Notes under the pieces: generated by a model | What the model saw: only the letters and a program-made list of their open reading frames with translations | Told to the model about the DNA's origin: nothing | Database searches by the model: none | Shown here: one piece after another, positions 1-64,000 of the stretch | Numbering within the stretch: position 1 is the first letter of the stretch | Layout of the letters: every line of letters begins with the position of its first letter | Assembly (NCBI GenBank): GCA_956465555.1 | Contig: OY101119.1 | Coordinates: 1,178,001 to 1,242,000 of the forward strand | Direction: 5' to 3' | DNA: 64,000 nt | DNA from: Nitzschia sp. pyKryTriq1 | Lineage: Eukaryota; Bacillariophyta; Bacillariophyceae; Bacillariales; Bacillariaceae | Made by a program: the position numbers and the translations under genes

Positions 1-542
1 CTTCCGGGGAAATTTACACTGCAATTGTACAAGACGGCAGCATTCAAATTTTGCTGGTGGAACGAGTGGAGCAAACTAGTTTCCCAGACGGATCGCAAAC
101 GGATGGTCGGTCAGTATTCCTCATTCCTCATACACTCTGGTACTGTTGTATATTATATTTCGATAGCAAACGAAGAATCATCATCGATAATACTTGGTAC
201 TGTATCTGTCTTTCCTCTCTACCGGCAATACATTATAATAGTACAGTAGAGACAGTACGTGTACTGTCTGTAGATTCTACCTGTACTGTAGTGTGGCGTC
301 TACTATGGTGTTTTCCATCGTTCTCAAGATAGAGACAAGACAATGCGATCCGATGAATCGGATACGAGACTCAACGAGTCTTGAATGGAATTCCCGCCGA
401 TGATGATGATGCGTCGAGCGTTCACAATGACAATAGTAGAAAGCAGCACACATCCTATTCATATAAAATTCATACAACCAACTTTTCCCACCCTGCTGAC
501 TGACTGTTTACTACATTGATTAGTCTAGTCTACCCATATACC
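1..542. other. Gene-free left edge and upstream region of the GPI-like gene
   Basis: No open frame here has a convincing protein. The stretch around 240-300 contains repeated GTAC-type words (tacagtagagacagtacgtg), like the clusters seen upstream of many other genes in this window, and probably belongs to the promoter of the gene starting at 543. Confidence 0.5.
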
Positions 543-2618
543 ATGTCCACTACTGCTGCTGCTGCTGTTGGTACCAATACAGCTGGATCGTCGGGCGCCA
601 CTGCCTCCCAAGCTTGGGCGATTTTGAAACGTCATGCCAGAGACGAAATCACGCATCTTCGATTGCTGGAATTGTGCCGTGACAATGATCGCGTTTCCAA
701 CATGGTGACCGTGTACAATTCTAGTACTAGTCGTACTGACAGCAACGACGATCAACAACAGCAACAGCAACAGCAACACATGATGATGGTGGATCTCTCG
801 AGGCAACGAATGACGTTGGAAACGCTCAATCACCTGCTGCGACTGGCGCGGGCTCGGAATATCAAAGACTTTATTACTCGTTTGGCGTGGGGACCGGGCA
901 ATGATCCGAATCATCCAATCGTTCCAAAACGAGTTCGGACGGCAGCAATGAAGAATCATCATCATCGTCAACAAGATGAAGCCGATCAAGGGGCTAGTCG
1001 AATTCCATCATCATCATCGTCATCAGGTTCTGCGATTCCTTCGTATCACTTGTGCTTGCGGGCTCCCAAGGGATCGGAAATGTTGCTGCAGGACGGAACG
1101 AATGCTACCACAAGTATTCACAGTGAGTGGGATCGAATTCAAAGAGTATCGGAAAGTCTACGACGAGGGAAATTACCAGGTGTGACGGGACAGATGATTC
1201 GGGATGTGGTGGTGATAGGACAAGGGGTATCGATCATGGCCTTGCGATTCGTCTATTTAGCGCTGTGCAAAGATGAACAGGCAACAATTGGACGGAGAGC
1301 TGGCATGACTGATGCACGACGCATGCAGGCTGCTGGACAACGTCGGATCAAATTTGTGACTTCGGTGGATCCAGTGAGAGTGGCTGGAGTCGTAGCAGAT
1401 TCGGATGCGGCCACGACATTGGTAGTAACCATCGCCTTCACCGGTAAAGAAGAAACCATGATTGCCACAGGACTGCTTCAGTCTTGGCTCTTTCAATCGT
1501 TAGGCGTCCTTCAGGGACGCCGTCCTGCCGATCAAGTTCTCTCGAAACACATGGTCTTTATTACGGGCAACGAACGTCTTGGGGTCCAACGGAAACCGGA
1601 AACGATATTTGTGCTTCCTGATCACTCTCGATCAGAGCCATTTTCCACATTCACCGCCACGACTCTGTTCCCCCTGGCGTTTGTGTTTGGATGGTCCATT
1701 GTCGAAAAATTTATACACGGGGCCCACGATATGGACACTCATTTCGTCGAAACCAATCCTCGACATAATCTACCAGTGCTGTTGGCCTTGACGGATGTGT
1801 GGAATGAAGCATTTTTACAGTCGAACGGACGCGTCGTCACGCCTTTTACAGAGGCCTTTGCGGCCTATCCCGCGTTTTGTGCCGCTCTAGAATCCCAAAC
1901 ATGTGGGAATACCTCTGGAGCTGCCATGGCAGTGGTTGGCTCTCGTGTTGTGGATGGGGGCTTGCACCATGCTTACGATCGGTCCCTCTACCAGTCGCGA
2001 CTACAGCAACCGACCGAACTCGTCATGGTACTAGACTCCCAGATTTCGTCTAACGCCATGCTGGGACTGACCGATATGGAAGAAATACATGCCGCCCAAG
2101 ATGCCTTATTATGCTCCTTATTTGCTCATGCCGACGAACTGGCCTTTGGCAGCAGCACTACCGATGGAAAGGGTGCTGGATTTTTGTCCCCCAATTGGAC
2201 GACCGGCAGTAGCGGCAATGGTGCTGGCAACAGTACTACGCCACTGGATCATGCCTCATTAAACACCTTGGAGAACACTTCAGATGGCAATCGACCGAGC
2301 GCACTCATCCTCTGTGGTCGATTGGATGCCTTTGCATGTGGTCAGTTTGTTGCGTTGGCAGAACATCGATCGGCTATCAAGGCGCGTCTTTGGGATATGG
2401 ATCCGTTTGTGCAAGAGATAGGATCAACCTTGCGATCCTCACGGATGGAAGCTCTGAAGGAAACCTTGAGAACTATGTTTGTGTCCGATGTTGGAGCAGA
2501 GGAAGACGACGAGGATGTTGCTGCGGATACGAACTTGTCCACCAGAACCATTCTTCGGCACTATTCTAATCTCATGAGGGATCAACGAGTCTATACTGTC
2601 AACGGGGGGCTTTCATGA
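543..2618 (+). CDS. Divergent glucose-6-phosphate isomerase-like protein
   Basis: A 691-residue intronless reading frame. The ATG at 543 sits in a good context (tataccATGtcc). The order of blocks follows phosphoglucose isomerase: a sugar-isomerase block with GKLPGVTGQMIRDVVVIGQG, a second block with FTGKEETMIATGLLQSW, a SEPFSTFTATTLFPLA stretch in place of the GGR(Y/F)S signature, an ALESQTCG stretch in place of MESNGK, and GGLHHAYDRSLYQS in place of the GxNGQHAFYQL histidine block. The frame is about 140 residues longer than a usual enzyme, through a Q-tract near residue 75 and low-complexity inserts. In the last block the family ELGK appears as EIGS, so the catalytic lysine seems replaced. 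I infer a paralogue that may lack isomerase activity. The fold assignment is fairly firm, the activity is not. Confidence 0.65.
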   Translation: MSTTAAAAVGTNTAGSSGATASQAWAILKRHARDEITHLRLLELCRDNDRVSNMVTVYNSSTSRTDSNDDQQQQQQQQHMMMVDLSRQRMTLETLNHLLRLARARNIKDFITRLAWGPGNDPNHPIVPKRVRTAAMKNHHHRQQDEADQGASRIPSSSSSSGSAIPSYHLCLRAPKGSEMLLQDGTNATTSIHSEWDRIQRVSESLRRGKLPGVTGQMIRDVVVIGQGVSIMALRFVYLALCKDEQATIGRRAGMTDARRMQAAGQRRIKFVTSVDPVRVAGVVADSDAATTLVVTIAFTGKEETMIATGLLQSWLFQSLGVLQGRRPADQVLSKHMVFITGNERLGVQRKPETIFVLPDHSRSEPFSTFTATTLFPLAFVFGWSIVEKFIHGAHDMDTHFVETNPRHNLPVLLALTDVWNEAFLQSNGRVVTPFTEAFAAYPAFCAALESQTCGNTSGAAMAVVGSRVVDGGLHHAYDRSLYQSRLQQPTELVMVLDSQISSNAMLGLTDMEEIHAAQDALLCSLFAHADELAFGSSTTDGKGAGFLSPNWTTGSSGNGAGNSTTPLDHASLNTLENTSDGNRPSALILCGRLDAFACGQFVALAEHRSAIKARLWDMDPFVQEIGSTLRSSRMEALKETLRTMFVSDVGAEEDDEDVAADTNLSTRTILRHYSNLMRDQRVYTVNGGLS

Positions 2619-2893
2619 GTATGAGTCACAAAGAAGAATGGACGATATAAAGGACTCTCGCAAGTTCAGACGCCCATCGTGCATTGAGAGCTTATGAACA
2701 TCAGTCCACCTATTACTCTACAAATATATGATAACAATGCAACCAGATACATGGGTCGTCTAGAAAGTGTAGTTGGTGTGCACAAAATCGTTATCTATCT
2801 ATTGGTATTGTGATTTATAATATAGCCGGCAAAGTCGCGATGAAGCTTGCGAACAACGCGTTCGTAAGTTTGCACTTTCGAATCCGTAGCATT

Positions 2894-3520
2894 CTATGCT
2901 GCTCGACACAAAATTTCTCGCGGTTGCCTTCGATGCAACGAGGAGCCGATGCTTCCGGACTTGAACAATGCCTTGCTGGGCATTCTTGTTGAGGATGTCT
3001 CAGATGAGCCATCACATTCGTGAATGTGATGGGCTATCTCTTGGTCGGCGAGGCCTTGTACATGAGCCGTAGCGACGCTCTCTCGCGTTCTATCAAAGTA
3101 GATATCGGCAAGGAGCTCAGGATCATTACATTTCTTCTTCCATTGGTGTTCTTGCGTATCAAGAACAGCATCTCGAGCGATCCGCCTTCGGAGCTGCTTA
3201 ACTGCGAGGCCTTCGGGAAGGAACGACTCCAAGCCTCGGAGCTCAAAATTAGAAGAATGGTTCTTCATTAATCTTCCTGTAGCGAGCAATGTGATATCGT
3301 GTCTAACCTTGGATCTGATTTCTTTGATCTCAGTTGGAGTGTACCACACCGCGTTCTTCTCGTCTTGTGTAAAATCTTCGAGGGCGAGGGTGGTTCGCAC
3401 AGCCACCCTATTAAGAAATGACACCTTCCTTTCCGACACTGCTGTCGCCGACGAAGGTGGGGAACGGACAATTGTCTCTGGGTTGCTTTGGAAGCTCGTT
3501 GTCTCTTGAAGGGGTGCCAT
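2894..3520 (-). CDS. Diatom-type family protein of unknown function (WY/RGLE family), copy 1
   Basis: A 208-residue protein with ATG at 3518-3520. I do not recognise a named domain. It is clearly related to the protein at 18006-18596: both begin MAPL, then carry a KxVSF stretch, an acidic E-x-x-A-x-WY block followed by E and I, an RGLE motif, a basic arginine/glutamine segment, then PxxLADxYFD and an alanine-rich helix. Proteins with this WY(T)-x-x-E...RGLE layout are common in diatoms and lack a known function (family memory, not searched). The C-terminus is basic and serine-rich. The coding DNA contains a near-perfect inverted repeat at 3011-3031. The gene stands alone, convergent with the GPI-like gene 275 bp away. 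Confidence 0.7.
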   Translation of the reverse strand: MAPLQETTSFQSNPETIVRSPPSSATAVSERKVSFLNRVAVRTTLALEDFTQDEKNAVWYTPTEIKEIRSKVRHDITLLATGRLMKNHSSNFELRGLESFLPEGLAVKQLRRRIARDAVLDTQEHQWKKKCNDPELLADIYFDRTRESVATAHVQGLADQEIAHHIHECDGSSETSSTRMPSKALFKSGSIGSSLHRRQPREILCRAA

Positions 3521-5132
3521 CTTTGCTTGCTTGGTCAGAATTTTTGAACAGTAATACTATGAGCAAAAGAGTGGTGTTGAGAAAAACAGCCGATCAACCG
3601 CTGGTGGTATTTATGTACGTGAAAAATCGGAAAGTTGTGAGGTCGGTGTTGTTCTTTTTGTGTGGAAACCCGAAGCAGGAGCGTCAAAAAGGAAACAATA
3701 ATTTTAATTGTTTGAAGTTGGTCCTAATAATAGACAGGCCGGCGTTGCGGCTTCCTTAGAATACTTATGGAAGTGGGCCTGAGCACTACTGAAGAACAGG
3801 GCTATGCGCTATGACGGTTCTCTATCTGGGGCTATGTTCGTGGGATGGGATGACGCACGGGCGGGCGGGGCTGACTGTTCCGTCATCATGCAGTACCACT
3901 TGTATGTACCGTACACGTAAGGATGTTTCCGTACACTAAGGCCCATAATAATCGTCATCGGGCCCGAGCAGGAATTTTGTACTCTTATTTTTTTGAATTC
4001 GCATTCATTATTAATAATTTGCTAAAACTCGACAGGTAGTTCGCAGAGTTCAAGCCCTTCAAGTTACGAATAGTTCAACGCTCGAAGCTCGCTGTTGTTA
4101 GTTGGGACGAGGCTCCGGCCATACTGTACTGTACTACAAGTACTACTTCAATACAAAGGTTCAATTACAGTGCCGAGGCACTATTGAAGTGATCGCGAAC
4201 CCCACCGGCCAACCGCAATAAATATGAAAATACTGAGACAAACGAGAAGGGAGAACTTGCACGATCGACAGTCTCGCGGCATGCATGGACAATACCTTTT
4301 GTCCAAGCATGATGATGCGTACCGTACCACTCGCCGTTCAATTCTTCAAGTCGGCATGCACAAGAAAAGGAGGGGAGAAGCCGAGAATCCGCAAACAGGA
4401 GGTGCTCGGTACTCGACTTCCTTTTCACGATAAAAATGGATGGTCGGATAGATGATCGAGCGAGTGCTTGTGCGCCGACCGCGAAAGTCGTGGTATTGTA
4501 TATTCAATAAGGACATCATTCATCATTTATGGTCGGTTAGTGCCGCTACTTTGTAAATATCATCACTACCGCTGCGACAAAAATGGAATATAAGGTAGAA
4601 CCGGCAAAGGAGTCGCAAACTCGTCCAACGAGACTAGAAGGCTGACGAGATAGACGCTCATGCATCGGTACTCGATTTCCTTTCCATGATGATTGACCGA
4701 TTCGGGAGAGAAGAACCATTACCACGGAGTCGCGCCATTTGACATTCTTCTTGCTGCTGCCAGCTGACGAGATCCAACATCATACGAAGTTGCAACCGGA
4801 GTTTCTTCTTCTTGGAGAGGACCATGGCGGTTTGATTAGAAAACACTACAGTACGCAACGCGAGATCGACTTGGTGGTGATTCGTTGCAAACTACTCTGG
4901 ATTTCTGAAATGCGGTGTGCCGAACAGTGAAACTACTGTGGAGTGATATGTTTTGCCATGTCCTTCTGTGCAGATCAGTACCAGATATCGTTCCATCGTA
5001 TGGTGCTAGAATGAAGAGGTTAAGGAAGAATCGCTACTGCCAAATATAATCAAGTCTTCAGTAACACATGAATCCCCGTGGGCAATGGCGAAATCTTCCT
5101 ACCAGTAGCACCGCAATCCTCCTTGCGCATTA
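3521..5132. other. Gene-poor spacer
   Basis: Several open frames of 60-110 codons exist, but none has a domain, good composition, or splice-joined continuation. A short dispersed repeat is visible: the segment around 4400-4435 (ctcggtactcgacttcc) resembles the one around 4664-4690 (atcggtactcgatttcc). Nothing else can be supported. Confidence 0.5.
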
Positions 5133-5531
5133 CTATCTCGGCAGGCTCCTACCATTATTGCCCGATCCCGCCGATTGATACCAAGACACATAACCAACTC
5201 CAAGCCAACTTATAAGGGCGACAACTGAAATGATTACCGTGCCCGCTTTACCCATAGCACAACTTCCACCACCACAATAGATGGCCTTGTCCTGGGACAC
5301 AACACCAATCAACACCAATAATTCGCTGACCGCTGCAATGAGTGCCAAAAGAGCAATGACGATCCACAAACAACGTGGATATGCCACGCAGCAGGCAACC
5401 AAAAGTGCGATCATTGCGATGAGACCACTGATCCATGCAAGCCACCAACCCGCTAAAGAGAGAAGGAATGCAACCACGGAAAGAATTTGAGCTACGAGGA
5501 GCTGTTTGTTCGAGCACCTGGGTTGTAGCAT
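5133..5531 (-). CDS. Small four-helix membrane protein, function unknown
   Basis: A 132-residue protein with ATG at 5529-5531. Four hydrophobic segments are visible at about residues 10-30 (LLVAQILSVVAFLLSLAGWW), 33-50, 55-78 and 98-117. A short loop with two cysteines (CGGGSC) lies between helices 3 and 4. The tail is short, polar and Arg-containing. This MARVEL- or tetraspan-like layout is common in small stramenopile membrane proteins; no specific family is recognised. No intron is needed. The upstream side is gene-free for about 1.5 kb. Confidence 0.6.
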   Translation of the reverse strand: MLQPRCSNKQLLVAQILSVVAFLLSLAGWWLAWISGLIAMIALLVACCVAYPRCLWIVIALLALIAAVSELLVLIGVVSQDKAIYCGGGSCAMGKAGTVIISVVALISWLGVGYVSWYQSAGSGNNGRSLPR

Positions 5532-7084
5532 GAAAAATGTTCAGTATCAAGCGGCCAACATGAAACATCAGAAATTATATTGTCACACTGGACAACGACG
5601 CGGTGAACGTACCCACAAGCCATGGTGAAGCTGTTTCTTGTTTCTCGCTAAAGCTTTTTCAATAGTAGTTTTGTGAACAGCATGATTGTCGTGGCATAGA
5701 ATTGGGAGAAGCCTTGCTTTCAAGTCGTGCTCCGCTCCCTTATTCTCGAAGAAACCTTCTCCGCCATCGAGGAGCAAAACGAGAACAAGCAAGAAGAAGA
5801 CGGCGTGTTTTCTTTTTTACCAGTCGATGTCTTTACATCATCTGGATCTTGGAAATATTTGGATTTGGTTCACGAGCGTGACTGGTCAAGCCGCCTGCTG
5901 TGGACCCCGTAATGATGATATTCCCCTGAAATCAAAAAAAAGGACCCCAATTCGCCGGTTCGTACGAGGGTCGAGTCATGGGTGTCGAATCACGCGCCCC
6001 AATCGTGTGCTGGTTTGGAGCTCACTCTATTGTAGGTGGGAAAGGAGGATCAATCAACGAACACCTGATAGTAGTAAGAATAGTTTAATGGTTAGGTTTC
6101 CCATCTTTTACAGTCTTCAGCGCGATCTGCCAAGCAAGAGCTCGTCTCATCAAAAAAAAACTTCACCAAACTGAAACATCTTGCGTATGCATGCGCACTC
6201 TAAGAACAAAAGAGTGCTCGTGTCCATTAGTCGACGGTGTCTTCTTTGCTCTCGTCACAATTGCTCTCGCAAGCGTCATCGACGGTTTCTTCTTTGCTCG
6301 TGGCAGGGTCATCGACAGTTTCTTCTTTGCTCTCGCCGGGGTTGTCTCGAGAGGAAGGCTGCCGTGCCATGCGGGATCTAGCTTTGGCGACCAGAGTAGC
6401 GTAGTGTCTACCTCTTGCCGGCACGAGTATTCTCTGGTACCGGTACAGTCGGTATCTGGTCGGACTGCTGTACTGTTATTAACAATTATTGTTGACAGTG
6501 CACTTTTACGCTGCTTTAGCTTACTGTACCAGGTAGTAGTGTACCGGGTACTCTGCGACCGGTACCTGCCTGCAAATCGTTTTTTCTGTGTAACACGTGC
6601 GCGTACAATCTGGTACTTGTACACTCTGACCGCGTACACGTACGTGCGCACTTCAAATCTTTACTCTACTAGCTTCGGAACTCTTTTGCATGCATTTTCG
6701 AATTTCCAGGAGTCGTCAGAAGCTGTTTCGCCAAAATAAGTGATGATGTTAAGTATAGTTTCTGCAGCATAAATGGAATTCTTGTGCATTTCCTTCCATC
6801 ACACGGCACTTTGCCGTTGTACCGGAGGTTCTGTTGCCAGCACAATTGAGAAAGTAGAGAAGAATGGCAAGCTCGCGCAGCGGAGAAGAAGTGAGGAGCA
6901 GAAGTCGCACACATCGAACACATCATACCGGTACCCTGGTACCATCGGCGGTCTCTGCCCTCCGCTTGCGAGGAGACTATCAGGTGCTCTTTCTACTCAA
7001 GAGCTAGAGAGGTGAAACTTACTACAGGTTGCTGAAGGTTTCTGATCATCACAGAGAGACCGAAAGCGACAACAACTACTCGCC
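5532..7084. other. Gene-poor spacer with a minisatellite and GTAC-rich DNA
   Basis: Long frames occur on both strands (for example 5686-6174 plus) but have no recognisable composition or ATG at a sensible place. The stretch holds the minisatellite at 6227-6350 and GTAC-rich DNA at about 6430-6660 (ggtaccggtacag, gtaccaggtagtagtgtaccgg, accggtacctgcc), upstream of the kinase gene. Confidence 0.45.
6227..6350 (-). repeat. Minisatellite that could encode SKEETVDD repeats
   Basis: Three imperfect copies of a unit built on tcatcgacggtttcttctttgctc are separated by short variable linkers. Read on the minus strand they give SKEETVDD, SKEETVDD and SKEDTVD in one frame, inside a 47-codon frame that begins with ATG at 6370 (MARQPSSRD). 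It could be the acidic tail of a small or spliced protein, or a non-coding minisatellite. No partner exon was found, so the coding reading is weak. Confidence 0.4.
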
Positions 7085-9506
7085 ATGCTTCGTTCCAGTT
7101 TGAATAACAATCGGAGGCATTTGCAAAGAATAGCGGCATCCTGCGTCGCTGTTACGTTCTTTTTGGATAGAAGTGACAAGAATAATCGGGAAGATTCCCC
7201 AGTGCACACGAAATATCATCACGCATTTTCAGGCCTTTTCCTGCCACCTGTCAACCTATCCTATTGCCATGGCGCTTTTGCATCACCGGGACGTTTCACG
7301 CTAACGAGGCAGCCAACTGTGGAGGTATTGAAGAAGACTGCGAATCAGGAGAAAACAGTGAATTCTGTTTACGAGATTTTCTGGGAAAATCCAGTAGGAG
7401 TGGGCACTTTTGGAAATGTCTACCAAGGTCTTCACCGCAAAACAAAGGCCCCAGTAGCAATCAAGAAGATTTCGAAACGATTTACGAACGACGAGACATT
7501 TCAGCGGGAGATGGATGTCTTGCTACACTTGGAACGAACGGGTGGACACCCATCCATCTGTCTGATGCATGAGCACTTTGAGGAGGGTGACTATTACTAT
7601 CTTGTCTTTGATCTCATCGAAGGTGGCGAATTATTTGATCAGCTATGTCGTTATGGGGCGTACAGTGAGGCCGATGCGGCTCGAACTATTCGGCAGACTG
7701 CTTCCGCCTTGAATTTTTTGCATGGGGTTGGGGTTGTTCATTCCGATTTAAAGCCGGAGAATCTCATGCTCTCCTCGAAATTCAAGGAAGATTCTACAAT
7801 TAAGATTGTGGACTTTGGATGTGCACATCTAGTTGCAGATAACGCAATGACTGAAACTCACGAACATCGAGGCACAGGTCTGACACCAGCCTACTGCCCG
7901 CCAGAGGTTTTGGGACAGCTCCAAAAAAGTCCCAGGGTACATGCCGATATCCAACCTCCGTTTGACATGTGGTCTCTGGGAGTCATCATGTACATGTAAG
8001 TTCAATATCTCGAGAGAGTTGTCCCTGACGTGTCCTGGGTTGATCTGTTGCTAATCCTTTTCTCTCTGTTGTTCGCAAAGTATGTTGACGGGTGCTCACC
8101 CTTTTGACCTTGAAGGTGGTGCCAGTAGTGAAGTGATGGAGGATAACATCTTATCAGAAGACAGATTACCAGTTAGAAACCATCCACGAACAAAGCATCT
8201 ATCTGAGGATGCTTTGGTATTGCTGGAAGGGTTGATGGAACGGGATCCAAAAAAACGATTGACCGCTGAACAGTTATTGGAGTCTGATTGGATCCTGGGG
8301 AAAACTGCGACCAGCAACATTATCAAAGGATCCGACAGTCGATTGGCTGAGTATCGGCGCCATCAAACTAAGGTCGGATCGAGCATTTTCAAAGGACTAC
8401 TGACCCAGGCAGATAAGCACGGGGGGTCAGAGTTCGCCAAGCGCACGAGCATTCTTGAGATGGCATTTCGTGACTTGGACCCAAAGAACCGAGGATACAT
8501 CAGTACCAAAGAATTGACTGGCGTAACGTCATTCTTTGCACCGGATGCAAAGCTTTCCCTCTCAGAAGTTCAGGAACTATTGGCGGAAAATATGGTTTCC
8601 AAGTATTTCAAAAGTGGGGAAACTATCTATGAAGAAGGAAAGAAAGGGGAGACTATGTATTTTCTGCATTCGGGGTCTGTTGAAGTCACTTCTAAGGACG
8701 GATTTCGTGTCGTCCGAGAGGCAGGAGAATTCTTTGGAGAAGAAGCGCTTACTAGGGAGGCTGGGAGTCATCAGCATAATGTGCGATGCTTGACTCCTGT
8801 CCATGCATTTGAAATCAGCCGCAATTACTTTGAAAAGTACCTCAAGGCTGATCGAGACGTCGAACTACACATGGCCGAAAACGAGCGACTCCGCCAACGT
8901 GAGCGCGCCAAGATTTTGCTTGGCCTGCAAAAGGATCTGAAATCGGCAACCGTCGAACGAGGACAAGTGATCTTCCGAGAGCAACAGCATGGAGACAATC
9001 TTTACATAATGGAACATGGAAAAGTGGATATTTCAGTCGGCGGACGAAAGGTGCGGTCGCTTCGTCAGGGAGAAATGACTGGTGAGCACGCAGCCTACTA
9101 CGAGAGCAAGCCGTACAACGTGACAGCACGCTGCAAAAGTGACAAGTGTGTACTCCAGGTACTCGATGGGAAAGTGCTCCGGAAGCTTTGCGCGAAGAAC
9201 AAGGAGCTCAGTGACAGTTTCAAAGACATCATACTACGACGCGACTTCAAAAAGGCAGTGGTAAAAGCGACCAACCAAGACTTCCCACAGGGCGAGAAAC
9301 AACTTCGCCATGTCTTCAATTTGATCGACACGGACAAGGATGGCGAGATCCACTTTGAAACTTTGAAACAATTTGTGATTCAATGGGATCCACAGTACAC
9401 TGACGACGATATTCGCGATATGTTGAAATCTTTGGATCTGGGCAACACTGGTACTGTGACATGGGATGAATTCAAACGAGTGTTCAGCATGTTCAATGAG
9501 TCGTAG
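7085..9506 (+). CDS. Protein kinase fused to EF-hands and two cyclic-nucleotide-binding folds
   Basis: Two exons, 7085-7995 and 8081-9506 (GTAAGT...AAAG, 85-bp intron), give 778 residues; the join restores GVIMYIMLTGAHPFD. Start context is cgccATG. The kinase domain (about 97-374) resembles CDPK/CaMK: glycine loop GVGTFGNV (105-112), VAIKK lysine 127, HSDLKPEN (219-226), DFG (243-245). The HRD arginine is Ser, so this is a non-RD kinase. An EF-hand-like segment follows (about 431-446), then CNB fold 1 (about 475-560, FGEEAL) and CNB fold 2 (about 590-680, TGEHAA), then two EF-hands (DTDKDGEIHFE near 720; DLGNTGTVTWDEF near 756). Neither CNB pocket keeps the PRAA-type arginine, so cyclic-nucleotide binding is doubtful. 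I infer a calcium-responsive kinase, in which the CNB folds may be structural. Confidence 0.85.
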
Positions 9507-9781
9507 CCGTTTTATCGCCCCCCTTTTGTCTGTCACCTGCTGAACGACACCGAATTTTTGAAACTTTTTGTCATTTTTCTTCTATGACTTACTCCATTCA
9601 TAAATGAATACGTAACTTGATGGCAATCTTAGCAACTACGAGTAGTAGACTATTAGGTTCTAATGGCATACAGGAGGGTGAGCCAACTGTTCATCATTGA
9701 TCGTCATACCGGTAGACTGACTCCTTCGAAAATAATAACAGGATGTACGACCGACGACTGGGTAGACTACTACTAGTAGAG

Positions 9782-9818
9782 ACCAGGGATCAATAAATAA
9801 GAGGGATTGATCCCTGGT
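9782..9818. repeat. Perfect 13-bp inverted repeat (hairpin)
   Basis: accagggatcaat at 9782-9794 is answered by attgatccctggt at 9806-9818, with an 11-nt loop. It lies about 275 bp after the kinase stop codon. It could be an RNA structure in the 3' region or the relic of a small palindromic element. Confidence 0.7.
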
Positions 9819-9835
9819 AGAGACTAGTAGAGCTA

Positions 9836-9838
<3 letters not shown>

Positions 9839-9866
<28 letters not shown>
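9839..9866. repeat. (CT)n microsatellite
   Basis: About 14 uninterrupted CT units in the spacer between the kinase and ankyrin genes. Confidence 0.9.
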
Positions 9867-9869
<3 letters not shown>

Positions 9870-10190
9870 CTACTCTAGTAGAGTAGTATATTCCTCTCTA
9901 CCGGTAGAGAGAGCCTGTCTGTTACGTATTTATACCGGGTACGAGTACTCTGCGTACTGGTACCAGTACCTGGTACCGTTGTGCTCAATCGGACCGGTCG
10001 CTTCGAAACGACGTGCGACTACTCCGAGTAAAGTTCGATCGCAAATCGCAAATCGCGCCCGCACCGTTCCCTTTTCCCTTTCAATTTTAGGAGCGGACAA
10101 TGACATCTACTGTACGAACCCGCGCTGCTATTCATTTGCCATTATCCATTATTTGTCATTGCGAGTTGCACCATAGTAGTCCATCCCAGC

Positions 10191-10253
10191 ATGAGCTCCG
10201 ACGACCCAGAACCCGAGAACGACAACGACAACGACTCCGAATGGAGCAGTCAA

Positions 10254-10285
<32 letters not shown>

Positions 10286-11144
10286 AGAGGAGAAAGAAGA
10301 GGATTCGCCCGATGCGCTTTTGAAATCCAAACGAACCATCTTATGGCTTTGTCAGGAAGGTCAAATTCATTTGGCTCGGAAGCGACTGGAGCTGCTAGTA
10401 GAACGTAGCAAAACGAATGATTTAGTTGCATCGCGTGTCGAACAGCAGCTTCGAAAGGAGATTTTTCAAATCGGTCGGGACAAGAACTACGCCATCCATG
10501 AAATTCTAATGGGAGGAACGAGCGATCGAAACGCCTACGCCATGACTTTGTCGATTCTAGAGATTTCCAGAAAGTACCCGTTGGACCAGCAGAAAATGCT
10601 GTCCTGTACACCCCGGAGCCATGGTCGAACCCCTCTTCACTGGGCAGCGTGGGGCAATGCCAAATCGGAAATTTTGGAGGCACTCGTGAGGGGGAATCCC
10701 GAGGCATTGCTCATGAGGGATAAGAAAAACCAGGGAGAACGAACACCACTAGAAATCCTGAAACATTACTTTTCATCCAGTCGTTCTGGTTCTTCGTTGG
10801 AGCCTGTCGACACTACTCGAATACACTATCTGGAACAAATGACGACGAGCTGGACCTCCCATCGACTATGCCTGGCTGTGTATCTTTGTGCGAATCGATA
10901 TTTTGGTTCCAACCAAGACCACCCGCCGTTGGTTCCATTCGACAAGGGCGATCGACAAGTATCCAATATCAAGCCAAGGCCCTGGTTTCTTTTAAGCATC
11001 ATTGGATACCTATTGCAACGAGAAATGAAACCACTGGCTTTGAGAATAGTATCGTATCTTGGTGGCAATGCGAAGATTGCATCGAACAAGCGTCGCAGTA
11101 AGCCCCAGACCAACAAGAAAAAGCGCCAGCGCTCTGGCACTTGA
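10191..11144 (+). CDS. Ankyrin-repeat protein with acidic N-terminus
   Basis: A 317-residue intronless protein, ATG at 10191. Residues 1-40 are strongly acidic (a run of about ten Asp, then EEEKEED). Around residues 145-190 there is an ankyrin signature (GRTPLHWAAWGN, then GERTPLEIL), with less regular helices on both sides (KRTILWLCQEGQIHLARKRLELLVE). The C-terminus is Lys/Arg-rich and could act as a nuclear signal. Ankyrin proteins of this shape, with few clear repeats, form a large group in diatoms; the partner is unknown. It is convergent with the CMPK2-like gene, 99 bp away. Confidence 0.75.
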
Positions 11145-11243
11145 GAGCAATATTCAACATAATATTATTGCATATTCCAATAAGAGCCTCTATTTATTTC
11201 TCTGCGACTAAGGGTGCCTACTAGCTCTAGAGCTCTCCTCTGT

Positions 11244-13535
11244 CTACTTCTTTCTATCTTGCTGGCACTGGACCGCCCGACGCCACTGATTCCGCTGGAC
11301 AAAGTGTAGGATTTGGAGACAGGATTCTTGTATGGCATTGTCTCCATCCTTGGAATTGTCGACCTCGAGTAAGGGACATGAAGATCTTGGGATCATATCC
11401 TGCACCTTCTCTTGAAGGTACGAGTGTAATCGGCGACACTCGAGCTCAGGATTGCTCAGCGGAAGTCTCGACGCGTTGGCTGGGTCTGACTCGCGTCGTC
11501 GGACACAAGTTTCTGGATCGACCTTCAAAAGGACGAATAAAATGCACGAGTTTTCACCAGCACGTCGAATGGCCTTGTGGACTTGCTCCTGCAGACGACT
11601 ACGAGTACTTTCATCAGGATTGCGAGACTGAACCCACGCCCAATTGCCCACATGCCACGTTTCCACCACTCGACTCTTGTCTTTTGCTTCCTGGTCCCGC
11701 TGAATCTCTGCCTGCAAGACACGACCATCCCAATCGGATCCATAGCCTCCCTCATGACTATTCTCCTGTAGACTGGCGACATCTCTCAAGCTATCCCCCA
11801 GTTCGGGGTGGAATTCCATGTCCAAAAGTTGTGCGAGCTTTGTTCCCACCGTCCGTTTGCCTGCACAGTGGGTACCCAACACTACAATGGTAAGAGGTTG
11901 CAGTTGGACGGATGGGAAGGAAATAGAACGTGGAGGCGAAAAGGGCAATATGCGCCGCGCCACAGTCCACCCCCTGTCGTCGTCACCGCCACCACTAGCA
12001 TTGTCATCACCACCGCAGCGATACGGTCCCCGGCTCCACTCCCAACGTAGTGGTCCTCCCGAACTACTAGGGCCTCCCATGAGTACCTCAATTCTCAAGG
12101 GGATGAACCGAGTAGCCACTAACAGTAGCTCTCGGGACGATGATGACTGTTGCTGCTGCTGTACCGATTCCACGCTCGTCTCATAGTCGGAAGGGCAGCG
12201 GGGACGCTGATTGGACATGAAGGAGGTTTTCTCACCGTTTCCACTATTACTGGTGAGTTGTGCAGCTGCTGTGACATGTGCCGTGAGCATCGATGGTGGA
12301 GCGATCCCCATGGCTTGATCGGCTTGGATTGTACTCTCCACAAGAATACCTTCCGCTCGCCACTGTTGTTCGATTGGATAGTCCCCCAAAAGACACACCA
12401 TAGACGCTATACTATCAGTGTGGTCGTCGTCGTCATTTGTGGTGCTGGCCATGCCTCCAGAGGCCTTACCCCAGGTATAAAACAAAATGCCCTCGTCGTT
12501 GGCAGTATGGATGCCTACTGATCGCAGCATGGGTGGCATATGACCCCCCACCGCGATTTGAATTGCCCATGGAGCATGATGCAAGCGTCGTCCCGTCTCT
12601 GGATGACACAATTGACACTGGGATGACGCTTGCCATTGAAACCATTGCATCGGTGATTGCGAGAAAGCTTTCCAGGGCGTTTGAAAGCGTTCGAGTCTAG
12701 ATCGCACTAGTTGCAACGCCGCCTCCAAGACCTCCGAGGGAGTCCCGTCTGCATTGACAAAGACTTTTTCAGAACCAATACTACGTTGGTGTGCTCTCAA
12801 AATGCGCTGTCCCAGCTGTGCATCGTCCTCCAGGCGTTGATCCCAAGGATTGAAGCGTGATGTAGAGGCGACCCCATCGGTGGCAGCCCGGCTTTGAACA
12901 CGGCTACGGCGAACCTCTTCGTCGACGTGCAACAGCAATTGCACTTGCGGAGGAATCAAATCCTTTGGCCACTTAAAAAGCTCGACTGGCAAGGCATCAA
13001 TCGCTTCGGGGCCTCCTGCAGTATTCTTCCAAGCAATAGAGTACGCGCACGTGGATGAAAACCAGCGATCGACCACAAATATGGCATGGCGATGCGGGTG
13101 CTGCAGTATTTCATATTGCAGCACGTAATTACTGATCATATAAAAGGCTCTCGCGACTGCACCTCCACGTTTGTCCATGGCAGGTCGTACCGCCATCAGG
13201 GAGGCCGAAGGAGTCGCACAGGCGTGTCCTCCCAAGGCCTCGGCCAGCGTGGTGACCAAGGTCGACTTTCCAGAACCATCGAGCCCTTCTACGGCCACCA
13301 CAAAGGGTTGCATTAGCCCATGCTGCTGTTGTACTGTGGACAAGCTGCCTTCGACGGTATTGATCAAGTCAAAAAAGTCGCCCAATCCTGTAGGAGTCTC
13401 CAACACCGATGAGTCCAGTTCGGGCCTCGCTATCCTCAGGATGGTGGCGGCCGTCGCGAAGCTGCGATAATATCCAGAAATGCCATGAGAAACTGCATCA
13501 GCGTACACTTGATTACGGTCTTGGGCGTCGCCCAT
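11244..13535 (-). CDS. CMPK2: CMPK2-like (d)NMP kinase with an extra C-terminal P-loop domain
   Basis: A 763-residue intronless protein, ATG at 13533-13535. Residues about 75-285 form a thymidylate-kinase-fold domain in the style of CMPK2: EGLDGSGKST P-loop (83-92), RAFYMISNY, DRWFSSTCAYSIAW (from 156), then LLLHVDEEVRRSRVQSR. A middle region (about 300-545) is less conserved, with Q/S-rich linkers. From about 548 a second nucleotide-binding domain begins: GTHCAGKRT P-loop (554-562), then FHPELGDSLRD and a helical C-terminus, resembling NadR/AAA_28-type kinases. Animal CMPK2 is about 450 residues and lacks this second domain. The gene is head-to-head with viperin. By analogy the first domain should raise CMP/UMP to the diphosphate, feeding CTP to viperin; the second domain's substrate is unknown. 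Confidence 0.8.
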   Translation of the reverse strand: MGDAQDRNQVYADAVSHGISGYYRSFATAATILRIARPELDSSVLETPTGLGDFFDLINTVEGSLSTVQQQHGLMQPFVVAVEGLDGSGKSTLVTTLAEALGGHACATPSASLMAVRPAMDKRGGAVARAFYMISNYVLQYEILQHPHRHAIFVVDRWFSSTCAYSIAWKNTAGGPEAIDALPVELFKWPKDLIPPQVQLLLHVDEEVRRSRVQSRAATDGVASTSRFNPWDQRLEDDAQLGQRILRAHQRSIGSEKVFVNADGTPSEVLEAALQLVRSRLERFQTPWKAFSQSPMQWFQWQASSQCQLCHPETGRRLHHAPWAIQIAVGGHMPPMLRSVGIHTANDEGILFYTWGKASGGMASTTNDDDDHTDSIASMVCLLGDYPIEQQWRAEGILVESTIQADQAMGIAPPSMLTAHVTAAAQLTSNSGNGEKTSFMSNQRPRCPSDYETSVESVQQQQQSSSSRELLLVATRFIPLRIEVLMGGPSSSGGPLRWEWSRGPYRCGGDDNASGGGDDDRGWTVARRILPFSPPRSISFPSVQLQPLTIVVLGTHCAGKRTVGTKLAQLLDMEFHPELGDSLRDVASLQENSHEGGYGSDWDGRVLQAEIQRDQEAKDKSRVVETWHVGNWAWVQSRNPDESTRSRLQEQVHKAIRRAGENSCILFVLLKVDPETCVRRRESDPANASRLPLSNPELECRRLHSYLQEKVQDMIPRSSCPLLEVDNSKDGDNAIQESCLQILHFVQRNQWRRAVQCQQDRKK

Positions 13536-14051
13536 CGTGGTGGGTGTCGATTGCCGAGTAAATGAGACGAGAACAGTGAGGAGTCAAAAGAGGCAAGAAG
13601 AGAGTGAGAATGAATCAGTCGTCAGTATGAATGAGAAGATTTCTGGTGGAGTGTTGAATGTCGCGTGTCTTGTTGGGTCGTGGGTCAGACTTCAATCCAA
13701 CACCGTCGAACTCGGAGTCGCACTGGTCAAAATTCTGAATGCACGATTTTGATTGGCTCCTGAGGGATCTTTTGCGGTCTTTCCCGCGCCAAACCCCAAT
13801 GATGTTTTTTCCTTCAGTACTTGTACTGTACAATAAGTACAAGTACACACTGTACTGTAGACTATTACCTATACCAGCAATCTATTGGCAGATGATGATG
13901 CCGACGACTGCCGATCGCGGTCATGTACGACGAACCAGCAAAATTGAAAGATGAGCGAGAAACTCTCTCATTTTCCTTTTCAAAGCTTGAATTTGCTTCC
14001 TTCCCCGATTTGCCAATTCACCATTGAGAAATCGATTCAACTACTTGAAAA
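13536..14051. promoter_or_regulatory. Shared divergent promoter of CMPK2-like gene and viperin
   Basis: These 516 bp separate the two start codons and contain no credible gene. A GTAC cluster lies at about 13815-13858 (agtacttgtactgtacaat, aagtacaagtacacactgtac), some 200 bp before the viperin ATG. The arrangement allows co-expression of both genes. No specific stress element was identified. Confidence 0.55.
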
Positions 14052-15272
14052 ATGCGCGTCCCTATGTTCAGGATGATGCTGCTAGGATGGTCGATGTCGA
14101 TGGCACTTTCCTTCCCGCTGTTGTCATCGACGACACCACGACGATCATCCTCGGTATCCTTCTCCAGGCTTCGATTGCATTCGGCCGTCGTCAATACTAC
14201 CTCACCCGCCCCCTTGACAACAACTACTTCTTCCAACGAAGACTGGTTGGCGGAACGTGTCCGCTCCGTCAACTACTTCATTTCTCGCAAGTGCAACTAT
14301 TCTTGCAAATTTTGTTTCCACACTCAAAAGGCAAGTACTCTAGTCTACCGCGGCGGAATACTCTTCTTGAGAAGCAAAGCTTGTACTAACCGATGCTCAC
14401 CTCATTTCTTACATTCGTAGACTACTACTGCATTGTCGTTGGAAGATGCGATGCAAGGACTCGAGCTCCTCTCGGCGGCAGGAACCCAAAAGGTGAATTT
14501 TGCCGGCGGAGAACCCTTCTTGCGACCTCACTTGCTGGGCCGACTCTGTCAAAAGGCGCACGAACTGGGCATGGCAGTCTCTATCATTTCCAATGGATCT
14601 TTGATTACCAAAGAATGGATGCAGCAATATGGATACTACGTGGACGTTCTAGGCGTTTCGGTAGATTCGTTTTTGCCCATTACTAACGCTAAGATTGGTC
14701 GTGGCGGGGATGCCTCTAACCAACACGTTCAACGAGTGTTGCAAGTCCGGCAATGGTGTCATGAGCATAACATTCAATTCAAGGTCAATACTGTCGTGTG
14801 TCAACTCAATTGGGAAGAAGACATGACCGAGCACATGCTAGAATTGGATCCTGTACGATGGAAGGTCTTTCAGGTCTTGATCTTGGAAGGCGAAAATGCC
14901 GGGAATGGAGATTTGCGGGATGGTCGATCCTTGACGATTGAATGCGATCAATACCAAGCCTTTGTCGAACGTCATCGAGCTCACTTTCCCAAGGTGCTCA
15001 TTCCTGAATCCAACGATGTCATGCAAAACTCCTACTTGTTGTTGGACGAGGATTTGCGGTTCTTGGATTGTTCCAAAGGCGGAAAAGTCCCCAGCGAATC
15101 CATCCTCGATGTCGGGGTACCCGTTGCCTTGGCACAAGCGGGTTTCGACTATGACATGTTCCAGCAGCGAGGTGGCATTTTTGAATGGACTCGCGATCGT
15201 GGCAATGGCGACGCTACTACGATTAGTCACCAGAACAACCAAGATGATCGGGGTCATCTTTCGCACCCATGA
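14052..15272 (+). CDS. RSAD2: Viperin (radical SAM ddhCTP synthase)
   Basis: Two exons, 14052-14330 and 14421-15272, give 376 residues. The intron starts with GC (AAAG|GCAAGT) and ends cgtAG; the join FHTQK-TTTALSLEDA aligns without a gap to animal viperin. Viperin converts CTP to the chain terminator ddhCTP with SAM and a 4Fe-4S cluster. Seen here: CNYSCKFC cluster motif (Cys 81, 85, 88), NFAGGEPFL (119-127; animal NFSGGEPFL), ISNGSLI, DPVRWKVFQVL, GENAG, VPESND-like IPESND, SYLLLDEDLRFLDC and SILDVGV. The N-terminus has a hydrophobic stretch (MMLLGWSMSMALSFPL) that looks like a signal peptide with a Phe after it, so ER or plastid targeting is possible. The C-terminus extends past GGIFEW with a polar tail and lacks the final Trp of the animal protein. 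Confidence 0.92.
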
Positions 15273-16328
15273 ACTATCGCAGGAAACATCCTGTGAAGAA
15301 TACGAGTACCACACGCTGCTATGCAAACAAGATTAGAGTTTGATATATCAAACCCCATAAAGATAGAGATATACGTTCTACGAGTAGTAGTACTGTAGAG
15401 AGAGACGAGAGAAGATCATACTTTGGGGTCTTTGTTAGGGATACTTTTCTGAGAAGAGACTTTCCTGTATGATCCAACGTGCTAAGCCCGATGCCCCCAA
15501 ATTCGAATTGAGTGAGGGGTCAGTCCTTCCGTCCATCAGCACACGTTGCAGCACCGCACACGTGCGCAACTTTTAACTACTACTCAACGACCTACGTCAC
15601 ACTACGTCACAACCATAATTAAAAAAACGCCGCCTTTTGTTTGGGCTCTTTTTGGGCATCTTTTGGAGGCTTTCCCCCCACCCAAACACCTCCAAAACAT
15701 GGAATTTTCGACCACTTGTGATTGCGTGATGGCGGTCATGGAGGCTCTCGTTACTCCTCTAGACACTTTCTCCGTCGACAATGTCATCATCATCCTCCTC
15801 GACGACTGCTGCTGCCACCGACGAAGGGTATCTAGGGGCCTGGCCACCGTCTTGTTTTTCACTGCCGTTAGAATCGCTTTATTGATAGAACCGGTCAACA
15901 TTAATTAATGTGCGCGACTTCTCCCTTTCAAAAACTCCCGCGCTTTATTGTCCCGCAAGTTTGCCGAATTCAAATATTCCGCGCGAACCTCTGCCAATAC
16001 CGCGCATTCATGCCGGTATCGCGCCGAAATAACTGTGTTTGCAGTTTTTGATATTTGCTTTGGAGTTGGTGAATTTGTTTTTGCAGCATTTTGGCGTCTC
16101 GCATGCCACGAATCTTCTCTTATAACAGTATTTCATGGTACAATAACACTCATTGCATTGCAGATGACGATTTTCGTAATTGATGTCTCTAATACACGCG
16201 CTGATCTTATACTTCGACCCTCTTTTACATCCGTAGACCGTGCAGGTAGTCCAGAGCTCAATACCGTCCTTACGTCAATTCGTTTTTTCTACAGCACATT
16301 AAATTCTCTCGACTTCGTTTTATGATAG
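15273..16328. other. Spacer with a palindrome and a Cys-rich open stretch
   Basis: No firm gene. A 16-bp perfect palindrome (gtttgatatatcaaac, 15338-15353) lies just after viperin. A frame at 15546-15908 (plus) has no supporting features. On the minus strand, 16008-16274 stays open for 88 codons with about eleven cysteines but no ATG; see findings. Confidence 0.5.
15338..15353. repeat. 16-bp perfect palindrome
   Basis: gtttgata followed directly by tatcaaac, 66 bp after the viperin stop codon. It may fold in the viperin 3' UTR or be a factor-binding site. Confidence 0.6.
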
Positions 16329-17080
16329 TTACACTGCCGCCATCTCTACCTCATCCAGATCCCAAAGCTCGCCATAGTCGATGATATTCTTCTTTTTACC
16401 ATTTGCTGCCGTCCAAAGCAACTCCAAGTAGAACCTCTTTGACTCGTTGTCTGAATCCGAATTCCTCAATCCTACTAGCCTATCCTTGCAATCCCTAACA
16501 AACTTTTTGAACAGAATACCTCCAACCTTCAGCTCCTCGTTCTGGTTGTAAAGGAACTTTACCTTCTCAAACAGCTCATCTTTGACCCAGCTTTTCAATA
16601 CCACAAAGTCATCCTGGCATACAGACTGTTTCCTGGCAGTACCAACACCACCCGGAACCATTAACCAGGGATGTCGTTGTCTTCGGGGAACAAAGCCGCG
16701 AAGGCTAAGTCGAGTTGAAAACGAAGGGTCTTCTTGTAGGATCCCATTGTCGATCAACCGAAAGGTTCGTTCGATGATGGTTTTAATGGTTCCTGGTAGG
16801 GCATCACACGTAAAGCGAGACGTGGGAAAATCTGCTTTCGTGGGGCCAATCCTGCCGATTCTGCGCCTCTGATGAAGGATGCCATCATACTTTTCACTCC
16901 AATTCACTTCATTGGCGCGGTGGCTGAGCAGTTGGATCAAAGTAAACATTTCCTCCGGATCGCAGTCGTAGTATTCGCCCTTTGGATAGAGGGACTTAGT
17001 AGCAGTTGAGTACAACGACCTTCCTGCGTTGGTGGTAAGTTTGTAGTGATCGTTTGCATTGCCAACGGATGATCATTATG
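16329..17080 (-). other. Gag-like open stretch: retroelement fossil or derived gene
   Basis: A long minus-strand open stretch; the part from 17015 down encodes about 228 residues, with no ATG at its beginning. The region HYKLTTNAGRSLYS, then EYYDCDPEEMFTLIQLL and HRANEVNW, lines up by eye with the start of the Copia Gag at 26779-27660 (DYNTKQGAAIWQS, then ELFDCVPEGLRDFLEL and RSKLMGW). The rest is Lys/Glu-rich and unrecognised. No LTRs were seen around it. It is best treated as an old, broken relative of a retroelement Gag, or a gene derived from one. Confidence 0.35.
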
Positions 17081-18005
17081 ACTAACTGGAGTCAAATAAT
17101 CCCTCACATGATCACTTCGAGCGCGGCAGGGTTGACGACTCGTCCGATCTTCCGACGGTCGAAACATCATGCATCGCGGGATTATTCGCATCCGTTATAA
17201 CGAAACTCGATACTTGTTGACATGGTCGCACCGGTATCCATACCAGCGCAGCATTATTCTTTGGGTTGCAGAATTATTCTGACGAAGTCAGTTCTCATTC
17301 TTCATCTTCTTCTTCCCGGCAGGAACGACCAGGCGGGAAAAATACGAACCTTTCCCATACATTCAGTATGTACCGCACCAGGTACTACCGGTATTAGCCG
17401 ACCTTGCCGCTAGTCTACACCTCTTCTCTACTAGCTAGTAGGAGTAGAGTAGAGATACAGTACCCCCAGGTAGTACCGTACTGTATTATCACTCGTCTAC
17501 TTTTCTACGGTAGCTTGTAGTAGTAGTAGTTCGTAGGAGCTACAGCAGAGTATCGAATACGAACTTGAACTCAACGACCGGTACAAGTACTCGTATGGCG
17601 CAATCCGAAGCTTACGTGCGTCGCCCCAAAAAATGAGTCCCGATCGTACCAGTAAGAGAATCGGTATCTTTGATATGGCTGCATTTTAGGAAAGCTACTA
17701 CTACTAGTAGTAGAGTAGAGAATATTAGCAGAAAGTCGAGCTCCTTCCATGGACAACGAGCCAACAATCCCAGAACAGAGGGCCACCCATAGAGTAGAGA
17801 CTAAGAGAAGATCGACGTCGTTTGTTTTTCTCAACTGCCCATGTACAGTAGGAGTAAGAGATGTAGATACTAGGAATAGTTATTTTCAAGTTATCTTCTA
17901 GTAGTTAGCGTGTGCTCTGGCGTGCCGTCGTCCTTTCATGTCGAGTTTACTGGGAACAGTCAAACAAAACATAGTAGGTGTTCTTGATGTCAGTGCTAAT
18001 CTTTA
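17081..18005. other. Spacer rich in short CTAG/GTAC palindromes
   Basis: No gene seen. Around 17380-17545 and 17690-17720 the DNA is made of repeated tactagtagtag, ctactagctag and ggtagtaccgtac words. One minus-strand frame (17571-17834) has a hydrophobic start but no ATG there and was not accepted. Confidence 0.5.
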
Positions 18006-18596
18006 TTAAGCAGCGGCCGAGCCAGTGGCTGCGGGCACCAACACTATCCTGCCCTGTGACGCACACATCTCGCTGAGTTTCATCGATCGATGCACCTCTA
18101 TGGCCTCCCTTGCATCTCGCAATGCCAGCATCTGGGCATCCAATTGGCAACGTTCCGAACAGTCAAAGTAAGCATCGGCAATGGCGTCGGGATCCGAATA
18201 CCCGTCTTCTTCTTGAATCTCTTGTGCAAAGAAGACTGCAGCACGAGCTTCGATTCTGTTTTGGCTCTTCTGTCTGGCACCAACCGGTGTCCTTGCTTCG
18301 AGACCACGCAGGCAAACATTTTTGTCCTCCGGGTCGGATGAATTCGCGGTAGATTTTGCTTCCGCTTTGATATTTCGAAGTTCCTCGCGATTATACCAGG
18401 ATGCTCTCACTTCTTCTGTTGAATAATCATTAATGTGAATAATACTACACGACTTCACCACAGCAGCGAAAGATACGTTCTTTCTCTTCGGGGCTTGTTC
18501 ATGGAGAGGCAGAGACGATTTCAACCCGCATGTGGATGTCATTTGTTCAGCAAAGACAACAGAATCGTGTCTCTCGACGATATTCAGAGGGGCCAT
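18006..18596 (-). CDS. Diatom-type family protein of unknown function (WY/RGLE family), copy 2
   Basis: A 196-residue protein with ATG at 18594-18596, related to the protein at 2894-3520. Shared blocks in order: MAPL start, KNVSFAAVV, acidic NDYSTEEVRASWYNREEL, CLRGLEART, an Arg/Gln segment, PDAIADAYFDCS, and a helix with DAREAIEVHRSMK. The first ~40 residues and the Ala/Pro-rich tail are unlike copy 1. The conserved core points to a soluble, helical regulatory protein. The two copies are 15 kb apart and quite diverged, so this is an old duplication. Function unknown. Confidence 0.7.
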   Translation of the reverse strand: MAPLNIVERHDSVVFAEQMTSTCGLKSSLPLHEQAPKRKNVSFAAVVKSCSIIHINDYSTEEVRASWYNREELRNIKAEAKSTANSSDPEDKNVCLRGLEARTPVGARQKSQNRIEARAAVFFAQEIQEEDGYSDPDAIADAYFDCSERCQLDAQMLALRDAREAIEVHRSMKLSEMCASQGRIVLVPAATGSAAA

Positions 18597-19680
18597 GATG
18601 GTGTAATGGTTTGGAAAAATATGCGTCGGCTGAGATGGTCCTTGCTTGGAACAACCAAATCGAATTTATGACGATGGCAAAATGTTGACGCTTGACGCTT
18701 TTGTTGTCTCGATCGAGATGATGCGGAGAAAGATGGCGGTTCGATGGAACGTTCTCGAAATGCCAGACTGAAACAGCGCGGAATAATTCCTTTTTGTTCG
18801 CTGGCTTCACTCTGCGTGGCAGGCGAAGATGATATTCCGCCAGCGCGTGCATTCTACGCAAAAATCTTACTACCAGCAGGTATCAGCCAAACCACGGTGG
18901 TTGGATGCGTCAACCGAGAGCAAGAATGCCGCCATGCATACAGCAGTACAAGTACGAGTACAGTACCAGGTACGAGCGAACACCAGAGAACCAGCATGTC
19001 ACACCTGGTTCCGGTACAGTACGGTACCGGTAGGGAGCATCATCGCGTAAGAAAAACCCAAACCCAAAAGTGTGTTCGAGTTATTCGACTAAAAGTATGG
19101 ACACGAGGACCATTATTGAGAACTTCAACAATCTGAGCATATGATTGGTTTTGGAAAGTTCTGCGAATATCAGATTTCAAGGCTTCTGGTTTCTGTAGTA
19201 GGACTTCCAGGTACGAAACAACGTAGAGACTCCCAACAGATTATCATTAACTTTATATCCCTGGAGATGCAATAGATACTCCGGGAACGGTACCAGACAT
19301 ACTTCGGAGAATTTATCAGCTGCGTTACCGTCCTGGTCGTGATTCCATCGAAACGTGACTCAATCCCGAATTTCCAAAAATGCTCCGACTCAGACGAATG
19401 GAATCACCATCTCAATCGGCAGGGATTTCGAAAGACTTCTTCCACGTGTTCAGTTTCTAGCCTCGGGACAAGGTGCCGACGAACGATGATGCTGATGCTG
19501 TTGTTGAGGTTGATCTCTCAAACTTCTTCTACCTTTCACGGGACGACTTCGTCATCATCACACAATCCAAGAGAGCAGAGGGCATTCAATCACAAACCTG
19601 ATCTCATTCTTTTGATCGACTTTCAAGCAACTCCAGCCTCCTTTCACTTTCGAAAACTTTGCTTCGCCCTAAAATCTACA
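18597..19680. other. Spacer with strong GTAC island
   Basis: No gene seen. The island at about 18950-19035 holds many GTAC words (agtacaagtacgagtacag, cggtacagtacggtaccgg) about 350 bp upstream of the gene on the minus strand. The open frame before ClpS at 19339 has no early ATG and reads into the real start at 19681. Confidence 0.5.
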
Positions 19681-20172
19681 ATGTTTTCACGCGTCGTTAA
19701 TATGTTGCTTCTTTTTGTGACTTGGCTTTGCCTTTCATCGGCTTTCACGGTGTTACAGCCTCCCCGGGTGGTGTCCTCGGCCCCTGTCTCTTCGACAAGC
19801 CTCTACATGTCCGATAAAGAGCGCTCTAAATCTACCAAAAAGGGAGTCACCACAATTATCAAAGAGCGAACCGAGAGCAAAGCCGAGGAACAAAAGAACA
19901 AAGAAGAGATGTGGCGAGTGGTTCTCCACAACGACGAAGTGCACACTTTCAACTATGTTATCCGAAGTCTATGCAAAGTTATCGGAACATTGGATCGTAA
20001 GGCTTCCTTTGAAATATGTGTGCAGACACATGGGAATGGGAAGGCTACAGTCACCAAAACTTGGAAAAAGCAAGCTGAACAGTTTTGCTTGGGTCTACAA
20101 CGTCAGGGCCTTACAGTGAGCATTTCCCCCGATGAAGACTTCGATGGTGGCCATTCAGGCGGTGGTTTGTAA
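19681..20172 (+). CDS. clpS: ClpS adaptor, predicted plastid-targeted
   Basis: A 164-residue... 163-residue protein from the ATG at 19681. Residues 1-20 form a signal peptide (MLLLFVTWLCLSSAF), with Phe at the predicted cleavage site (SSAF|TVLQ), typical for diatom plastid proteins. The ClpS domain follows from about residue 75: WRVVLHNDEVHTFNYVIRSL, then a helix and HGNGKATV, then a final helix and strand GLTVSISPDED. ClpS binds N-degron substrates at the Asn-Asp and His positions seen here and passes them to the ClpC/ClpP protease in the stroma. A Lys/Glu-rich linker lies before the domain. An upstream in-frame extension lacks a good start. The gene is convergent with the ABC1 kinase, 38 bp apart. 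Confidence 0.88.
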   Translation: MFSRVVNMLLLFVTWLCLSSAFTVLQPPRVVSSAPVSSTSLYMSDKERSKSTKKGVTTIIKERTESKAEEQKNKEEMWRVVLHNDEVHTFNYVIRSLCKVIGTLDRKASFEICVQTHGNGKATVTKTWKKQAEQFCLGLQRQGLTVSISPDEDFDGGHSGGGL

Positions 20173-20210
20173 ATATATCGGTAGCCTTCTACAGAGTATG
20201 ATAGATTATT

Positions 20211-21812
20211 CTAGACATCAATTACTACTTCAACCTCTGCGCTCCCGTTGATCTGTTTCATGTCAGTTCCAGTACCCAGTCCACTTACTCGGGAATCGCT
20301 CATAACATCCAAACCGGGTGCGAGGATCTTCAAATAGCGATCAAAGTATAAGCTTTGCTTCACTAGAAGTCCGAATTCACGAGGCAACCTCAGTCCATTG
20401 TCCTCCGTGACATCGACGATCTCCAGAAGAAGATTCGTAATCTCGTTTTCATCAAAATTCAAACTTCCGGCAACGGTGCCGTCTGACATCTCCGCAACCA
20501 TAATGTTGGGTTGCACTGTTGCCATGCGATTCATAACAGCTTCGATATCGTTGGCGAACTTGTCAATATCGACCGTCTCATCTGTCGCCCCCATATTGCA
20601 AAGAGCAACTGCCATGCCACGGTAATCTGCTAGGGTTAGAGAGGTACTCAGCTCGTTGACAGCTTGAAAGGTCTTGTCGGAGACTCGGCCAACAATACCA
20701 AAGTCAATGAAGCCTACACGACCATCATCAAGGAGCAATAGGTTCCCGGCATGCACGTCGGCGTGAAACCAAGGCATTTTCATCACAGACATCGTCCAAA
20801 TATTTAGAGCCGTGATGATTGCCTGCTGACCCATCTCTGGGTTGTTGGTGGCTTTTGCGATGCTGACATCATCCAGCATGCTGATTCCATAAAGCCTCTC
20901 CATTGTGAATACTTTCTTCGTTGTGAATTCTCTAAACACTTTTGGTGCAGTCGCCTCGTTCAGGAGTTGGTTTTCGGCCAAGAAACGTCGGAATTCCTCA
21001 GTGTTCCTCGCTTCCTTTTCAAAGTCCAACTCTTCCAACATGGAAGATCGAATGTCGCCAGCAATACCAGACAATGACGTACGTTCCCAGTCTGGTTGCA
21101 AGAATTCCAAAACTCGGGAAGCGACGTAGATGAATCCTAGATCAGCTTTCAATGAAGAATCGATGCCTGGCTTTTGAACTTTGATGACAACGTCCTCGCC
21201 AGTCTTTAGTGTCGCGGCATGACATTGCGCAATACTTGCAGAGGCCAGGGGTGTGGGGTCAACATAGGAGAAGGATTTTGAGATGGGTCCGAGCTCTTGT
21301 TCAATAACCCGCTTGATGATAGACCATTCCACCGGATCTGTTTTGTCCAGACACTTTTGAAATTCCAAAACATATTCTTTGGGGAAGAGAGTTGGGCTGG
21401 ATGCAATGAATTGACCCAGCTTGACATATGTGGCTCCAAGCTTTTCAAACAGCGTGCGAAGCACTTTGGGGACGGAAAACTCCGAGGGGGTTCGACCCGG
21501 GAGGGGCAAAAATTCTCGAAAGGTCGCACGGAAAGCGAGAAATGCTTGTAAAGACCTCGCCGGTCCGGCCCGAGGACCGGCGTCAACAGCCGCCTGGATT
21601 ATATCTTGAATCAAGCTAGCCGCTTCTTCTTGGGTGCGGTCTTGCACTGTCTTCTTTGGTCGACGGTTTCTGGATGCACCCGCCCCTGGGGTGGACATGT
21701 ACGAGGGGGCGGCATTGCTCCTCACGGGATTCTTTGGGGATGCTGGCGTGAATGACGACACGCATTGACAGAGAAATACCAAGGCCACAGCTACAATCGA
21801 AACTCTGCACAT
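20211..21812 (-). CDS. ABC1/UbiB-family atypical kinase, predicted plastid-targeted
   Basis: A 533-residue protein; ATG at 21810-21812 starts a signal peptide (CRVSIVAVALVFLCQCVSS) ending at SSFTPASP, a Phe-type plastid motif. The ABC1 kinase-like domain shows its diagnostic parts: KLGQFIAS (KxGQ), PLASASIAQCHAA (alanine-rich loop), VIKVQKPG (lysine), EELDFEKEA, FHADVHAGNLLLL and GFIDFGIVG (metal-binding DFG). ABC1K proteins control quinone and isoprenoid metabolism and plastoglobule function in plants. This copy resembles the plastid ABC1K group rather than mitochondrial COQ8 by its targeting; the exact clade is not resolved. Intronless. Confidence 0.88.
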   Translation of the reverse strand: MCRVSIVAVALVFLCQCVSSFTPASPKNPVRSNAAPSYMSTPGAGASRNRRPKKTVQDRTQEEAASLIQDIIQAAVDAGPRAGPARSLQAFLAFRATFREFLPLPGRTPSEFSVPKVLRTLFEKLGATYVKLGQFIASSPTLFPKEYVLEFQKCLDKTDPVEWSIIKRVIEQELGPISKSFSYVDPTPLASASIAQCHAATLKTGEDVVIKVQKPGIDSSLKADLGFIYVASRVLEFLQPDWERTSLSGIAGDIRSSMLEELDFEKEARNTEEFRRFLAENQLLNEATAPKVFREFTTKKVFTMERLYGISMLDDVSIAKATNNPEMGQQAIITALNIWTMSVMKMPWFHADVHAGNLLLLDDGRVGFIDFGIVGRVSDKTFQAVNELSTSLTLADYRGMAVALCNMGATDETVDIDKFANDIEAVMNRMATVQPNIMVAEMSDGTVAGSLNFDENEITNLLLEIVDVTEDNGLRLPREFGLLVKQSLYFDRYLKILAPGLDVMSDSRVSGLGTGTDMKQINGSAEVEVVIDV

Positions 21813-22605
21813 TTCAAACTTGTTGATGCTTTCTTTTCGGGTATCACCAATGCACCTCCCTTTTAAACAATAGAATTGTTTTTCGGCCAAAACGTTTGTC
21901 TGTTGTCGTTCGAAGAAAATGGACCCAATATCTACAGGAACAGCTCAGTCGCGTGTGTGGGGTGCATCCATAGTCGAGTCGGCATCAGATTTTCGTCGCT
22001 CATCGTCGTGTTGTTGCGCTTTTTGCGCGCGGTACAAGTACAGTATCATACCAGTACCAGGTACCGGTACACGGCAGACCAAGTTGAAGAAAGGTCGGCA
22101 CGTGAGAAAAGTACCATGAGAGTCAGTCAGTCCGTCCGTCTGTACAAAGTAACCACGTGGAAGGCGCAAGGTACTGTACTGTACGCATGATGCATGACAC
22201 TCGAAAGATCGCACCGTCCTCGTAACGATAGTTTCTGGATGACAAAAGTCTTTGGTACTACTAGAGCTAGTTCTCGAAAGTAAGTGTGGATAATGGATGG
22301 AATGAAGCTGTCTAGTCATATTGCTACGGAGCAGAGAAGATCTATTCAATCGTACCTTATAAGCGTATACGTATGCCTTGAAAGCATTCGACAAGTCAAG
22401 GCAATCCATCGATCGACAGTGAAAGTGAAACCCAACTTCTTTCTGAGTTTAGCATTGCCTTGCATTGAAAGGTGGAGCAACCACCACTCGATACATCGAC
22501 TAGGTTGCCAACCAGACTTGGTTCACTTCTACATACTGGTAATCTATTGGTGCTGGTCAATCCAGATTCGCGATCGATATTGTGCCTCCGACTGTCTTCC
22601 AACTT
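21813..22605. other. Spacer with GTAC island
   Basis: Upstream of the ABC1 kinase and downstream of eIF4E. A GTAC cluster at about 22030-22075 (ggtacaagtacagtatc, agtaccaggtaccggtac) lies some 220 bp before the kinase ATG. No gene seen. Confidence 0.5.
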
Positions 22606-23287
22606 CTATACTTCGAACAAGGAGTCGTTACGGTAGGAACGTCCACTAGCCGCGGCTGAACAAGCGACACATAAATGAGTGAGAGGTTAGGTACGATCCA
22701 GTACGTATAGTCGAGGTATACATTTGTTGTTGTTGTTGTTTCTTACCAGCCTTGTGTTCTTGGAACTTGAGGAGCGTACGATTCATTTCTAGACACTTCT
22801 TCCACCGCGCCCCAATGTAGGAGCACCGTGTCTTATCATTGCTGCGCATCCACAAAGCAATTCGATCCTGCTTTTGTCGAATACTGACCACAGCCCCGCA
22901 AATTTCGTTACCGTCCAGGTCCAGGGTTTCTCCGACGATGGCAAGAACAGTGTACAACCACCACTCATCGCAGCGCCCCGCCTTGGAGTCCTTCTTAGGA
23001 ATCGTAAGGACAAACTTGCCACCTTCCTTGTTGGTGGGATCTTCCCACATGGGTATCACGCCCTCTCGGAAGACGTGGTAGTTGGAATTTACCGGCAGCT
23101 CTGATGCAGGTTTGAGGTTGTTGAACATTCTCCAAAAGTCCTCTATCGTGTCGAAGGAGCCGCAGTTTGACAGGTTGTCCTTCCATTCTTTCTCAGGATC
23201 TGCCAGGCGAGGATTATCGAACCACATGGTCCATTTCGCGTTGAGTTTGCTCGGCTGTGCTTGCTGATCGTTCGCTTGGTCTGTCAT
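22606..23287 (-). CDS. eIF4E: Translation initiation factor eIF4E
   Basis: Exons 23287-22747 and 22655-22606 (GTAAG...TTCAG, 90-bp intron) give 196 residues; the short second exon supplies the normal C-terminus (AAAASGRSYRNDSLFEV), which an unspliced reading would lose. The fold is complete: WTMWFDNP, EKEWKDNL with the first cap-stacking Trp, FDTIEDFWRMFNNL, then GVIPMWEDPTNKEGGKF with the second cap Trp-Glu, WWLYTVLAIVGE and ALWMRSNDK. It binds the mRNA cap and recruits eIF4G. It is divergent with ELP6, sharing a 675-bp upstream region. Confidence 0.95.
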
Positions 23288-23962
23288 TATTTTGGAGTTG
23301 GAGGAGGACCACTGTACGTTTGGTGCGATGATTGATTGATTGATTGGGTTGGCGAGGAGGAGACGAGAGTTGAAGAATTCTCTGAAAAAGTAAGTTGAAT
23401 GAAGTCTGATAGGAATGAGTTTCTTGTTTCTTTGAGGGTCGAGATTGTCTGGTTCAAAGGTCCGAGTTTGTCGATAGATAAATGCTGAATGTCAATAGGA
23501 TGGTTTGCTGGCAGCTTGTTTGAGATGTCTCTTGTTGTTGTAGCGGCCGGCCACTGGTGCGGTTCCATTCGTATGACAGTCTACCGATTTTTTGACCTCT
23601 TTAGCTTGTGGTGGAGGGGGGTTCGGGCGAGATTATTCCGTGGTGATCGATGGACTCTCGCTCGCTCGCTCGCTTTTCCGAAACAATCCAGTAAATCAGT
23701 CAACGGACGACAGCAAGACTTCAATCGGCGGACAACCACGACTTCACACAAAAATGAAGTCGAGAAGCACTATCGCGAAAAGCGACGACGACGAGATTCG
23801 AGATGAGACAAGAGACGAAGGACGATGGCGATGGTGTGCACTGTAGTCTCGCAGCGCCACACTCCGTTTCTACTGAATGCATAAAACACGTGTAGCATCG
23901 GCGTGTCAGAAGGATCATTTGTCGGTATTCCAGTACTTCTACCAGCATCCATAACGGTCGGT
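23288..23962. promoter_or_regulatory. Divergent upstream region of eIF4E and ELP6
   Basis: No gene seen. It contains short repeats (attgattgattg near 23330; ctcgctcgctcgct near 23660). It must hold the promoters of both flanking genes. Confidence 0.45.
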
Positions 23963-25021
23963 ATGAATGCCACTGTCCCGCTGGAGGAGGCCCTCCCTTG
24001 GTCGACAGAAATTCCCAGAAAGATTCTGATTTGCGACTCTATCGAGACGGACGGAAGCTTTTTGCTCCACACTTTTGCGGGTCAAATATTGAAGGGTGGT
24101 GGTGGTTCGATCGGCGGCAGTTCCGATGCTACAACAACTACTACTGGTGGTGGAGGAGGAGGAGGAGGTCAGAATCATCTTTGGTGGTTGACAGCTCGTC
24201 CTAGCACCGATCGGCAAGTCGCTACCGCGTTGAAAAAAATTGGATGCGATGTCGCGGCCAGTTATCTGCGAAAACCTGCTGCTGTAGGACTTACGGCCGA
24301 CTTACAGAATCATCATCAACATTCCCGTCGGCTGAAAATCACTAGTCTGACTACTGAAATTGCTTCCAAGATATTGGAGACTGATGATGATGATGATGGT
24401 CCTGCCTTTGATGGGGAGACATATCTCAAGGAGATTTACAAGCAAATCAAGAGCTGGGCAACTTTGCGGCAAGACTCCTCGAAGGCTACCTTTTGGGTCT
24501 TCTTGGATGACATGTCGTCCTTAGCCTCGACCTTGGGTGACGAGGCTTTGGTGTATCAATTTGTTGACAGTATTCACGCATTGGCAACACGGAGCAAGAA
24601 CCTTGGGACTGTTGTCCGCTGTTCCTACGAACAAGATCAAACCCTCCTCAAGGCCGCGCAGCTCGGGGAGGCCCAGGATATGACCGGGTGGCTAGGAGCC
24701 GGAGGCATGGCGCAGAAACAAGAGACAAAACACCTAAATCAAACATGGATTCCATGGGAACGAACGATTGAATCTATGGATACTGTGGTGGATGTAATTC
24801 CTCTAAGCAGTGGCTACTCGAGAGAAGCCCACGGCCGTTTGGTCTTTTCGGAATATCCCGGGGGTCGAGGGTGGGGAGGCACGGCTACTGGGAGCAAGAC
24901 GAAGCAAGGTCCGATGGTAGCACCATCTGCTTCTGCCTGGAATAAGTTTGTAATCAACTATTGCCTTCAAGATAATGGAGTTCGAGCGATCCGACTACGT
25001 GAAAGCGCATCCACAGCATGA
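23963..25021 (+). CDS. ELP6: Elongator complex subunit ELP6
   Basis: A 352-residue intronless protein from the ATG at 23963. The N-terminal block ILICDSIETDGSFLLHTFAGQILK matches the ELP6 signature (DGSFLxHHFL). A RecA-like fold without a Walker A follows, with strands HLWWLTARP, ATFWVFLDDMSSLAS and a C-terminal RAIRLR end. Gly-rich and Asp-rich inserts lengthen it compared with human ELP6 (about 266). ELP6 forms the ELP4-5-6 ring that helps Elongator modify wobble uridines in tRNA. It is convergent with the MFS gene, 38 bp apart. Confidence 0.75.
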   Translation: MNATVPLEEALPWSTEIPRKILICDSIETDGSFLLHTFAGQILKGGGGSIGGSSDATTTTTGGGGGGGGQNHLWWLTARPSTDRQVATALKKIGCDVAASYLRKPAAVGLTADLQNHHQHSRRLKITSLTTEIASKILETDDDDDGPAFDGETYLKEIYKQIKSWATLRQDSSKATFWVFLDDMSSLASTLGDEALVYQFVDSIHALATRSKNLGTVVRCSYEQDQTLLKAAQLGEAQDMTGWLGAGGMAQKQETKHLNQTWIPWERTIESMDTVVDVIPLSSGYSREAHGRLVFSEYPGGRGWGGTATGSKTKQGPMVAPSASAWNKFVINYCLQDNGVRAIRLRESASTA

Positions 25022-25059
25022 GGACAAGAGAACGAAAGGGGGTTTGATAACTTTTCTAT

Positions 25060-26559
25060 CTACGATTGTTTTAGGCCTTGTGATTTGAACTTGGCAGATA
25101 TCGTATGGTTGGATTTGTCTGGTCGAAGCAGGTATACCATCAGCATGGAAGCTATCAGCCAATGAAGACCTGATGAAACCACCCAATTAAGAGGATCCGG
25201 ATCGCCCGCCATGCCTGAATGCTGCTCCCCTGAGCTTCCGCCCAATAGCCGGAACAGAAAGGTACGATAAAAAGGAACTGTTACCGCCGATGCGTTTTGA
25301 AGAACATCCAGGGCAGCAAATACTGAGAAGATACTGTCCTTAGGTGCAACTCGTGTGAGGAGTGACCGTAGGGAAATGTTCATCAGGGTAGTCGACACGG
25401 AAATAGCAGGAGATAGAACCAAAAGAAAGACCGAAATGGACTTGTGCATCTCCAAAAATGTTGCCGATGCCAGCAGAAAGGCGGCCCAGCAAACTGCGCT
25501 GCGTTCGCCGCCCATTCGTGACAGTAGGGGTGCAATGAGGGAAGACTGAACGATGAATCCCAGAATTTGTTGATAACTCTGAATATAGCCACGATGATGA
25601 GGCTCCATTCCATACATGTCTTCGTAGTAGCTTCCCATGGATGAGTATGACGTTGCTCGATTGACCCAAGAAAAGACTAGCATTGTGGCAATTACAGATC
25701 CGAGGGCTGGCGAACTGAAGCATGCTTTGATATTAGTCCAAAAATCGACACTTTTCTTTTTTCCCTCATTCTGTCGCGACCTGTCGTCATCGTGACTCTG
25801 AGCTGCTAAAGAATCGTCTTCGATGTCATCCTTTAATAGCACTGCTGCCAGTATCATATTGAAAAGAAATAGCGCGCAAGCGAGCAGCGCAGGAGCTCGG
25901 TGGTCGACGTAACGAAATAAGATTGCCCCTGCAGACGGTCCGACAATCCACGACGCCGTTGCACTGGATTGCAATCTCCCAAGGTATTTGGTGCGATTGT
26001 CCTCGGTTGTGAATTTTGTCAAAATTGAGGTAGTAACGGTCATCGTTTGCTTAACCAAGCCAACCAAGATGCGACTGAATACCAGTGCATGGAACCCTCC
26101 AAAGGCGACCATGGCATAGGCCACGGCAGAGCCACCAAAACTCAAGAATAAGAGTGTTTTACGACTCAGTAGTTGAGCATCCGTCATTGCACCTAGGACA
26201 ATACCACCGACTATCTGGCTCGATGAGAAGACAGAACTGAGCAGTTCACGTTCATAGGCACTCGTCACTCCGGCATTCTTGTAATATTGAAATAATAAGG
26301 GGACCACCAATGAGACAGCAAACATGTCTATAAAGACCAAAACCGGTAATGCAGTAGTCGGTGGTATTCCTTGCGCGGAGGTCTTGTCCTTCGCTTTTGG
26401 GGTTTCAGCATTGTGTCCATATCCATGCACGTAGATGTCTTTGTCGCAGTCTTTGTCTGTTGAGGTCTCGCTCTCTGTTCTCGATATTGTTCTCCTGGTG
26501 GATGCGGTGGTGTAGAACCTCTCCACCTCGTTGCTATTCGAGTCTTGTCGTGGTGGCAT
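25060..26559 (-). CDS. Major facilitator superfamily transporter (MFSD9/TetA-like)
   Basis: A 499-residue intronless protein, ATG at 26557-26559. After a ~65-residue polar N-terminus come about twelve membrane segments. The first half has VLVFIDMFAVSLVVPLLFQYY, SQIVGGIVLGAMTDAQLLSRK (the loop 2-3 signature in the form GAMTDAQLLSRK), AVAYAMVAFGG and SRILVGLVKQ. A charged central loop (about residues 255-290) separates the halves. The pattern is closest to the drug-proton antiporter-like MFSD9/MFSD10 group. Substrate unknown; location is probably an internal or plasma membrane. Confidence 0.82.
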   Translation of the reverse strand: MPPRQDSNSNEVERFYTTASTRRTISRTESETSTDKDCDKDIYVHGYGHNAETPKAKDKTSAQGIPPTTALPVLVFIDMFAVSLVVPLLFQYYKNAGVTSAYERELLSSVFSSSQIVGGIVLGAMTDAQLLSRKTLLFLSFGGSAVAYAMVAFGGFHALVFSRILVGLVKQTMTVTTSILTKFTTEDNRTKYLGRLQSSATASWIVGPSAGAILFRYVDHRAPALLACALFLFNMILAAVLLKDDIEDDSLAAQSHDDDRSRQNEGKKKSVDFWTNIKACFSSPALGSVIATMLVFSWVNRATSYSSMGSYYEDMYGMEPHHRGYIQSYQQILGFIVQSSLIAPLLSRMGGERSAVCWAAFLLASATFLEMHKSISVFLLVLSPAISVSTTLMNISLRSLLTRVAPKDSIFSVFAALDVLQNASAVTVPFYRTFLFRLLGGSSGEQHSGMAGDPDPLNWVVSSGLHWLIASMLMVYLLRPDKSNHTISAKFKSQGLKQS

Positions 26560-26778
26560 TGTTGGGTTTTGATTCTATCTGCAGTCTACAAGAAGTAGTC
26601 TAGAGTGAGTTATTCAAATGAATGGATGAGGGATTGCTGATGGCTGTTGGTTGGCAAACAAAAAATTATGGAGAAGAAAAAGGGACACGTCTGTTAAAAT
26701 CCGTGAGTTCTAGGCAGTGGCTAGCGGCTCAGGGATTCGGGCTAAAGGACTAATTTGACTGTGGGATAACGAAGTGCG

Positions 26779-27660
26779 CTATCTTAAATTAATGAGCTCT
26801 TGCTCTAACTGATGAAATGAACTTTTGTTCATTTCTACTAGGAGGCGGTACTTGTTGTTAGCCAGTAGCATAAGCTTGTCGGCCGTCAGGTTTAGTTCGC
26901 CTTCGTCCCAATCGCTTTGTTTAGCCTTGATGTAGGTCAGGAAGTCGTCGTCTTTGACCGTCCTGTACGCCTTGAATAGGTTGTTCAAAAGATCGTTGGT
27001 TGTCTCGCCCCGCGCGCGTAGAGCTTCGAGCAACAGTTTCGCGTGCTGGTTCATCTTGGAGATGTCGTACCCAACTTGTGCGAGGTACGCGTGCAAATCG
27101 ATTAATTGATCGCGTATGGTCGAGGTAGTCACATTCGTGTCGATGTGACTCTCGCGCACGATAATTTTGAGGAACAGGATTCCCACTTCGATTCCATCGA
27201 TAGTGTACTCCTCGGAGTACAGTGTGACCTTATCACGTCCGATCTTGGAGAGGCTGTCGTGAAGTGCGGTGAACAGCATCATCGAGTCTTGGGCCACTCT
27301 AGTTGGAGTGTCCGCGTAGATACGTGCATTCGCTTGCAAGTGTTCTAGCGTGATACTGCCGTAGTGGTCCAAGTAGTCCTTGGCTGGACCTGCGACGTCG
27401 TCCGGATCATCCAAGATGGACATGACGGAGGTGTCCCATCCCATGAGTTTGGATCGCTTCTTGGTTAGCTCGAGGAAGTCGCGGAGTCCTTCGGGGACAC
27501 AGTCGAAGAGCTCTTCCGAGAGTTTCTTGGATCCGCTTTGCCAGATCGCAGCACCTTGCTTGGTGTTGTAGTCGATGACGTCATCTGTCGCCTTGGCTGG
27601 CGTCAGAGCGAAGTGGGTTGCTGCAGCGGCAGCAGGAGGGTTGTTGTTGGCATCAGCCAT
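26779..27660 (-). CDS. Gag-like region of Copia fossil 1
   Basis: A 293-residue frame starting MADANNNPPAAAAA. It has the helical diatom Copia Gag layout, with FDCVPEGLRDFLEL and a helix-rich C-terminal half, and no zinc knuckle is visible. The last residues are read from LTR-derived sequence. The same N-terminus occurs in fossil 2. Confidence 0.75.
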   Translation of the reverse strand: MADANNNPPAAAAATHFALTPAKATDDVIDYNTKQGAAIWQSGSKKLSEELFDCVPEGLRDFLELTKKRSKLMGWDTSVMSILDDPDDVAGPAKDYLDHYGSITLEHLQANARIYADTPTRVAQDSMMLFTALHDSLSKIGRDKVTLYSEEYTIDGIEVGILFLKIIVRESHIDTNVTTSTIRDQLIDLHAYLAQVGYDISKMNQHAKLLLEALRARGETTNDLLNNLFKAYRTVKDDDFLTYIKAKQSDWDEGELNLTADKLMLLANNKYRLLVEMNKSSFHQLEQELINLR

Positions 27661-27700
27661 GGTCGATGTTTGTTTGTTTTACTTTAGCGCAGAGGAAGCG

Positions 27701-28056
27701 TGTTAAAATCCGTGAGTTCTAGGCAGTGGCTAGCGGCTCAGGGATTCGGGCTAAAGGACTAATTTGACTGTGGGATAACGAAGTGCGCTATCTTAAATTA
27801 ATGAGCTCTTGCTCTAACTGATGAAATGAACTTTTGTTCATTTCTACTTTTCTTGAATGTGTTGACATGTATTTCGATAGAAGTCTGTGGACTTCTTATA
27901 GTTTCTTGGAGGATCATAGACTGTCTCCGATAGTCTTAGAAAGAATCTCTGAGTCGTGATCCAAACGTGTGTCGAACGTAATCGTGCGTAATCGTGAACG
28001 CTGGTCGCGTCCGTCCGTCATTCCATGATCGTCCGTTGTAGGTAGATATTCGAACA
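27701..28056 (-). repeat. LTR of Copia fossil 1
   Basis: 356 bp, with TGTT...AACA ends, closely similar to the 350-bp LTRs of fossil 2. The adjoining GCGCAGAGGAAGCG (27687-27700) is the primer-binding region and resembles the D-arm of initiator tRNA-Met. Confidence 0.9.
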
Positions 28057-28416
28057 CACGTCGTGGTTCTCTGCGCCACCCCCCTTCCAGACCTTCCATC
28101 ATCGCACATCCAGCGAGCGAGCACACGAGCGAGCGAGCGAACTCGCGAACAACAACACACTTCGAAACGCGAAGATTTCCTGCTTGAAGTTTCCACACAG
28201 TCTGTCCATCTGCCCTCCAAAAGTGGACCAATCCGAATTCTTCGAGCACCACGAATTGAATTGTTGTTTCGAGGAAACCTTCACGCCGACCGGCGACAAA
28301 GAGTTTGTTCCTGTCATTCACCTCTCGCTTCACTCTATTTCCACACTTCTTCCATTTGCATGCCCACGAAGACGATTATAATAATTATTGCCCGATCAGT
28401 GCTATTTGTTTTAGAA

Positions 28417-29295
28417 ATGGGTCGAAGGCGTGAACGAAACGAGTTGAGTCGTCCGAACGGCGAGGATGATTCTCTGCGACTGGAAAAAGAACAAATAGGT
28501 ACCCCGTCAGCACCACCGTCAAAGAAGCAAAAGACGGCACCAGATGAAAGTGTTGTAATTGAAACAAGCCAGACACAGAGTGACCGTCCCAAAAGCAAAA
28601 AAGAGCTGCGAGCAGAGAGGAAGAAGGCTCGTCTGCTGGCGGCTGATCCTGCGTTGGCAGCTTCGCTCTTGGAAGCCGAACAAAAGCGATTGATCAAGAT
28701 TGAGGAAAAGAAACAAGAACGCGAAGAATTTCGACAACTGATCAAAGAGGAGAGAAATGAAAAGAAAGCTCGTCAACAGAAACGGTTGAATCGGGAGATG
28801 AATGCACCCGGTGGACATGCCGCCGATTCCTTGGAAAAGAAAATACGTCCGAATAGCGAACCAAAAAAGGCGTCCAAGAAGGAGGAATCGCCCAAGACTA
28901 TAGAAGAGGATGATGTTGCCAAGAAGATAATCAACGAGATCAAGTATGGAAAAACTGATACATCAGGCTGGACTGCACTGCAGCTTGGAGTGAAGTACAA
29001 GGATGTCGTAGTTGGAAAGGGTCCGATGGTACAGAACAAGAGTTTGGTGACAGTTAAGTACCAACTGACGGGCGGAAGGTTTGGAGCTGTCCTTGACAGT
29101 TCAAAGAAGTTCAATTTCCGTGTCGGAAAAGGGGAAGTAATTCAAGGCTGGGATGTCGGTGTGATGGGTATGCGAGAAGGTGGTCGAAGACAACTTGTCG
29201 TTCCTCCGAAAGCTGGCTACGGCTCGAAGGATATCGGGGCTGGTCCTGGCGGTCTTCTTAATTTTGATATCACTGTTCTTGCCATCCGGGTCTAG
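28417..29295 (+). CDS. Nuclear FKBP-type peptidyl-prolyl isomerase
   Basis: 292 residues from the ATG at 28417 (gaaATGg); another in-frame ATG at 28360 would add a hydrophobic 19-residue start and is less likely. Residues 1-180 are highly charged, with Lys/Arg/Glu helices (KKELRAERKKARLLAADPALAA, then EEKKQEREEFRQL) and a KKQK-type nuclear signal. The C-terminal ~100 residues are an FKBP domain: YKDVVVGKGPMV, VTVKYQLTG, FNFRVGKGEVIQGWDVGV, GMREGGRRQLVVPPKAGYG and LNFDITVLAI. This is the layout of nucleolar FKBPs (Fpr3/4, FKBP39/46), which act on histones and ribosome assembly. Start lies 360 bp from the Copia LTR. Confidence 0.85.
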   Translation: MGRRRERNELSRPNGEDDSLRLEKEQIGTPSAPPSKKQKTAPDESVVIETSQTQSDRPKSKKELRAERKKARLLAADPALAASLLEAEQKRLIKIEEKKQEREEFRQLIKEERNEKKARQQKRLNREMNAPGGHAADSLEKKIRPNSEPKKASKKEESPKTIEEDDVAKKIINEIKYGKTDTSGWTALQLGVKYKDVVVGKGPMVQNKSLVTVKYQLTGGRFGAVLDSSKKFNFRVGKGEVIQGWDVGVMGMREGGRRQLVVPPKAGYGSKDIGAGPGGLLNFDITVLAIRV

Positions 29296-29909
29296 TAAGT
29301 GAGTTGCCCCCTCCAGACGTATTGGCAGTAGCTGTCTAGCTAGAAGCGAGAGCTGCTGCCTCTAAACAAAGTCGAGTTTTCACCAGTTGCCACCAAGGTA
29401 GCTGCTGTTGGGCAACTTGTTCTTGATAAAGGTAATCTTTGGCTGTCGACCTTTTCTTTGCTTAGGCCATAGTGCATCTACTTCTTGGTTTAATCTACTA
29501 GAGCTACTAGGCCCGGCAGCGAAATCCACAATAGAGAGAGCAAACTTTCAGTGAAGACAGTGGGAGTTCAGAGTGAACGAGTGAGGAGTCGTCGTCGTCA
29601 ATTACAGCACATATTGTACGACTGTATTTTAAGTCGGATGGGTCGATGTTGCGGCACCGCGCCAACACGCTCTTTGCTTCACGTTGAACGTTTTGCCAGC
29701 AACTAGTAGAGCGACTATCACGGAAGACACACCGACCACGAGCCCCACATACTCGTACACGTACGTACAGTACCGGTATGTACCGAGACAATGGCGGCTG
29801 GCGGCAAACACAAAACACAACATATTCGTTCATACTTGGCATTTAAATTCATACTGTTACTGGTACTGTATTGGCAACGCCAACACACACCACTCTCCTT
29901 ACCCTCGCC
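29296..29909. other. Spacer between FKBP and histone-fold-like gene
   Basis: No gene seen. A GTAC cluster (cgtacgtacagtaccggtatgtacc, split over 29757-29790) lies 120-150 bp upstream of the next ATG. Confidence 0.45.
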
Positions 29910-30803
29910 ATGAATCGCCCTCTATCTACCTCCAAAACCAGAAATGAGGCGTCCAAGGAAGCCTTCACCGATGTCGTTGCGGCGATCGAACGTGACATGC
30001 CAATGGTGATGCACGGAAGCGGCGACGTTCGGCCCTCCGCTGTGAATCCCGAGTCTGTCAGACTTCTTTCAGAACTGACTGCCAACTACATTGCGAATCT
30101 AGTCCACGCCGCAGTTGACTCGCATGAATTGCTCAATGGCGGTCCTCAGCCTCTTCCGCCGCCGCCGCTGCCACGAACTCAAACAACGGCGACTCCTCGG
30201 CCCTACGAAGAACAAGCGGCAAAAGACAGCAAGGGCAAGGATGGCAAGGGTATGAATAACAATTCCAAGATTCCGGAACCTAAGCACCGAAAGCGACGAC
30301 GAGTGACGGACGAATTTTGGGACGAGCCTTTGCCGGAACCCAAGATTAAGAATAAACCGACCAAAGCAAAAGAGACCAAGGGCCCCAAATTCGAAGGAGT
30401 TCCTGTGGACGAGTGGGTGGGGGTATCCGGGGTCGACTTTTTTGAGGACCACAGAGCACGGAACGCTCATATTGCGCTCCCTTCGGCTATTGGAACCCAA
30501 TCCTTTATTTTTCCCGTGTGCCATGATGTCGGCCTCTATGGAAAAGTACTCGAAGTTCAAGCAGCGCGTCGAAACATTGCACCCTTGTTGGCGGATCCTG
30601 TCATTCAAGATGTGCTCCGTAATGAAGGGACGCTACAAGGGCCTGAAGCCTTGCGAAAACGTGAGAAAAAGAGGGGAAATGCAGGGGACGACGAGCCGCA
30701 AGAGACAGATTCCGAGGATGAGGAGGCCGGCGGAGCTACATGGCCTGGATTAGAGTCGTTGCTTCCATTGCACACAACAACGGATTTCAGCCGTTTTCTA
30801 TAG
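29910..30803 (+). CDS. Nuclear protein with a histone-fold-like N-terminus
   Basis: 297 residues from the ATG at 29910 (cgccATGaat). Residues about 15-75 look like a histone fold: IERDMPMVMHGSGD, then NPESVRLLSELTANYIANLV and a short helix ending SHELL. A proline run, a Lys-rich segment and KHRKRRRV (nuclear signal) follow, then a conserved-looking block DEWVGVSGVDFFEDHRARN and an acidic C-terminus. TAF-like or chromatin-complex subunits have this shape, but I cannot name a family. Intronless. Confidence 0.6.
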   Translation: MNRPLSTSKTRNEASKEAFTDVVAAIERDMPMVMHGSGDVRPSAVNPESVRLLSELTANYIANLVHAAVDSHELLNGGPQPLPPPPLPRTQTTATPRPYEEQAAKDSKGKDGKGMNNNSKIPEPKHRKRRRVTDEFWDEPLPEPKIKNKPTKAKETKGPKFEGVPVDEWVGVSGVDFFEDHRARNAHIALPSAIGTQSFIFPVCHDVGLYGKVLEVQAARRNIAPLLADPVIQDVLRNEGTLQGPEALRKREKKRGNAGDDEPQETDSEDEEAGGATWPGLESLLPLHTTTDFSRFL

Positions 30804-31450
30804 ATGTCAAGCTCATGTAAAAGTGATCGCTCTATATAGATGGCTGTTACAGTTGTACAGTACTTGTACTTGTAGAGTGGAGAATGGATTATTCCTTCTA
30901 CTATTTACAGTACTTCTTCGAATCATCATCGTACCAGTGCTACAAGTAACGGTACCTTCATCCAGCATTCGTGTCTCGTTCCAGTCATGAGTGTCTTTTG
31001 AAGTCGTACTCGTACAGTACATACCGGTAGAGTCGTCTCTGGGTAGTAGTATCACCGCTATTGAGTACCGGTACTTGTAATTGTACAAGTTCTCTACTAC
31101 GAGTAGAGACGAGTAAAATAGAGAACAGCCCTACTACTAGCTAGTACATAAAGAGAACATGATAAATCGGCTCTCGTCCGATGATGGCGGCGGCGGCGAC
31201 GATAGATGTTTTGTGAGTTGTGAGTGGGAATGAGGAGTGAGCAGGCGATTGTTGACTACAAGTACCAGGGTACCGGTACAATACCGGTACTGTACCAGTA
31301 CTTCTTATTTGTACTCGCAGACAACGACTCCTCACAAACGAAATAAATAATTTCGGAACCCAAAGCTCCGAACAGCTAAGACGAGCTACGCTATTGTAGA
31401 GGGGGGGATAACAATACCGTCGTCGGTATTGCTATCATTAGTATAGTATC
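30804..31450. other. Spacer with GTAC islands
   Basis: No gene seen. GTAC clusters at about 31010-31085 and 31258-31318 (agtaccagggtaccggtac; accggtactgtaccagtac) sit upstream of the nuclease gene at 31451; the second has seven GTAC words in about 60 bp. Confidence 0.55.
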
Positions 31451-33739
31451 ATGGGAATCTTTGGGGCGCGCACGTTGATGGATTCTGACCCGGCTCGTTT
31501 CTGTGCTGAGTTTACGTGGGGCTTGGATGTTGCGGGGCAGGGTGCCAACAGGAACAACAACGAGCACAATACTTTGGGTCTGTTGATCGATGCCAAAAGT
31601 CTCCTGCAGCATGTTGCGTTTCAGGAAGACAAGGTGGTGTATCCATCTCCCTCAACCATCAACGACCTAATCCAGATCCATATCCACAGGTTGCTTCGCG
31701 TAGTGGGACGCAAGGGCGGGGTGCATGTTTTCTTCGACGGGTTGGCCCCTCGTCAACAAATACTCAGTCACATTCGGCGAATGGGAAACCAGTCGAGCGA
31801 TGGAGAAAGGCTGGCCACGCAATATGCCCAATGTGCCGGAATGGACTTAAGAGCCAGTTATACATTGAATAGAAATGATCCCCCGTCGAGGCTCTTGCAT
31901 CATCTAGCCGAGTGGGCCTTTGTTGAAGCTGTGGATCGATTGCGCCAGCGGTTTACCAATACGTTACACATGCATCGGGCGAGCGTAGGCGAAGCAGAGG
32001 CTCTCATCAACCAGTGGCTGATTCAAAATGATGGAACATATTCCAGAGTTGCCATTTTGTCGGATGATACGGATTTTCTGGTTTATGACTCCTGTCCGGG
32101 CTTTGTGCCACCGAACACTCTGATATACGAGGAACGAAACGGCCAGCACTGTATCCGAGGGAGATATTACATTAGGTCGAAATTTTTGCGATCATTTCCT
32201 GGACAGCTGACGACAATGGATTCGGCCGTCATGACGAGCGTAGCGGCAATCGCAGGCTGCGACTACTGTACGTCACCGGAACAAGCAGAGCAACTCGCCA
32301 ATATACGAAATGGACTGATAATGAGCGACGTGGGGGGTCTCCGCCTCGGTAAGCGGAAAACTGCGAATGACGCTAGTGCCCTAGTAGCCGTTCTTCGAGG
32401 AGTCATCCATTTCAAGAACGTCGTGGGAAATTCTACTTGGTTACACGCCCTATGCAAACACTTTACGTCAACACCGCATCAGGCTCAAGCTGCTCTGGAC
32501 GGGCTACGAGTCATCCATGATGTATATACATATTCTTTGCAGGTGGCAAGCAACAGCGTTCTCGATCTCGTGCCTGGGATGGTGGAAGTACGCCGGCTTT
32601 TGCAACACGGTATCATGTACTGCTACCCTGTCGTGGAGACTTTCAGGTCTAGTACCGTTCGAAATGAAATTGATCCTCAGTCACTACGGCCGCCTCGCGC
32701 ACCTGTCGTCCGGCACCTTTACCGAGCTGAGGGAGGACATGCACTGGTTGTGTGTCCACCTGTGTCCACACAGCTGGAAATGTGGGCGGAAAGATACTCT
32801 GTCTGGCAATTTCCGGTCTTTAAACAAATCCGTACACGGCTCTACAGTTACGTACGGCTCCTCATTTACAACGGGCGAGCCCCAGCTAGCATCCCACCCG
32901 GTGACTTCTGGACCTCCAGCGCCGAACCAGTTTTGGAAGAAATTGTTAGGATGAACGCTGGGAAATGTTGTGGAGTGGACAGAACTCACGTGTGCATCCC
33001 TGAGCACTCGTTGGTGAGTCATATGTTTACAAAAGAGCTAATTCTCGGCGACGACGACATGGCTGTCGATCGGGCCCTTGTCTTTTGCATTCTTGGTGCA
33101 CCGCAACAGCTGAAGACAATACGTGGAATGGCGAGCAAGGTTAACGGCGTCGTGTTTCTAGCATCGCTAATGCTGCCGTTCAATTTGGCGTGCTTGCTTC
33201 TTTTGATGGCGACGGCGCCAAGAGAGATTGTCAATTTTGATGTCCGCAAGCCTCCTTTCGACGGTGTCGCTTGTTCGGAAGTCCATCGGGTCCTTCCAAT
33301 ACTCTCTGTGGCTTGCGCTCATGCCAATTTTCTTGTCAATACGATTGTGGCTTTTTGGCCTGACAAAGCGCTTCACTCGTATCTCGTGCTGCCCCCCATT
33401 AATGTCAGCAGTACATTCCGGCATGACAATGCGTTGATGATCTGGGAGATACTGCGGGAAGGTCGTAATTTGGAATATGTGGAATCCGAAGATGATTACT
33501 CCGTCGCTACAGATGAACATATTGGCCAATATTTGATCGATTGCTTCAGCGCTCTACGTCGTCTCCGGCCAAGAGAGGACCAGGAGTGGAGAAACCTGAT
33601 GGATGCGTGGCAGGCACGAGTACAACATATGTATGATTGCTGGTGGGAAGTCTTCAACCTGGGTGGAGTCGAATTCTGTGGGCCGGTACAAGTAAAATCA
33701 AATAAGAAAGAAGCAGGGACTTATGCCGGGCGTATCTAG
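31451..33739 (+). CDS. Asteroid/XPG-like (FEN1-fold) nuclease family protein
   Basis: A 762-residue intronless protein, ATG at 31451 (tatcATGgga). It begins MGIFGARTL, as XPG/FEN1 proteins begin MGI(x)GL. A PIN-like core follows: LLIDAKSLLQHV, GGVHVFFDGLAP, HRASVGEAEALINQWL and VAILSDDTDFLVYDSCPGFVPP, which supply the Asp/Glu metal ligands (GEAE and SDDTDF). The later VAAIAGCDYC matches the helix-two-turn-helix entry (G.DY). The long C-terminal half is helical and unrecognised. SDDTDFLVYD and its spacing fit the Asteroid (ASTE1) group better than FEN1/EXO1. A structure-specific nuclease is likely. Confidence 0.7.
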   Translation: MGIFGARTLMDSDPARFCAEFTWGLDVAGQGANRNNNEHNTLGLLIDAKSLLQHVAFQEDKVVYPSPSTINDLIQIHIHRLLRVVGRKGGVHVFFDGLAPRQQILSHIRRMGNQSSDGERLATQYAQCAGMDLRASYTLNRNDPPSRLLHHLAEWAFVEAVDRLRQRFTNTLHMHRASVGEAEALINQWLIQNDGTYSRVAILSDDTDFLVYDSCPGFVPPNTLIYEERNGQHCIRGRYYIRSKFLRSFPGQLTTMDSAVMTSVAAIAGCDYCTSPEQAEQLANIRNGLIMSDVGGLRLGKRKTANDASALVAVLRGVIHFKNVVGNSTWLHALCKHFTSTPHQAQAALDGLRVIHDVYTYSLQVASNSVLDLVPGMVEVRRLLQHGIMYCYPVVETFRSSTVRNEIDPQSLRPPRAPVVRHLYRAEGGHALVVCPPVSTQLEMWAERYSVWQFPVFKQIRTRLYSYVRLLIYNGRAPASIPPGDFWTSSAEPVLEEIVRMNAGKCCGVDRTHVCIPEHSLVSHMFTKELILGDDDMAVDRALVFCILGAPQQLKTIRGMASKVNGVVFLASLMLPFNLACLLLLMATAPREIVNFDVRKPPFDGVACSEVHRVLPILSVACAHANFLVNTIVAFWPDKALHSYLVLPPINVSSTFRHDNALMIWEILREGRNLEYVESEDDYSVATDEHIGQYLIDCFSALRRLRPREDQEWRNLMDAWQARVQHMYDCWWEVFNLGGVEFCGPVQVKSNKKEAGTYAGRI

Positions 33740-33787
33740 AAGATAGGCACATTATTGCTACACTCCATTGTTTCTTGTCAGACTATA

Positions 33788-36700
33788 TTAGCGCAATGCG
33801 ACTCGTTTCAGTTCAAAAATGGCAATACTTCCATCTTCTGCACCGGTACAGCAAATACACCGACCGGTGCCATCGCCAGCATTTCCTGTGAACGATATTC
33901 CCACGCTGCTTATACCTGGCGACGACTTGTTGTTCACTGCCGGCCAAAGCGACAAATCAGAAGTGAAGTAGGCGCCCTCACGAATAGGAATTAATCGTAA
34001 ACCCCCATCGGCACATCCGATCAACAGAATCCCATCCGAATAAACGAGGCACTGGACCGCCACTCCTACAGAAGCTGCACTCGCCTTTTTCATGCCACCA
34101 TCCAAGAGAGTGAATGAGGCAACCTTGCCTGTTGCAAAGCCAGTGAACAAGTGCAATCGTCCTCCAGCACTCCTGCACCATTGTACGACTGAGCATGGGC
34201 CCGATCCTCGTCGTGCCGGCTCCTTGTGAATTACCACCTTGACACCATCGCTGTGCAACTTCCAGACGCAAAAGCTCCCGTCGGCGCAACCAGCTCCTAT
34301 GACAATCGCTCCAGTATCCTCAACGGTTGCAGCTGAAACACAGACTATTGATGAATCTGCATCAAACAACTCAGCAAGTGGCTCACGATCGATAGATACA
34401 GTTTCTCCATTGGCGACAGAGACGGACCAAACCTTGACGGTTGCATCCCAGCTTCCGCTCACCATTATGTGAGTTGCCTTTTCCAACCATAGGGCTGTTG
34501 TTGCCATAAGAGCAGGTCGGACAAGCAGATTCAAGCCCGTAACGGCATCCCGGTGTGAATAGACAGAAGCAACGGCACACCCCGAGTTGATTCCGTACGC
34601 CAAGACAACATCATCGTGACCTCCAGCAAACGCCACTTTGCCGCCATGACCATCGGCTGCCATGGCGAGGCAAGCTAGTGGATCTCGAGAGGTGTGGGAT
34701 CGAAATTCGGAAACTTTTGATTGAGTTTCGGAGTTGGCTTGGCCTCGATTCATTGTAATGTATGAGAAACGGCTCAGAGTACTGGTGATTCCATTGAATT
34801 GATTCTTTTCACCGTTGCCATCTGAGGTGTCGGTCTTTGCAAGGGTCACACTGTGAACCTTCAGACCCCCATCTAGTGAGGTCGAAACCAAAAGCGATGA
34901 ATTATTGGGACCACCGTGGGGGATTATGGCACAGCCACTAATGGCGTCATCATGAATTTGGCTCTTTTGTATGAATTTGATATCCCACTCGGAAGACGTG
35001 GCAGCCACTGGCTGCGATGATTCCACCGACCGCGGAGAATTAGTCCCGCCCAGGGCACTCGAGGAGGAAATATTGGATAGGGTCGGTTCCCTACCCAAAT
35101 AGGAAAAGGCCCCAGATCCTGAAGCGCTCTTCTCTCCTGTCCCGCTCAAGGGGAGAGACCTGTCCCTGGAGGGCCGCATGTTGTTCCGGAAGTAATCCTC
35201 TCTATTTGCTAGCGAAGAATTTGTCGCGACTGTAAAATCTGTCGGGTCTCCCAGCCGATTGAGCACGTTGTCGGAGGACTCCCCACTGGGTGCTGTCGCC
35301 AAGACGGATTCGTCACCGAAAGTACCACTGATGGCATCATTATCCACGGTCTTTTCAAGACTGCTCGCATTGGAGGGCGGCTCCAGCAACTCCCATGCTT
35401 CTCCCTTGCCAAGCTCATCCGAGCCACTAAAGGTTCTCCCAATGTCAGGACTCACAAAGGATTCGTCGACTGTTTCATGCCGGAGTGGATGAGGACCCAC
35501 GAAGAGCTGATCGGGTACCAATCCAAATTCGGTCGCATGAAGTTCCGCTTGATAACGTTCTTCTTGGGTCGGTATATTGGCCAGATCTGCGGGGCCCATG
35601 TAGGCATATCGATGAAACAGGTTGCAAGCTTCCTTGGCTGCTTCGCCTCGAGACTTGCATCCGAAAATCAAATCGATCCAGCGAGGTAGCATTCCCGTAC
35701 AAATCTCAGACTCGAGTGCCTTGGCATTCTTCTTGATAAAATCCCGAGGCGATTTGGCCCACGGTGGGAGTGTGACATCATTGACCCGATCACCATTTTG
35801 CGTGGCACCCAGCTGCAATCCTCGAGCGTTGATCAGAAAGTCGTAGTCCAAATTGGGATTATAAAATTCAGGAATAAGTTCTTTCAGGTCGGCATGATTC
35901 GTCAAAAGGGTTCCATAGGTATGCTTGAGACTATGAAACATTCGGTCCGGGGCATCGAATTTTCCTGTGATCAACGAAGGAAATGTCCGTCAGATTTAAC
36001 TTTCCAAATGTCTGATCCAATGTCAGTCTTCTTCTTTCTTACCATTTTGTAGACACAGCATATGTTCCGGCATACTTCGAACAAGATAATAGAGCACGTA
36101 TCCTGCCGCCGAGTAATGAGTTCCGTACAAGAAAGGAAAGTCGATCGCATCAAGCATCCCTTCGTAGCGCTGTTGGAAATAGGCCAATCGTTCCGGATTC
36201 AATGCTCCGATAGGCTTGGTCAAATCCCGAAAGGTGGCAGGATTATTCAAATCCAATTTTGGGGATTCGTAATCCTGAATCACCCAGGGCACTACTGGAT
36301 AGCGACTCAAATCTTGAAAACTTCGGCCCGCAGCCGAATTCAGCAACAACAGATAATCCAAATTCGTAATACTCTTGTTTTGCCACGCTTGATTGGCTTG
36401 CAATAAAAAGTCTCGGTCCGTGTGGCAAGGAACATAGGAGGGCAACAACCTCAAGACTTGTTCTCGATCATGTTTACGTTCAAATCCAAATAACGTGGAT
36501 GTTCCATCCTTCCAATACAATTCCAGGGCCGAATCTTCCAATCCTCTATAACGTCGTGCAGTAGCCACTAATTGAGAGTGCAACAGCCAACTGCTCGACT
36601 GAGACGTTGCAAATTCAGCGCCCAAGACTCCCGCGGCGGGTTGAAAGTACAGCCGTTCTTGGGTGACTACCAGACACCCCGGTTGATTTTGCAAGGGTTC

Positions 36701-37762
36701 CATCCACTGACACTTGAGGGCTCCTGGAGAAGAGGAAGAAGAAGTCATGGAGATGTTGTTATTGTTGTTGGAACTGGCGGATGAGGTGGTATTTGTCGTC
36801 GAATTCAAGAGGGGTCGTTCCCGCACATCTTGAAGATTGGCTTGGAAATCAAAGGGGCGATCATACATGGGCTGCAGCAAATCCTCCAAGGCTTGATGGT
36901 TCTTCGAGTGCAACAAGGGAAAGAGTTGCTGACACAGTTCCACCAAGGTCGAGGGCGAGGAATGCAAAAAGGTCAATCGAAACTGGGTAGTGACAGGAAC
37001 AGATTCATAGGGACCAATGGATCCATTTTCCTTCATGACCCAATGACGAGTGCTTTCGAATTCAACACCCATGGTGAGATCCGAAAAGGACTGACCCGTA
37101 TGGTCTGCCGTCATTTTCAAAAGTTCCGCCTTGTTGGGGTATTCTTTCGGGGGACCTCGGGGCATTTTCGAAAAGGGAATGCGAACCACGCTCCGACTGA
37201 AATCGTTGGGTTCCAAGACCAAGGATTTGCTACACAGATGCACTCGACCCTCCCACTTGTTCATGTGCGCTGTGGGATGGGATTCTTTGGTAATGCTGCT
37301 GCTGGCACTGCTACTACTGTTCGCTGCTATCTTGTTGTTGCGGCGCTTGGACGACTTTTTGGGAGTTGCCGTCGCTGGCGATGGCTGCGCTGCCCATGTC
37401 GTGCCTTGCGACTGTTTCGATGTACTACGAGGTGTCGAGTTAGAGGAGATGTGGTGGTGGTTGGTCGCCGTGTTTTTCAAGGGGCTGCTGTAGGCAATGA
37501 CCGCCCAGTCCTGCACGTGTTTTTCACCGTGCTCGAGCAGCAGTGTGGAAAATCGACTTCGGGCGGTGCGAGAATTGCCACCTCCGCTGCCACTAAGAAC
37601 AATGGATCGCTTCTGCGGGTACAGCACTTGCGCCGCTTCTTTCATGGACACCACTTTTCCGCCCTTGGGACGATTGTTGTTAAAATCTGGATCACCAAAA
37701 TTACCAGAATTTGCAGTAAAACCTCCATCGCCGCCGCCGCCTCCGAACCAAGACACTGTCAT
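33788..37762 (-). CDS. NSMAF: GRAM-BEACH-WD40 protein of the FAN/NSMAF type
   Basis: Exons 37762-36043 and 35964-33788 (GTAAG...CACAG, 78-bp intron) give 1298 residues; the join restores MLCLQNGKFDAPDRMF. A GRAM-like domain (about 165-290, WEGRVHLCSKSLVLEPND), a PH-BEACH-like part (about 350-445, GCLVVTQERLYFQP), then the BEACH domain (about 452-730) with AGRSFQDLSRYPVVPWVIQDY, FPFLYGTHYSAAGYVLYYLVR and PRWIDLIFG. WD40 repeats fill about 880-1298 (WDATVKVWSV, GADGSFCVWKL-like GCADGSFCVWKL, GAEDGSIAIFEL). FAN links receptors to neutral sphingomyelinase in animals and acts in vesicle traffic. Low-complexity Asn/Ser inserts lengthen it. Confidence 0.88.
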
Positions 37763-38166
37763 GATCGAATGAATGAGTAGCTAATCCGGTCCGCAACTAG
37801 TAGCTAGGCCAAGAAGAATAAAAGATATAGACTGGAAGGAATCGTTAGATTTGGACAAGACTCTATTCAGATCCACTTAGAGAACGACTGCAATGATCGA
37901 TCACAAAGTGAACACTTCTTGCTTCTTCTGTTGATGCGCATGAAAATGCTACAGTATGAGAGTTCAATAATACGTGTTGTTTTACGAATATCGCGAGAGC
38001 ATGGAGAAGCCTGCATGCATGCGCGCGGGTCCTCGCGAGTGTTGCTGTTGTTATTGTTGTGTTCTCGTCAAGGCGATGACGGGCGGACGGACGCACGGCG
38101 GATCCGACTGAAAATGCGCGCGCAGACTCTGCAACTGCGAAAAATATAGCTGTCACGAGGAGGTTG
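37763..38166. other. Upstream region of the BEACH gene
   Basis: No gene seen; the minus-strand frame at 37863-38300 starts inside repeat DNA and has no domain. Confidence 0.4.
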
Positions 38167-38881
38167 TCAATCTCTAAAAGAAAGCTGCATTGCCGCATAG
38201 GGAGCTGGAGCCGGTGCCGCATAGGGAGCCGGAGCTGCTGGGGGGTACGGATGAGCCGGAGCTGCTGGGGGGTACGGATGACTCCAGGCGGGGGGAGCAT
38301 AGGGAATAGGCAGGTGCCGCTGGTGGCGAGGCATATCCAGGGAGGGGATGTATGGGCATCCCACTGCTACTGCTGGGATCCACCTTGCTGAAGTTCTGGA
38401 AGGTGGTTGCCCGGAGGGGGGTCCCTTGTGGGCGATCACCGTTTGTAAGTTCCAGAGTTAGGATCCAAATAGAGTACCCCGCGTGTTTTTTTCATGGTGA
38501 TACTGGATGATGCTGATCCCATCAGCATGACCCTCGTTTCCATTGGTATCACGGGTCGTGAAGTTGGGATCCAGCACATCCACTTCTTCAAGAGCTATAT
38601 TCTGCCCATATCGGATCGGCAGATAATTGTTCGCTTCGATCAACTCAGAGATGCGTAGCTGGTGATGCATCGTGCGATGATCAGAAAATGCCATCAAATT
38701 GCGGTGGCAGGAGTCAGCACAATCTGAACCCACCGGTTCCGAGGACCTGCACAAAGAGCTGGTCCATGGCGGTTGGTCCAGTAAGTAGCACTTTGACGGT
38801 CGAGGGATCAAGCTGCGCATTCGTAATACCCATCATAGTATTATCATGTTCCCCATTCCGGATCTGCGGAGGGTCGGCCAT
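38167..38881 (-). pseudogene. Probably decayed gene with Pro/Ala-rich end
   Basis: A good start (ggccATGgcc on the minus strand, ATG ending at 38881) opens MADPPQIRNGEHDNTMMG and stays natural to VLGTGGFR. Coding-like sequence then continues in another frame (HHQLRISELIEANNYLPI, DVLDPNFTTRDTNGNEGHAD, IIQYHHEKNTRG), switches again (LYLDPNSGTYKR), and ends in a proline/alanine-rich stretch (YPPAAPAHPYPPAAPAP). I found no splice sites that join these. Either a host gene has decayed with two or three frame changes, or the sequence has errors. No family is recognised. Confidence 0.4.
38226..38279. repeat. 27-bp tandem repeat (two copies)
   Basis: gagccggagctgctgggggg plus tacggat occurs twice in a row without change. 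27 bp is nine codons, so it would extend the Pro/Ala repeat of the decayed gene in frame. Confidence 0.85.
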
Positions 38882-39160
38882 GGGGGACCAACTTTCAGAA
38901 GGTTTCAGAAGGTTTCAAACTAGGTTCGGAGCATGATAGAGTCCAAGCACAGTACTTGTACTTGTAGTACAGTGCAGTAGTATTTCTAAATGACTTGGGC
39001 CTGGCTGACGTCATCGCTGGAAAATTTTCAGCACCGTTTATGGCCTTTTCCAGTGGAGCCTTTATTATTGTGGCACCAACTTCCTTCCTCTTTGAGACTT
39101 GAGACTTTTGAGACAAAAGGTCATCTATGTTTGCTTCCCGATCGATTACTACAATGTACA

Positions 39161-40321
39161 ATGGCATTGAACGCAAGACAAGTGTCCCGATGGTGGCGGC
39201 AGCCAACACAACGTTTTCTCTCTTCCCGTCGTTCTCCTCCTCCTTCAGCGTTTCGACGAGAATTCGGTAGAAACCTGCCCAGCAGCAACTATCGTCGATT
39301 CGATCAGCGACAACAACAGCAACAGCAGCAACAACACGGAATTCATAATATCCCAAGCTATGTTTGGATAGGAGGTTTTGGTATTCCGCTGGTAGGCTTG
39401 ACGTATTTGTATGTTCATTATCTGGATCGGGTCCCCTTGACAGGGCGACAACGCTGGATTGCCACTTCCCCCGAGTGGGAACGCCAGGCGGGAGATGAAG
39501 AGTACCATCAGTTGCTACGTCAATTTCGTGGCCAGATTCTACCACCCAATCATCGGGCTTCGATTACTGTTGAACGAGTGGGTAGACGCATTTACAATGC
39601 TGCTCAAGTATTTTGTCAGGAACACGGCGTTCACAATCAAGATGCTAGCAGCAGCAAGAGTACGATTTCTTCGCCACCTACTTTTAGCGTTGTGAAGTCG
39701 GAAATGGCAAATGCATTCGTCTTGCCCAACAATCATATCTTTGTCATGACAGGCTTGTTCAAATACGCTCGAACTGAAGACGAACTGGCAAGCGTCTTGG
39801 GACATGAAATGGCCCACAATTTGGCTCGTCACATGGGAGAAAAGGTTTCCGGAAACTTGGTGGTACAAGTGTTGGCGCGCTTGAGCTTGTTGGTGGATCC
39901 GTCGGGGACGTTGATGCTGATATTCTTGCCCGCGGCAAATCTCCTGCGGGAGCTACCTCATTCGCGAACCCAAGAATTGGAAGCGGATCATATTGGAATG
40001 CATTTGGCAGCCCAAGCTTGCTACGACCCCGCAGCGGCGAAACGGGTCTTTCAACGGATGAAAGAAGACACTCTCAATCAACAAGGCACTCCACCAGAAT
40101 TTCTCTCGACGCATCCCAGTCATGACTCTCGTTTGGTTCTCATGGACGATTGGCTACCGGAAGCGCGTAAGATACTGGACCGAGATGGTGGAGAAACTTG
40201 TCGACGTATCCAACAAGATATCGACCGGGCGCGACAAATTGCAGCCATGCGAGCCGCGGAACGAGAATGGGCCCAGCAGCAACGAATGATGGGGCGGGGA
40301 CCACATGATCCATTTCAGTAG
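39161..40321 (+). CDS. OMA1: Mitochondrial M48 metalloprotease OMA1
   Basis: 386 residues from the ATG at 39161 (acaATGgca), which starts an Arg-rich mitochondrial presequence (NARQVSRWWRQPTQRFLSSRR). An in-frame ATG at 38990 would bury that signal. After a Q-tract and one membrane segment (YVWIGGFGIPLVGLTYLYVHY) comes the peptidase: NAFVLPNNHIFVMTGLF, HEMAH (215-219) and ELEADHIGM with the third ligand, then STHPSHDSR, all M48 hallmarks. OMA1 cleaves OPA1-type proteins and other inner-membrane substrates on stress. Intronless. Confidence 0.9.
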   Translation: MALNARQVSRWWRQPTQRFLSSRRSPPPSAFRREFGRNLPSSNYRRFDQRQQQQQQQQHGIHNIPSYVWIGGFGIPLVGLTYLYVHYLDRVPLTGRQRWIATSPEWERQAGDEEYHQLLRQFRGQILPPNHRASITVERVGRRIYNAAQVFCQEHGVHNQDASSSKSTISSPPTFSVVKSEMANAFVLPNNHIFVMTGLFKYARTEDELASVLGHEMAHNLARHMGEKVSGNLVVQVLARLSLLVDPSGTLMLIFLPAANLLRELPHSRTQELEADHIGMHLAAQACYDPAAAKRVFQRMKEDTLNQQGTPPEFLSTHPSHDSRLVLMDDWLPEARKILDRDGGETCRRIQQDIDRARQIAAMRAAEREWAQQQRMMGRGPHDPFQ

Positions 40322-40422
40322 ACTATTAGACATCATCCCGAGGAGGAGAAATGAATGGCATTTTAGAAAAAACACTTGAAAGTGCAAATATCAGATATTC
40401 ATACGTATGATACTCCGTTTTC

Positions 40423-40542
40423 TATCTACTGTATTTTATGGCATGGTATTCTTTAGTCGTCCTTATCCGCGTACACCCCAACTATCTACTATATTTTATG
40501 GCATGGTATTCTTTAGTCGTCCTTATCCGCGTACACCTTGTC
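40423..40542. repeat. 60-bp tandem duplication at the 3' end of a gene
   Basis: The 60-bp unit (tatctact, then tattttatggcatggtattc onward) repeats with a period of exactly 60 bp and only a few differences. It holds the last codons (VYADKDD), the stop codon and 3' UTR of the neighbouring minus-strand gene, so those codons exist twice; translation stops in the copy at 40513-40515. Confidence 0.9.
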
Positions 40543-41061
40543 CCACATTCCTGGATTATCCATGGTTTTTCCTTTCATTCTCGTCACGGGTCGCATTTGA
40601 CCATTTTCATCCGGCATCCACTGGAAGTATCCGCTGGAAGATGGTCCTTGATAATCCTCTGAAAGAAAAAAGGAACGAATGATTTAAGTCAGCGAGTCTA
40701 CTACCCTTCAACGGCACAAAGTACTTTATTATTATTTTCGCAACTCACCAGTCGGATCCGAAACGGTACGGTCTCTTTTACGGTCCTGGTCTTGTTCTCC
40801 ATAAAAGTTGCTGCGCCTCTTTCCATAGAATTTGGAACCATTTCCGAGACGACGGCTCGTCGCATCATCCACAAATGCATCCAATTCTTCAAAGAATTCT
40901 CCAGCCTTGTCAAAAATTCCATTTCGTTGAGTCGTAGAAGTGGAAACAGTACAAGTAGTGGAACGAAGAAACGGCGTCGGGACAAACCCCTGCGTGACAA
41001 CCACAAGGGTAGTTGCCACCAACAAGACCATTAAAAGAATATTGGACGATTGCATCATCAT
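40513..41061 (-). CDS. Small plastid-targeted protein of unknown function
   Basis: Exons 41061-40749 and 40658-40513 (GTGAGT...TTTCAG, 90-bp intron) give 152 residues. The second exon adds SSSGYFQWMPDENGQMRP and MDNPGMWDKVYADKDD, which an unspliced reading misses. The start MMMQSSNILLMVLLVATTLVV is a signal peptide, followed by GFVPTP, a Phe-type plastid cleavage motif. The mature part has a short acidic helix (AGEFFEELDAFVDDATSRRLGN) and a Tyr/Gly segment (KFYGKRRSNFYGEQ). I recall similar small plastid proteins in diatoms but no named function. The Copia fossil 2 LTR lies 300 bp upstream. Confidence 0.8.
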
Positions 41062-41360
41062 CACGGTTGCTTGTTTGTCGGTGTTTTTAAAATGTCGGTG
41101 ATTCCTTTCTTCGTTTTACAACCGAAAAGCCTCCAACCTTTTCTTCTATTGTGCTGTATGGTAGACGATTCGTTGATCGTTGTATTCTGAAGCGCACAAG
41201 TATTCTGTTTTACGCATGTACTTGGCTGGCAGCGTATCCAACCCCAATCAATCTACTACGTATCGGTAGTGGCAATCGATGTGGTGCCTCTTCTGCGAAT
41301 AAAGTTGCTTCGTTTTGTTGTGTTCCTTTTTTGCTGTGTCAGCAGAGGAATTTGTGAGCT

Positions 41361-41710
41361 TGTTAAAATCCGTGAGTTCTAGGCAGTGGCTAGCGGCTCA
41401 GGGATTCGGGCTAAAGGACTAATTTGACTGTGGGATAACGAAGTGCGCTATCTTAAATTAATGAGCTCTTGCTCTAACTGATGAAATGAACTTTGGTTCA
41501 TTTCTATTTTCTTGAATCGTTGACTTGTATTTCGATAGAAGTCTGTGGACTTCTCATAGCTTCTTGGAGGATCATAGACTGTCTCCGATAGTCTTAGAAA
41601 GAATCTCTGGGTCGTGATCGAGACGTGCGTCGTGCGTGATCGTGCGTAATTGTGAACGCTGGTCGCGTCCGTCCGTCGTTCCGTGGACGTTCGATGTAGT
41701 TATTCGAACA
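41361..41710 (-). repeat. Left LTR of Copia fossil 2
   Basis: 350 bp with TGTT...AACA ends; looks identical to the LTR at 43215-43564. Confidence 0.93.
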
Positions 41711-41739
41711 CTCCCTCTCGCGAGTAGGCAGTGAGTTGA

Positions 41740-42915
41740 TTACCATCCGTTCATGCTCTTTCGGTGACGCTTGAAATCCGGCTCGTTCAGCGGTTTGGTC
41801 AGTATGTCTGCCGGTTGGTCGTAGGTACCAATAGGATGGATTGAGATCCAACCCTTCGTGACGTAGCTTCTAAAGTGGAAGAGTTTGTTGTTGAGGAATT
41901 TGGTTCGGGGGCGGAACTTGTGGTATCGTGCGATCTCGATAGCCCCGGAATTATCCTCAAACACCTTGCAGTGCACTTCGGTACACGAAGTGTTTATTTC
42001 GAAACCTCGCTTCTTCATTTCCCGTAATAAGCTAATAATTGGAATGGCTTCTCGGAGCGCATATGATAGTCCCGTAATTTCGCTTTCGGTCGATGAGAGT
42101 GCGATCTCTTGTTGTAGTTGTGACTTGTACGCGATTGGCATTCCTGCGTAGCATATGTAGTACCCGTGACGTGACCGCGCGGTTGAACGGTCTATGCCTG
42201 CAAGTTCAGGATCCCAGTTTCCCGCAAAGTCCGCGTCGACGTAGACTTCCAGTGATTTCGTTGCGTCGGGTCTGAGAATTGTGCCCTCACCTTTCGTTGC
42301 CTTTAAGTAGCGTCCAATCCACTTAACAGCCTTTGCGTGCTCCATTTTTGGCTCTTGCGCAAAGCGTGCGCATTGATGTGTCGCGTAGGCTATCTCACTT
42401 CGCGAGCCTGCGACGAGATAATGTAACTTTCCGATGACCGATCGGTAGTTGAAATGGTTGTCGAAAGGTCTCGAATCGGGATGTCGGGATAGCAGCTTGC
42501 TCGATGCCATCGGAGTTTCCTTCGTTGCGACATTGTCGTCGTTGAGTCTGAGGTCGTCCAGTACTTGTTGAATTAAACGTGGCTGCGATAATTTGATGGT
42601 TCCGTCGTCGCGGCGATCGATGTTCACACCGAGAAAATCCGATAGCGTTCCTTCAATAGTAATATCGAGTACTCTCTTCATTTCTTCAACGGTCTCCATA
42701 ATCTCATTTTTGTTCGGTCCGGCAAGAATGCTGTCGTCGGTGTACAAGACGTACATCATTTCGCCCTTGTAGAAAATGCAGTCGTCAAATTTGGATTGTG
42801 TGAATCCGAGATCGGTGAGCTTCTCTTTCAAATAGAGGTACCATGTTCGTCCGGCGTCTTTTCCACCGTAGAGGTTCTTGTGCACTTGGAGAACGTACTC
42901 CTCTGGGTTCTCCAC
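41740..42915 (-). CDS. Pol C-terminal region (RT and RNase H) of Copia fossil 2
   Basis: About 390 residues of Copia Pol: LYGGKDAGRTWYLYL, YVLYTDDSILAG (the YxDD-type RT site), FLGVNIDRR, NYRSVIGKLHYLVAGSR, YVDADFAGNWD and EDNSGAIEIA of the RNase H, then PADILTKPL near the end. Fragment of a fossil, not a host gene. Confidence 0.9.
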   Translation of the reverse strand: MENPEEYVLQVHKNLYGGKDAGRTWYLYLKEKLTDLGFTQSKFDDCIFYKGEMMYVLYTDDSILAGPNKNEIMETVEEMKRVLDITIEGTLSDFLGVNIDRRDDGTIKLSQPRLIQQVLDDLRLNDDNVATKETPMASSKLLSRHPDSRPFDNHFNYRSVIGKLHYLVAGSRSEIAYATHQCARFAQEPKMEHAKAVKWIGRYLKATKGEGTILRPDATKSLEVYVDADFAGNWDPELAGIDRSTARSRHGYYICYAGMPIAYKSQLQQEIALSSTESEITGLSYALREAIPIISLLREMKKRGFEINTSCTEVHCKVFEDNSGAIEIARYHKFRPRTKFLNNKLFHFRSYVTKGWISIHPIGTYDQPADILTKPLNEPDFKRHRKSMNGW

Positions 42916-43214
42916 TCCGTCGAGGGAAGATGGACATGACGGAGGTGTCCCATCCCATGAGTTTGGATCGCTTCTTGGTTAGCTCGAGGAAGTCGCGGAG
43001 TCCTTCGGGGACACAGTCGAAGAGCTCTTCCGAGAGTTTCTTGGATCCGCTTTGCCAGATCGCAGCACCTTGCTTGGTGTTGTAGTCGATGACGTCATCT
43101 GTCGCCTTGGCTGGCGTCAGAGCGAAGTGAGTTGCTGCAGCGGCAGCAGGAGGGTTGTTGTTGGCATCGGCCATGGTTGACGTTTGTTTGTTTTACTTTA
43201 GCGCAGAGGAAGCG

Positions 43215-43564
43215 TGTTAAAATCCGTGAGTTCTAGGCAGTGGCTAGCGGCTCAGGGATTCGGGCTAAAGGACTAATTTGACTGTGGGATAACGAAGTGC
43301 GCTATCTTAAATTAATGAGCTCTTGCTCTAACTGATGAAATGAACTTTGGTTCATTTCTATTTTCTTGAATCGTTGACTTGTATTTCGATAGAAGTCTGT
43401 GGACTTCTCATAGCTTCTTGGAGGATCATAGACTGTCTCCGATAGTCTTAGAAAGAATCTCTGGGTCGTGATCGAGACGTGCGTCGTGCGTGATCGTGCG
43501 TAATTGTGAACGCTGGTCGCGTCCGTCCGTCGTTCCGTGGACGTTCGATGTAGTTATTCGAACA
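43215..43564 (-). repeat. Right LTR of Copia fossil 2
   Basis: 350 bp. The adjoining GCGCAGAGGAAGCG (43201-43214) is the same primer-binding region as in fossil 1. Confidence 0.93.
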
Positions 43565-43896
43565 TGAGCTAAATTTTCCGACGAACGTGCGTCGCACGTC
43601 ATTTTTCCTACCACGGCAGATGCATGATACTGTAGAGGTCGTCCTAATCCAATCGCACCGGTCACACGAAAAGATAAACCGAACGAACGTTCGGTCAGCG
43701 TGGAAATGGACCGATCTCACATTCATTCATTTTGAAACTGGAAGCGTCTGTACTTCGGCCGGCTCACCGACCCTTCACAACAGAATAGAAGATAGGAGTA
43801 GGATCTGTACTCTCTGTAGATTACATGACAGCAGAAAGAGCCAATCCATGGAAAGCATAACGCGAACGAAAGTGCATTCAAATAAATTTACAAATA

Positions 43897-46800
43897 ATGG
43901 CTCCAACAACCACTACGACGACGATAACGACGACGACGACGACGACTCCTTTTCAAGAAGAAGAAGAAGAAGAAGAAAGTGCTCCTTCCTTTGGTCAGCG
44001 AATCAAATGTCCGTGTGAGAATTTTACAGCACTTTCCAAGATTGTCGAAATCCTGGATGATGACGATGGTGATGGCGATGATGATTCTTCGAAGAAGGAC
44101 GAAGGCGTTACCAGTACAAGTACAAGTACAAGTACAAGCACATGTAGCAATATGCGGTCGCTCCTGGATTGGTTGGACGGTCGAGTCGATGCTATTGCCC
44201 TAGAGGAAAACAAGCTCTTGTCGTGTGGCAAACGATCTCGGTGTCGATTTCGCTATGGCACGTCCTTTGCTATTTTGAATGCCATTCGAGATGCGTGTCG
44301 ACCGCATTTGGAGAATGTTGGGTGGAATATGAGCGATGCTTCTTCTACTTCAAATAAGAACGCAACAACCAGAACAGAAGTAGTAGTCGAAGAGGGCTTT
44401 TCAAAAAAGTCATCGAAAGGAGCATCACATCATGCAGTCCCCATGACTTACGAAGAGGCCTTTCCTTCATTGGCGAATGCGAACAATACCGAGGTCAAAC
44501 CTCATCCGGCCGCTTCCAATATACTAGTACCTCGGAAAAAGCAGGCATCGTTAATACAAGTTGGTACTCAAGATCAACCGAATACTCTGATTCCAAAGAA
44601 GAAGAATAAACGAAGAATACGTCCAGCACAAGTGACAGAACCAGTCGATAGAGGAGCCACAAACTCTGTTTGGAACACACAAATGTCCACAACAAATATT
44701 CAATCTACAACTAGTACCAAACCTTGGGGCAACTTGGCAGCAGGGAGTATCGCCATTCTTTCATCACAGGAACCGCTGCCAGTCGTGGCCAAGGCAAAGG
44801 CGGCGACTATCCCAATGCTCGTCACACCGGTCAAAGCAAAAGCAACCCTCCCTGCGCCCATGCCGGTGATGACGACTCCTCAAAACCCGGCGAACATTGC
44901 TGCGTTTAGTACACCGACTACCAAGGGCCCGATCCACGACAATGTAGCCACCGCCACACCCGTGAAAAAAGCCCCTCCCCATCACTTGAAAAATTTGGTG
45001 ACAATTTACTTTTCTCTCTTTCGGAACATGTTGATACCATCGACACCATTGGAGCTTCATCTGCTGATTCGATTGTTAGTATTGGAAGGGGACGACGCAA
45101 CAACGGCGGCTTGCACTACTAATGGATCCGTGGGTTCATTTTTTCAGCCTGTACTTACGGATCACGAGAGTTGTCAACGCTTTGCAGTCCTTGCTTTGAC
45201 GAGACTCAAATCTACTTTGCGAAATCTCCCTATACCTCTGCTTCAATCCCTCCTGCAATGTGAACCTTTCCACCGACATTGCGCTGATCTCACTCGTGAA
45301 TTGAATGTTGTTTTGGAAGACTACAACCGAAAGGGGCTTCTGGTCGAATACTCTACCGAGACGGTGACCGGTACTCATGCGATTTTGAGTCTGCCATTTG
45401 ACAAGGATCGAGATTCTAGGCATAACTACAAGACCCAGGTAGAAGTTGCCGTCTACAAGAATCGGGAGGAGAGTCGAGACGCCTTTCTGGGGGAATTGCG
45501 AATCTTCATGAGCGTCAAGGGTAGAGTACTCCGGCCTGAGGACATGGAGCGAGCGCAGGAACGAGTCCGACAAGAATCCAGGGGAATCATGAACGGGTTG
45601 CTAAGTGTCAATATGATGTGGTTTGCACAGTTTTTTTGCGAGCTGCTTTTGCAAGTCGGACTAGCCCCAGTCCAAGAAACAGACCAAGAGCTCTTGAACA
45701 TTGCTGATCGCGACAAACTGCAGGTAAGTTTGAAGAAGTGGAGGTTGTCTCTGTGTATGCAAAGTCGACATTACTTTTCCTAACACTTTTACAATATGAT
45801 GGCTCGTAGAAACTTCACAAACGATTTTCGAGTCGGAGCACTCATACCAGCAAGAGCAGCAAAAAGATATCCATGTCTCAACGGTCAAGTACGAATTCTA
45901 CCACGACACCGGTGGACGAGGCTCGGCTACTGTTTCCGGGATATCAAGAGTTTTTCTTCCTCTTTCTGCATCAGCTACCATTCAACTTTGGTTTTCATCT
46001 GCGGGCAAGAATGGCCAAGACGATTGTGGAATTGTTTTCGAAACTTTGTCAGGATGGCTTGGAGGTCCAGGTTATGAAACTTCAACTAGTCGCGCGGTTT
46101 CTGGGATACTTGATTTTCTCCCCCAATTGGCACGAGGCTGGGATCGATTCGAGTAAAATTCAAGCTATTGAACTAGCTGATGGGCTTCAACAACTAGAAA
46201 GTCTTGGTCTATCACTCTTGTCTCAGATGGAACAAGCTTGGGGCAAGGGGCAATTGATTATCACCGTGCCTTGGGTCACAGAGCTTCTGAGAATGGCCAA
46301 GTGGGATTCACTCACTCAGACATCGAGGCAGTTCCGGCAGCTGCTCGCATACTTAAGAGGGGTTCAAAAAGCGATTGTTTGCGAAGAGACGGATTCGGAA
46401 GAGCGCTTTGGACCGAGTATAGAGCTTGTATTCTTTTACCTCGAGCGTTTCTTCGACGAGACTAGTGGCTTGCCCAAACTAACGTCGCTCCCCCGATCAA
46501 CTGTGGGCCATTCGAGCGAAGATCTGTGTGACTGCCTGGACAAAACGAGTGCTGGCTTCTCCACAGTCCTTATCTTCGCATCAAGTCCACATATGGAGGA
46601 TCTCTTTTCCCTTGTGGAACAAATCGTAAGAGGGGTTATCAACAGGTCTCCCTCCAAGGCGAGAAAGTTGAGGCCCTCTGTTGTCAGTCTCAGCGTTGGC
46701 ATGGAACCGAGTAAACTTTTCGGTGAAAGTGAGAAGGGTTTACTTCCTACCCCCGTGAAAGATGGTGCTAGGGGTAAAAATGAGAGTATGGAGCCTGAGC

Positions 46801-47819
46801 AGAGTGAGCAGCGCAGCATCGAAACCAAGCTGGTCGAGGCATTCTTCCATCAACATCGAGATATCAAGGGTATCTGTGACTTTGCGACCAGCCAAGTACT
46901 AAGAAGCGCGCCAAGTCAGATTGCGGCTGAGTGCATAGAGCCTACTTTTGAGAAAGAGGGTATCACGAATGACTCTTCAGAAGAGGAGCTCGCCAGGGTT
47001 CAGACTCTTGCTTTCAATAACGCCAGAGCGTGCCTGGAAAGGCGGCTAGTAGATGCGATCGGGAGTGGATTGGAGATTTTCGGCCCAAAGGTTTTGCATC
47101 CCCGAATAGCCTCGATTGCCATCAGCCTTTCTGTCGCGCGAGGCTTGCTGTCAGGGCAATCCGTTTTGCATACTTTGGTCTCGGGCGTATCCAAAACCGA
47201 GCAACGATATAAAACGAATTCGCTAGATGTTAAATCCATGGCTGCAAAAGAAAACAGCAATGGAGATCTTTCGAGTCTGGCCGTCTCTGCAATTGAGGAG
47301 ATCACAAGTGCTTTTGATGGTACCACGAGCGAGAAATTGGCGCCGAAAGCGGCAGATATCCTCGTCCTTGTGCGTCAAGCTTCTTCATGCGTTCAGAATC
47401 TGGCATCCGACAGGGATCGCTCCATCCCAGCTGAGTCGAGCCTTCGGGCGTTTGTAGCCACCCTTCTCCAGTTAGATCGATCAAGCAAATCAATTTTGGA
47501 ATGGTGTCGAACGCTTCCAGACGAGGAATTTCACTCTATACTATCGGCGCTTCTCAGTCTCATCTTGGCAATTGCTGCTGTCAGTAGTTATGGCCTGAAG
47601 CGATTGACTGCTTTCATCAACGGTGACCTGGTTTTGCGCCTCGTCGAAACATCTCACGATGGAGAGCAGAGCAGCCACGTAGTCCAACTAATTGAAGATT
47701 TGGTCGATGCGAATATGATTGACCTAGCCTTATTGGCCGATAGCGTGGGTACAAAAAAGCACACTGGTCATATCGGAGCTATACTATCAACATTGTTGGG
47801 CGCACAGCACATATCTTAA
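43897..47819 (+). CDS. CDAN1: Codanin-1 homologue
   Basis: Exons 43897-45723 and 45810-47819 (CAG|GTAAGT...CGTAG, 86-bp intron, phase 0) give 1278 residues, close to human codanin-1 (about 1227). The N-terminus is low-complexity (T-runs, E-run, DDDD, an STSTST run from an agtaca repeat) with MRSLLDWLDGRVDAI. EEAFPSLANAN and, at about 237-246, KRRIRPAQV follow; the latter fits the B-domain motif (RRI-x-P-x-x-V) by which HIRA, CAF-1 and codanin-1 bind ASF1. MMWFAQFFCELLLQVGL and LVARFLGYLIFSPNW belong to the conserved central/C-terminal codanin region. Codanin-1 restrains ASF1 and histone import in animals. Family call rests on remembered motifs. Confidence 0.68.
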
Positions 47820-47869
47820 CACGCAACAGTGATTGTATTTATGTTTCACAATAATCCGATGTTTTTATC

Positions 47870-48775
47870 TTACAACGTAGCAACAGAAAGAAGCAGAAGC
47901 ATCTGAGGGGCTCTCCAAGCCGGGATTCGGGAAACTGACGAGCCTCGACTACCCGACTCTGCAGTTGCTCCACCTGCTGGGCTGGGGGTTGCAAGAACAG
48001 GCGGTGCCGTCGGGGAAGCGACTGGAGGAAATGTGTCATCATACGGTTGACAAAGACTATAGCTGTCGTCGGATATGTGCTGAAAGACTTCACTTCCAGA
48101 GCCATCGCAGCCAAAGTGCATCGCACCAGGAACAAGATTGTCGCACTAGATGTCGAGGGCACTGGAACCACCAGGACAAAGAACAACGCTGCAGCTCGAG
48201 CACACTTCACCATCGACTGAGACTTCACACAAATCTCCCGGTCCCTCCTTGATCGTGATTCTTTTGTTTCTTCCGGCAACAAATGCGCTGGTTTCAAAGG
48301 ACGACAGAAAGAATCAGTACTTTCCTATCATCGCTCCGTATTCAATAGACACCTTGCACAACGTCTTGTCGGTGTTGCAGTACTTACAGGTCGTGTCTGC
48401 ACAAGAAAGCTTCACACCTTCGCCATCTTGCACACACATGCAACTTGTTCCAAGATTTCGTTGGCTGGTTTCATAAAAGTTTTTGTCGTCTTCGCAAAAC
48501 TCGAACGGATCTTGGGGAGTGATGCACTGTTCGAATTCAAGACCAGAAAAAAACTCAAAAACCCCACCTACAATTGGTTCGAGCGTGCACTCATCGAAGT
48601 TTGCACCCACTTCGATGTAGGAAGTGAGTGAAGTGGAGAGGGGGGGGATGAGACTTGCTGAGCGACGCATGTCATTCAGCCCGTGTCTCGTGTCATTGCG
48701 TGCCTCAACGGAGAGGGTAGGAGGAGGAGGAGTCGACCATGGACCATGCAGAGTGAGAGTCCAATGAGAAATCAT
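47870..48775 (-). pseudogene. Decayed secreted Cys-rich protein gene
   Basis: One minus-strand frame reads naturally from about 48775 (MISHWTLTLHGPWS) to 47870 except for two stop codons inside it, a TGA near 48315 and a TAG near 48147. Around them: YIEVGANFDECTLEPIVGG, FEQCITPQDPFEFCEDD, CMCVQDGEGVKLSCADTTC, then after the TGA CEVSVDGEVCSSCSVVLCPG, after the TAG CDNLVPGAMHFGCDGSG, a Pro/Ser/Ala-rich stretch, and a hydrophobic end (MLLLLSVATL) like a GPI-anchor signal. No splice sites remove the stops. A host surface-protein gene that has died is most likely; a sequence error or stop read-through is possible. Confidence 0.55.
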
Positions 48776-49125
48776 CAATGTACTGTTCCGCCCGATCTGT
48801 GATCCGTCATCCGATGACTCTCGTATGTTTCTATGTAGCTCTTACACTAGTAGTATGATACTCCTAGCACCTACTGGTAGTAGCAAACTGACTCCTAAAT
48901 TCACCGCCCAACTTTCATTCGAGAGAATTGCCTTCGGTGGCTGCGCTAATCAATCACCAATCTAGCTACCGGTACAAAAAGAAGCACCATCCTTCTCTGT
49001 AGCATTCTATTAAAGAGAGAGGAGTCATTATGAAAAGAACATTGTTCCATGGGAGCAAAACAACCGGCTAGTAATCTCGATGTGAGAACTCACGATTGTT
49101 CTCAACCATCCTTTCCATTGTGATT
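48776..49125. other. Spacer
   Basis: No gene seen between the decayed gene and the next membrane-protein gene. Contains CTAG/GTAG words near 48840-48880. Confidence 0.45.
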
Positions 49126-49698
49126 TTAGCAGCAGCTGCAGCACGTTTCTTCTTGAGAGTAGTTTACTGGAGTCATGACACCCTTTCGCATCTCGTGCCA
49201 GAAAACCACATGGGGATACGCGAAGAATCCGGACATGATGGCACTTCCAAGATCCAGGTAGACCAAACTTCTCACCAATTCGACGACGTACCAGCTCCCT
49301 GCGACCACCACCGCCCATTGATTGAATCTGGTGGCGCCATAGATTCCAAAAGCATTACAAAGCATCCCAACACTCGCAAACCCGATCGTCATACCAATTT
49401 TGGCACCATCCATTTCTTGCAGCGCCGCAATCACCGCGTCGTCATCAATTTGCGCCGCATACTTGTCGCTGGTGATCATGGCAATCGAAAGTATGGCCAA
49501 GGCTGCAAAAGCAAGACTGATGATATTTACAACAATTACTGCTCGTCGGGTATCACAGCAGCACCCACAACACACGTGGCTTTGCTTGGGAGCCATCGTT
49601 CCCGATTGCATTGGAACATATTCATCGCCTTGAACGACAGCGATAGCAGCAGCCTTGGACGCATCACAATCATCTGAAGCTTGTTTTGAATTCTCCAT
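49126..49698 (-). CDS. Four-helix membrane protein with CCGCCC motif
   Basis: A 190-residue protein, ATG at 49696-49698. A polar N-terminus ends in HVCCGCCCDTRRAVIVVNII, then four hydrophobic segments: IVVNIISLAFAALAILSIAMI, KIGMTIGFASVGMLCNAFGIY, WAVVVAGSWYVVELVRSLVY and SAIMSGFFAYPHVVFWHEM. The tail ends CCSCC. The Cys cluster just before the first helix may be palmitoylated. Proteins with this CCxCC-D-x-RRA start form a small family in diatoms (from memory); function unknown. It is divergent with the 6PGL-like gene. Confidence 0.68.
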   Translation of the reverse strand: MENSKQASDDCDASKAAAIAVVQGDEYVPMQSGTMAPKQSHVCCGCCCDTRRAVIVVNIISLAFAALAILSIAMITSDKYAAQIDDDAVIAALQEMDGAKIGMTIGFASVGMLCNAFGIYGATRFNQWAVVVAGSWYVVELVRSLVYLDLGSAIMSGFFAYPHVVFWHEMRKGVMTPVNYSQEETCCSCC

Positions 49699-50365
49699 AA
49701 TTGTTTTTGTTCAGAGTCGAATGTTTTGTCTATCAAAGTGATTGTGTGAAGCAACGAAGTATCAAATTTACCGGTGGGTTGCAAGTGTCCTTGGTTTGTG
49801 GAAAGGAGCTACTGCTCGATCGGATCTTTCCTTTTATCACAATAACAACCTGGTTAGCATCATCGTTTCGCCAGACTCTACAACTGCAACCAACATGAAA
49901 ATACTTAGCAACTTTACATGTGAGACATGCGCCGACACAAGCTTGCCCAATAAGTAGAGGAGGATGAGCGACAGGGAATTATGAATACTTAGGCGAAGCG
50001 CCAGCCGCTCTTATGGGAAATAGCGTTCACACCTGCAGTTGATGAAGTCTTGGCGATCGCTATCACGACTTTTTAAAAACTCGTACTCGTGATTTCATGA
50101 GGCAGGCTCGCCTTGCTGGCATCGTACATCGTATGTACCAAGCCTGCGGCGTCCTACCGGTAGTACTACGAGTACTACGTGTACCGTACTACCAGGTACC
50201 CGGCAACTAGAGTACAGTACTACTAGTAGGAGTAGCAAAAATCCCGCAAAGATGACGAATGACGATTGACTATTGCCGATTGCCGTGACAATAACCAGCA
50301 AGATAATAAAGGATGGGTTCCAAGTTCCACTAGTCTACCTGGTACCAAAACAGTCAAATATCACC
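49699..50365. promoter_or_regulatory. Divergent upstream region with GTAC island
   Basis: No gene seen. A GTAC cluster at about 50155-50225 (ggtagtactacgagtactac, gtgtaccgtactaccaggtac) lies some 150-200 bp before the 6PGL-like ATG. Confidence 0.5.
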
Positions 50366-51247
50366 ATGCAGTTCAAATTGGAACCTCAGATAGTTACGAA
50401 AGCGACAATCATCGCAATCGCCGCTGCGCATTTGTTTGTGTTGAGGTCAATTTGGAAGAAAGCACCTGAAAAAGCTAAATCAATCGAAAATGCTCAAGCT
50501 TCCGATGACTCCACAAGTACTGGTCCAGTTGTCAGAACGTTCCCTGACGAGGAGACCCTATCCAAAGAGCTATGCGCCTTCGTCGCCAAAAATGCAACAG
50601 AAGCTATCGCTGCCCGTGGCGTTTTCCACTTGGCGGTGGCTGGTGGCTCGCTTTTGGATACACTAGTGGAACTGAGCGATCACAAAGATTCTGTCGATTT
50701 TTCCAAAGTGGTCCTGTCCTTTGCCAATCACAAATGCGTGCACCCGAATAGTGAGAAAGCGAACATATCAAAGAGCAAGGCCAAATTTGCGGGAAAAGCT
50801 GGAATCAGTATATTTGTGACGCCCTCGGTATCTCCTATGGATGGGGGCGATGGATCGGAAGAAGCTGAGTTCTACGCCAAGGCCCTCAAGGATATGGGTA
50901 TTCCTCACGCCAACGGATTTCCAGTTTTAGACCTTATCCTCCTCGGGCTGGGCATAGACGGGCATATTGGATCTTGTCACCCAATGGGTCCTGCGGTGTC
51001 AGATTCTACGAAGGCAGTGGCTGCAGCCCCTAAGATTGGCGAGCCCGCTTCCATTACATTCACAATCGAGACGATGAATTCAGCGCGACAAGTGGCTGTA
51101 GTCGTCAGTGGTAGTGCCAAGGGAAAGAAAGAAGCTCTGAAACGTGCCATGACAAGACCTACCGAGGCTCCGCGTGGCACGTTCCCCGCCCAACTATTGG
51201 AATCACCAATATTTTTTCTTGACTCTGGAGCTGGAGCTTCTGTTTAA
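50366..51247 (+). CDS. Membrane-anchored, divergent 6-phosphogluconolactonase-like protein
   Basis: 293 residues from the ATG at 50366 (tcaccATGcag). Residues about 10-30 are a signal anchor (IVTKATIIAIAAAHLFVL). The rest follows 6-phosphogluconolactonase: FHLAVAGGSLLDTLVEL (GGSLP), DFSKVVLSFANHK in place of the W..V.FF.DER block, DLILLGLGIDGHIGSCHP in place of GMGPDGHTASLFP, and ASITFTIETMNSARQVAVVV. The catalytic His of DGH is kept, but DER reads NHK and the PDGHTAS neighbours change. A standard cytosolic enzyme of the pentose phosphate pathway has no anchor. I infer a secretory or membrane paralogue with altered or lost activity. Confidence 0.75.
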   Translation: MQFKLEPQIVTKATIIAIAAAHLFVLRSIWKKAPEKAKSIENAQASDDSTSTGPVVRTFPDEETLSKELCAFVAKNATEAIAARGVFHLAVAGGSLLDTLVELSDHKDSVDFSKVVLSFANHKCVHPNSEKANISKSKAKFAGKAGISIFVTPSVSPMDGGDGSEEAEFYAKALKDMGIPHANGFPVLDLILLGLGIDGHIGSCHPMGPAVSDSTKAVAAAPKIGEPASITFTIETMNSARQVAVVVSGSAKGKKEALKRAMTRPTEAPRGTFPAQLLESPIFFLDSGAGASV

Positions 51248-51355
51248 CTACAGAAAGATTTAGGAATGACGGACTCGGATTGTCATTCAATAAACTGAGA
51301 GAAGTGCTGGGGTACTGCTATTTGATTAGTTGAAGAGCACGAGCGCGGATTGTGA

Positions 51356-53403
51356 CTACTCGTCAGATTTGACGGGGTGAGTCGGAGCCCCTGGAGCTCC
51401 ATTGCCGGTGGGAGAAAAAACGGCGTCGATGCGGCGAGCAAACCTTTTGATCTCGGCTAGGACCGGCGATGATGGACGTAGAATCATGCCATCAGCTACT
51501 TCATCCTCTGTATCGTTTCCGTCGTTTGAAATTTCTTCAGACGTTCGTTTCTTGCCATTCGAGGAAATGCGTTCGTAGAGCTGGGATTCCGTGATGACAT
51601 ATTCTCTTGCTTTCAGCAGACGCTTGTCGAGGCATTCATCGCACTCCCAATAGCCTTCAGGAACACCGCTTAACGCGGGACGCAAACATCCCAGATGGTA
51701 CTCACCCTCGCACCCATCACAGATGAGGAGGCTGCCCCCGTCACCGCAAACTGCACAAGCATCTACACCGTGGACATTCAGGAGGACCTTTTCGTTCCTT
51801 TCGTCAGCGCAAACCGTCTTCAGTCGTCGATAAGCATCTGACTTCTTGTAAGTTCCAAGATAGTAGGTAAGGCAGCTTTTTACATCCTTTCCCATTGATT
51901 TCGAGAGCGCACTCATGTCCTTCCGTAACCGAAAGATCTCAACATGAAATTTCGCCTTCTCCTCCTCTGTCCAATCAGATCCGTCAATTGGATTCAAATG
52001 GCTCAGTATCTTAGCCATGTTCGGAGTTAAGTCTTCTTTTTCGTTTAATCCCAAAAGGCCCAATGCTACAAGGGCTTGCTCTTTCTTATTAGGGGGCACC
52101 TTCTTCTCCAGTACTGTCTCTAGCATCTCGTTCCGGCTGGCCTTTGGATCCCAAATAAGCTCATATCTTTTAAGGCAGCGATAAGTCAGTGATACAGTTT
52201 TCTTCGCGGTCTTCATCATAAACTTAGAATGTACTTACAAATCAGAGTGATCGCCTTTGGTGCACGTTCCAGCGGGCGGGATTTCAGTCGCTTGAAACTC
52301 GTCGCCGACTTGACTAGTCCGCTTTGGAAATAAAGAGCCGCCATCTTTCCAGCTGAGATCGATCGCTGTTCCCGACAATGCCGGGCGATCTCGCTTCGTT
52401 ACAATAGTTTCCTCGGGAGATGAGCTTACAGAAGAAGCTGTAGAGGCTGGAGTCGCTGCTCGTCGACGACGCCTGGAAGAATAGGAGGAAAGCTGGTTTC
52501 CTTCAGCTCCTTCGGATAGTTTTGACTTGATTTGATCCTCAACGTTGTATTCAGCTTTAAACAAATCTGCAATCTTTTTCTCTTCGTCATTGCGACATTC
52601 TAGAACCCGATCAATTACATCTTTTACTCTATCATAGTAGTCTTTCCCACGTTTCCCTTCCTTGGTCAAGGGCGAAGGTGCTGTGGTAGAAGGCTCCTTG
52701 CTCTCGGAACTTGGCGGGAAAAACGTAATAGATCCTTCCTCCTTGTCGACACCCACAAGCTGTATCCAAAATGTAGTTGTTGATTAAAGGGGCGAGTGTA
52801 AAGTTAGAAGATTTGTGAATAGCATGAAAGTAGTCCAAGGACGAAATGAAACAAAAAAATGATTTTCTATCGAAGAATAGCTCGATTCTACGACTGCGCT
52901 CGTAGAAATTCTACGGAGCGGTCATCGCCGCGCGAAACGCGTTCCCGGACGGATGATGGGGTGACGAAGTATTATGAAGGGGTCAACTTCGTACAGACAG
53001 TATTCCTACTGTACAAGTACGACCGATAGCTATTGTACTTCGCACAGAGTATGTAACGAAAGCTATCATGGAACTAAGACAAAGATTGTCGTCGAAACCA
53101 TGGGCGACATCACCATTCTCAAGATTACTGACAATAAAAAATGGAAATACAAACGAAGAAGAATCTACGTACCTTGCGCCAACCGATGCGCTCGAGCTCC
53201 TTCCACATGGTCCCCCAAAACGCTTCCAGTAGCTGTTTTTTCTTCTTACTAAAACCGCAACCGGCATACAGGTGAGTCTCCCGTTTGACCCTTTGCTGCA
53301 CTTTCTTAGCTATTTCTGCCTCGAGCAACGCTTCTTCTGTATCATTACTAGGTAGTACAGGAGGTGTAACTTTTGTTTCTTCCTTCTCAGGCGTTTCTGT
53401 CAT
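51356..53403 (-). CDS. SANT-PHD chromatin protein
   Basis: Three exons, 53403-53173, 52759-52239 and 52166-51356, give 520 residues. Introns are 413 bp (GTACG...ATACAG) and 72 bp (GTAAGT...AAAAG); the second join gives HSDLYELIWDP. The N-terminal KKKKQLLEAFWGTMWKELE then GWRKLVGVDKEEGSITFFPP looks like a small DNA/histone-reading fold. A SANT domain (about 330-385: DWTEEEKAKFHVEIFRLRKD, KSCLTYYLGTYKKSDAYRRL) and a PHD finger (about 410-455: CAVCGDGGSLLICDGCEGEY then HLGCL...CDEC) follow. It probably reads histone H3 tails in the nucleus. Intron 1 is long for this window, so an extra small exon is possible. Confidence 0.78.
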
Positions 53404-54211
53404 GATGTGATCGATTTTTATGAGGGGTGCAACAGAGGTACCGTACCGTTACCGGTAGGTTGGGCGAAATGCCGCAGGAAGGCGCGGGAGTGGACTGGAC
53501 GAAGAAAAGGGGGTGACCTAGGTACGAAGTACCCCACTTCTAAAGGGGGAACCGAAAGCCCACAACCGTCCGTTTGAATGGTATAGCCTGTCCGAGATAA
53601 AGCAAAAATCAGCTGATTTTTGCAAAAGTCGGCCGACTTTGGCAAGCGCAGGCGGCTCTCGGTTATCGCCTCTGGTCGACTGTGAGACGGCTGGTCGACT
53701 GCGACTGCTGGTCGAACCGGTCAAATCTTGCTACGATGATTATGATTACGGGTATTATGTACGGTATAAGTACACTGAGTACTGTACGTACCGGTACGAC
53801 AGCACCCCGCCCGCCAACAACCCGTAGTACCGGTAGGGACCCAGCGTCAAGAACGCGGGCGCGTCAGGGACGGACTCCTCTACTAGACGGACGACTCAAC
53901 GCGCACGCGTGCCTGGCCGTGGACGCGGGATCGACGGTCTATGTAGATACTGTAGCAGGTACAGTATGCCATACCTGCTGCTGCGTTGGGGGACCTGCCC
54001 GCCTTCCAAGAAGTCTCGAAGCGCTTCTTGTCGGCAACAATGAGGCCAATGATCAAGGATGCACGCGAAGATGCGATTACCAAAAACCAGAAGGTCCCTC
54101 TCTACTCGTACCGTACAGTAGAGAATAGCCCACACTCAGTGAACGAGGAAATATCTCTACTCGAGTTGGTTGTGGAGTTCGGGGAAATCAACAATATTAT
54201 AGAGCGTTGAC
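53404..54211. other. Spacer with GTAC islands and short direct repeats
   Basis: No gene accepted; a 148-codon plus-strand frame at 53682 has no natural composition. GTAC-rich DNA occurs at 53440-53460 and 53755-53840. Near 53600-53645 there is a short repeated palindromic word (cagctgatttttgcaaaagt, cggccgacttt). Confidence 0.45.
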
Positions 54212-55376
54212 ATGACAATGGCTGCCAATCCATCAGACGACGTTTTCCAGCCTTTCGTTGCACCCCCAGCGGGGTCAAAAGATGATCCAAGAGGATTTGC
54301 TACAGATTTGGAAGAATTCGATCCTTTTCAGATCGGCGCTTCTACAGAAACCAAGTCTCCGAGAGCAAGGTCGAAGAAAAGTCCAGACCGCAAAGTGGCA
54401 AGCAATGGGGGATCATCACCGAGTAAGGCCAGTACAAAACTTGCTCCTAGACTTGACGTGAAATTCATGGTGCACGAGGAGGTGACTTCAGTGTCGGACC
54501 CGAACGGAGAAAATGAGGGCTCGTCAGAGGTTTTTGTTGAGGGCACTGTTCAGGTAAGTTGGAACATAATCGAGACATGTGGGTGATACATGTTGTCAGA
54601 ACGATTTATTGAAACGCTTTCCCTCCGACCTTCAATACAAATTGCAGGCTCAAGTCACATCATCAGATGCATTGAAAAATTCTCCGTTCATTTTGGCAGC
54701 CACTAGTACTTCGGGCTCCGACGTTAATTTCACTGCGAACGAAGAATATGCCAAATCTTATTCGTCCCCTGGACAAGCGCAAGTGAACGTCGTAAAGATT
54801 CCGAAATCAGCCGTTGGCTTCGTACCGGTAGGGAGTTTTGATGCTACCGAGAAGGTAGCCCACATGCCAATGGTACGTTTCACAGTTTGTACCTTACTTT
54901 TCTCGTCAATGTTATCAAGTTTGCCTCTGATTTTGTCTCTCCAGCTTCTCGAACGCAAGATTACCAGATCGAAGGCTAAAGTACAGATTGCCATCCAGGT
55001 GAGATCAAAGTTGTCAAATATAGATGATATGAAGGAAATGTCGATTGCATTAGCAGTTTCGGATAAAATCGCGAGTGATTCAATCGAGATCAATGTGGGG
55101 AAAGGCGAATGGGATCGTATAACTCGAACTATAATATGGAAGCTCGATAGTTTGCCCAAAGGGGAGAGTTTTATGGTCAGTGCACGCGCCAAGCTAACAG
55201 AAGAGAACGAAAGTGTCGACACGACGGAGCTAGATTTTCCAGTGTTGCTTCGGTGCCAAAGCAACGACCGCATCAGTTCGGTCGGATTTCGAGCAATCGA
55301 AGCGAGCGGATATCCCGCGACCGTTTCCTCGGGAACTTTTCGGACCAGTTTCAGAATAGTCCATCGATTGAACTAG
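54212..55376 (+). CDS. Mu-homology-domain endocytic adaptor with a DPF motif
   Basis: Three exons, 54212-54553, 54648-54872 and 54945-55376 (GTAAGT...TTGCAG, 94 bp; GTACGT...CTCCAG, 72 bp), give 332 residues. The first join gives VEGTVQ-AQVTSSDALKNSPF, as in muniscin mu-homology domains. Residues 1-115 are disordered and contain FQPF and FDPFQ, motifs that bind the AP-2 appendage. The domain runs to the end: SDALKNSPFIL, RSKAKVQIAIQVRSKL, TRTIIWKLDSLPKGESFMV, LLRCQSNDRISSVGF and TSFRIVHRL. Intron 2 is a multiple of three without an in-frame stop, so retention would insert 24 residues. A clathrin-adaptor-like role at the plasma membrane is inferred. Confidence 0.75.
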
Positions 55377-56317
55377 GTTCATTGCATTTGTCAGTGCAAG
55401 AGAGTCAGAATCCGTGGTATTGTTTTCCGCCAGCTTCGCCCGTCTTTAATTGAACCACGAACTCGAAGCTTTCAATTCAGACATATTATTTGTTTCATTC
55501 TGCATCGGTCAATGTTGGCGGGAAGGAGATGAAATTGTTGTTCGGTGTAAGAGTATCCATTTCGGGTGGAATTTGTGAAGGAGTCAATCTCGAGATGAAC
55601 TTGCGCTTGGACTACAACGGAGTGCTGAGGGAGGCTATAGCAAAGTCAGAAGAACCCAAACGCTACGTGTATTGGGAGACGTGCGATAGTTGCACGTAAT
55701 TGATTGTACTCAAACTATGATTTGATAGTACTCCAACAATGATGTGCCGATCGGATTACCAAGCATTCATCTCTACTGTTAGACGACAACCTGCTATTCT
55801 AGAGTACTCCCGGAGTAGTAAAGTAGACGACTCTGTACCCTAGAGCCTAGAGAGAGCTACGGTAGTGGAGTGCTCAACATTACGAATAGAATTGATTTCT
55901 CTCTTATTCATTCGCACCGGTACCAGGTAGACTACAGTATATGTAGCAATGGAAAGTTGCCACCAACCCTTCTACGACCAATACGACTTCTCAAGCAGAG
56001 GCATGGCAGGCGCAACGGCTTTCACTCCTGTCGGCATCTGCCGTTGGTTGTCGTGGCATTGTATAATGCCCGGTATTTATATAAATATTCATATATGGCT
56101 ATAATACATTTCATCAACGAGCATTTCGCGCGGGGAAAGCCAAACAACGACAACTTGCATTCCACCACAACAAACAAAGGGAGCACAGCACCAAACACGA
56201 CCTTCGACGGTGACAACAGGATCACCATTGTATACCAGAGCTTTTTGGAATACCTCACAAGGCTGGCAACGATAGCGTGCTCGAGAAGGAGTGCTTGTAG
56301 GATTACATATTGAGAAA
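55377..56317. other. Spacer with one open stretch
   Basis: A plus-strand stretch at 55481-55699 after an acceptor-like tttcaattcAG encodes about 72 residues (GGKEMKLLFGVRVSISGGIC, LRLDYNGVLREAI, YVYWETCD). It has natural composition but no start and no recognised family; it may be a lone exon or gene fragment. The remainder holds nothing clear. Confidence 0.35.
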
Positions 56318-56715
56318 ATGGATTCGGCTGGGAGTTTTGAAGATGTGGCAAGGCAGTTAACCTATCGATCAAGGGGGCGATCAATTATCGAAGTCGTGTT
56401 GGTGAGCATTTCTATCCTAGAATTCACCTCTTCTAGTGTTGCTATGTTGTGTTTCTTATCCTGTTTGTTCCTGTGCCACTCTTCCAGGCCATTGGTTTCG
56501 TGGTTTTCCTTGTGGGGTTCATTACTGTCTTATGTATCGGCAATTATTTCCGCGCTAAACGGGCACAAGAACGACAGCGTCAACGGCGACTGGCGAAACT
56601 AGCTGCTTCCAGCAATGCAGCTGCAGCGCAGGGGATGTATGCACCGGAAGGGAATTATTCAGCATCCTATGAAGCACCGGCGCATGTTCCAGGAAATGGC
56701 GGTGTACATGCATAA
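56318..56715 (+). CDS. Small single-pass membrane protein
   Basis: Exons 56318-56401 and 56488-56715 (TTG|GTGAGC...TTCCAG, 86-bp intron, phase 0) give 103 residues. The N-terminus is polar (MDSAGSFEDVARQLTYRSRG), one membrane helix follows (VVLAIGFVVFLVGFITVLCI), then a basic juxtamembrane segment (RAKRAQERQRQRR) and a Gly/Tyr/Pro-rich tail. The basic side should face the cytosol. No family is recognised; the gene would be missed without the splice. Confidence 0.62.
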
Positions 56716-57584
56716 TGCAACAAATTCGCACACTTCCATTTTCCATGCACCACGCGTCGCTTCGTTCGACAATCTGCAATCTACTCCCTTGGTGGCGGAG
56801 TAGTCCTAATTCAGCCATCGGGAACGGTGAACATCTCGGTCGGGCCTTATAGACACCAATGTTCCATTTACTCCGTGTATTTTTTGTGATTCTTCTTGAT
56901 CTGCTACTTTCCTTTCCTCTAGTAGTTTTCGTATCTCTGGCTTTCCATGCGGTGATCATCTCTGTTCGCACATCGGGCTGCCGGATACCGGTATCGTTCT
57001 ATCCCCTCTAGTATGAAGTCGTTTCTCTCGTAGTTTTTGACTCTGAATGGTTCTCTGACTTACTTTGTCCACTACAAACGCGCATTCTTCGTTCTCTACT
57101 ACAAGTACCTTGCTTGCTGGAATAATTTGCAAAGCAAAATCTGATCATTTCTCCTTGCACTCTGATCTGATTTTTGTAGATATTACAGTAGATATTGTAG
57201 TCTACTACTAGATTTTTACCACTGGATGGAAATACAGGTAGAGAAGAATCATCATCAATCGAATGAATCAATCATCAACTAAATAGAACGACTCAATCGA
57301 CCTCTTCTATTTTCTGACGTCATCGGATACAAGGGAAAGCCAAGTGCCGCAATACAGCAAAGGCCAACAACCAACAACCAGATCGACAATGGCATCGCGA
57401 AGAATAATCATCATCGCTACCGGTACAGTACAGTATGTCAAGCAAGGGTCAGAAGCGTCAATAAAAGAGCGTCGAGAAACGCAGCCTAAAAAGTTTGCGT
57501 TCAAGGCCTCAGTGTCCACCGCGCGAAATATAGGATAGCAACCTTTCTTCGATCGTTCGGCCTTGAATTCTCCTGAGCGTGGTC
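56716..57584. other. Spacer
   Basis: No gene accepted. A short GTAC stretch (ccggtacagtacagtatg, about 57419-57437) lies some 150 bp upstream of the next ATG. Confidence 0.45.
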
Positions 57585-58283
57585 ATGCGTACCTCCTGGC
57601 TTCAAGTCCACACAACCCTACCGGTATTGTGGTTGGCGTCCTTCGCTTTCATCTACTGCCCACGGGTAGATTGCTTTAGCGCCTCGAGTAAAACTATCGA
57701 TGTCAAGTCATGGCTTGCATCTCCAAGTCAAGAAGTATCTCCTCAGATTGCTTCAATAGAAGACGCCTCGCTACTACTGGGCGAGTGGGATAAGTTTTAC
57801 AACTCCGAAGCAGGAGGGAAACCCTTGATTACAACGCCTCACGTGTCATCCAACCTTCGATGTCATTTGCCAGCTGCAGTCATCTTGCTTTCCGCGGCAG
57901 CAGATAAGGAAAGAAGCCAAGATTCTACCACCGGACGGTGTATGCTCGGTATATGTGCGTCTTCTCTAGAGGAAGGGATCTTTACCCTAAAATCTTGGGT
58001 CACATCCCTCCAACTTCCTAGAGGCCTTCTCCACGGCGCGGACAAAGATGGCGTTCAGCTGGAATTGGATGGCGCCGTCTACATCAAGTATAATTCAGGT
58101 GGAGTGTACACATTTGAAGATATCCGAAAATCGGGACTAGGGTTCGACGCCTTGTGGAAGCCTGGTGACGCGTTGCTTGAGCCTTATGATGGATCATATC
58201 GAGGTGTCTACTTTCAAGTGGAACTTTCAGATGGCGAGTTCCGGCAATATCTGGTTCCACTGGACACATTTGTATTCGAATAA
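57585..58283 (+). CDS. Predicted plastid protein, possibly DUF1824 family
   Basis: 232 residues from the ATG at 57585. A hydrophobic N-terminus (VLWLASFAFIYC) followed by VDCFSASS fits a signal peptide with a Phe-type plastid site. The mature part reads LGICASSLEEGIFTLKSWV, LELDGAVYIKYNSGG and SYRGVYFQVELSDGEFRQY, which reminds me of the cyanobacterial/plastid DUF1824 family (a tentative match from memory). No catalytic motif is apparent. It is convergent with NUP88, 35 bp apart. Intronless. Confidence 0.6.
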   Translation: MRTSWLQVHTTLPVLWLASFAFIYCPRVDCFSASSKTIDVKSWLASPSQEVSPQIASIEDASLLLGEWDKFYNSEAGGKPLITTPHVSSNLRCHLPAAVILLSAAADKERSQDSTTGRCMLGICASSLEEGIFTLKSWVTSLQLPRGLLHGADKDGVQLELDGAVYIKYNSGGVYTFEDIRKSGLGFDALWKPGDALLEPYDGSYRGVYFQVELSDGEFRQYLVPLDTFVFE

Positions 58284-58318
58284 AGTTCTAAATTATGGAA
58301 CTCTTTTGCGCTTTGTCC

Positions 58319-61011
58319 TTACTGCTTTTCTGCTACTTGTCCGTGTGGATCACGATCCCATCCAGCTGCTGCCGCCAACTCGTCCACTCGGATTTCGGCA
58401 TCCTTCAATCGAATTGCGTATTTTTTCATCCTTGAATCACTACCCCTCAGCATGTCGTAGAGGGTACTTCTGGTAGCTTCAGGTATTTCCATTGTCCCCT
58501 TGTTTGTGCCATTCTCGGCAGATTCCTGCAACGTCGATGCTTTTAGCTTGAGACGATCCATCTGCTCTTGCCACTGTTTGGTTCGTTCTTGTAACCGTTC
58601 AAGTTCTTGAAAATAATCGAATTCAGCCTGTGTAATGGTAGGAAGCAGGTCGTTCGCCGACTGTAAGGCCGAAGCGCTTCGTTTCGCCAATGATTCTGCA
58701 TTGGCACCGACAACCTCCAACTTTTCTTCAATAGAGGCTTCTCCTTTCTTAAGAGTGGCTAGCATTTCCTTCAGCGCAGCTAACTGTGTCATTTGGTTGT
58801 TGAACATGACAGCAATTTGACTTTTTCTTGCTTTGATGTGCTCGTTCAACTCCGTAATTGGGAGCATTACTTCCTTGTCGATTTGTTCCTTGACTTCTGC
58901 TGCAGCGGCGAGAAGATCAGGAGTGATTTTATTGACAGGCGTCGCGCTTCCAACGATCTTGGTCATTCCTCGTAATCCACCGGCGATCTGTTCGATGAGC
59001 GGTTGCGCAATTTCTACCAATGGCGCTGTATCGTGCAAGGCTTGGAGTTCATTACTGGAAGACATGGCCGCCTGGGAAGTAAGCGCAAGCTGCTCGCTAC
59101 TGTTGCTGTCCCCCATTGCCTCCATTTCTTGTAGCTGGCGTGTTTCGGTCAGATTGATTGCAAACTGTAGGAAGAACGAGTGCGAGTACATTTGTTAGAA
59201 AGATACGCGTAGGCCGGTACAATCTTATTCGACTACCACGCTCGGCACTCACCATCGATCCTGCAAGCCGAGATTGGAACAGATAAAAACAACGTCAGCC
59301 ACCACATTTTGGTTTGAGCAATGAAAATCAAAAGAATCATCACATCGACACAGAAAGCAAATAGTACAAGAAACATACCATTGGATAGCCGAGTAATGAG
59401 GACATGGCCAAATTGAACGTCACCGCTGACAACAGCACCGACGACTGATTTTGCTTTACCGCCATCGACATTGGATACTTCCAGGCTTGACCATCCCGTG
59501 GTTCGAGGAGGTAGATCCTTACGTTTGGAGGGTGGAGAGAACATTCCACCACTACCACTAGTTGTTGCCTCGGACGGACGGACTTTGTTCGCGGCAATCT
59601 TGAGCCCATTGGTCGAGATGCTGGAAATGCCATTGGGAGTCACGTAGTGGACGACGGTGTCCATGATGGGATCTCGGACCAGCGCCAAAGAAGAACAAAT
59701 TGGTTGCTGCTCATTTTCGTCATCTCGAAGATCAACTCGATTGACAATGGCGCCCCAGTTGAGGTCTTGATCGAGTTTCATAGTATCTTCTCGGCTTTCC
59801 AATTGGAAACGGGGAATGAAGAGCGTTGGTGCCAAGAGTCCAAATTCAACTTTGTACCCAATATGACCAATGGCGAGGCCACAAAAGTCTCCTCCCGCGA
59901 CGGGTTCAATAGCATTGGCCAGGGTTTCAAAGTCATCAGACTCGGGAAGCAAGAGAACTGGGCCTTGCATTTGTGCCGGCCACTCAAAGGCCGAGGAGCG
60001 TTCTTGGCCAGTTACGAAATGCCCTCTTGAGTTTTCATTGGGAAAACAATCAATGATGTATTGCCGGGCTGAGCGAAATTGACGTCCCCTGGCGGTGGTT
60101 GGTTCGTGTCTAGCGATTTGACCCTCGAGAAAGACAAGGGTCTTGGTGACGGCATCTTGTGGAACAACGGTCCCTCGAAACAGGACGGGAGAGGCCTGTA
60201 GTACCTCGCCAGACGCCTTAAGGAATGCCACCGAGAGAGACGACAGCAGAGAAAAGGCATTGGATTGACAGAAGCAAAAGTCTGTGAATTGTTCCATTTG
60301 CTCATCAAGCTGTTCCATGCTGTGCACTACTGGTGTGGAAAGAGGAGACCCCAATCCGTGATAGAGCGTCAAAGTATACTCATTGACGACGTTGTCATGC
60401 GTCAGCATAGCCATGGCTTCAGCTGGACAAAGGGTAACGTACCCTTTGAATTGCTGAGGAGCCTGACGAATCCGAATGATGCTAGTGGACGTCGAATTTC
60501 CAATGAGCACTTGATCAAATGGCTCCAGTACTGTCACGACGACTCCTTCGACCTCCCTCGCGCCCGAGACCACCTGGTAGCCAAGTTCCAGCAGAAAGAC
60601 GTCCTTTTTCGAATAGAGACAGAGACGGGGCAGCTTTTTCAACGACCTTGAAGAGCCAGGTACCTCGGCATCCACGTCGACGCAGAGCAATTCCAGAGCT
60701 GGATAGCGTTTCAGAGCCGAAGCCACGTGATCGGGAAGCGTGGTACGCACCACAGCAGGGATATCTTGGTTACGAAAGTCGTCATCATTGCCCTCTACTG
60801 TACCCGCGAGAGGAAGCGAATGTGTTTCAATAAAAGCCTTGGAATTTCGTGTCAAGTACGAGTGCACCGCCCTCCCATCGGGACTCAAACAAGAGAGCCT
60901 GACCGAAGAAATGGGCGCATCCTCAGAAGAGGATTCTCCAAAGGGCATTGATGAAGTATTCGGCGTCGGAGACCCAAAGGAAGAAGGCGAATTGAGCCCA
61001 AAATGAGGCAT
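58319..61011 (-). CDS. NUP88: Nucleoporin NUP88-like protein with an 8-nt microexon
   Basis: Three exons, 61011-59379, 59260-59253 and 59164-58319, give 828 residues. The 8-nt middle exon (GATCGATG, between ...cttgcAG and GTGAGT) is the only way found to keep phase: 1633+8 is a multiple of three. The start is MPHFGLNSPSSFGSPTP. The N-terminal two thirds look like a beta-propeller (LCLYSKKDVFLLELGYQVV, VNEYTLTLYHGLGSPL, FCGLAIGHIGYKVEFGLLAP, LALVRDPIMDTVVHYVTPNG). The last ~270 residues are coiled coil (ELERLQERTKQWQEQMDRL, RMKKYAIRLKDAEIRVDEL). This propeller-plus-coil shape fits NUP88/Nup82 of the cytoplasmic pore filaments. Family call is from layout and memory. Confidence 0.6.
59253..59260 (-). 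other. 8-nt microexon of the NUP88-like gene
   Basis: Flanked by a pyrimidine-rich acceptor (gttccaatctcggcttgcAG) and a strong donor (GTGAGT); adds two nucleotides of a Gly codon plus Ser-Met. Introns around it are 117 and 88 bp. Confidence 0.6.
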
Positions 61012-61631
61012 TGTATGGATTCGGTAATCGATGTACGAAGTAATGAGAGCAGTGGTGCTGCCAAACAAGGAGAGTACTCTGTGTTATAACCGCTCTATCG
61101 TACCCGTAGGAGTACGGTACCTGGTACTGTATCTGGCGCACCATGGTCGATGATGCGGGTAGTGTGCGGGTCTTCCGTTCTTTGCGGGGCCGGCAAATCG
61201 AAAGTTTGTTGACCTCTCCGACTGCAAATAGTTAGTGCGGGCCAGGAACTGACCTGAGACCGTGTTATCTGCGGGCGGACGGAGGCCAGGCTATTTCAAT
61301 TTGCGCTCTGCGTGTCGTTTCTCGTCCAGGCTTGGACTGGGCTTGGGCTTGCTTCCGAGTAGAGTGAGTTTGGTGGCCGGCCGGCGCGGGGGAGAAACTC
61401 TGGCGTTTCTCGTTTATTTGCGTATGCCCAGTAGACTACTGAGAAAGATTTTTTGCTATCAAAACAATGCGATCAAAAGCTGCAAGCTTCGCTTCATTCT
61501 TCGATGATTGATTCTTGTTCAGGGACAAAAGGGAAAGTGCATCCACCCGTTGACATCATCATTGTGGTATTTTCCTGGCACCAGTACCTGGTACTGTAAT
61601 CTATCCGGGACACCCATTCTCAAATCAATCC
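61012..61631. promoter_or_regulatory. Divergent upstream region of NUP88-like and MscS-like genes
   Basis: No gene seen. GTAC words cluster near both starts (gtacggtacctggtactgt at about 61112-61131; ccagtacctggtactgtaatc at about 61580-61600). Confidence 0.5.
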
Positions 61632-64000
61632 ATGAAGTGGACACCACCTATAAACCTACCTTCATCCTTGAAATTGAGTCGCAAACGAGGAGAAGGCGGT
61701 AGCATGAATCGAAACGAGGTTCCACTGGCTGCGGACGACCAGAAGTCACCCGCCATCACGGGGTCGAATGCCAAGACCTATCAGTCGCTGGACAACACCG
61801 AGGATGCGGAAGATTCGATTCTTTCCAACCTTGAGGCGCAGGCGAAGCTCACCCGAACTGGATCGGATGGCTTTCGACCGGCCGTCCCGGGAGAACGAGC
61901 ACCTCTGGGGGTCGACAGCCTAGGCACGGCGCTGGACAGCGACGACGAGGACGACGACGCCCACGTACCTCCAGGACCACCGCGCACCAGTCGTCCCACC
62001 TTCAAGGAAATGGCAATGCGAGTGCAGACCATTAATCGTTTGAGATCTGCCGCCCATGCCATGAGTAGCAATCGAAGTGTAACAAGCAGCCATGCTTCCA
62101 GCAACGATGAGATCGCAATTGGTCACAGACGGGCGCAAACGCTTCTAGAGAGCATTGACGAAGCTGCCAAAGAAGAGGAGGAGAACAAGGAAAGCCACCA
62201 TTTATTCACCGATTTTAGCACGGACTTGTTCGCAGCAGACCATGAGCCAGACGAAGAGCACGAAGGGCTGAAGTTCTTGTGGAACGAAGAGGAATCTGAC
62301 GAATTTGACGACGCCGAACTGGACAGTATGATGGCCCTGCCTTCGGTCTCTGCCAGCAGGCCAGCAGAGGGTCAGCCCCTTCTCGGCAACGCATCCGTAC
62401 GTTTAAATCCAGACGTGCCTGATGCAGCTGTGATCTTGGAAAGGCGCCGTCTGGCTCGACAAAGGAGAAACGAGCTTCGCTGGAAGAGAGTGAAGAATTG
62501 TCTGAATCCGATGATGATGGTGCAACGTCTTTTATATGTGGTAGTAGATGGCACTTTCGTCGTCTCCATTCCATGTTTCATTATTTCTGGGATTCTCTTC
62601 TACTACATTGGGAACCCACGATTAGACTTTTTACCTGGAGATGCCACTGTTTCGTGGTGGTTCAATTTTTTGGGACGACAGCTTCTGGTGTTTGAACTCG
62701 CAAAGTTCACACAATTCCTAATAATCGATGTCTTGACAATGTCGTCCAGGACTGTCGTTCAAATGCTAGGACCCTGGGTGACGATCTTTTGTCTCCAATC
62801 CAAAGGGTGGCCATTCCTGGTGGCTTTCTGGGGTCTTTATGATATGCTTCTTTTGCACGGGGACAATCATTTTCAAACCCACTGGCTCTACTGGACGGGG
62901 ATCCGGATCTACTCGACAGCAAACTCAGGGAGCTACATCCTCAGTAGCAGTGCCTATCTTCGGGTACTTATTGGCATGGTTCTCGCGGGTATTGCCACCA
63001 CCTTGAAGCGAACCGTCTTGACCTTGTATTTCGGAAAACGGAGTTTCGGTGAGTAAATGATGTTCGTTGCATGCCTGGATTGATTTCAAAGAGGTATCGC
63101 ATGGGACTATTGTATCGCATAGGATTATTCACACCAATGTTATTGCTGTCTCTACTCCTACCAGATGTGTACAAGCCAAAGCTGGAGGAAATTCTCAATG
63201 ACATCATTGTCATTACAGAGATCGCCGAGTTGGGGGCGGAAGCGGATAATCTTCCGGATGACACGGAAGCTTTGAATACCAAGGAACTTGTGGAACTGAA
63301 TCTGAATAAACGGGCAAGCCTTGGTGGAGTCCATTGGTCAAGCGTCAAATTCAAGTCGAACAGACAGAGGACGGACTCGGACGCGTCGTCTGTGGTGGAT
63401 GCAAGCACGAATGTCGACTCCCCAGCAGCAGAGAAGACACCCAAGGCGCCTGAAAACCTAAGGGCTCGCATGTCGCGAATGTCTACAAGGTCTAGCAGCA
63501 GTCTCCTTCGCATTAAGAATTTACTCGATCGTTGGGAAGAACCTGTCAACAAATTGGACCAGGTACGTGGCGGGAAGCTTATATTATTCTTATTATTGGT
63601 TTGCCGCTATGCCGCAATCAGCCGAACTTACTTTTCTTTTTGTCTTGCACAGACTAGTGAATCCAGCGTGGCCGACATCTTGAAGTTCCGCAAGGCTCTG
63701 ACCTACATGGATCTCGAACACCCTTTTGGCGAGGCTTTTGGCCCAGCATCGACTCGCGACGAACTTATTAACTCCGCACAAGCTTTGTACCACCGTTTGT
63801 TGAAGTTGTCCCCTGGAACGTACTCACTTCCATTCGCTGTTCTGTCCGTTTTGAGCGAGAATGACGATGGGACCGTCAACCGCAATTTGAAAAAGTCGAT
63901 TCAAACTCTTTTTCGCGCCGATCGCGATGGTGAGGTTCCCATTCTGGCTTTTATTCAAAACTGTGACGTTGTATATCGAAAACTAAGATACTTCAGGGCG
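61632..64000 (+). CDS. MscS-like mechanosensitive channel (5' part, runs off the window)
   Basis: Exons 61632-63048, 63165-63562 and 63653 to beyond 64000 (GTGAGT...ACCAG, 116 bp; GTACGT...GCACAG, 90 bp) give 721 residues so far. The ATG at 61704 is an alternative start. Residues 1-290 are acidic and disordered. Then membrane segments VVVDGTFVVSIPCFIISGIL, SWWFNFLGRQLLVFELAKF, LGPWVTIFCLQSKGWPFLVA and AYLRVLIGMVLAGIATTLKR follow, the last ending in TLYFGKRSFGDVYKPKLEEI, which is characteristic of large eukaryotic MscS-like proteins. A long soluble stretch follows, with an EF-hand-like RADRDGEVPILAFI near the end. The channel pore domain should lie beyond the window. Confidence 0.72.

Follow-up and report, generated by a model that had tools for sequence, protein, structure and literature searches.

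A divergent viperin and CMPK2-like kinase gene pair in a diatom-like alga, with a viperin probably destined for the plastid

According to the available portions of PMC12889620, mammalian RSAD2 (viperin) and CMPK2 share a promoter/enhancer region from which they are read in opposite directions, the human RSAD2 protein is ER-associated and human CMPK2 is mitochondrial, and knockdown of CMPK2 in human cells did not lower ddhCTP. Excerpts of PMC10732462 and PMC11249213 describe viperins from other organisms as immune enzymes, and the EukProt survey in the former reports 158 species with viperin, which may include diatoms. Antiviral defences of protists are described as poorly characterised in the accessible part of PMC12911909. 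In prokaryotes, a TMPK-like kinase (VakA) can adjoin the viperin (pVip). We found a kinase neighbour in three of the six plasmid viperin loci that were opened, in line with the first-pass annotation, which had placed many prokaryotic viperins beside nucleotide kinases. A candidate phage-defence pair in PADLOC, PDC-M51A/B, is also related; on the Acinetobacter plasmid NZ_CP032284 an M51B-type kinase lies directly upstream of a radical-SAM gene, whose product matches pVip weakly (43 bits) and has no PDC-M51A match among those listed. Our literature search gave no paper on diatom or plastid viperin among the matches listed, and the sections seen of PMC11291487, PMC7168155 and PMC11185175 hold nothing on the subject. 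As viperin with a nucleotide kinase is known in both bacteria and mammals, the pair itself is therefore not new. The main paper on eukaryotic viperins and their linked nucleotide kinases is reportedly Shomar et al. 2024, and it may already list diatoms.

The window, i.e. the whole stretch of 64,000 nucleotides analysed here, contains a viperin gene and a CMPK2-type kinase gene arranged head to head with 516 bp from ATG to ATG, Table 1. The gene coordinates and the distance between the starts on opposite strands are exactly those first annotated, and the comparison made then with the vertebrate gene pair also holds for the head-to-head order in mammals, as RSAD2 and CMPK2 are divergent in the part of PMC12889620 available. 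The locus shares with vertebrate RSAD2-CMPK2 the divergent viperin/kinase pair, the single intergenic region and the conserved radical-SAM core. In the three pVip loci with a kinase the two genes are same-strand neighbours, whereas the algal pair is divergent. An exact-match search finds the intergenic inverted repeat only once in the genome.

Table 1. Features of the viperin-kinase locus (positions in the window).
Feature	Position	Strand	Remarks
Viperin gene	14052-15272	+	376 aa after splicing; eukaryotic-type by sequence
Viperin exon 1, residues 1-93	14052..14330	+	Presequence, linker, CxxxCxxC radical-SAM motif
Viperin intron, 90 bp, GC-AG	14331..14420	+	Splice choice; donor AG/GCAAGT (exon/intron)
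Viperin exon 2, residues 94-376 + stop	14421..15272	+	C-terminus ...GHLSHP
Predicted signal peptide, residues 1-20	14052..14111	+	Cut after ALS; von Heijne score 4.69, top site of scan
Predicted plastid transit peptide + linker, residues 21-61	14112..14234	+	F at +1, acid-free
Intergenic region, presumed bidirectional promoter	13536..14051	.	516 bp between start codons; putative promoter role
Perfect 11-bp inverted repeat, 8-bp spacer	13817..13846	.	Intergenic; GTACTTGTACT / AGTACAAGTAC
Kinase gene, single ORF, 763 aa	11244-13535	-	763 stop-free codons
CMPK2/TMPK-like kinase domain, about residues 78-290	12666..13304	-	PF02223, PADLOC models, provisional CMPK2 reference
Kinase middle region, residues 300-544	11904..12638	-	Pfam: none listed, E up to 10
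Second P-loop nucleotide-kinase-like domain, residues 550-690	11466..11888	-	Walker A GTHCAGKRT

The 40.65 Mb genome is rich in fucoxanthin light-harvesting genes. The light-harvesting family PF00504 has 72 matches, about half of the 30 such loci opened carry ASAFAP-type presequences by eye, and the one light-harvesting protein compared with the PDB has FCP proteins as its best matches. These observations support a diatom-like alga as the host, as was proposed earlier.

The viperin reading frame is split by an intron and is not one ORF. Among fourteen frame-keeping splice options listed, we picked the one in Table 1 because its junction then aligns without gaps to mouse viperin. Of 276 residues that align between the spliced protein and mouse viperin, 141 are identical (51%; E 9e-89 against 5vsl). 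The protein scores 270 bits with the NCBIfam viperin model NF038283, above its cut-off of 180. With the stricter TIGR04278 it obtains 341 bits, which is below the curated cut-off of 450 but is nonetheless the best-scoring model. The core is covered over its full length; C81, C85 and C88 align with C84, C88 and C91 of the mouse CxxxCxxC motif, and mouse K220, N222, R245, K247 and Y302 are identical in the algal protein, the mouse numbering and the roles of these positions being presumed. A tree of 13 sequences with a very long outgroup joins it to mouse viperin, 7n7h and 6b4c (support 100/99) and separates it from the viperins of cyanobacteria and archaea in the set, which places it with the eukaryotic sequences and not the pVips. 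By sequence comparison, the model score over cut-off, the mouse identity, the radical-SAM cysteines and the tree confirm the gene as a viperin, as had been proposed, and as one of eukaryotic type.

A cyanobacterial source of the gene, acquired by transfer from the plastid, was rejected: the protein shares 51% of its residues with the mouse sequence and 39.7% with its best match among cyanobacterial plasmid viperins, and the 13-row tree sides with eukaryotes. Single-protein scans of viral contigs found no relative of the viperin or the kinase; the viperin alignment gave six weak, partial loci there with 23-31% identity, and the phages gave one partial radical-SAM match and one thymidylate kinase. 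A viral or phage origin of the pair was rejected, as neither scan provided a source.

The kinase domain has the TMPK fold with a P-loop, and passes PF02223 narrowly (28.7 bits, cut-off 27). Both the VakA and pVip models of PADLOC match the algal proteins, but the best model for the kinase is PDC-M51B (5.9e-22, 76.3-76.5 bits) and not VakA (6e-13, 47.7 bits). We compared the domain with a provisional human CMPK2 sequence, for which no CMPK2 PDB chain was found as a check. This sequence scored 79.7 bits with phmmer, against 28.2 for M51B and 17.6-20.4 for three VakA-type kinases. With blastp it also scored 79.7, compared with 57.0 for M51B, 34.7-37.0 for the VakA-type kinases and 23.9 for a 158-aa dTMP kinase fragment from the same genome. 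By these scores the first kinase domain appears nearer to the provisional CMPK2 reference than to the bacterial viperin-associated kinases or the host's dTMP kinase, and together with the PF02223 and PADLOC matches this agrees with the CMPK2-type assignment in the first-pass annotation. No prokaryotic donor of the domain was found in the plasmids or the two phyla scanned: at E 1e-5 relatives occur in 0 of 395 genomes of the G003 phylum, in a scan run without a positive control, and in 1 of 392 of the G001 phylum, and the plasmids gave two records at E 0.01. For the viperin, a scan of the genome contig collection with its alignment yielded just three loci. The single G001 match (L064) was rejected as donor; it adjoins an aminoacyl-tRNA synthetase, by eye, and looks like an ordinary dTMP kinase.

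Vertebrate CMPK2 has an N-terminal domain first and its kinase domain at the C-terminus. The algal protein does not match this layout; its kinase domain (about residues 78-290) comes first and is followed by the middle region and the second P-loop, so that the 763-aa protein carries about 460 extra residues. Among the Pfam matches listed up to E 10, none falls in the middle region. AAA_18 matches the full protein in two stretches with 41 bits, and the second P-loop domain alone with 28.7, slightly below the cut-off of 29.4. Compared by itself with the PDB, the C-terminal domain gives one match (E 0.45), and a single-sequence structure prediction of residues 300-763 gave a mean pLDDT of 34.9. 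The N-terminus is shorter than in vertebrate CMPK2 and holds no targeting sequence by the rules used: no signal-peptide site is found (best score -0.47), acidic residues are present and the plastid rules fail. The kinase is predicted to be cytosolic.

The two genes might also be neighbours by coincidence and the kinase an unrelated nucleotide kinase. The low family score in PF02223 and the provisional CMPK2 reference leave some room for this, but the viperin-associated kinase models of PADLOC match, and PDC-M51B gives the locus kinase 76.5 bits, about twice the 38.5 of the host's dTMP kinase fragment. Searches of the genome, in which the best candidates are scored, give one viperin, a third and weak hit being another radical-SAM protein (28% identity), and one such kinase. 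PF02223 has two matches, the locus kinase and a protein on another contig that looks like an ordinary dTMP kinase. If the genome has about 10^4 genes, as we estimate, one of two TMPK-family genes would adjoin the only viperin by chance with a probability of a few in 10^4. We regard coincidence as very improbable.

To the viperin N-terminus we applied diatom plastid import rules of the ASAFind type, as given in the accessible part of PMC12136025, with a provisional von Heijne cleavage matrix. A plastid preprotein should have F, W, Y or L at +1, no charge at +1 to +3 and hardly any acidic residue at +1 to +15. The predicted site ALS^FPLL has F at +1, uncharged +1 to +3 and an acid-free +1 to +15 (FPLLSSTTPRRSSSV). 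An uncharged run spans residues 8 to 29, the stretch after the predicted cut is rich in S, T and R, and residues 1-61 hold no acidic residue. The viperin passes the second of two rule sets, and fails the stricter first one, which has a Kyte-Doolittle threshold of 1.6 and admits 9 of the 18 FCP-like ORFs and 5 of the 58 remaining ones; the hydrophobic core of the viperin is modest. Counting from the first Met, 8 of 21 FCP ORFs pass the second set. The 59 non-FCP ORFs used for comparison were called mechanically in this genome, are 250 aa or longer and include the locus kinase; one of them passes, an ABC1 kinase whose plastid presequence is evident. With any early Met allowed, 10 of 19 FCP ORFs and 4 of 61 other ORFs pass. 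The viperin cleavage score lies below those of seven of the eight passing FCPs (range 3.98-9.69). Among shuffles of residues 2-60, 1614 of 20000 also meet the second rule set, therefore composition accounts for much of the pass. Like the FCPs and the ABC1 kinase, the viperin has an apparent bipartite presequence with F at +1, but the FCP cut site is of ASA^FAP type while that of the viperin is ALS^FPL. The viperin C-terminus lacks a [LIM][DES][WF] tripeptide, the signal by which cytosolic viperins would recruit the CIA machinery. In the portion of PMC10623007 consulted, many CIA (cytosolic Fe-S) clients carry this tripeptide and plastid and bacterial orthologues lack it. On these features, the viperin is probably destined for the plastid.

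Two other destinations were considered. The N-terminus could be a membrane anchor, with the viperin in the cytosol or on the outer, cytosolic face of the ER as in a vertebrate-like module, and ddhCTP would then halt viral RNA polymerases outside the plastid, in the cytosol. The cytoplasm is where diatom RNA viruses replicate. The hydrophobic stretch, being modest, did not pass the Kyte-Doolittle rule, and mammalian viperin is ER-associated in the available text of PMC12889620. However, the N-terminus agrees with a signal peptide that is cleaved off ahead of a stretch with F at +1, rich in S, T and R and free of acidic residues, and the CIA tripeptide is missing; we consider this placement unlikely. 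A mitochondrial presequence in residues 1-45 would agree with an acid-free segment (extending to residue 61) with six Arg and with the mitochondrial location of human CMPK2 (same source, in part). The uncharged run and the F at the cut site suit a bipartite plastid signal better, which makes a mitochondrial viperin highly improbable.

On balance we lean towards reading the locus as a divergent ddhCTP-making nucleotide-analogue module of a diatom-like alga, with the viperin probably sent to the plastid. From its family, the viperin would convert CTP into ddhCTP, an RNA chain terminator, and the predicted cytosolic kinase would make more CDP and CTP available, with a further phosphorylation perhaps carried out by its second P-loop domain. 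The presequence suggests that the viperin enters the ER via its signal peptide and continues to the plastid, which could offer Fe-S assembly, SAM, electrons from ferredoxin and, through NTT exchangers, imported CTP. The NTT family PF03219 has eight exon-level matches in about six places of the genome, two of them strong, and PMC6995639, in the part available, describes diatom NTT2 as an exchanger of ATP against (d)NTPs, CTP included. The ddhCTP may act in the plastid or leave through NTT exchangers. More tentatively, and falling a little short of an even call, we propose that the algal viperin was relocated into the secondary plastid, where the chain terminator would be made using ferredoxin, plastid Fe-S assembly and NTT-imported CTP, while the divergent cytosolic two-P-loop kinase would feed the pyrimidine pool.

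The most likely purpose of the module would be antiviral. A plastid viperin might also serve a non-viral role, with ddhCTP or a related product tuning plastid transcription or metabolism, and the plastid-type presequence and the single viperin copy in a photosynthetic genome are consistent with this. But viperins elsewhere are immune enzymes (PMC10732462 and PMC11249213, in excerpt) and their usual partner in immunity is a kinase like the one paired with the viperin here, and we judge a non-viral role improbable.

The departures from the textbook pair would be a plastid-type presequence on a viperin without the CIA tripeptide, which differs in both from vertebrate RSAD2, and a kinase with a second P-loop and no recognisable targeting sequence. 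The presequence, the missing tripeptide and the second P-loop matter for the mode and place of action of the module; like the intron, they were not raised in the first-pass annotation. Viperin is an ancient immune enzyme common to bacteria, algae and people, and a chloroplast address on it would be new: the chloroplast would then be the site where the antiviral nucleotide is produced, in keeping with the lack of a CIA signal. Immunity would be coupled to photosynthesis if ddhCTP were made with photosynthetic electrons. The second P-loop domain would extend the known module by one step. With a plastid viperin and a cytosolic kinase, substrate would be handed over less directly, which, like the unchanged ddhCTP after CMPK2 knockdown in human cells, speaks against our reading; the two human proteins likewise sit in different compartments, ER and mitochondrion, according to the part of PMC12889620 available.

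A viperin gene and a kinase gene lie divergently in the window, with 516 bp between their ATGs, see Table. The first-pass annotation had placed both genes at these positions, with starts 516 bp apart on opposite strands, and both the positions and the spacing agree with our measurement. A search of the whole genome (40.65 Mb, 20 contigs) finds one copy of each gene. The earlier observation is confirmed, and the identities of both genes largely hold. The exact full form of the inverted repeat between the start codons occurs once in the genome, using exact-match search, and it is possibly a shared regulatory site of viperin and kinase.

Table. Coordinates of the features discussed, in window positions.
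Feature	Position	Strand	Description
Kinase gene	11244-13535	-	Single open frame, 763 codons
Inverted repeat	13817-13846		Perfect, 11 bp, 8-bp spacer; GTACTTGTACT
Viperin gene	14052-15272	+	Intron-containing, product of 376 residues
Viperin intron	14331-14420	+	GC-AG, donor AG/GCAAGT
ClpS-like ORF	19339-20172	+	
ABC1 atypical kinase	20211-21890	-	PF03109, 185 bits; clear diatom plastid presequence VSS^FTPASP
Copia-type ORF	41740-42915	-	

A viperin and a nucleotide kinase side by side is a known arrangement, documented in bacteria and mammals. For human RSAD2 and CMPK2, a 2026 preprint describes a common promoter/enhancer region that drives both genes divergently and mentions that certain lower organisms have an RSAD2/CMPK2 fusion; it also reports unreduced ddhCTP after CMPK2 knockdown (PMC12889620). 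Among plasmids, 13 viperin loci had at least 80% query cover, and the neighbourhoods of six were inspected. The claim that kinases stand beside many prokaryotic viperins is borne out in three of these six, where a kinase of the VakA type, which accompanies prokaryotic viperins, is the next gene upstream; the other three have no annotated kinase among neighbours that include hypothetical genes. The Nitzschia pair belongs to this known kind, of which it is a variant by the way its two proteins are organised.

The viperin intron, which the first-pass annotation does not mention, was chosen from 14 frame-keeping splice choices, as its junction (FCFHTQK/TTTALSLEDA) gives a gapless alignment to mouse viperin. 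The spliced product scores over the cut-off of the NCBIfam model NF038283 and also matches the PADLOC pVip models. Its best NCBIfam model is TIGR04278, yet the 341 bits obtained are below the strict cut-off of 450. Mouse viperin (5vsl) is matched with an E-value of 9e-89 and 141 identities in 276 aligned residues. The three cluster cysteines are kept, and so are mouse residues 220, 222, 245, 247 and 302, which serve in nucleotide binding and catalysis. A tree, a check suggested by the first-pass annotation, was built from 13 sequences and has a very long outgroup branch; in it the protein joins mouse viperin, 7n7h and 6b4c (support 100/99), apart from the included cyanobacterial, archaeal and proteobacterial viperins. 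This grouping agrees with a published account in which viperins occur in all major eukaryotic supergroups and the last common ancestor is inferred to have had one (PMC10732462). The comparison searches also met the archaeal genome of Methanolobus bombayensis, where viperin models match at two neighbouring places within C2:303436-305565 (253 bits, and 154 bits, the latter below cut-off) and once more at C2:43908-44639 (270 bits).

The kinase has a domain akin to thymidylate kinase at residues 78-290, where PF02223 scores 28.7 bits (cut-off 27). With PADLOC the protein obtains 76 bits for PDC-M51B, a candidate phage-defence kinase model, and 48 bits for VakA, compared with 38.5 and 23.2 bits for the genome's own dTMP kinase (a 158-aa fragment) as a control. 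The domain was compared with a small panel that included a human CMPK2 sequence. Using phmmer, the human CMPK2 kinase domain scores 79.7 bits over the whole domain, the alignment taking in RAFY...NY, VDR(Y/W)..ST..Y.IA and WP.DL..P, followed by an Acinetobacter M51B kinase (28.2) and three VakA-type kinases (17.6-20.4). The lead is smaller using blastp: 79.7 for CMPK2, 57.0 for M51B, 34.7-37.0 for the VakA type and 23.9 for the dTMP kinase fragment. The proposed CMPK2 likeness thus has the top panel score and is a strong lead from sequence comparison, but no clean test, because no PDB chain of CMPK2 was found to check the human reference. Pfam lists no match for residues 300-544, and a second P-loop domain occupies residues 550-690; taken by itself, this domain scores a little below the AAA_18 cut-off. 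The C-terminal 464 residues have no homologue among plasmids (E 0.01), and single-sequence fold prediction of the C-terminal part was useless (mean pLDDT 34.9). On the Acinetobacter sp. WCHA55 plasmid NZ_CP032284 (locus L024, 5013-6517), a PDC-M51B/VakA-like kinase is the immediate upstream neighbour of a radical-SAM gene that is only weakly similar to viperin, and a 4Fe-4S gene comes just ahead; kinase and radical-SAM gene are a candidate viperin-like defence pair.

The N-terminus of the viperin reads MRVPMFRMMLLGWSMSMALSFPLLSSTTPRRSSSVSFSRLRLHS. To enter diatom plastids, a protein needs a signal peptide and after it a transit peptide that has F/W/Y/L at +1, carries no charge on residues 1-3 and is nearly free of acidic residues over its first 15 positions (PMC12136025). 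Targeting was evaluated on mechanical ORFs from the window and from fetched stretches of the same genome, kinase included. With a first rule set, based on a Kyte-Doolittle threshold, viperin fails, while 9/18 ORFs resembling fucoxanthin light-harvesting proteins (FCP) and 5/58 others pass. A second rule set joined the von Heijne matrix to the published rules (PMC12136025). Counting from the first Met, it is passed by 8 of the 21 FCP ORFs and, among the 59 non-FCP ORFs that are 250 aa or longer, by one, the ABC1 kinase of the window. From any early Met, 10/19 FCP segments and 4/61 others pass. The best viperin site is ALS^FPL with a score of 4.69, over the usual threshold of 3.5, and the sequence also passes the remaining rules. 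Shuffles of residues 2-60 pass in 1614 of 20000 cases, so composition alone accounts for part of the score. The kinase fails the rules from the first and from any early Met. A more cautious reading, that the whole module is cytosolic or ER-facing as in vertebrates, is to us somewhat less probable than a plastid viperin. The viperin C-terminus, GHLSHP, is without the [LIM][DES][WF] tripeptide of many cytosolic Fe-S (CIA) clients, a motif missing from plastid and bacterial orthologues (PMC10623007); its absence agrees with a plastid site and is no proof of one. This plastid lead makes the pair worth following.

If the viperin is plastid-targeted, the presequence would send it into the organelle, where it would find substrate, SAM, Fe-S assembly and ferredoxin. 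A cytosolic kinase would lift the CTP pool, and the viperin product may act inside the plastid or exit by exchange. In diatoms pyrimidine synthesis is reported to be cytosolic, hence CTP and other nucleotides enter plastids via NTT exchangers (PMC6995639). The genome has eight exon-level NTT-family matches at about six places, two of them strong.

The light-harvesting family PF00504 has 72 matches in the genome. About half of 30 inspected loci have, by eye, an ASAFAP-type presequence, and one protein tested has FCP proteins as its best PDB matches, so that the host is recognised as a diatom or a near relative of diatoms. By eye, one further ORF of the window looks like the Clp adaptor ClpS and has the plastid-type stretch LSSAFTVLQPP near its likely start, and another looks like a copia-type reverse transcriptase/RNase H fragment.
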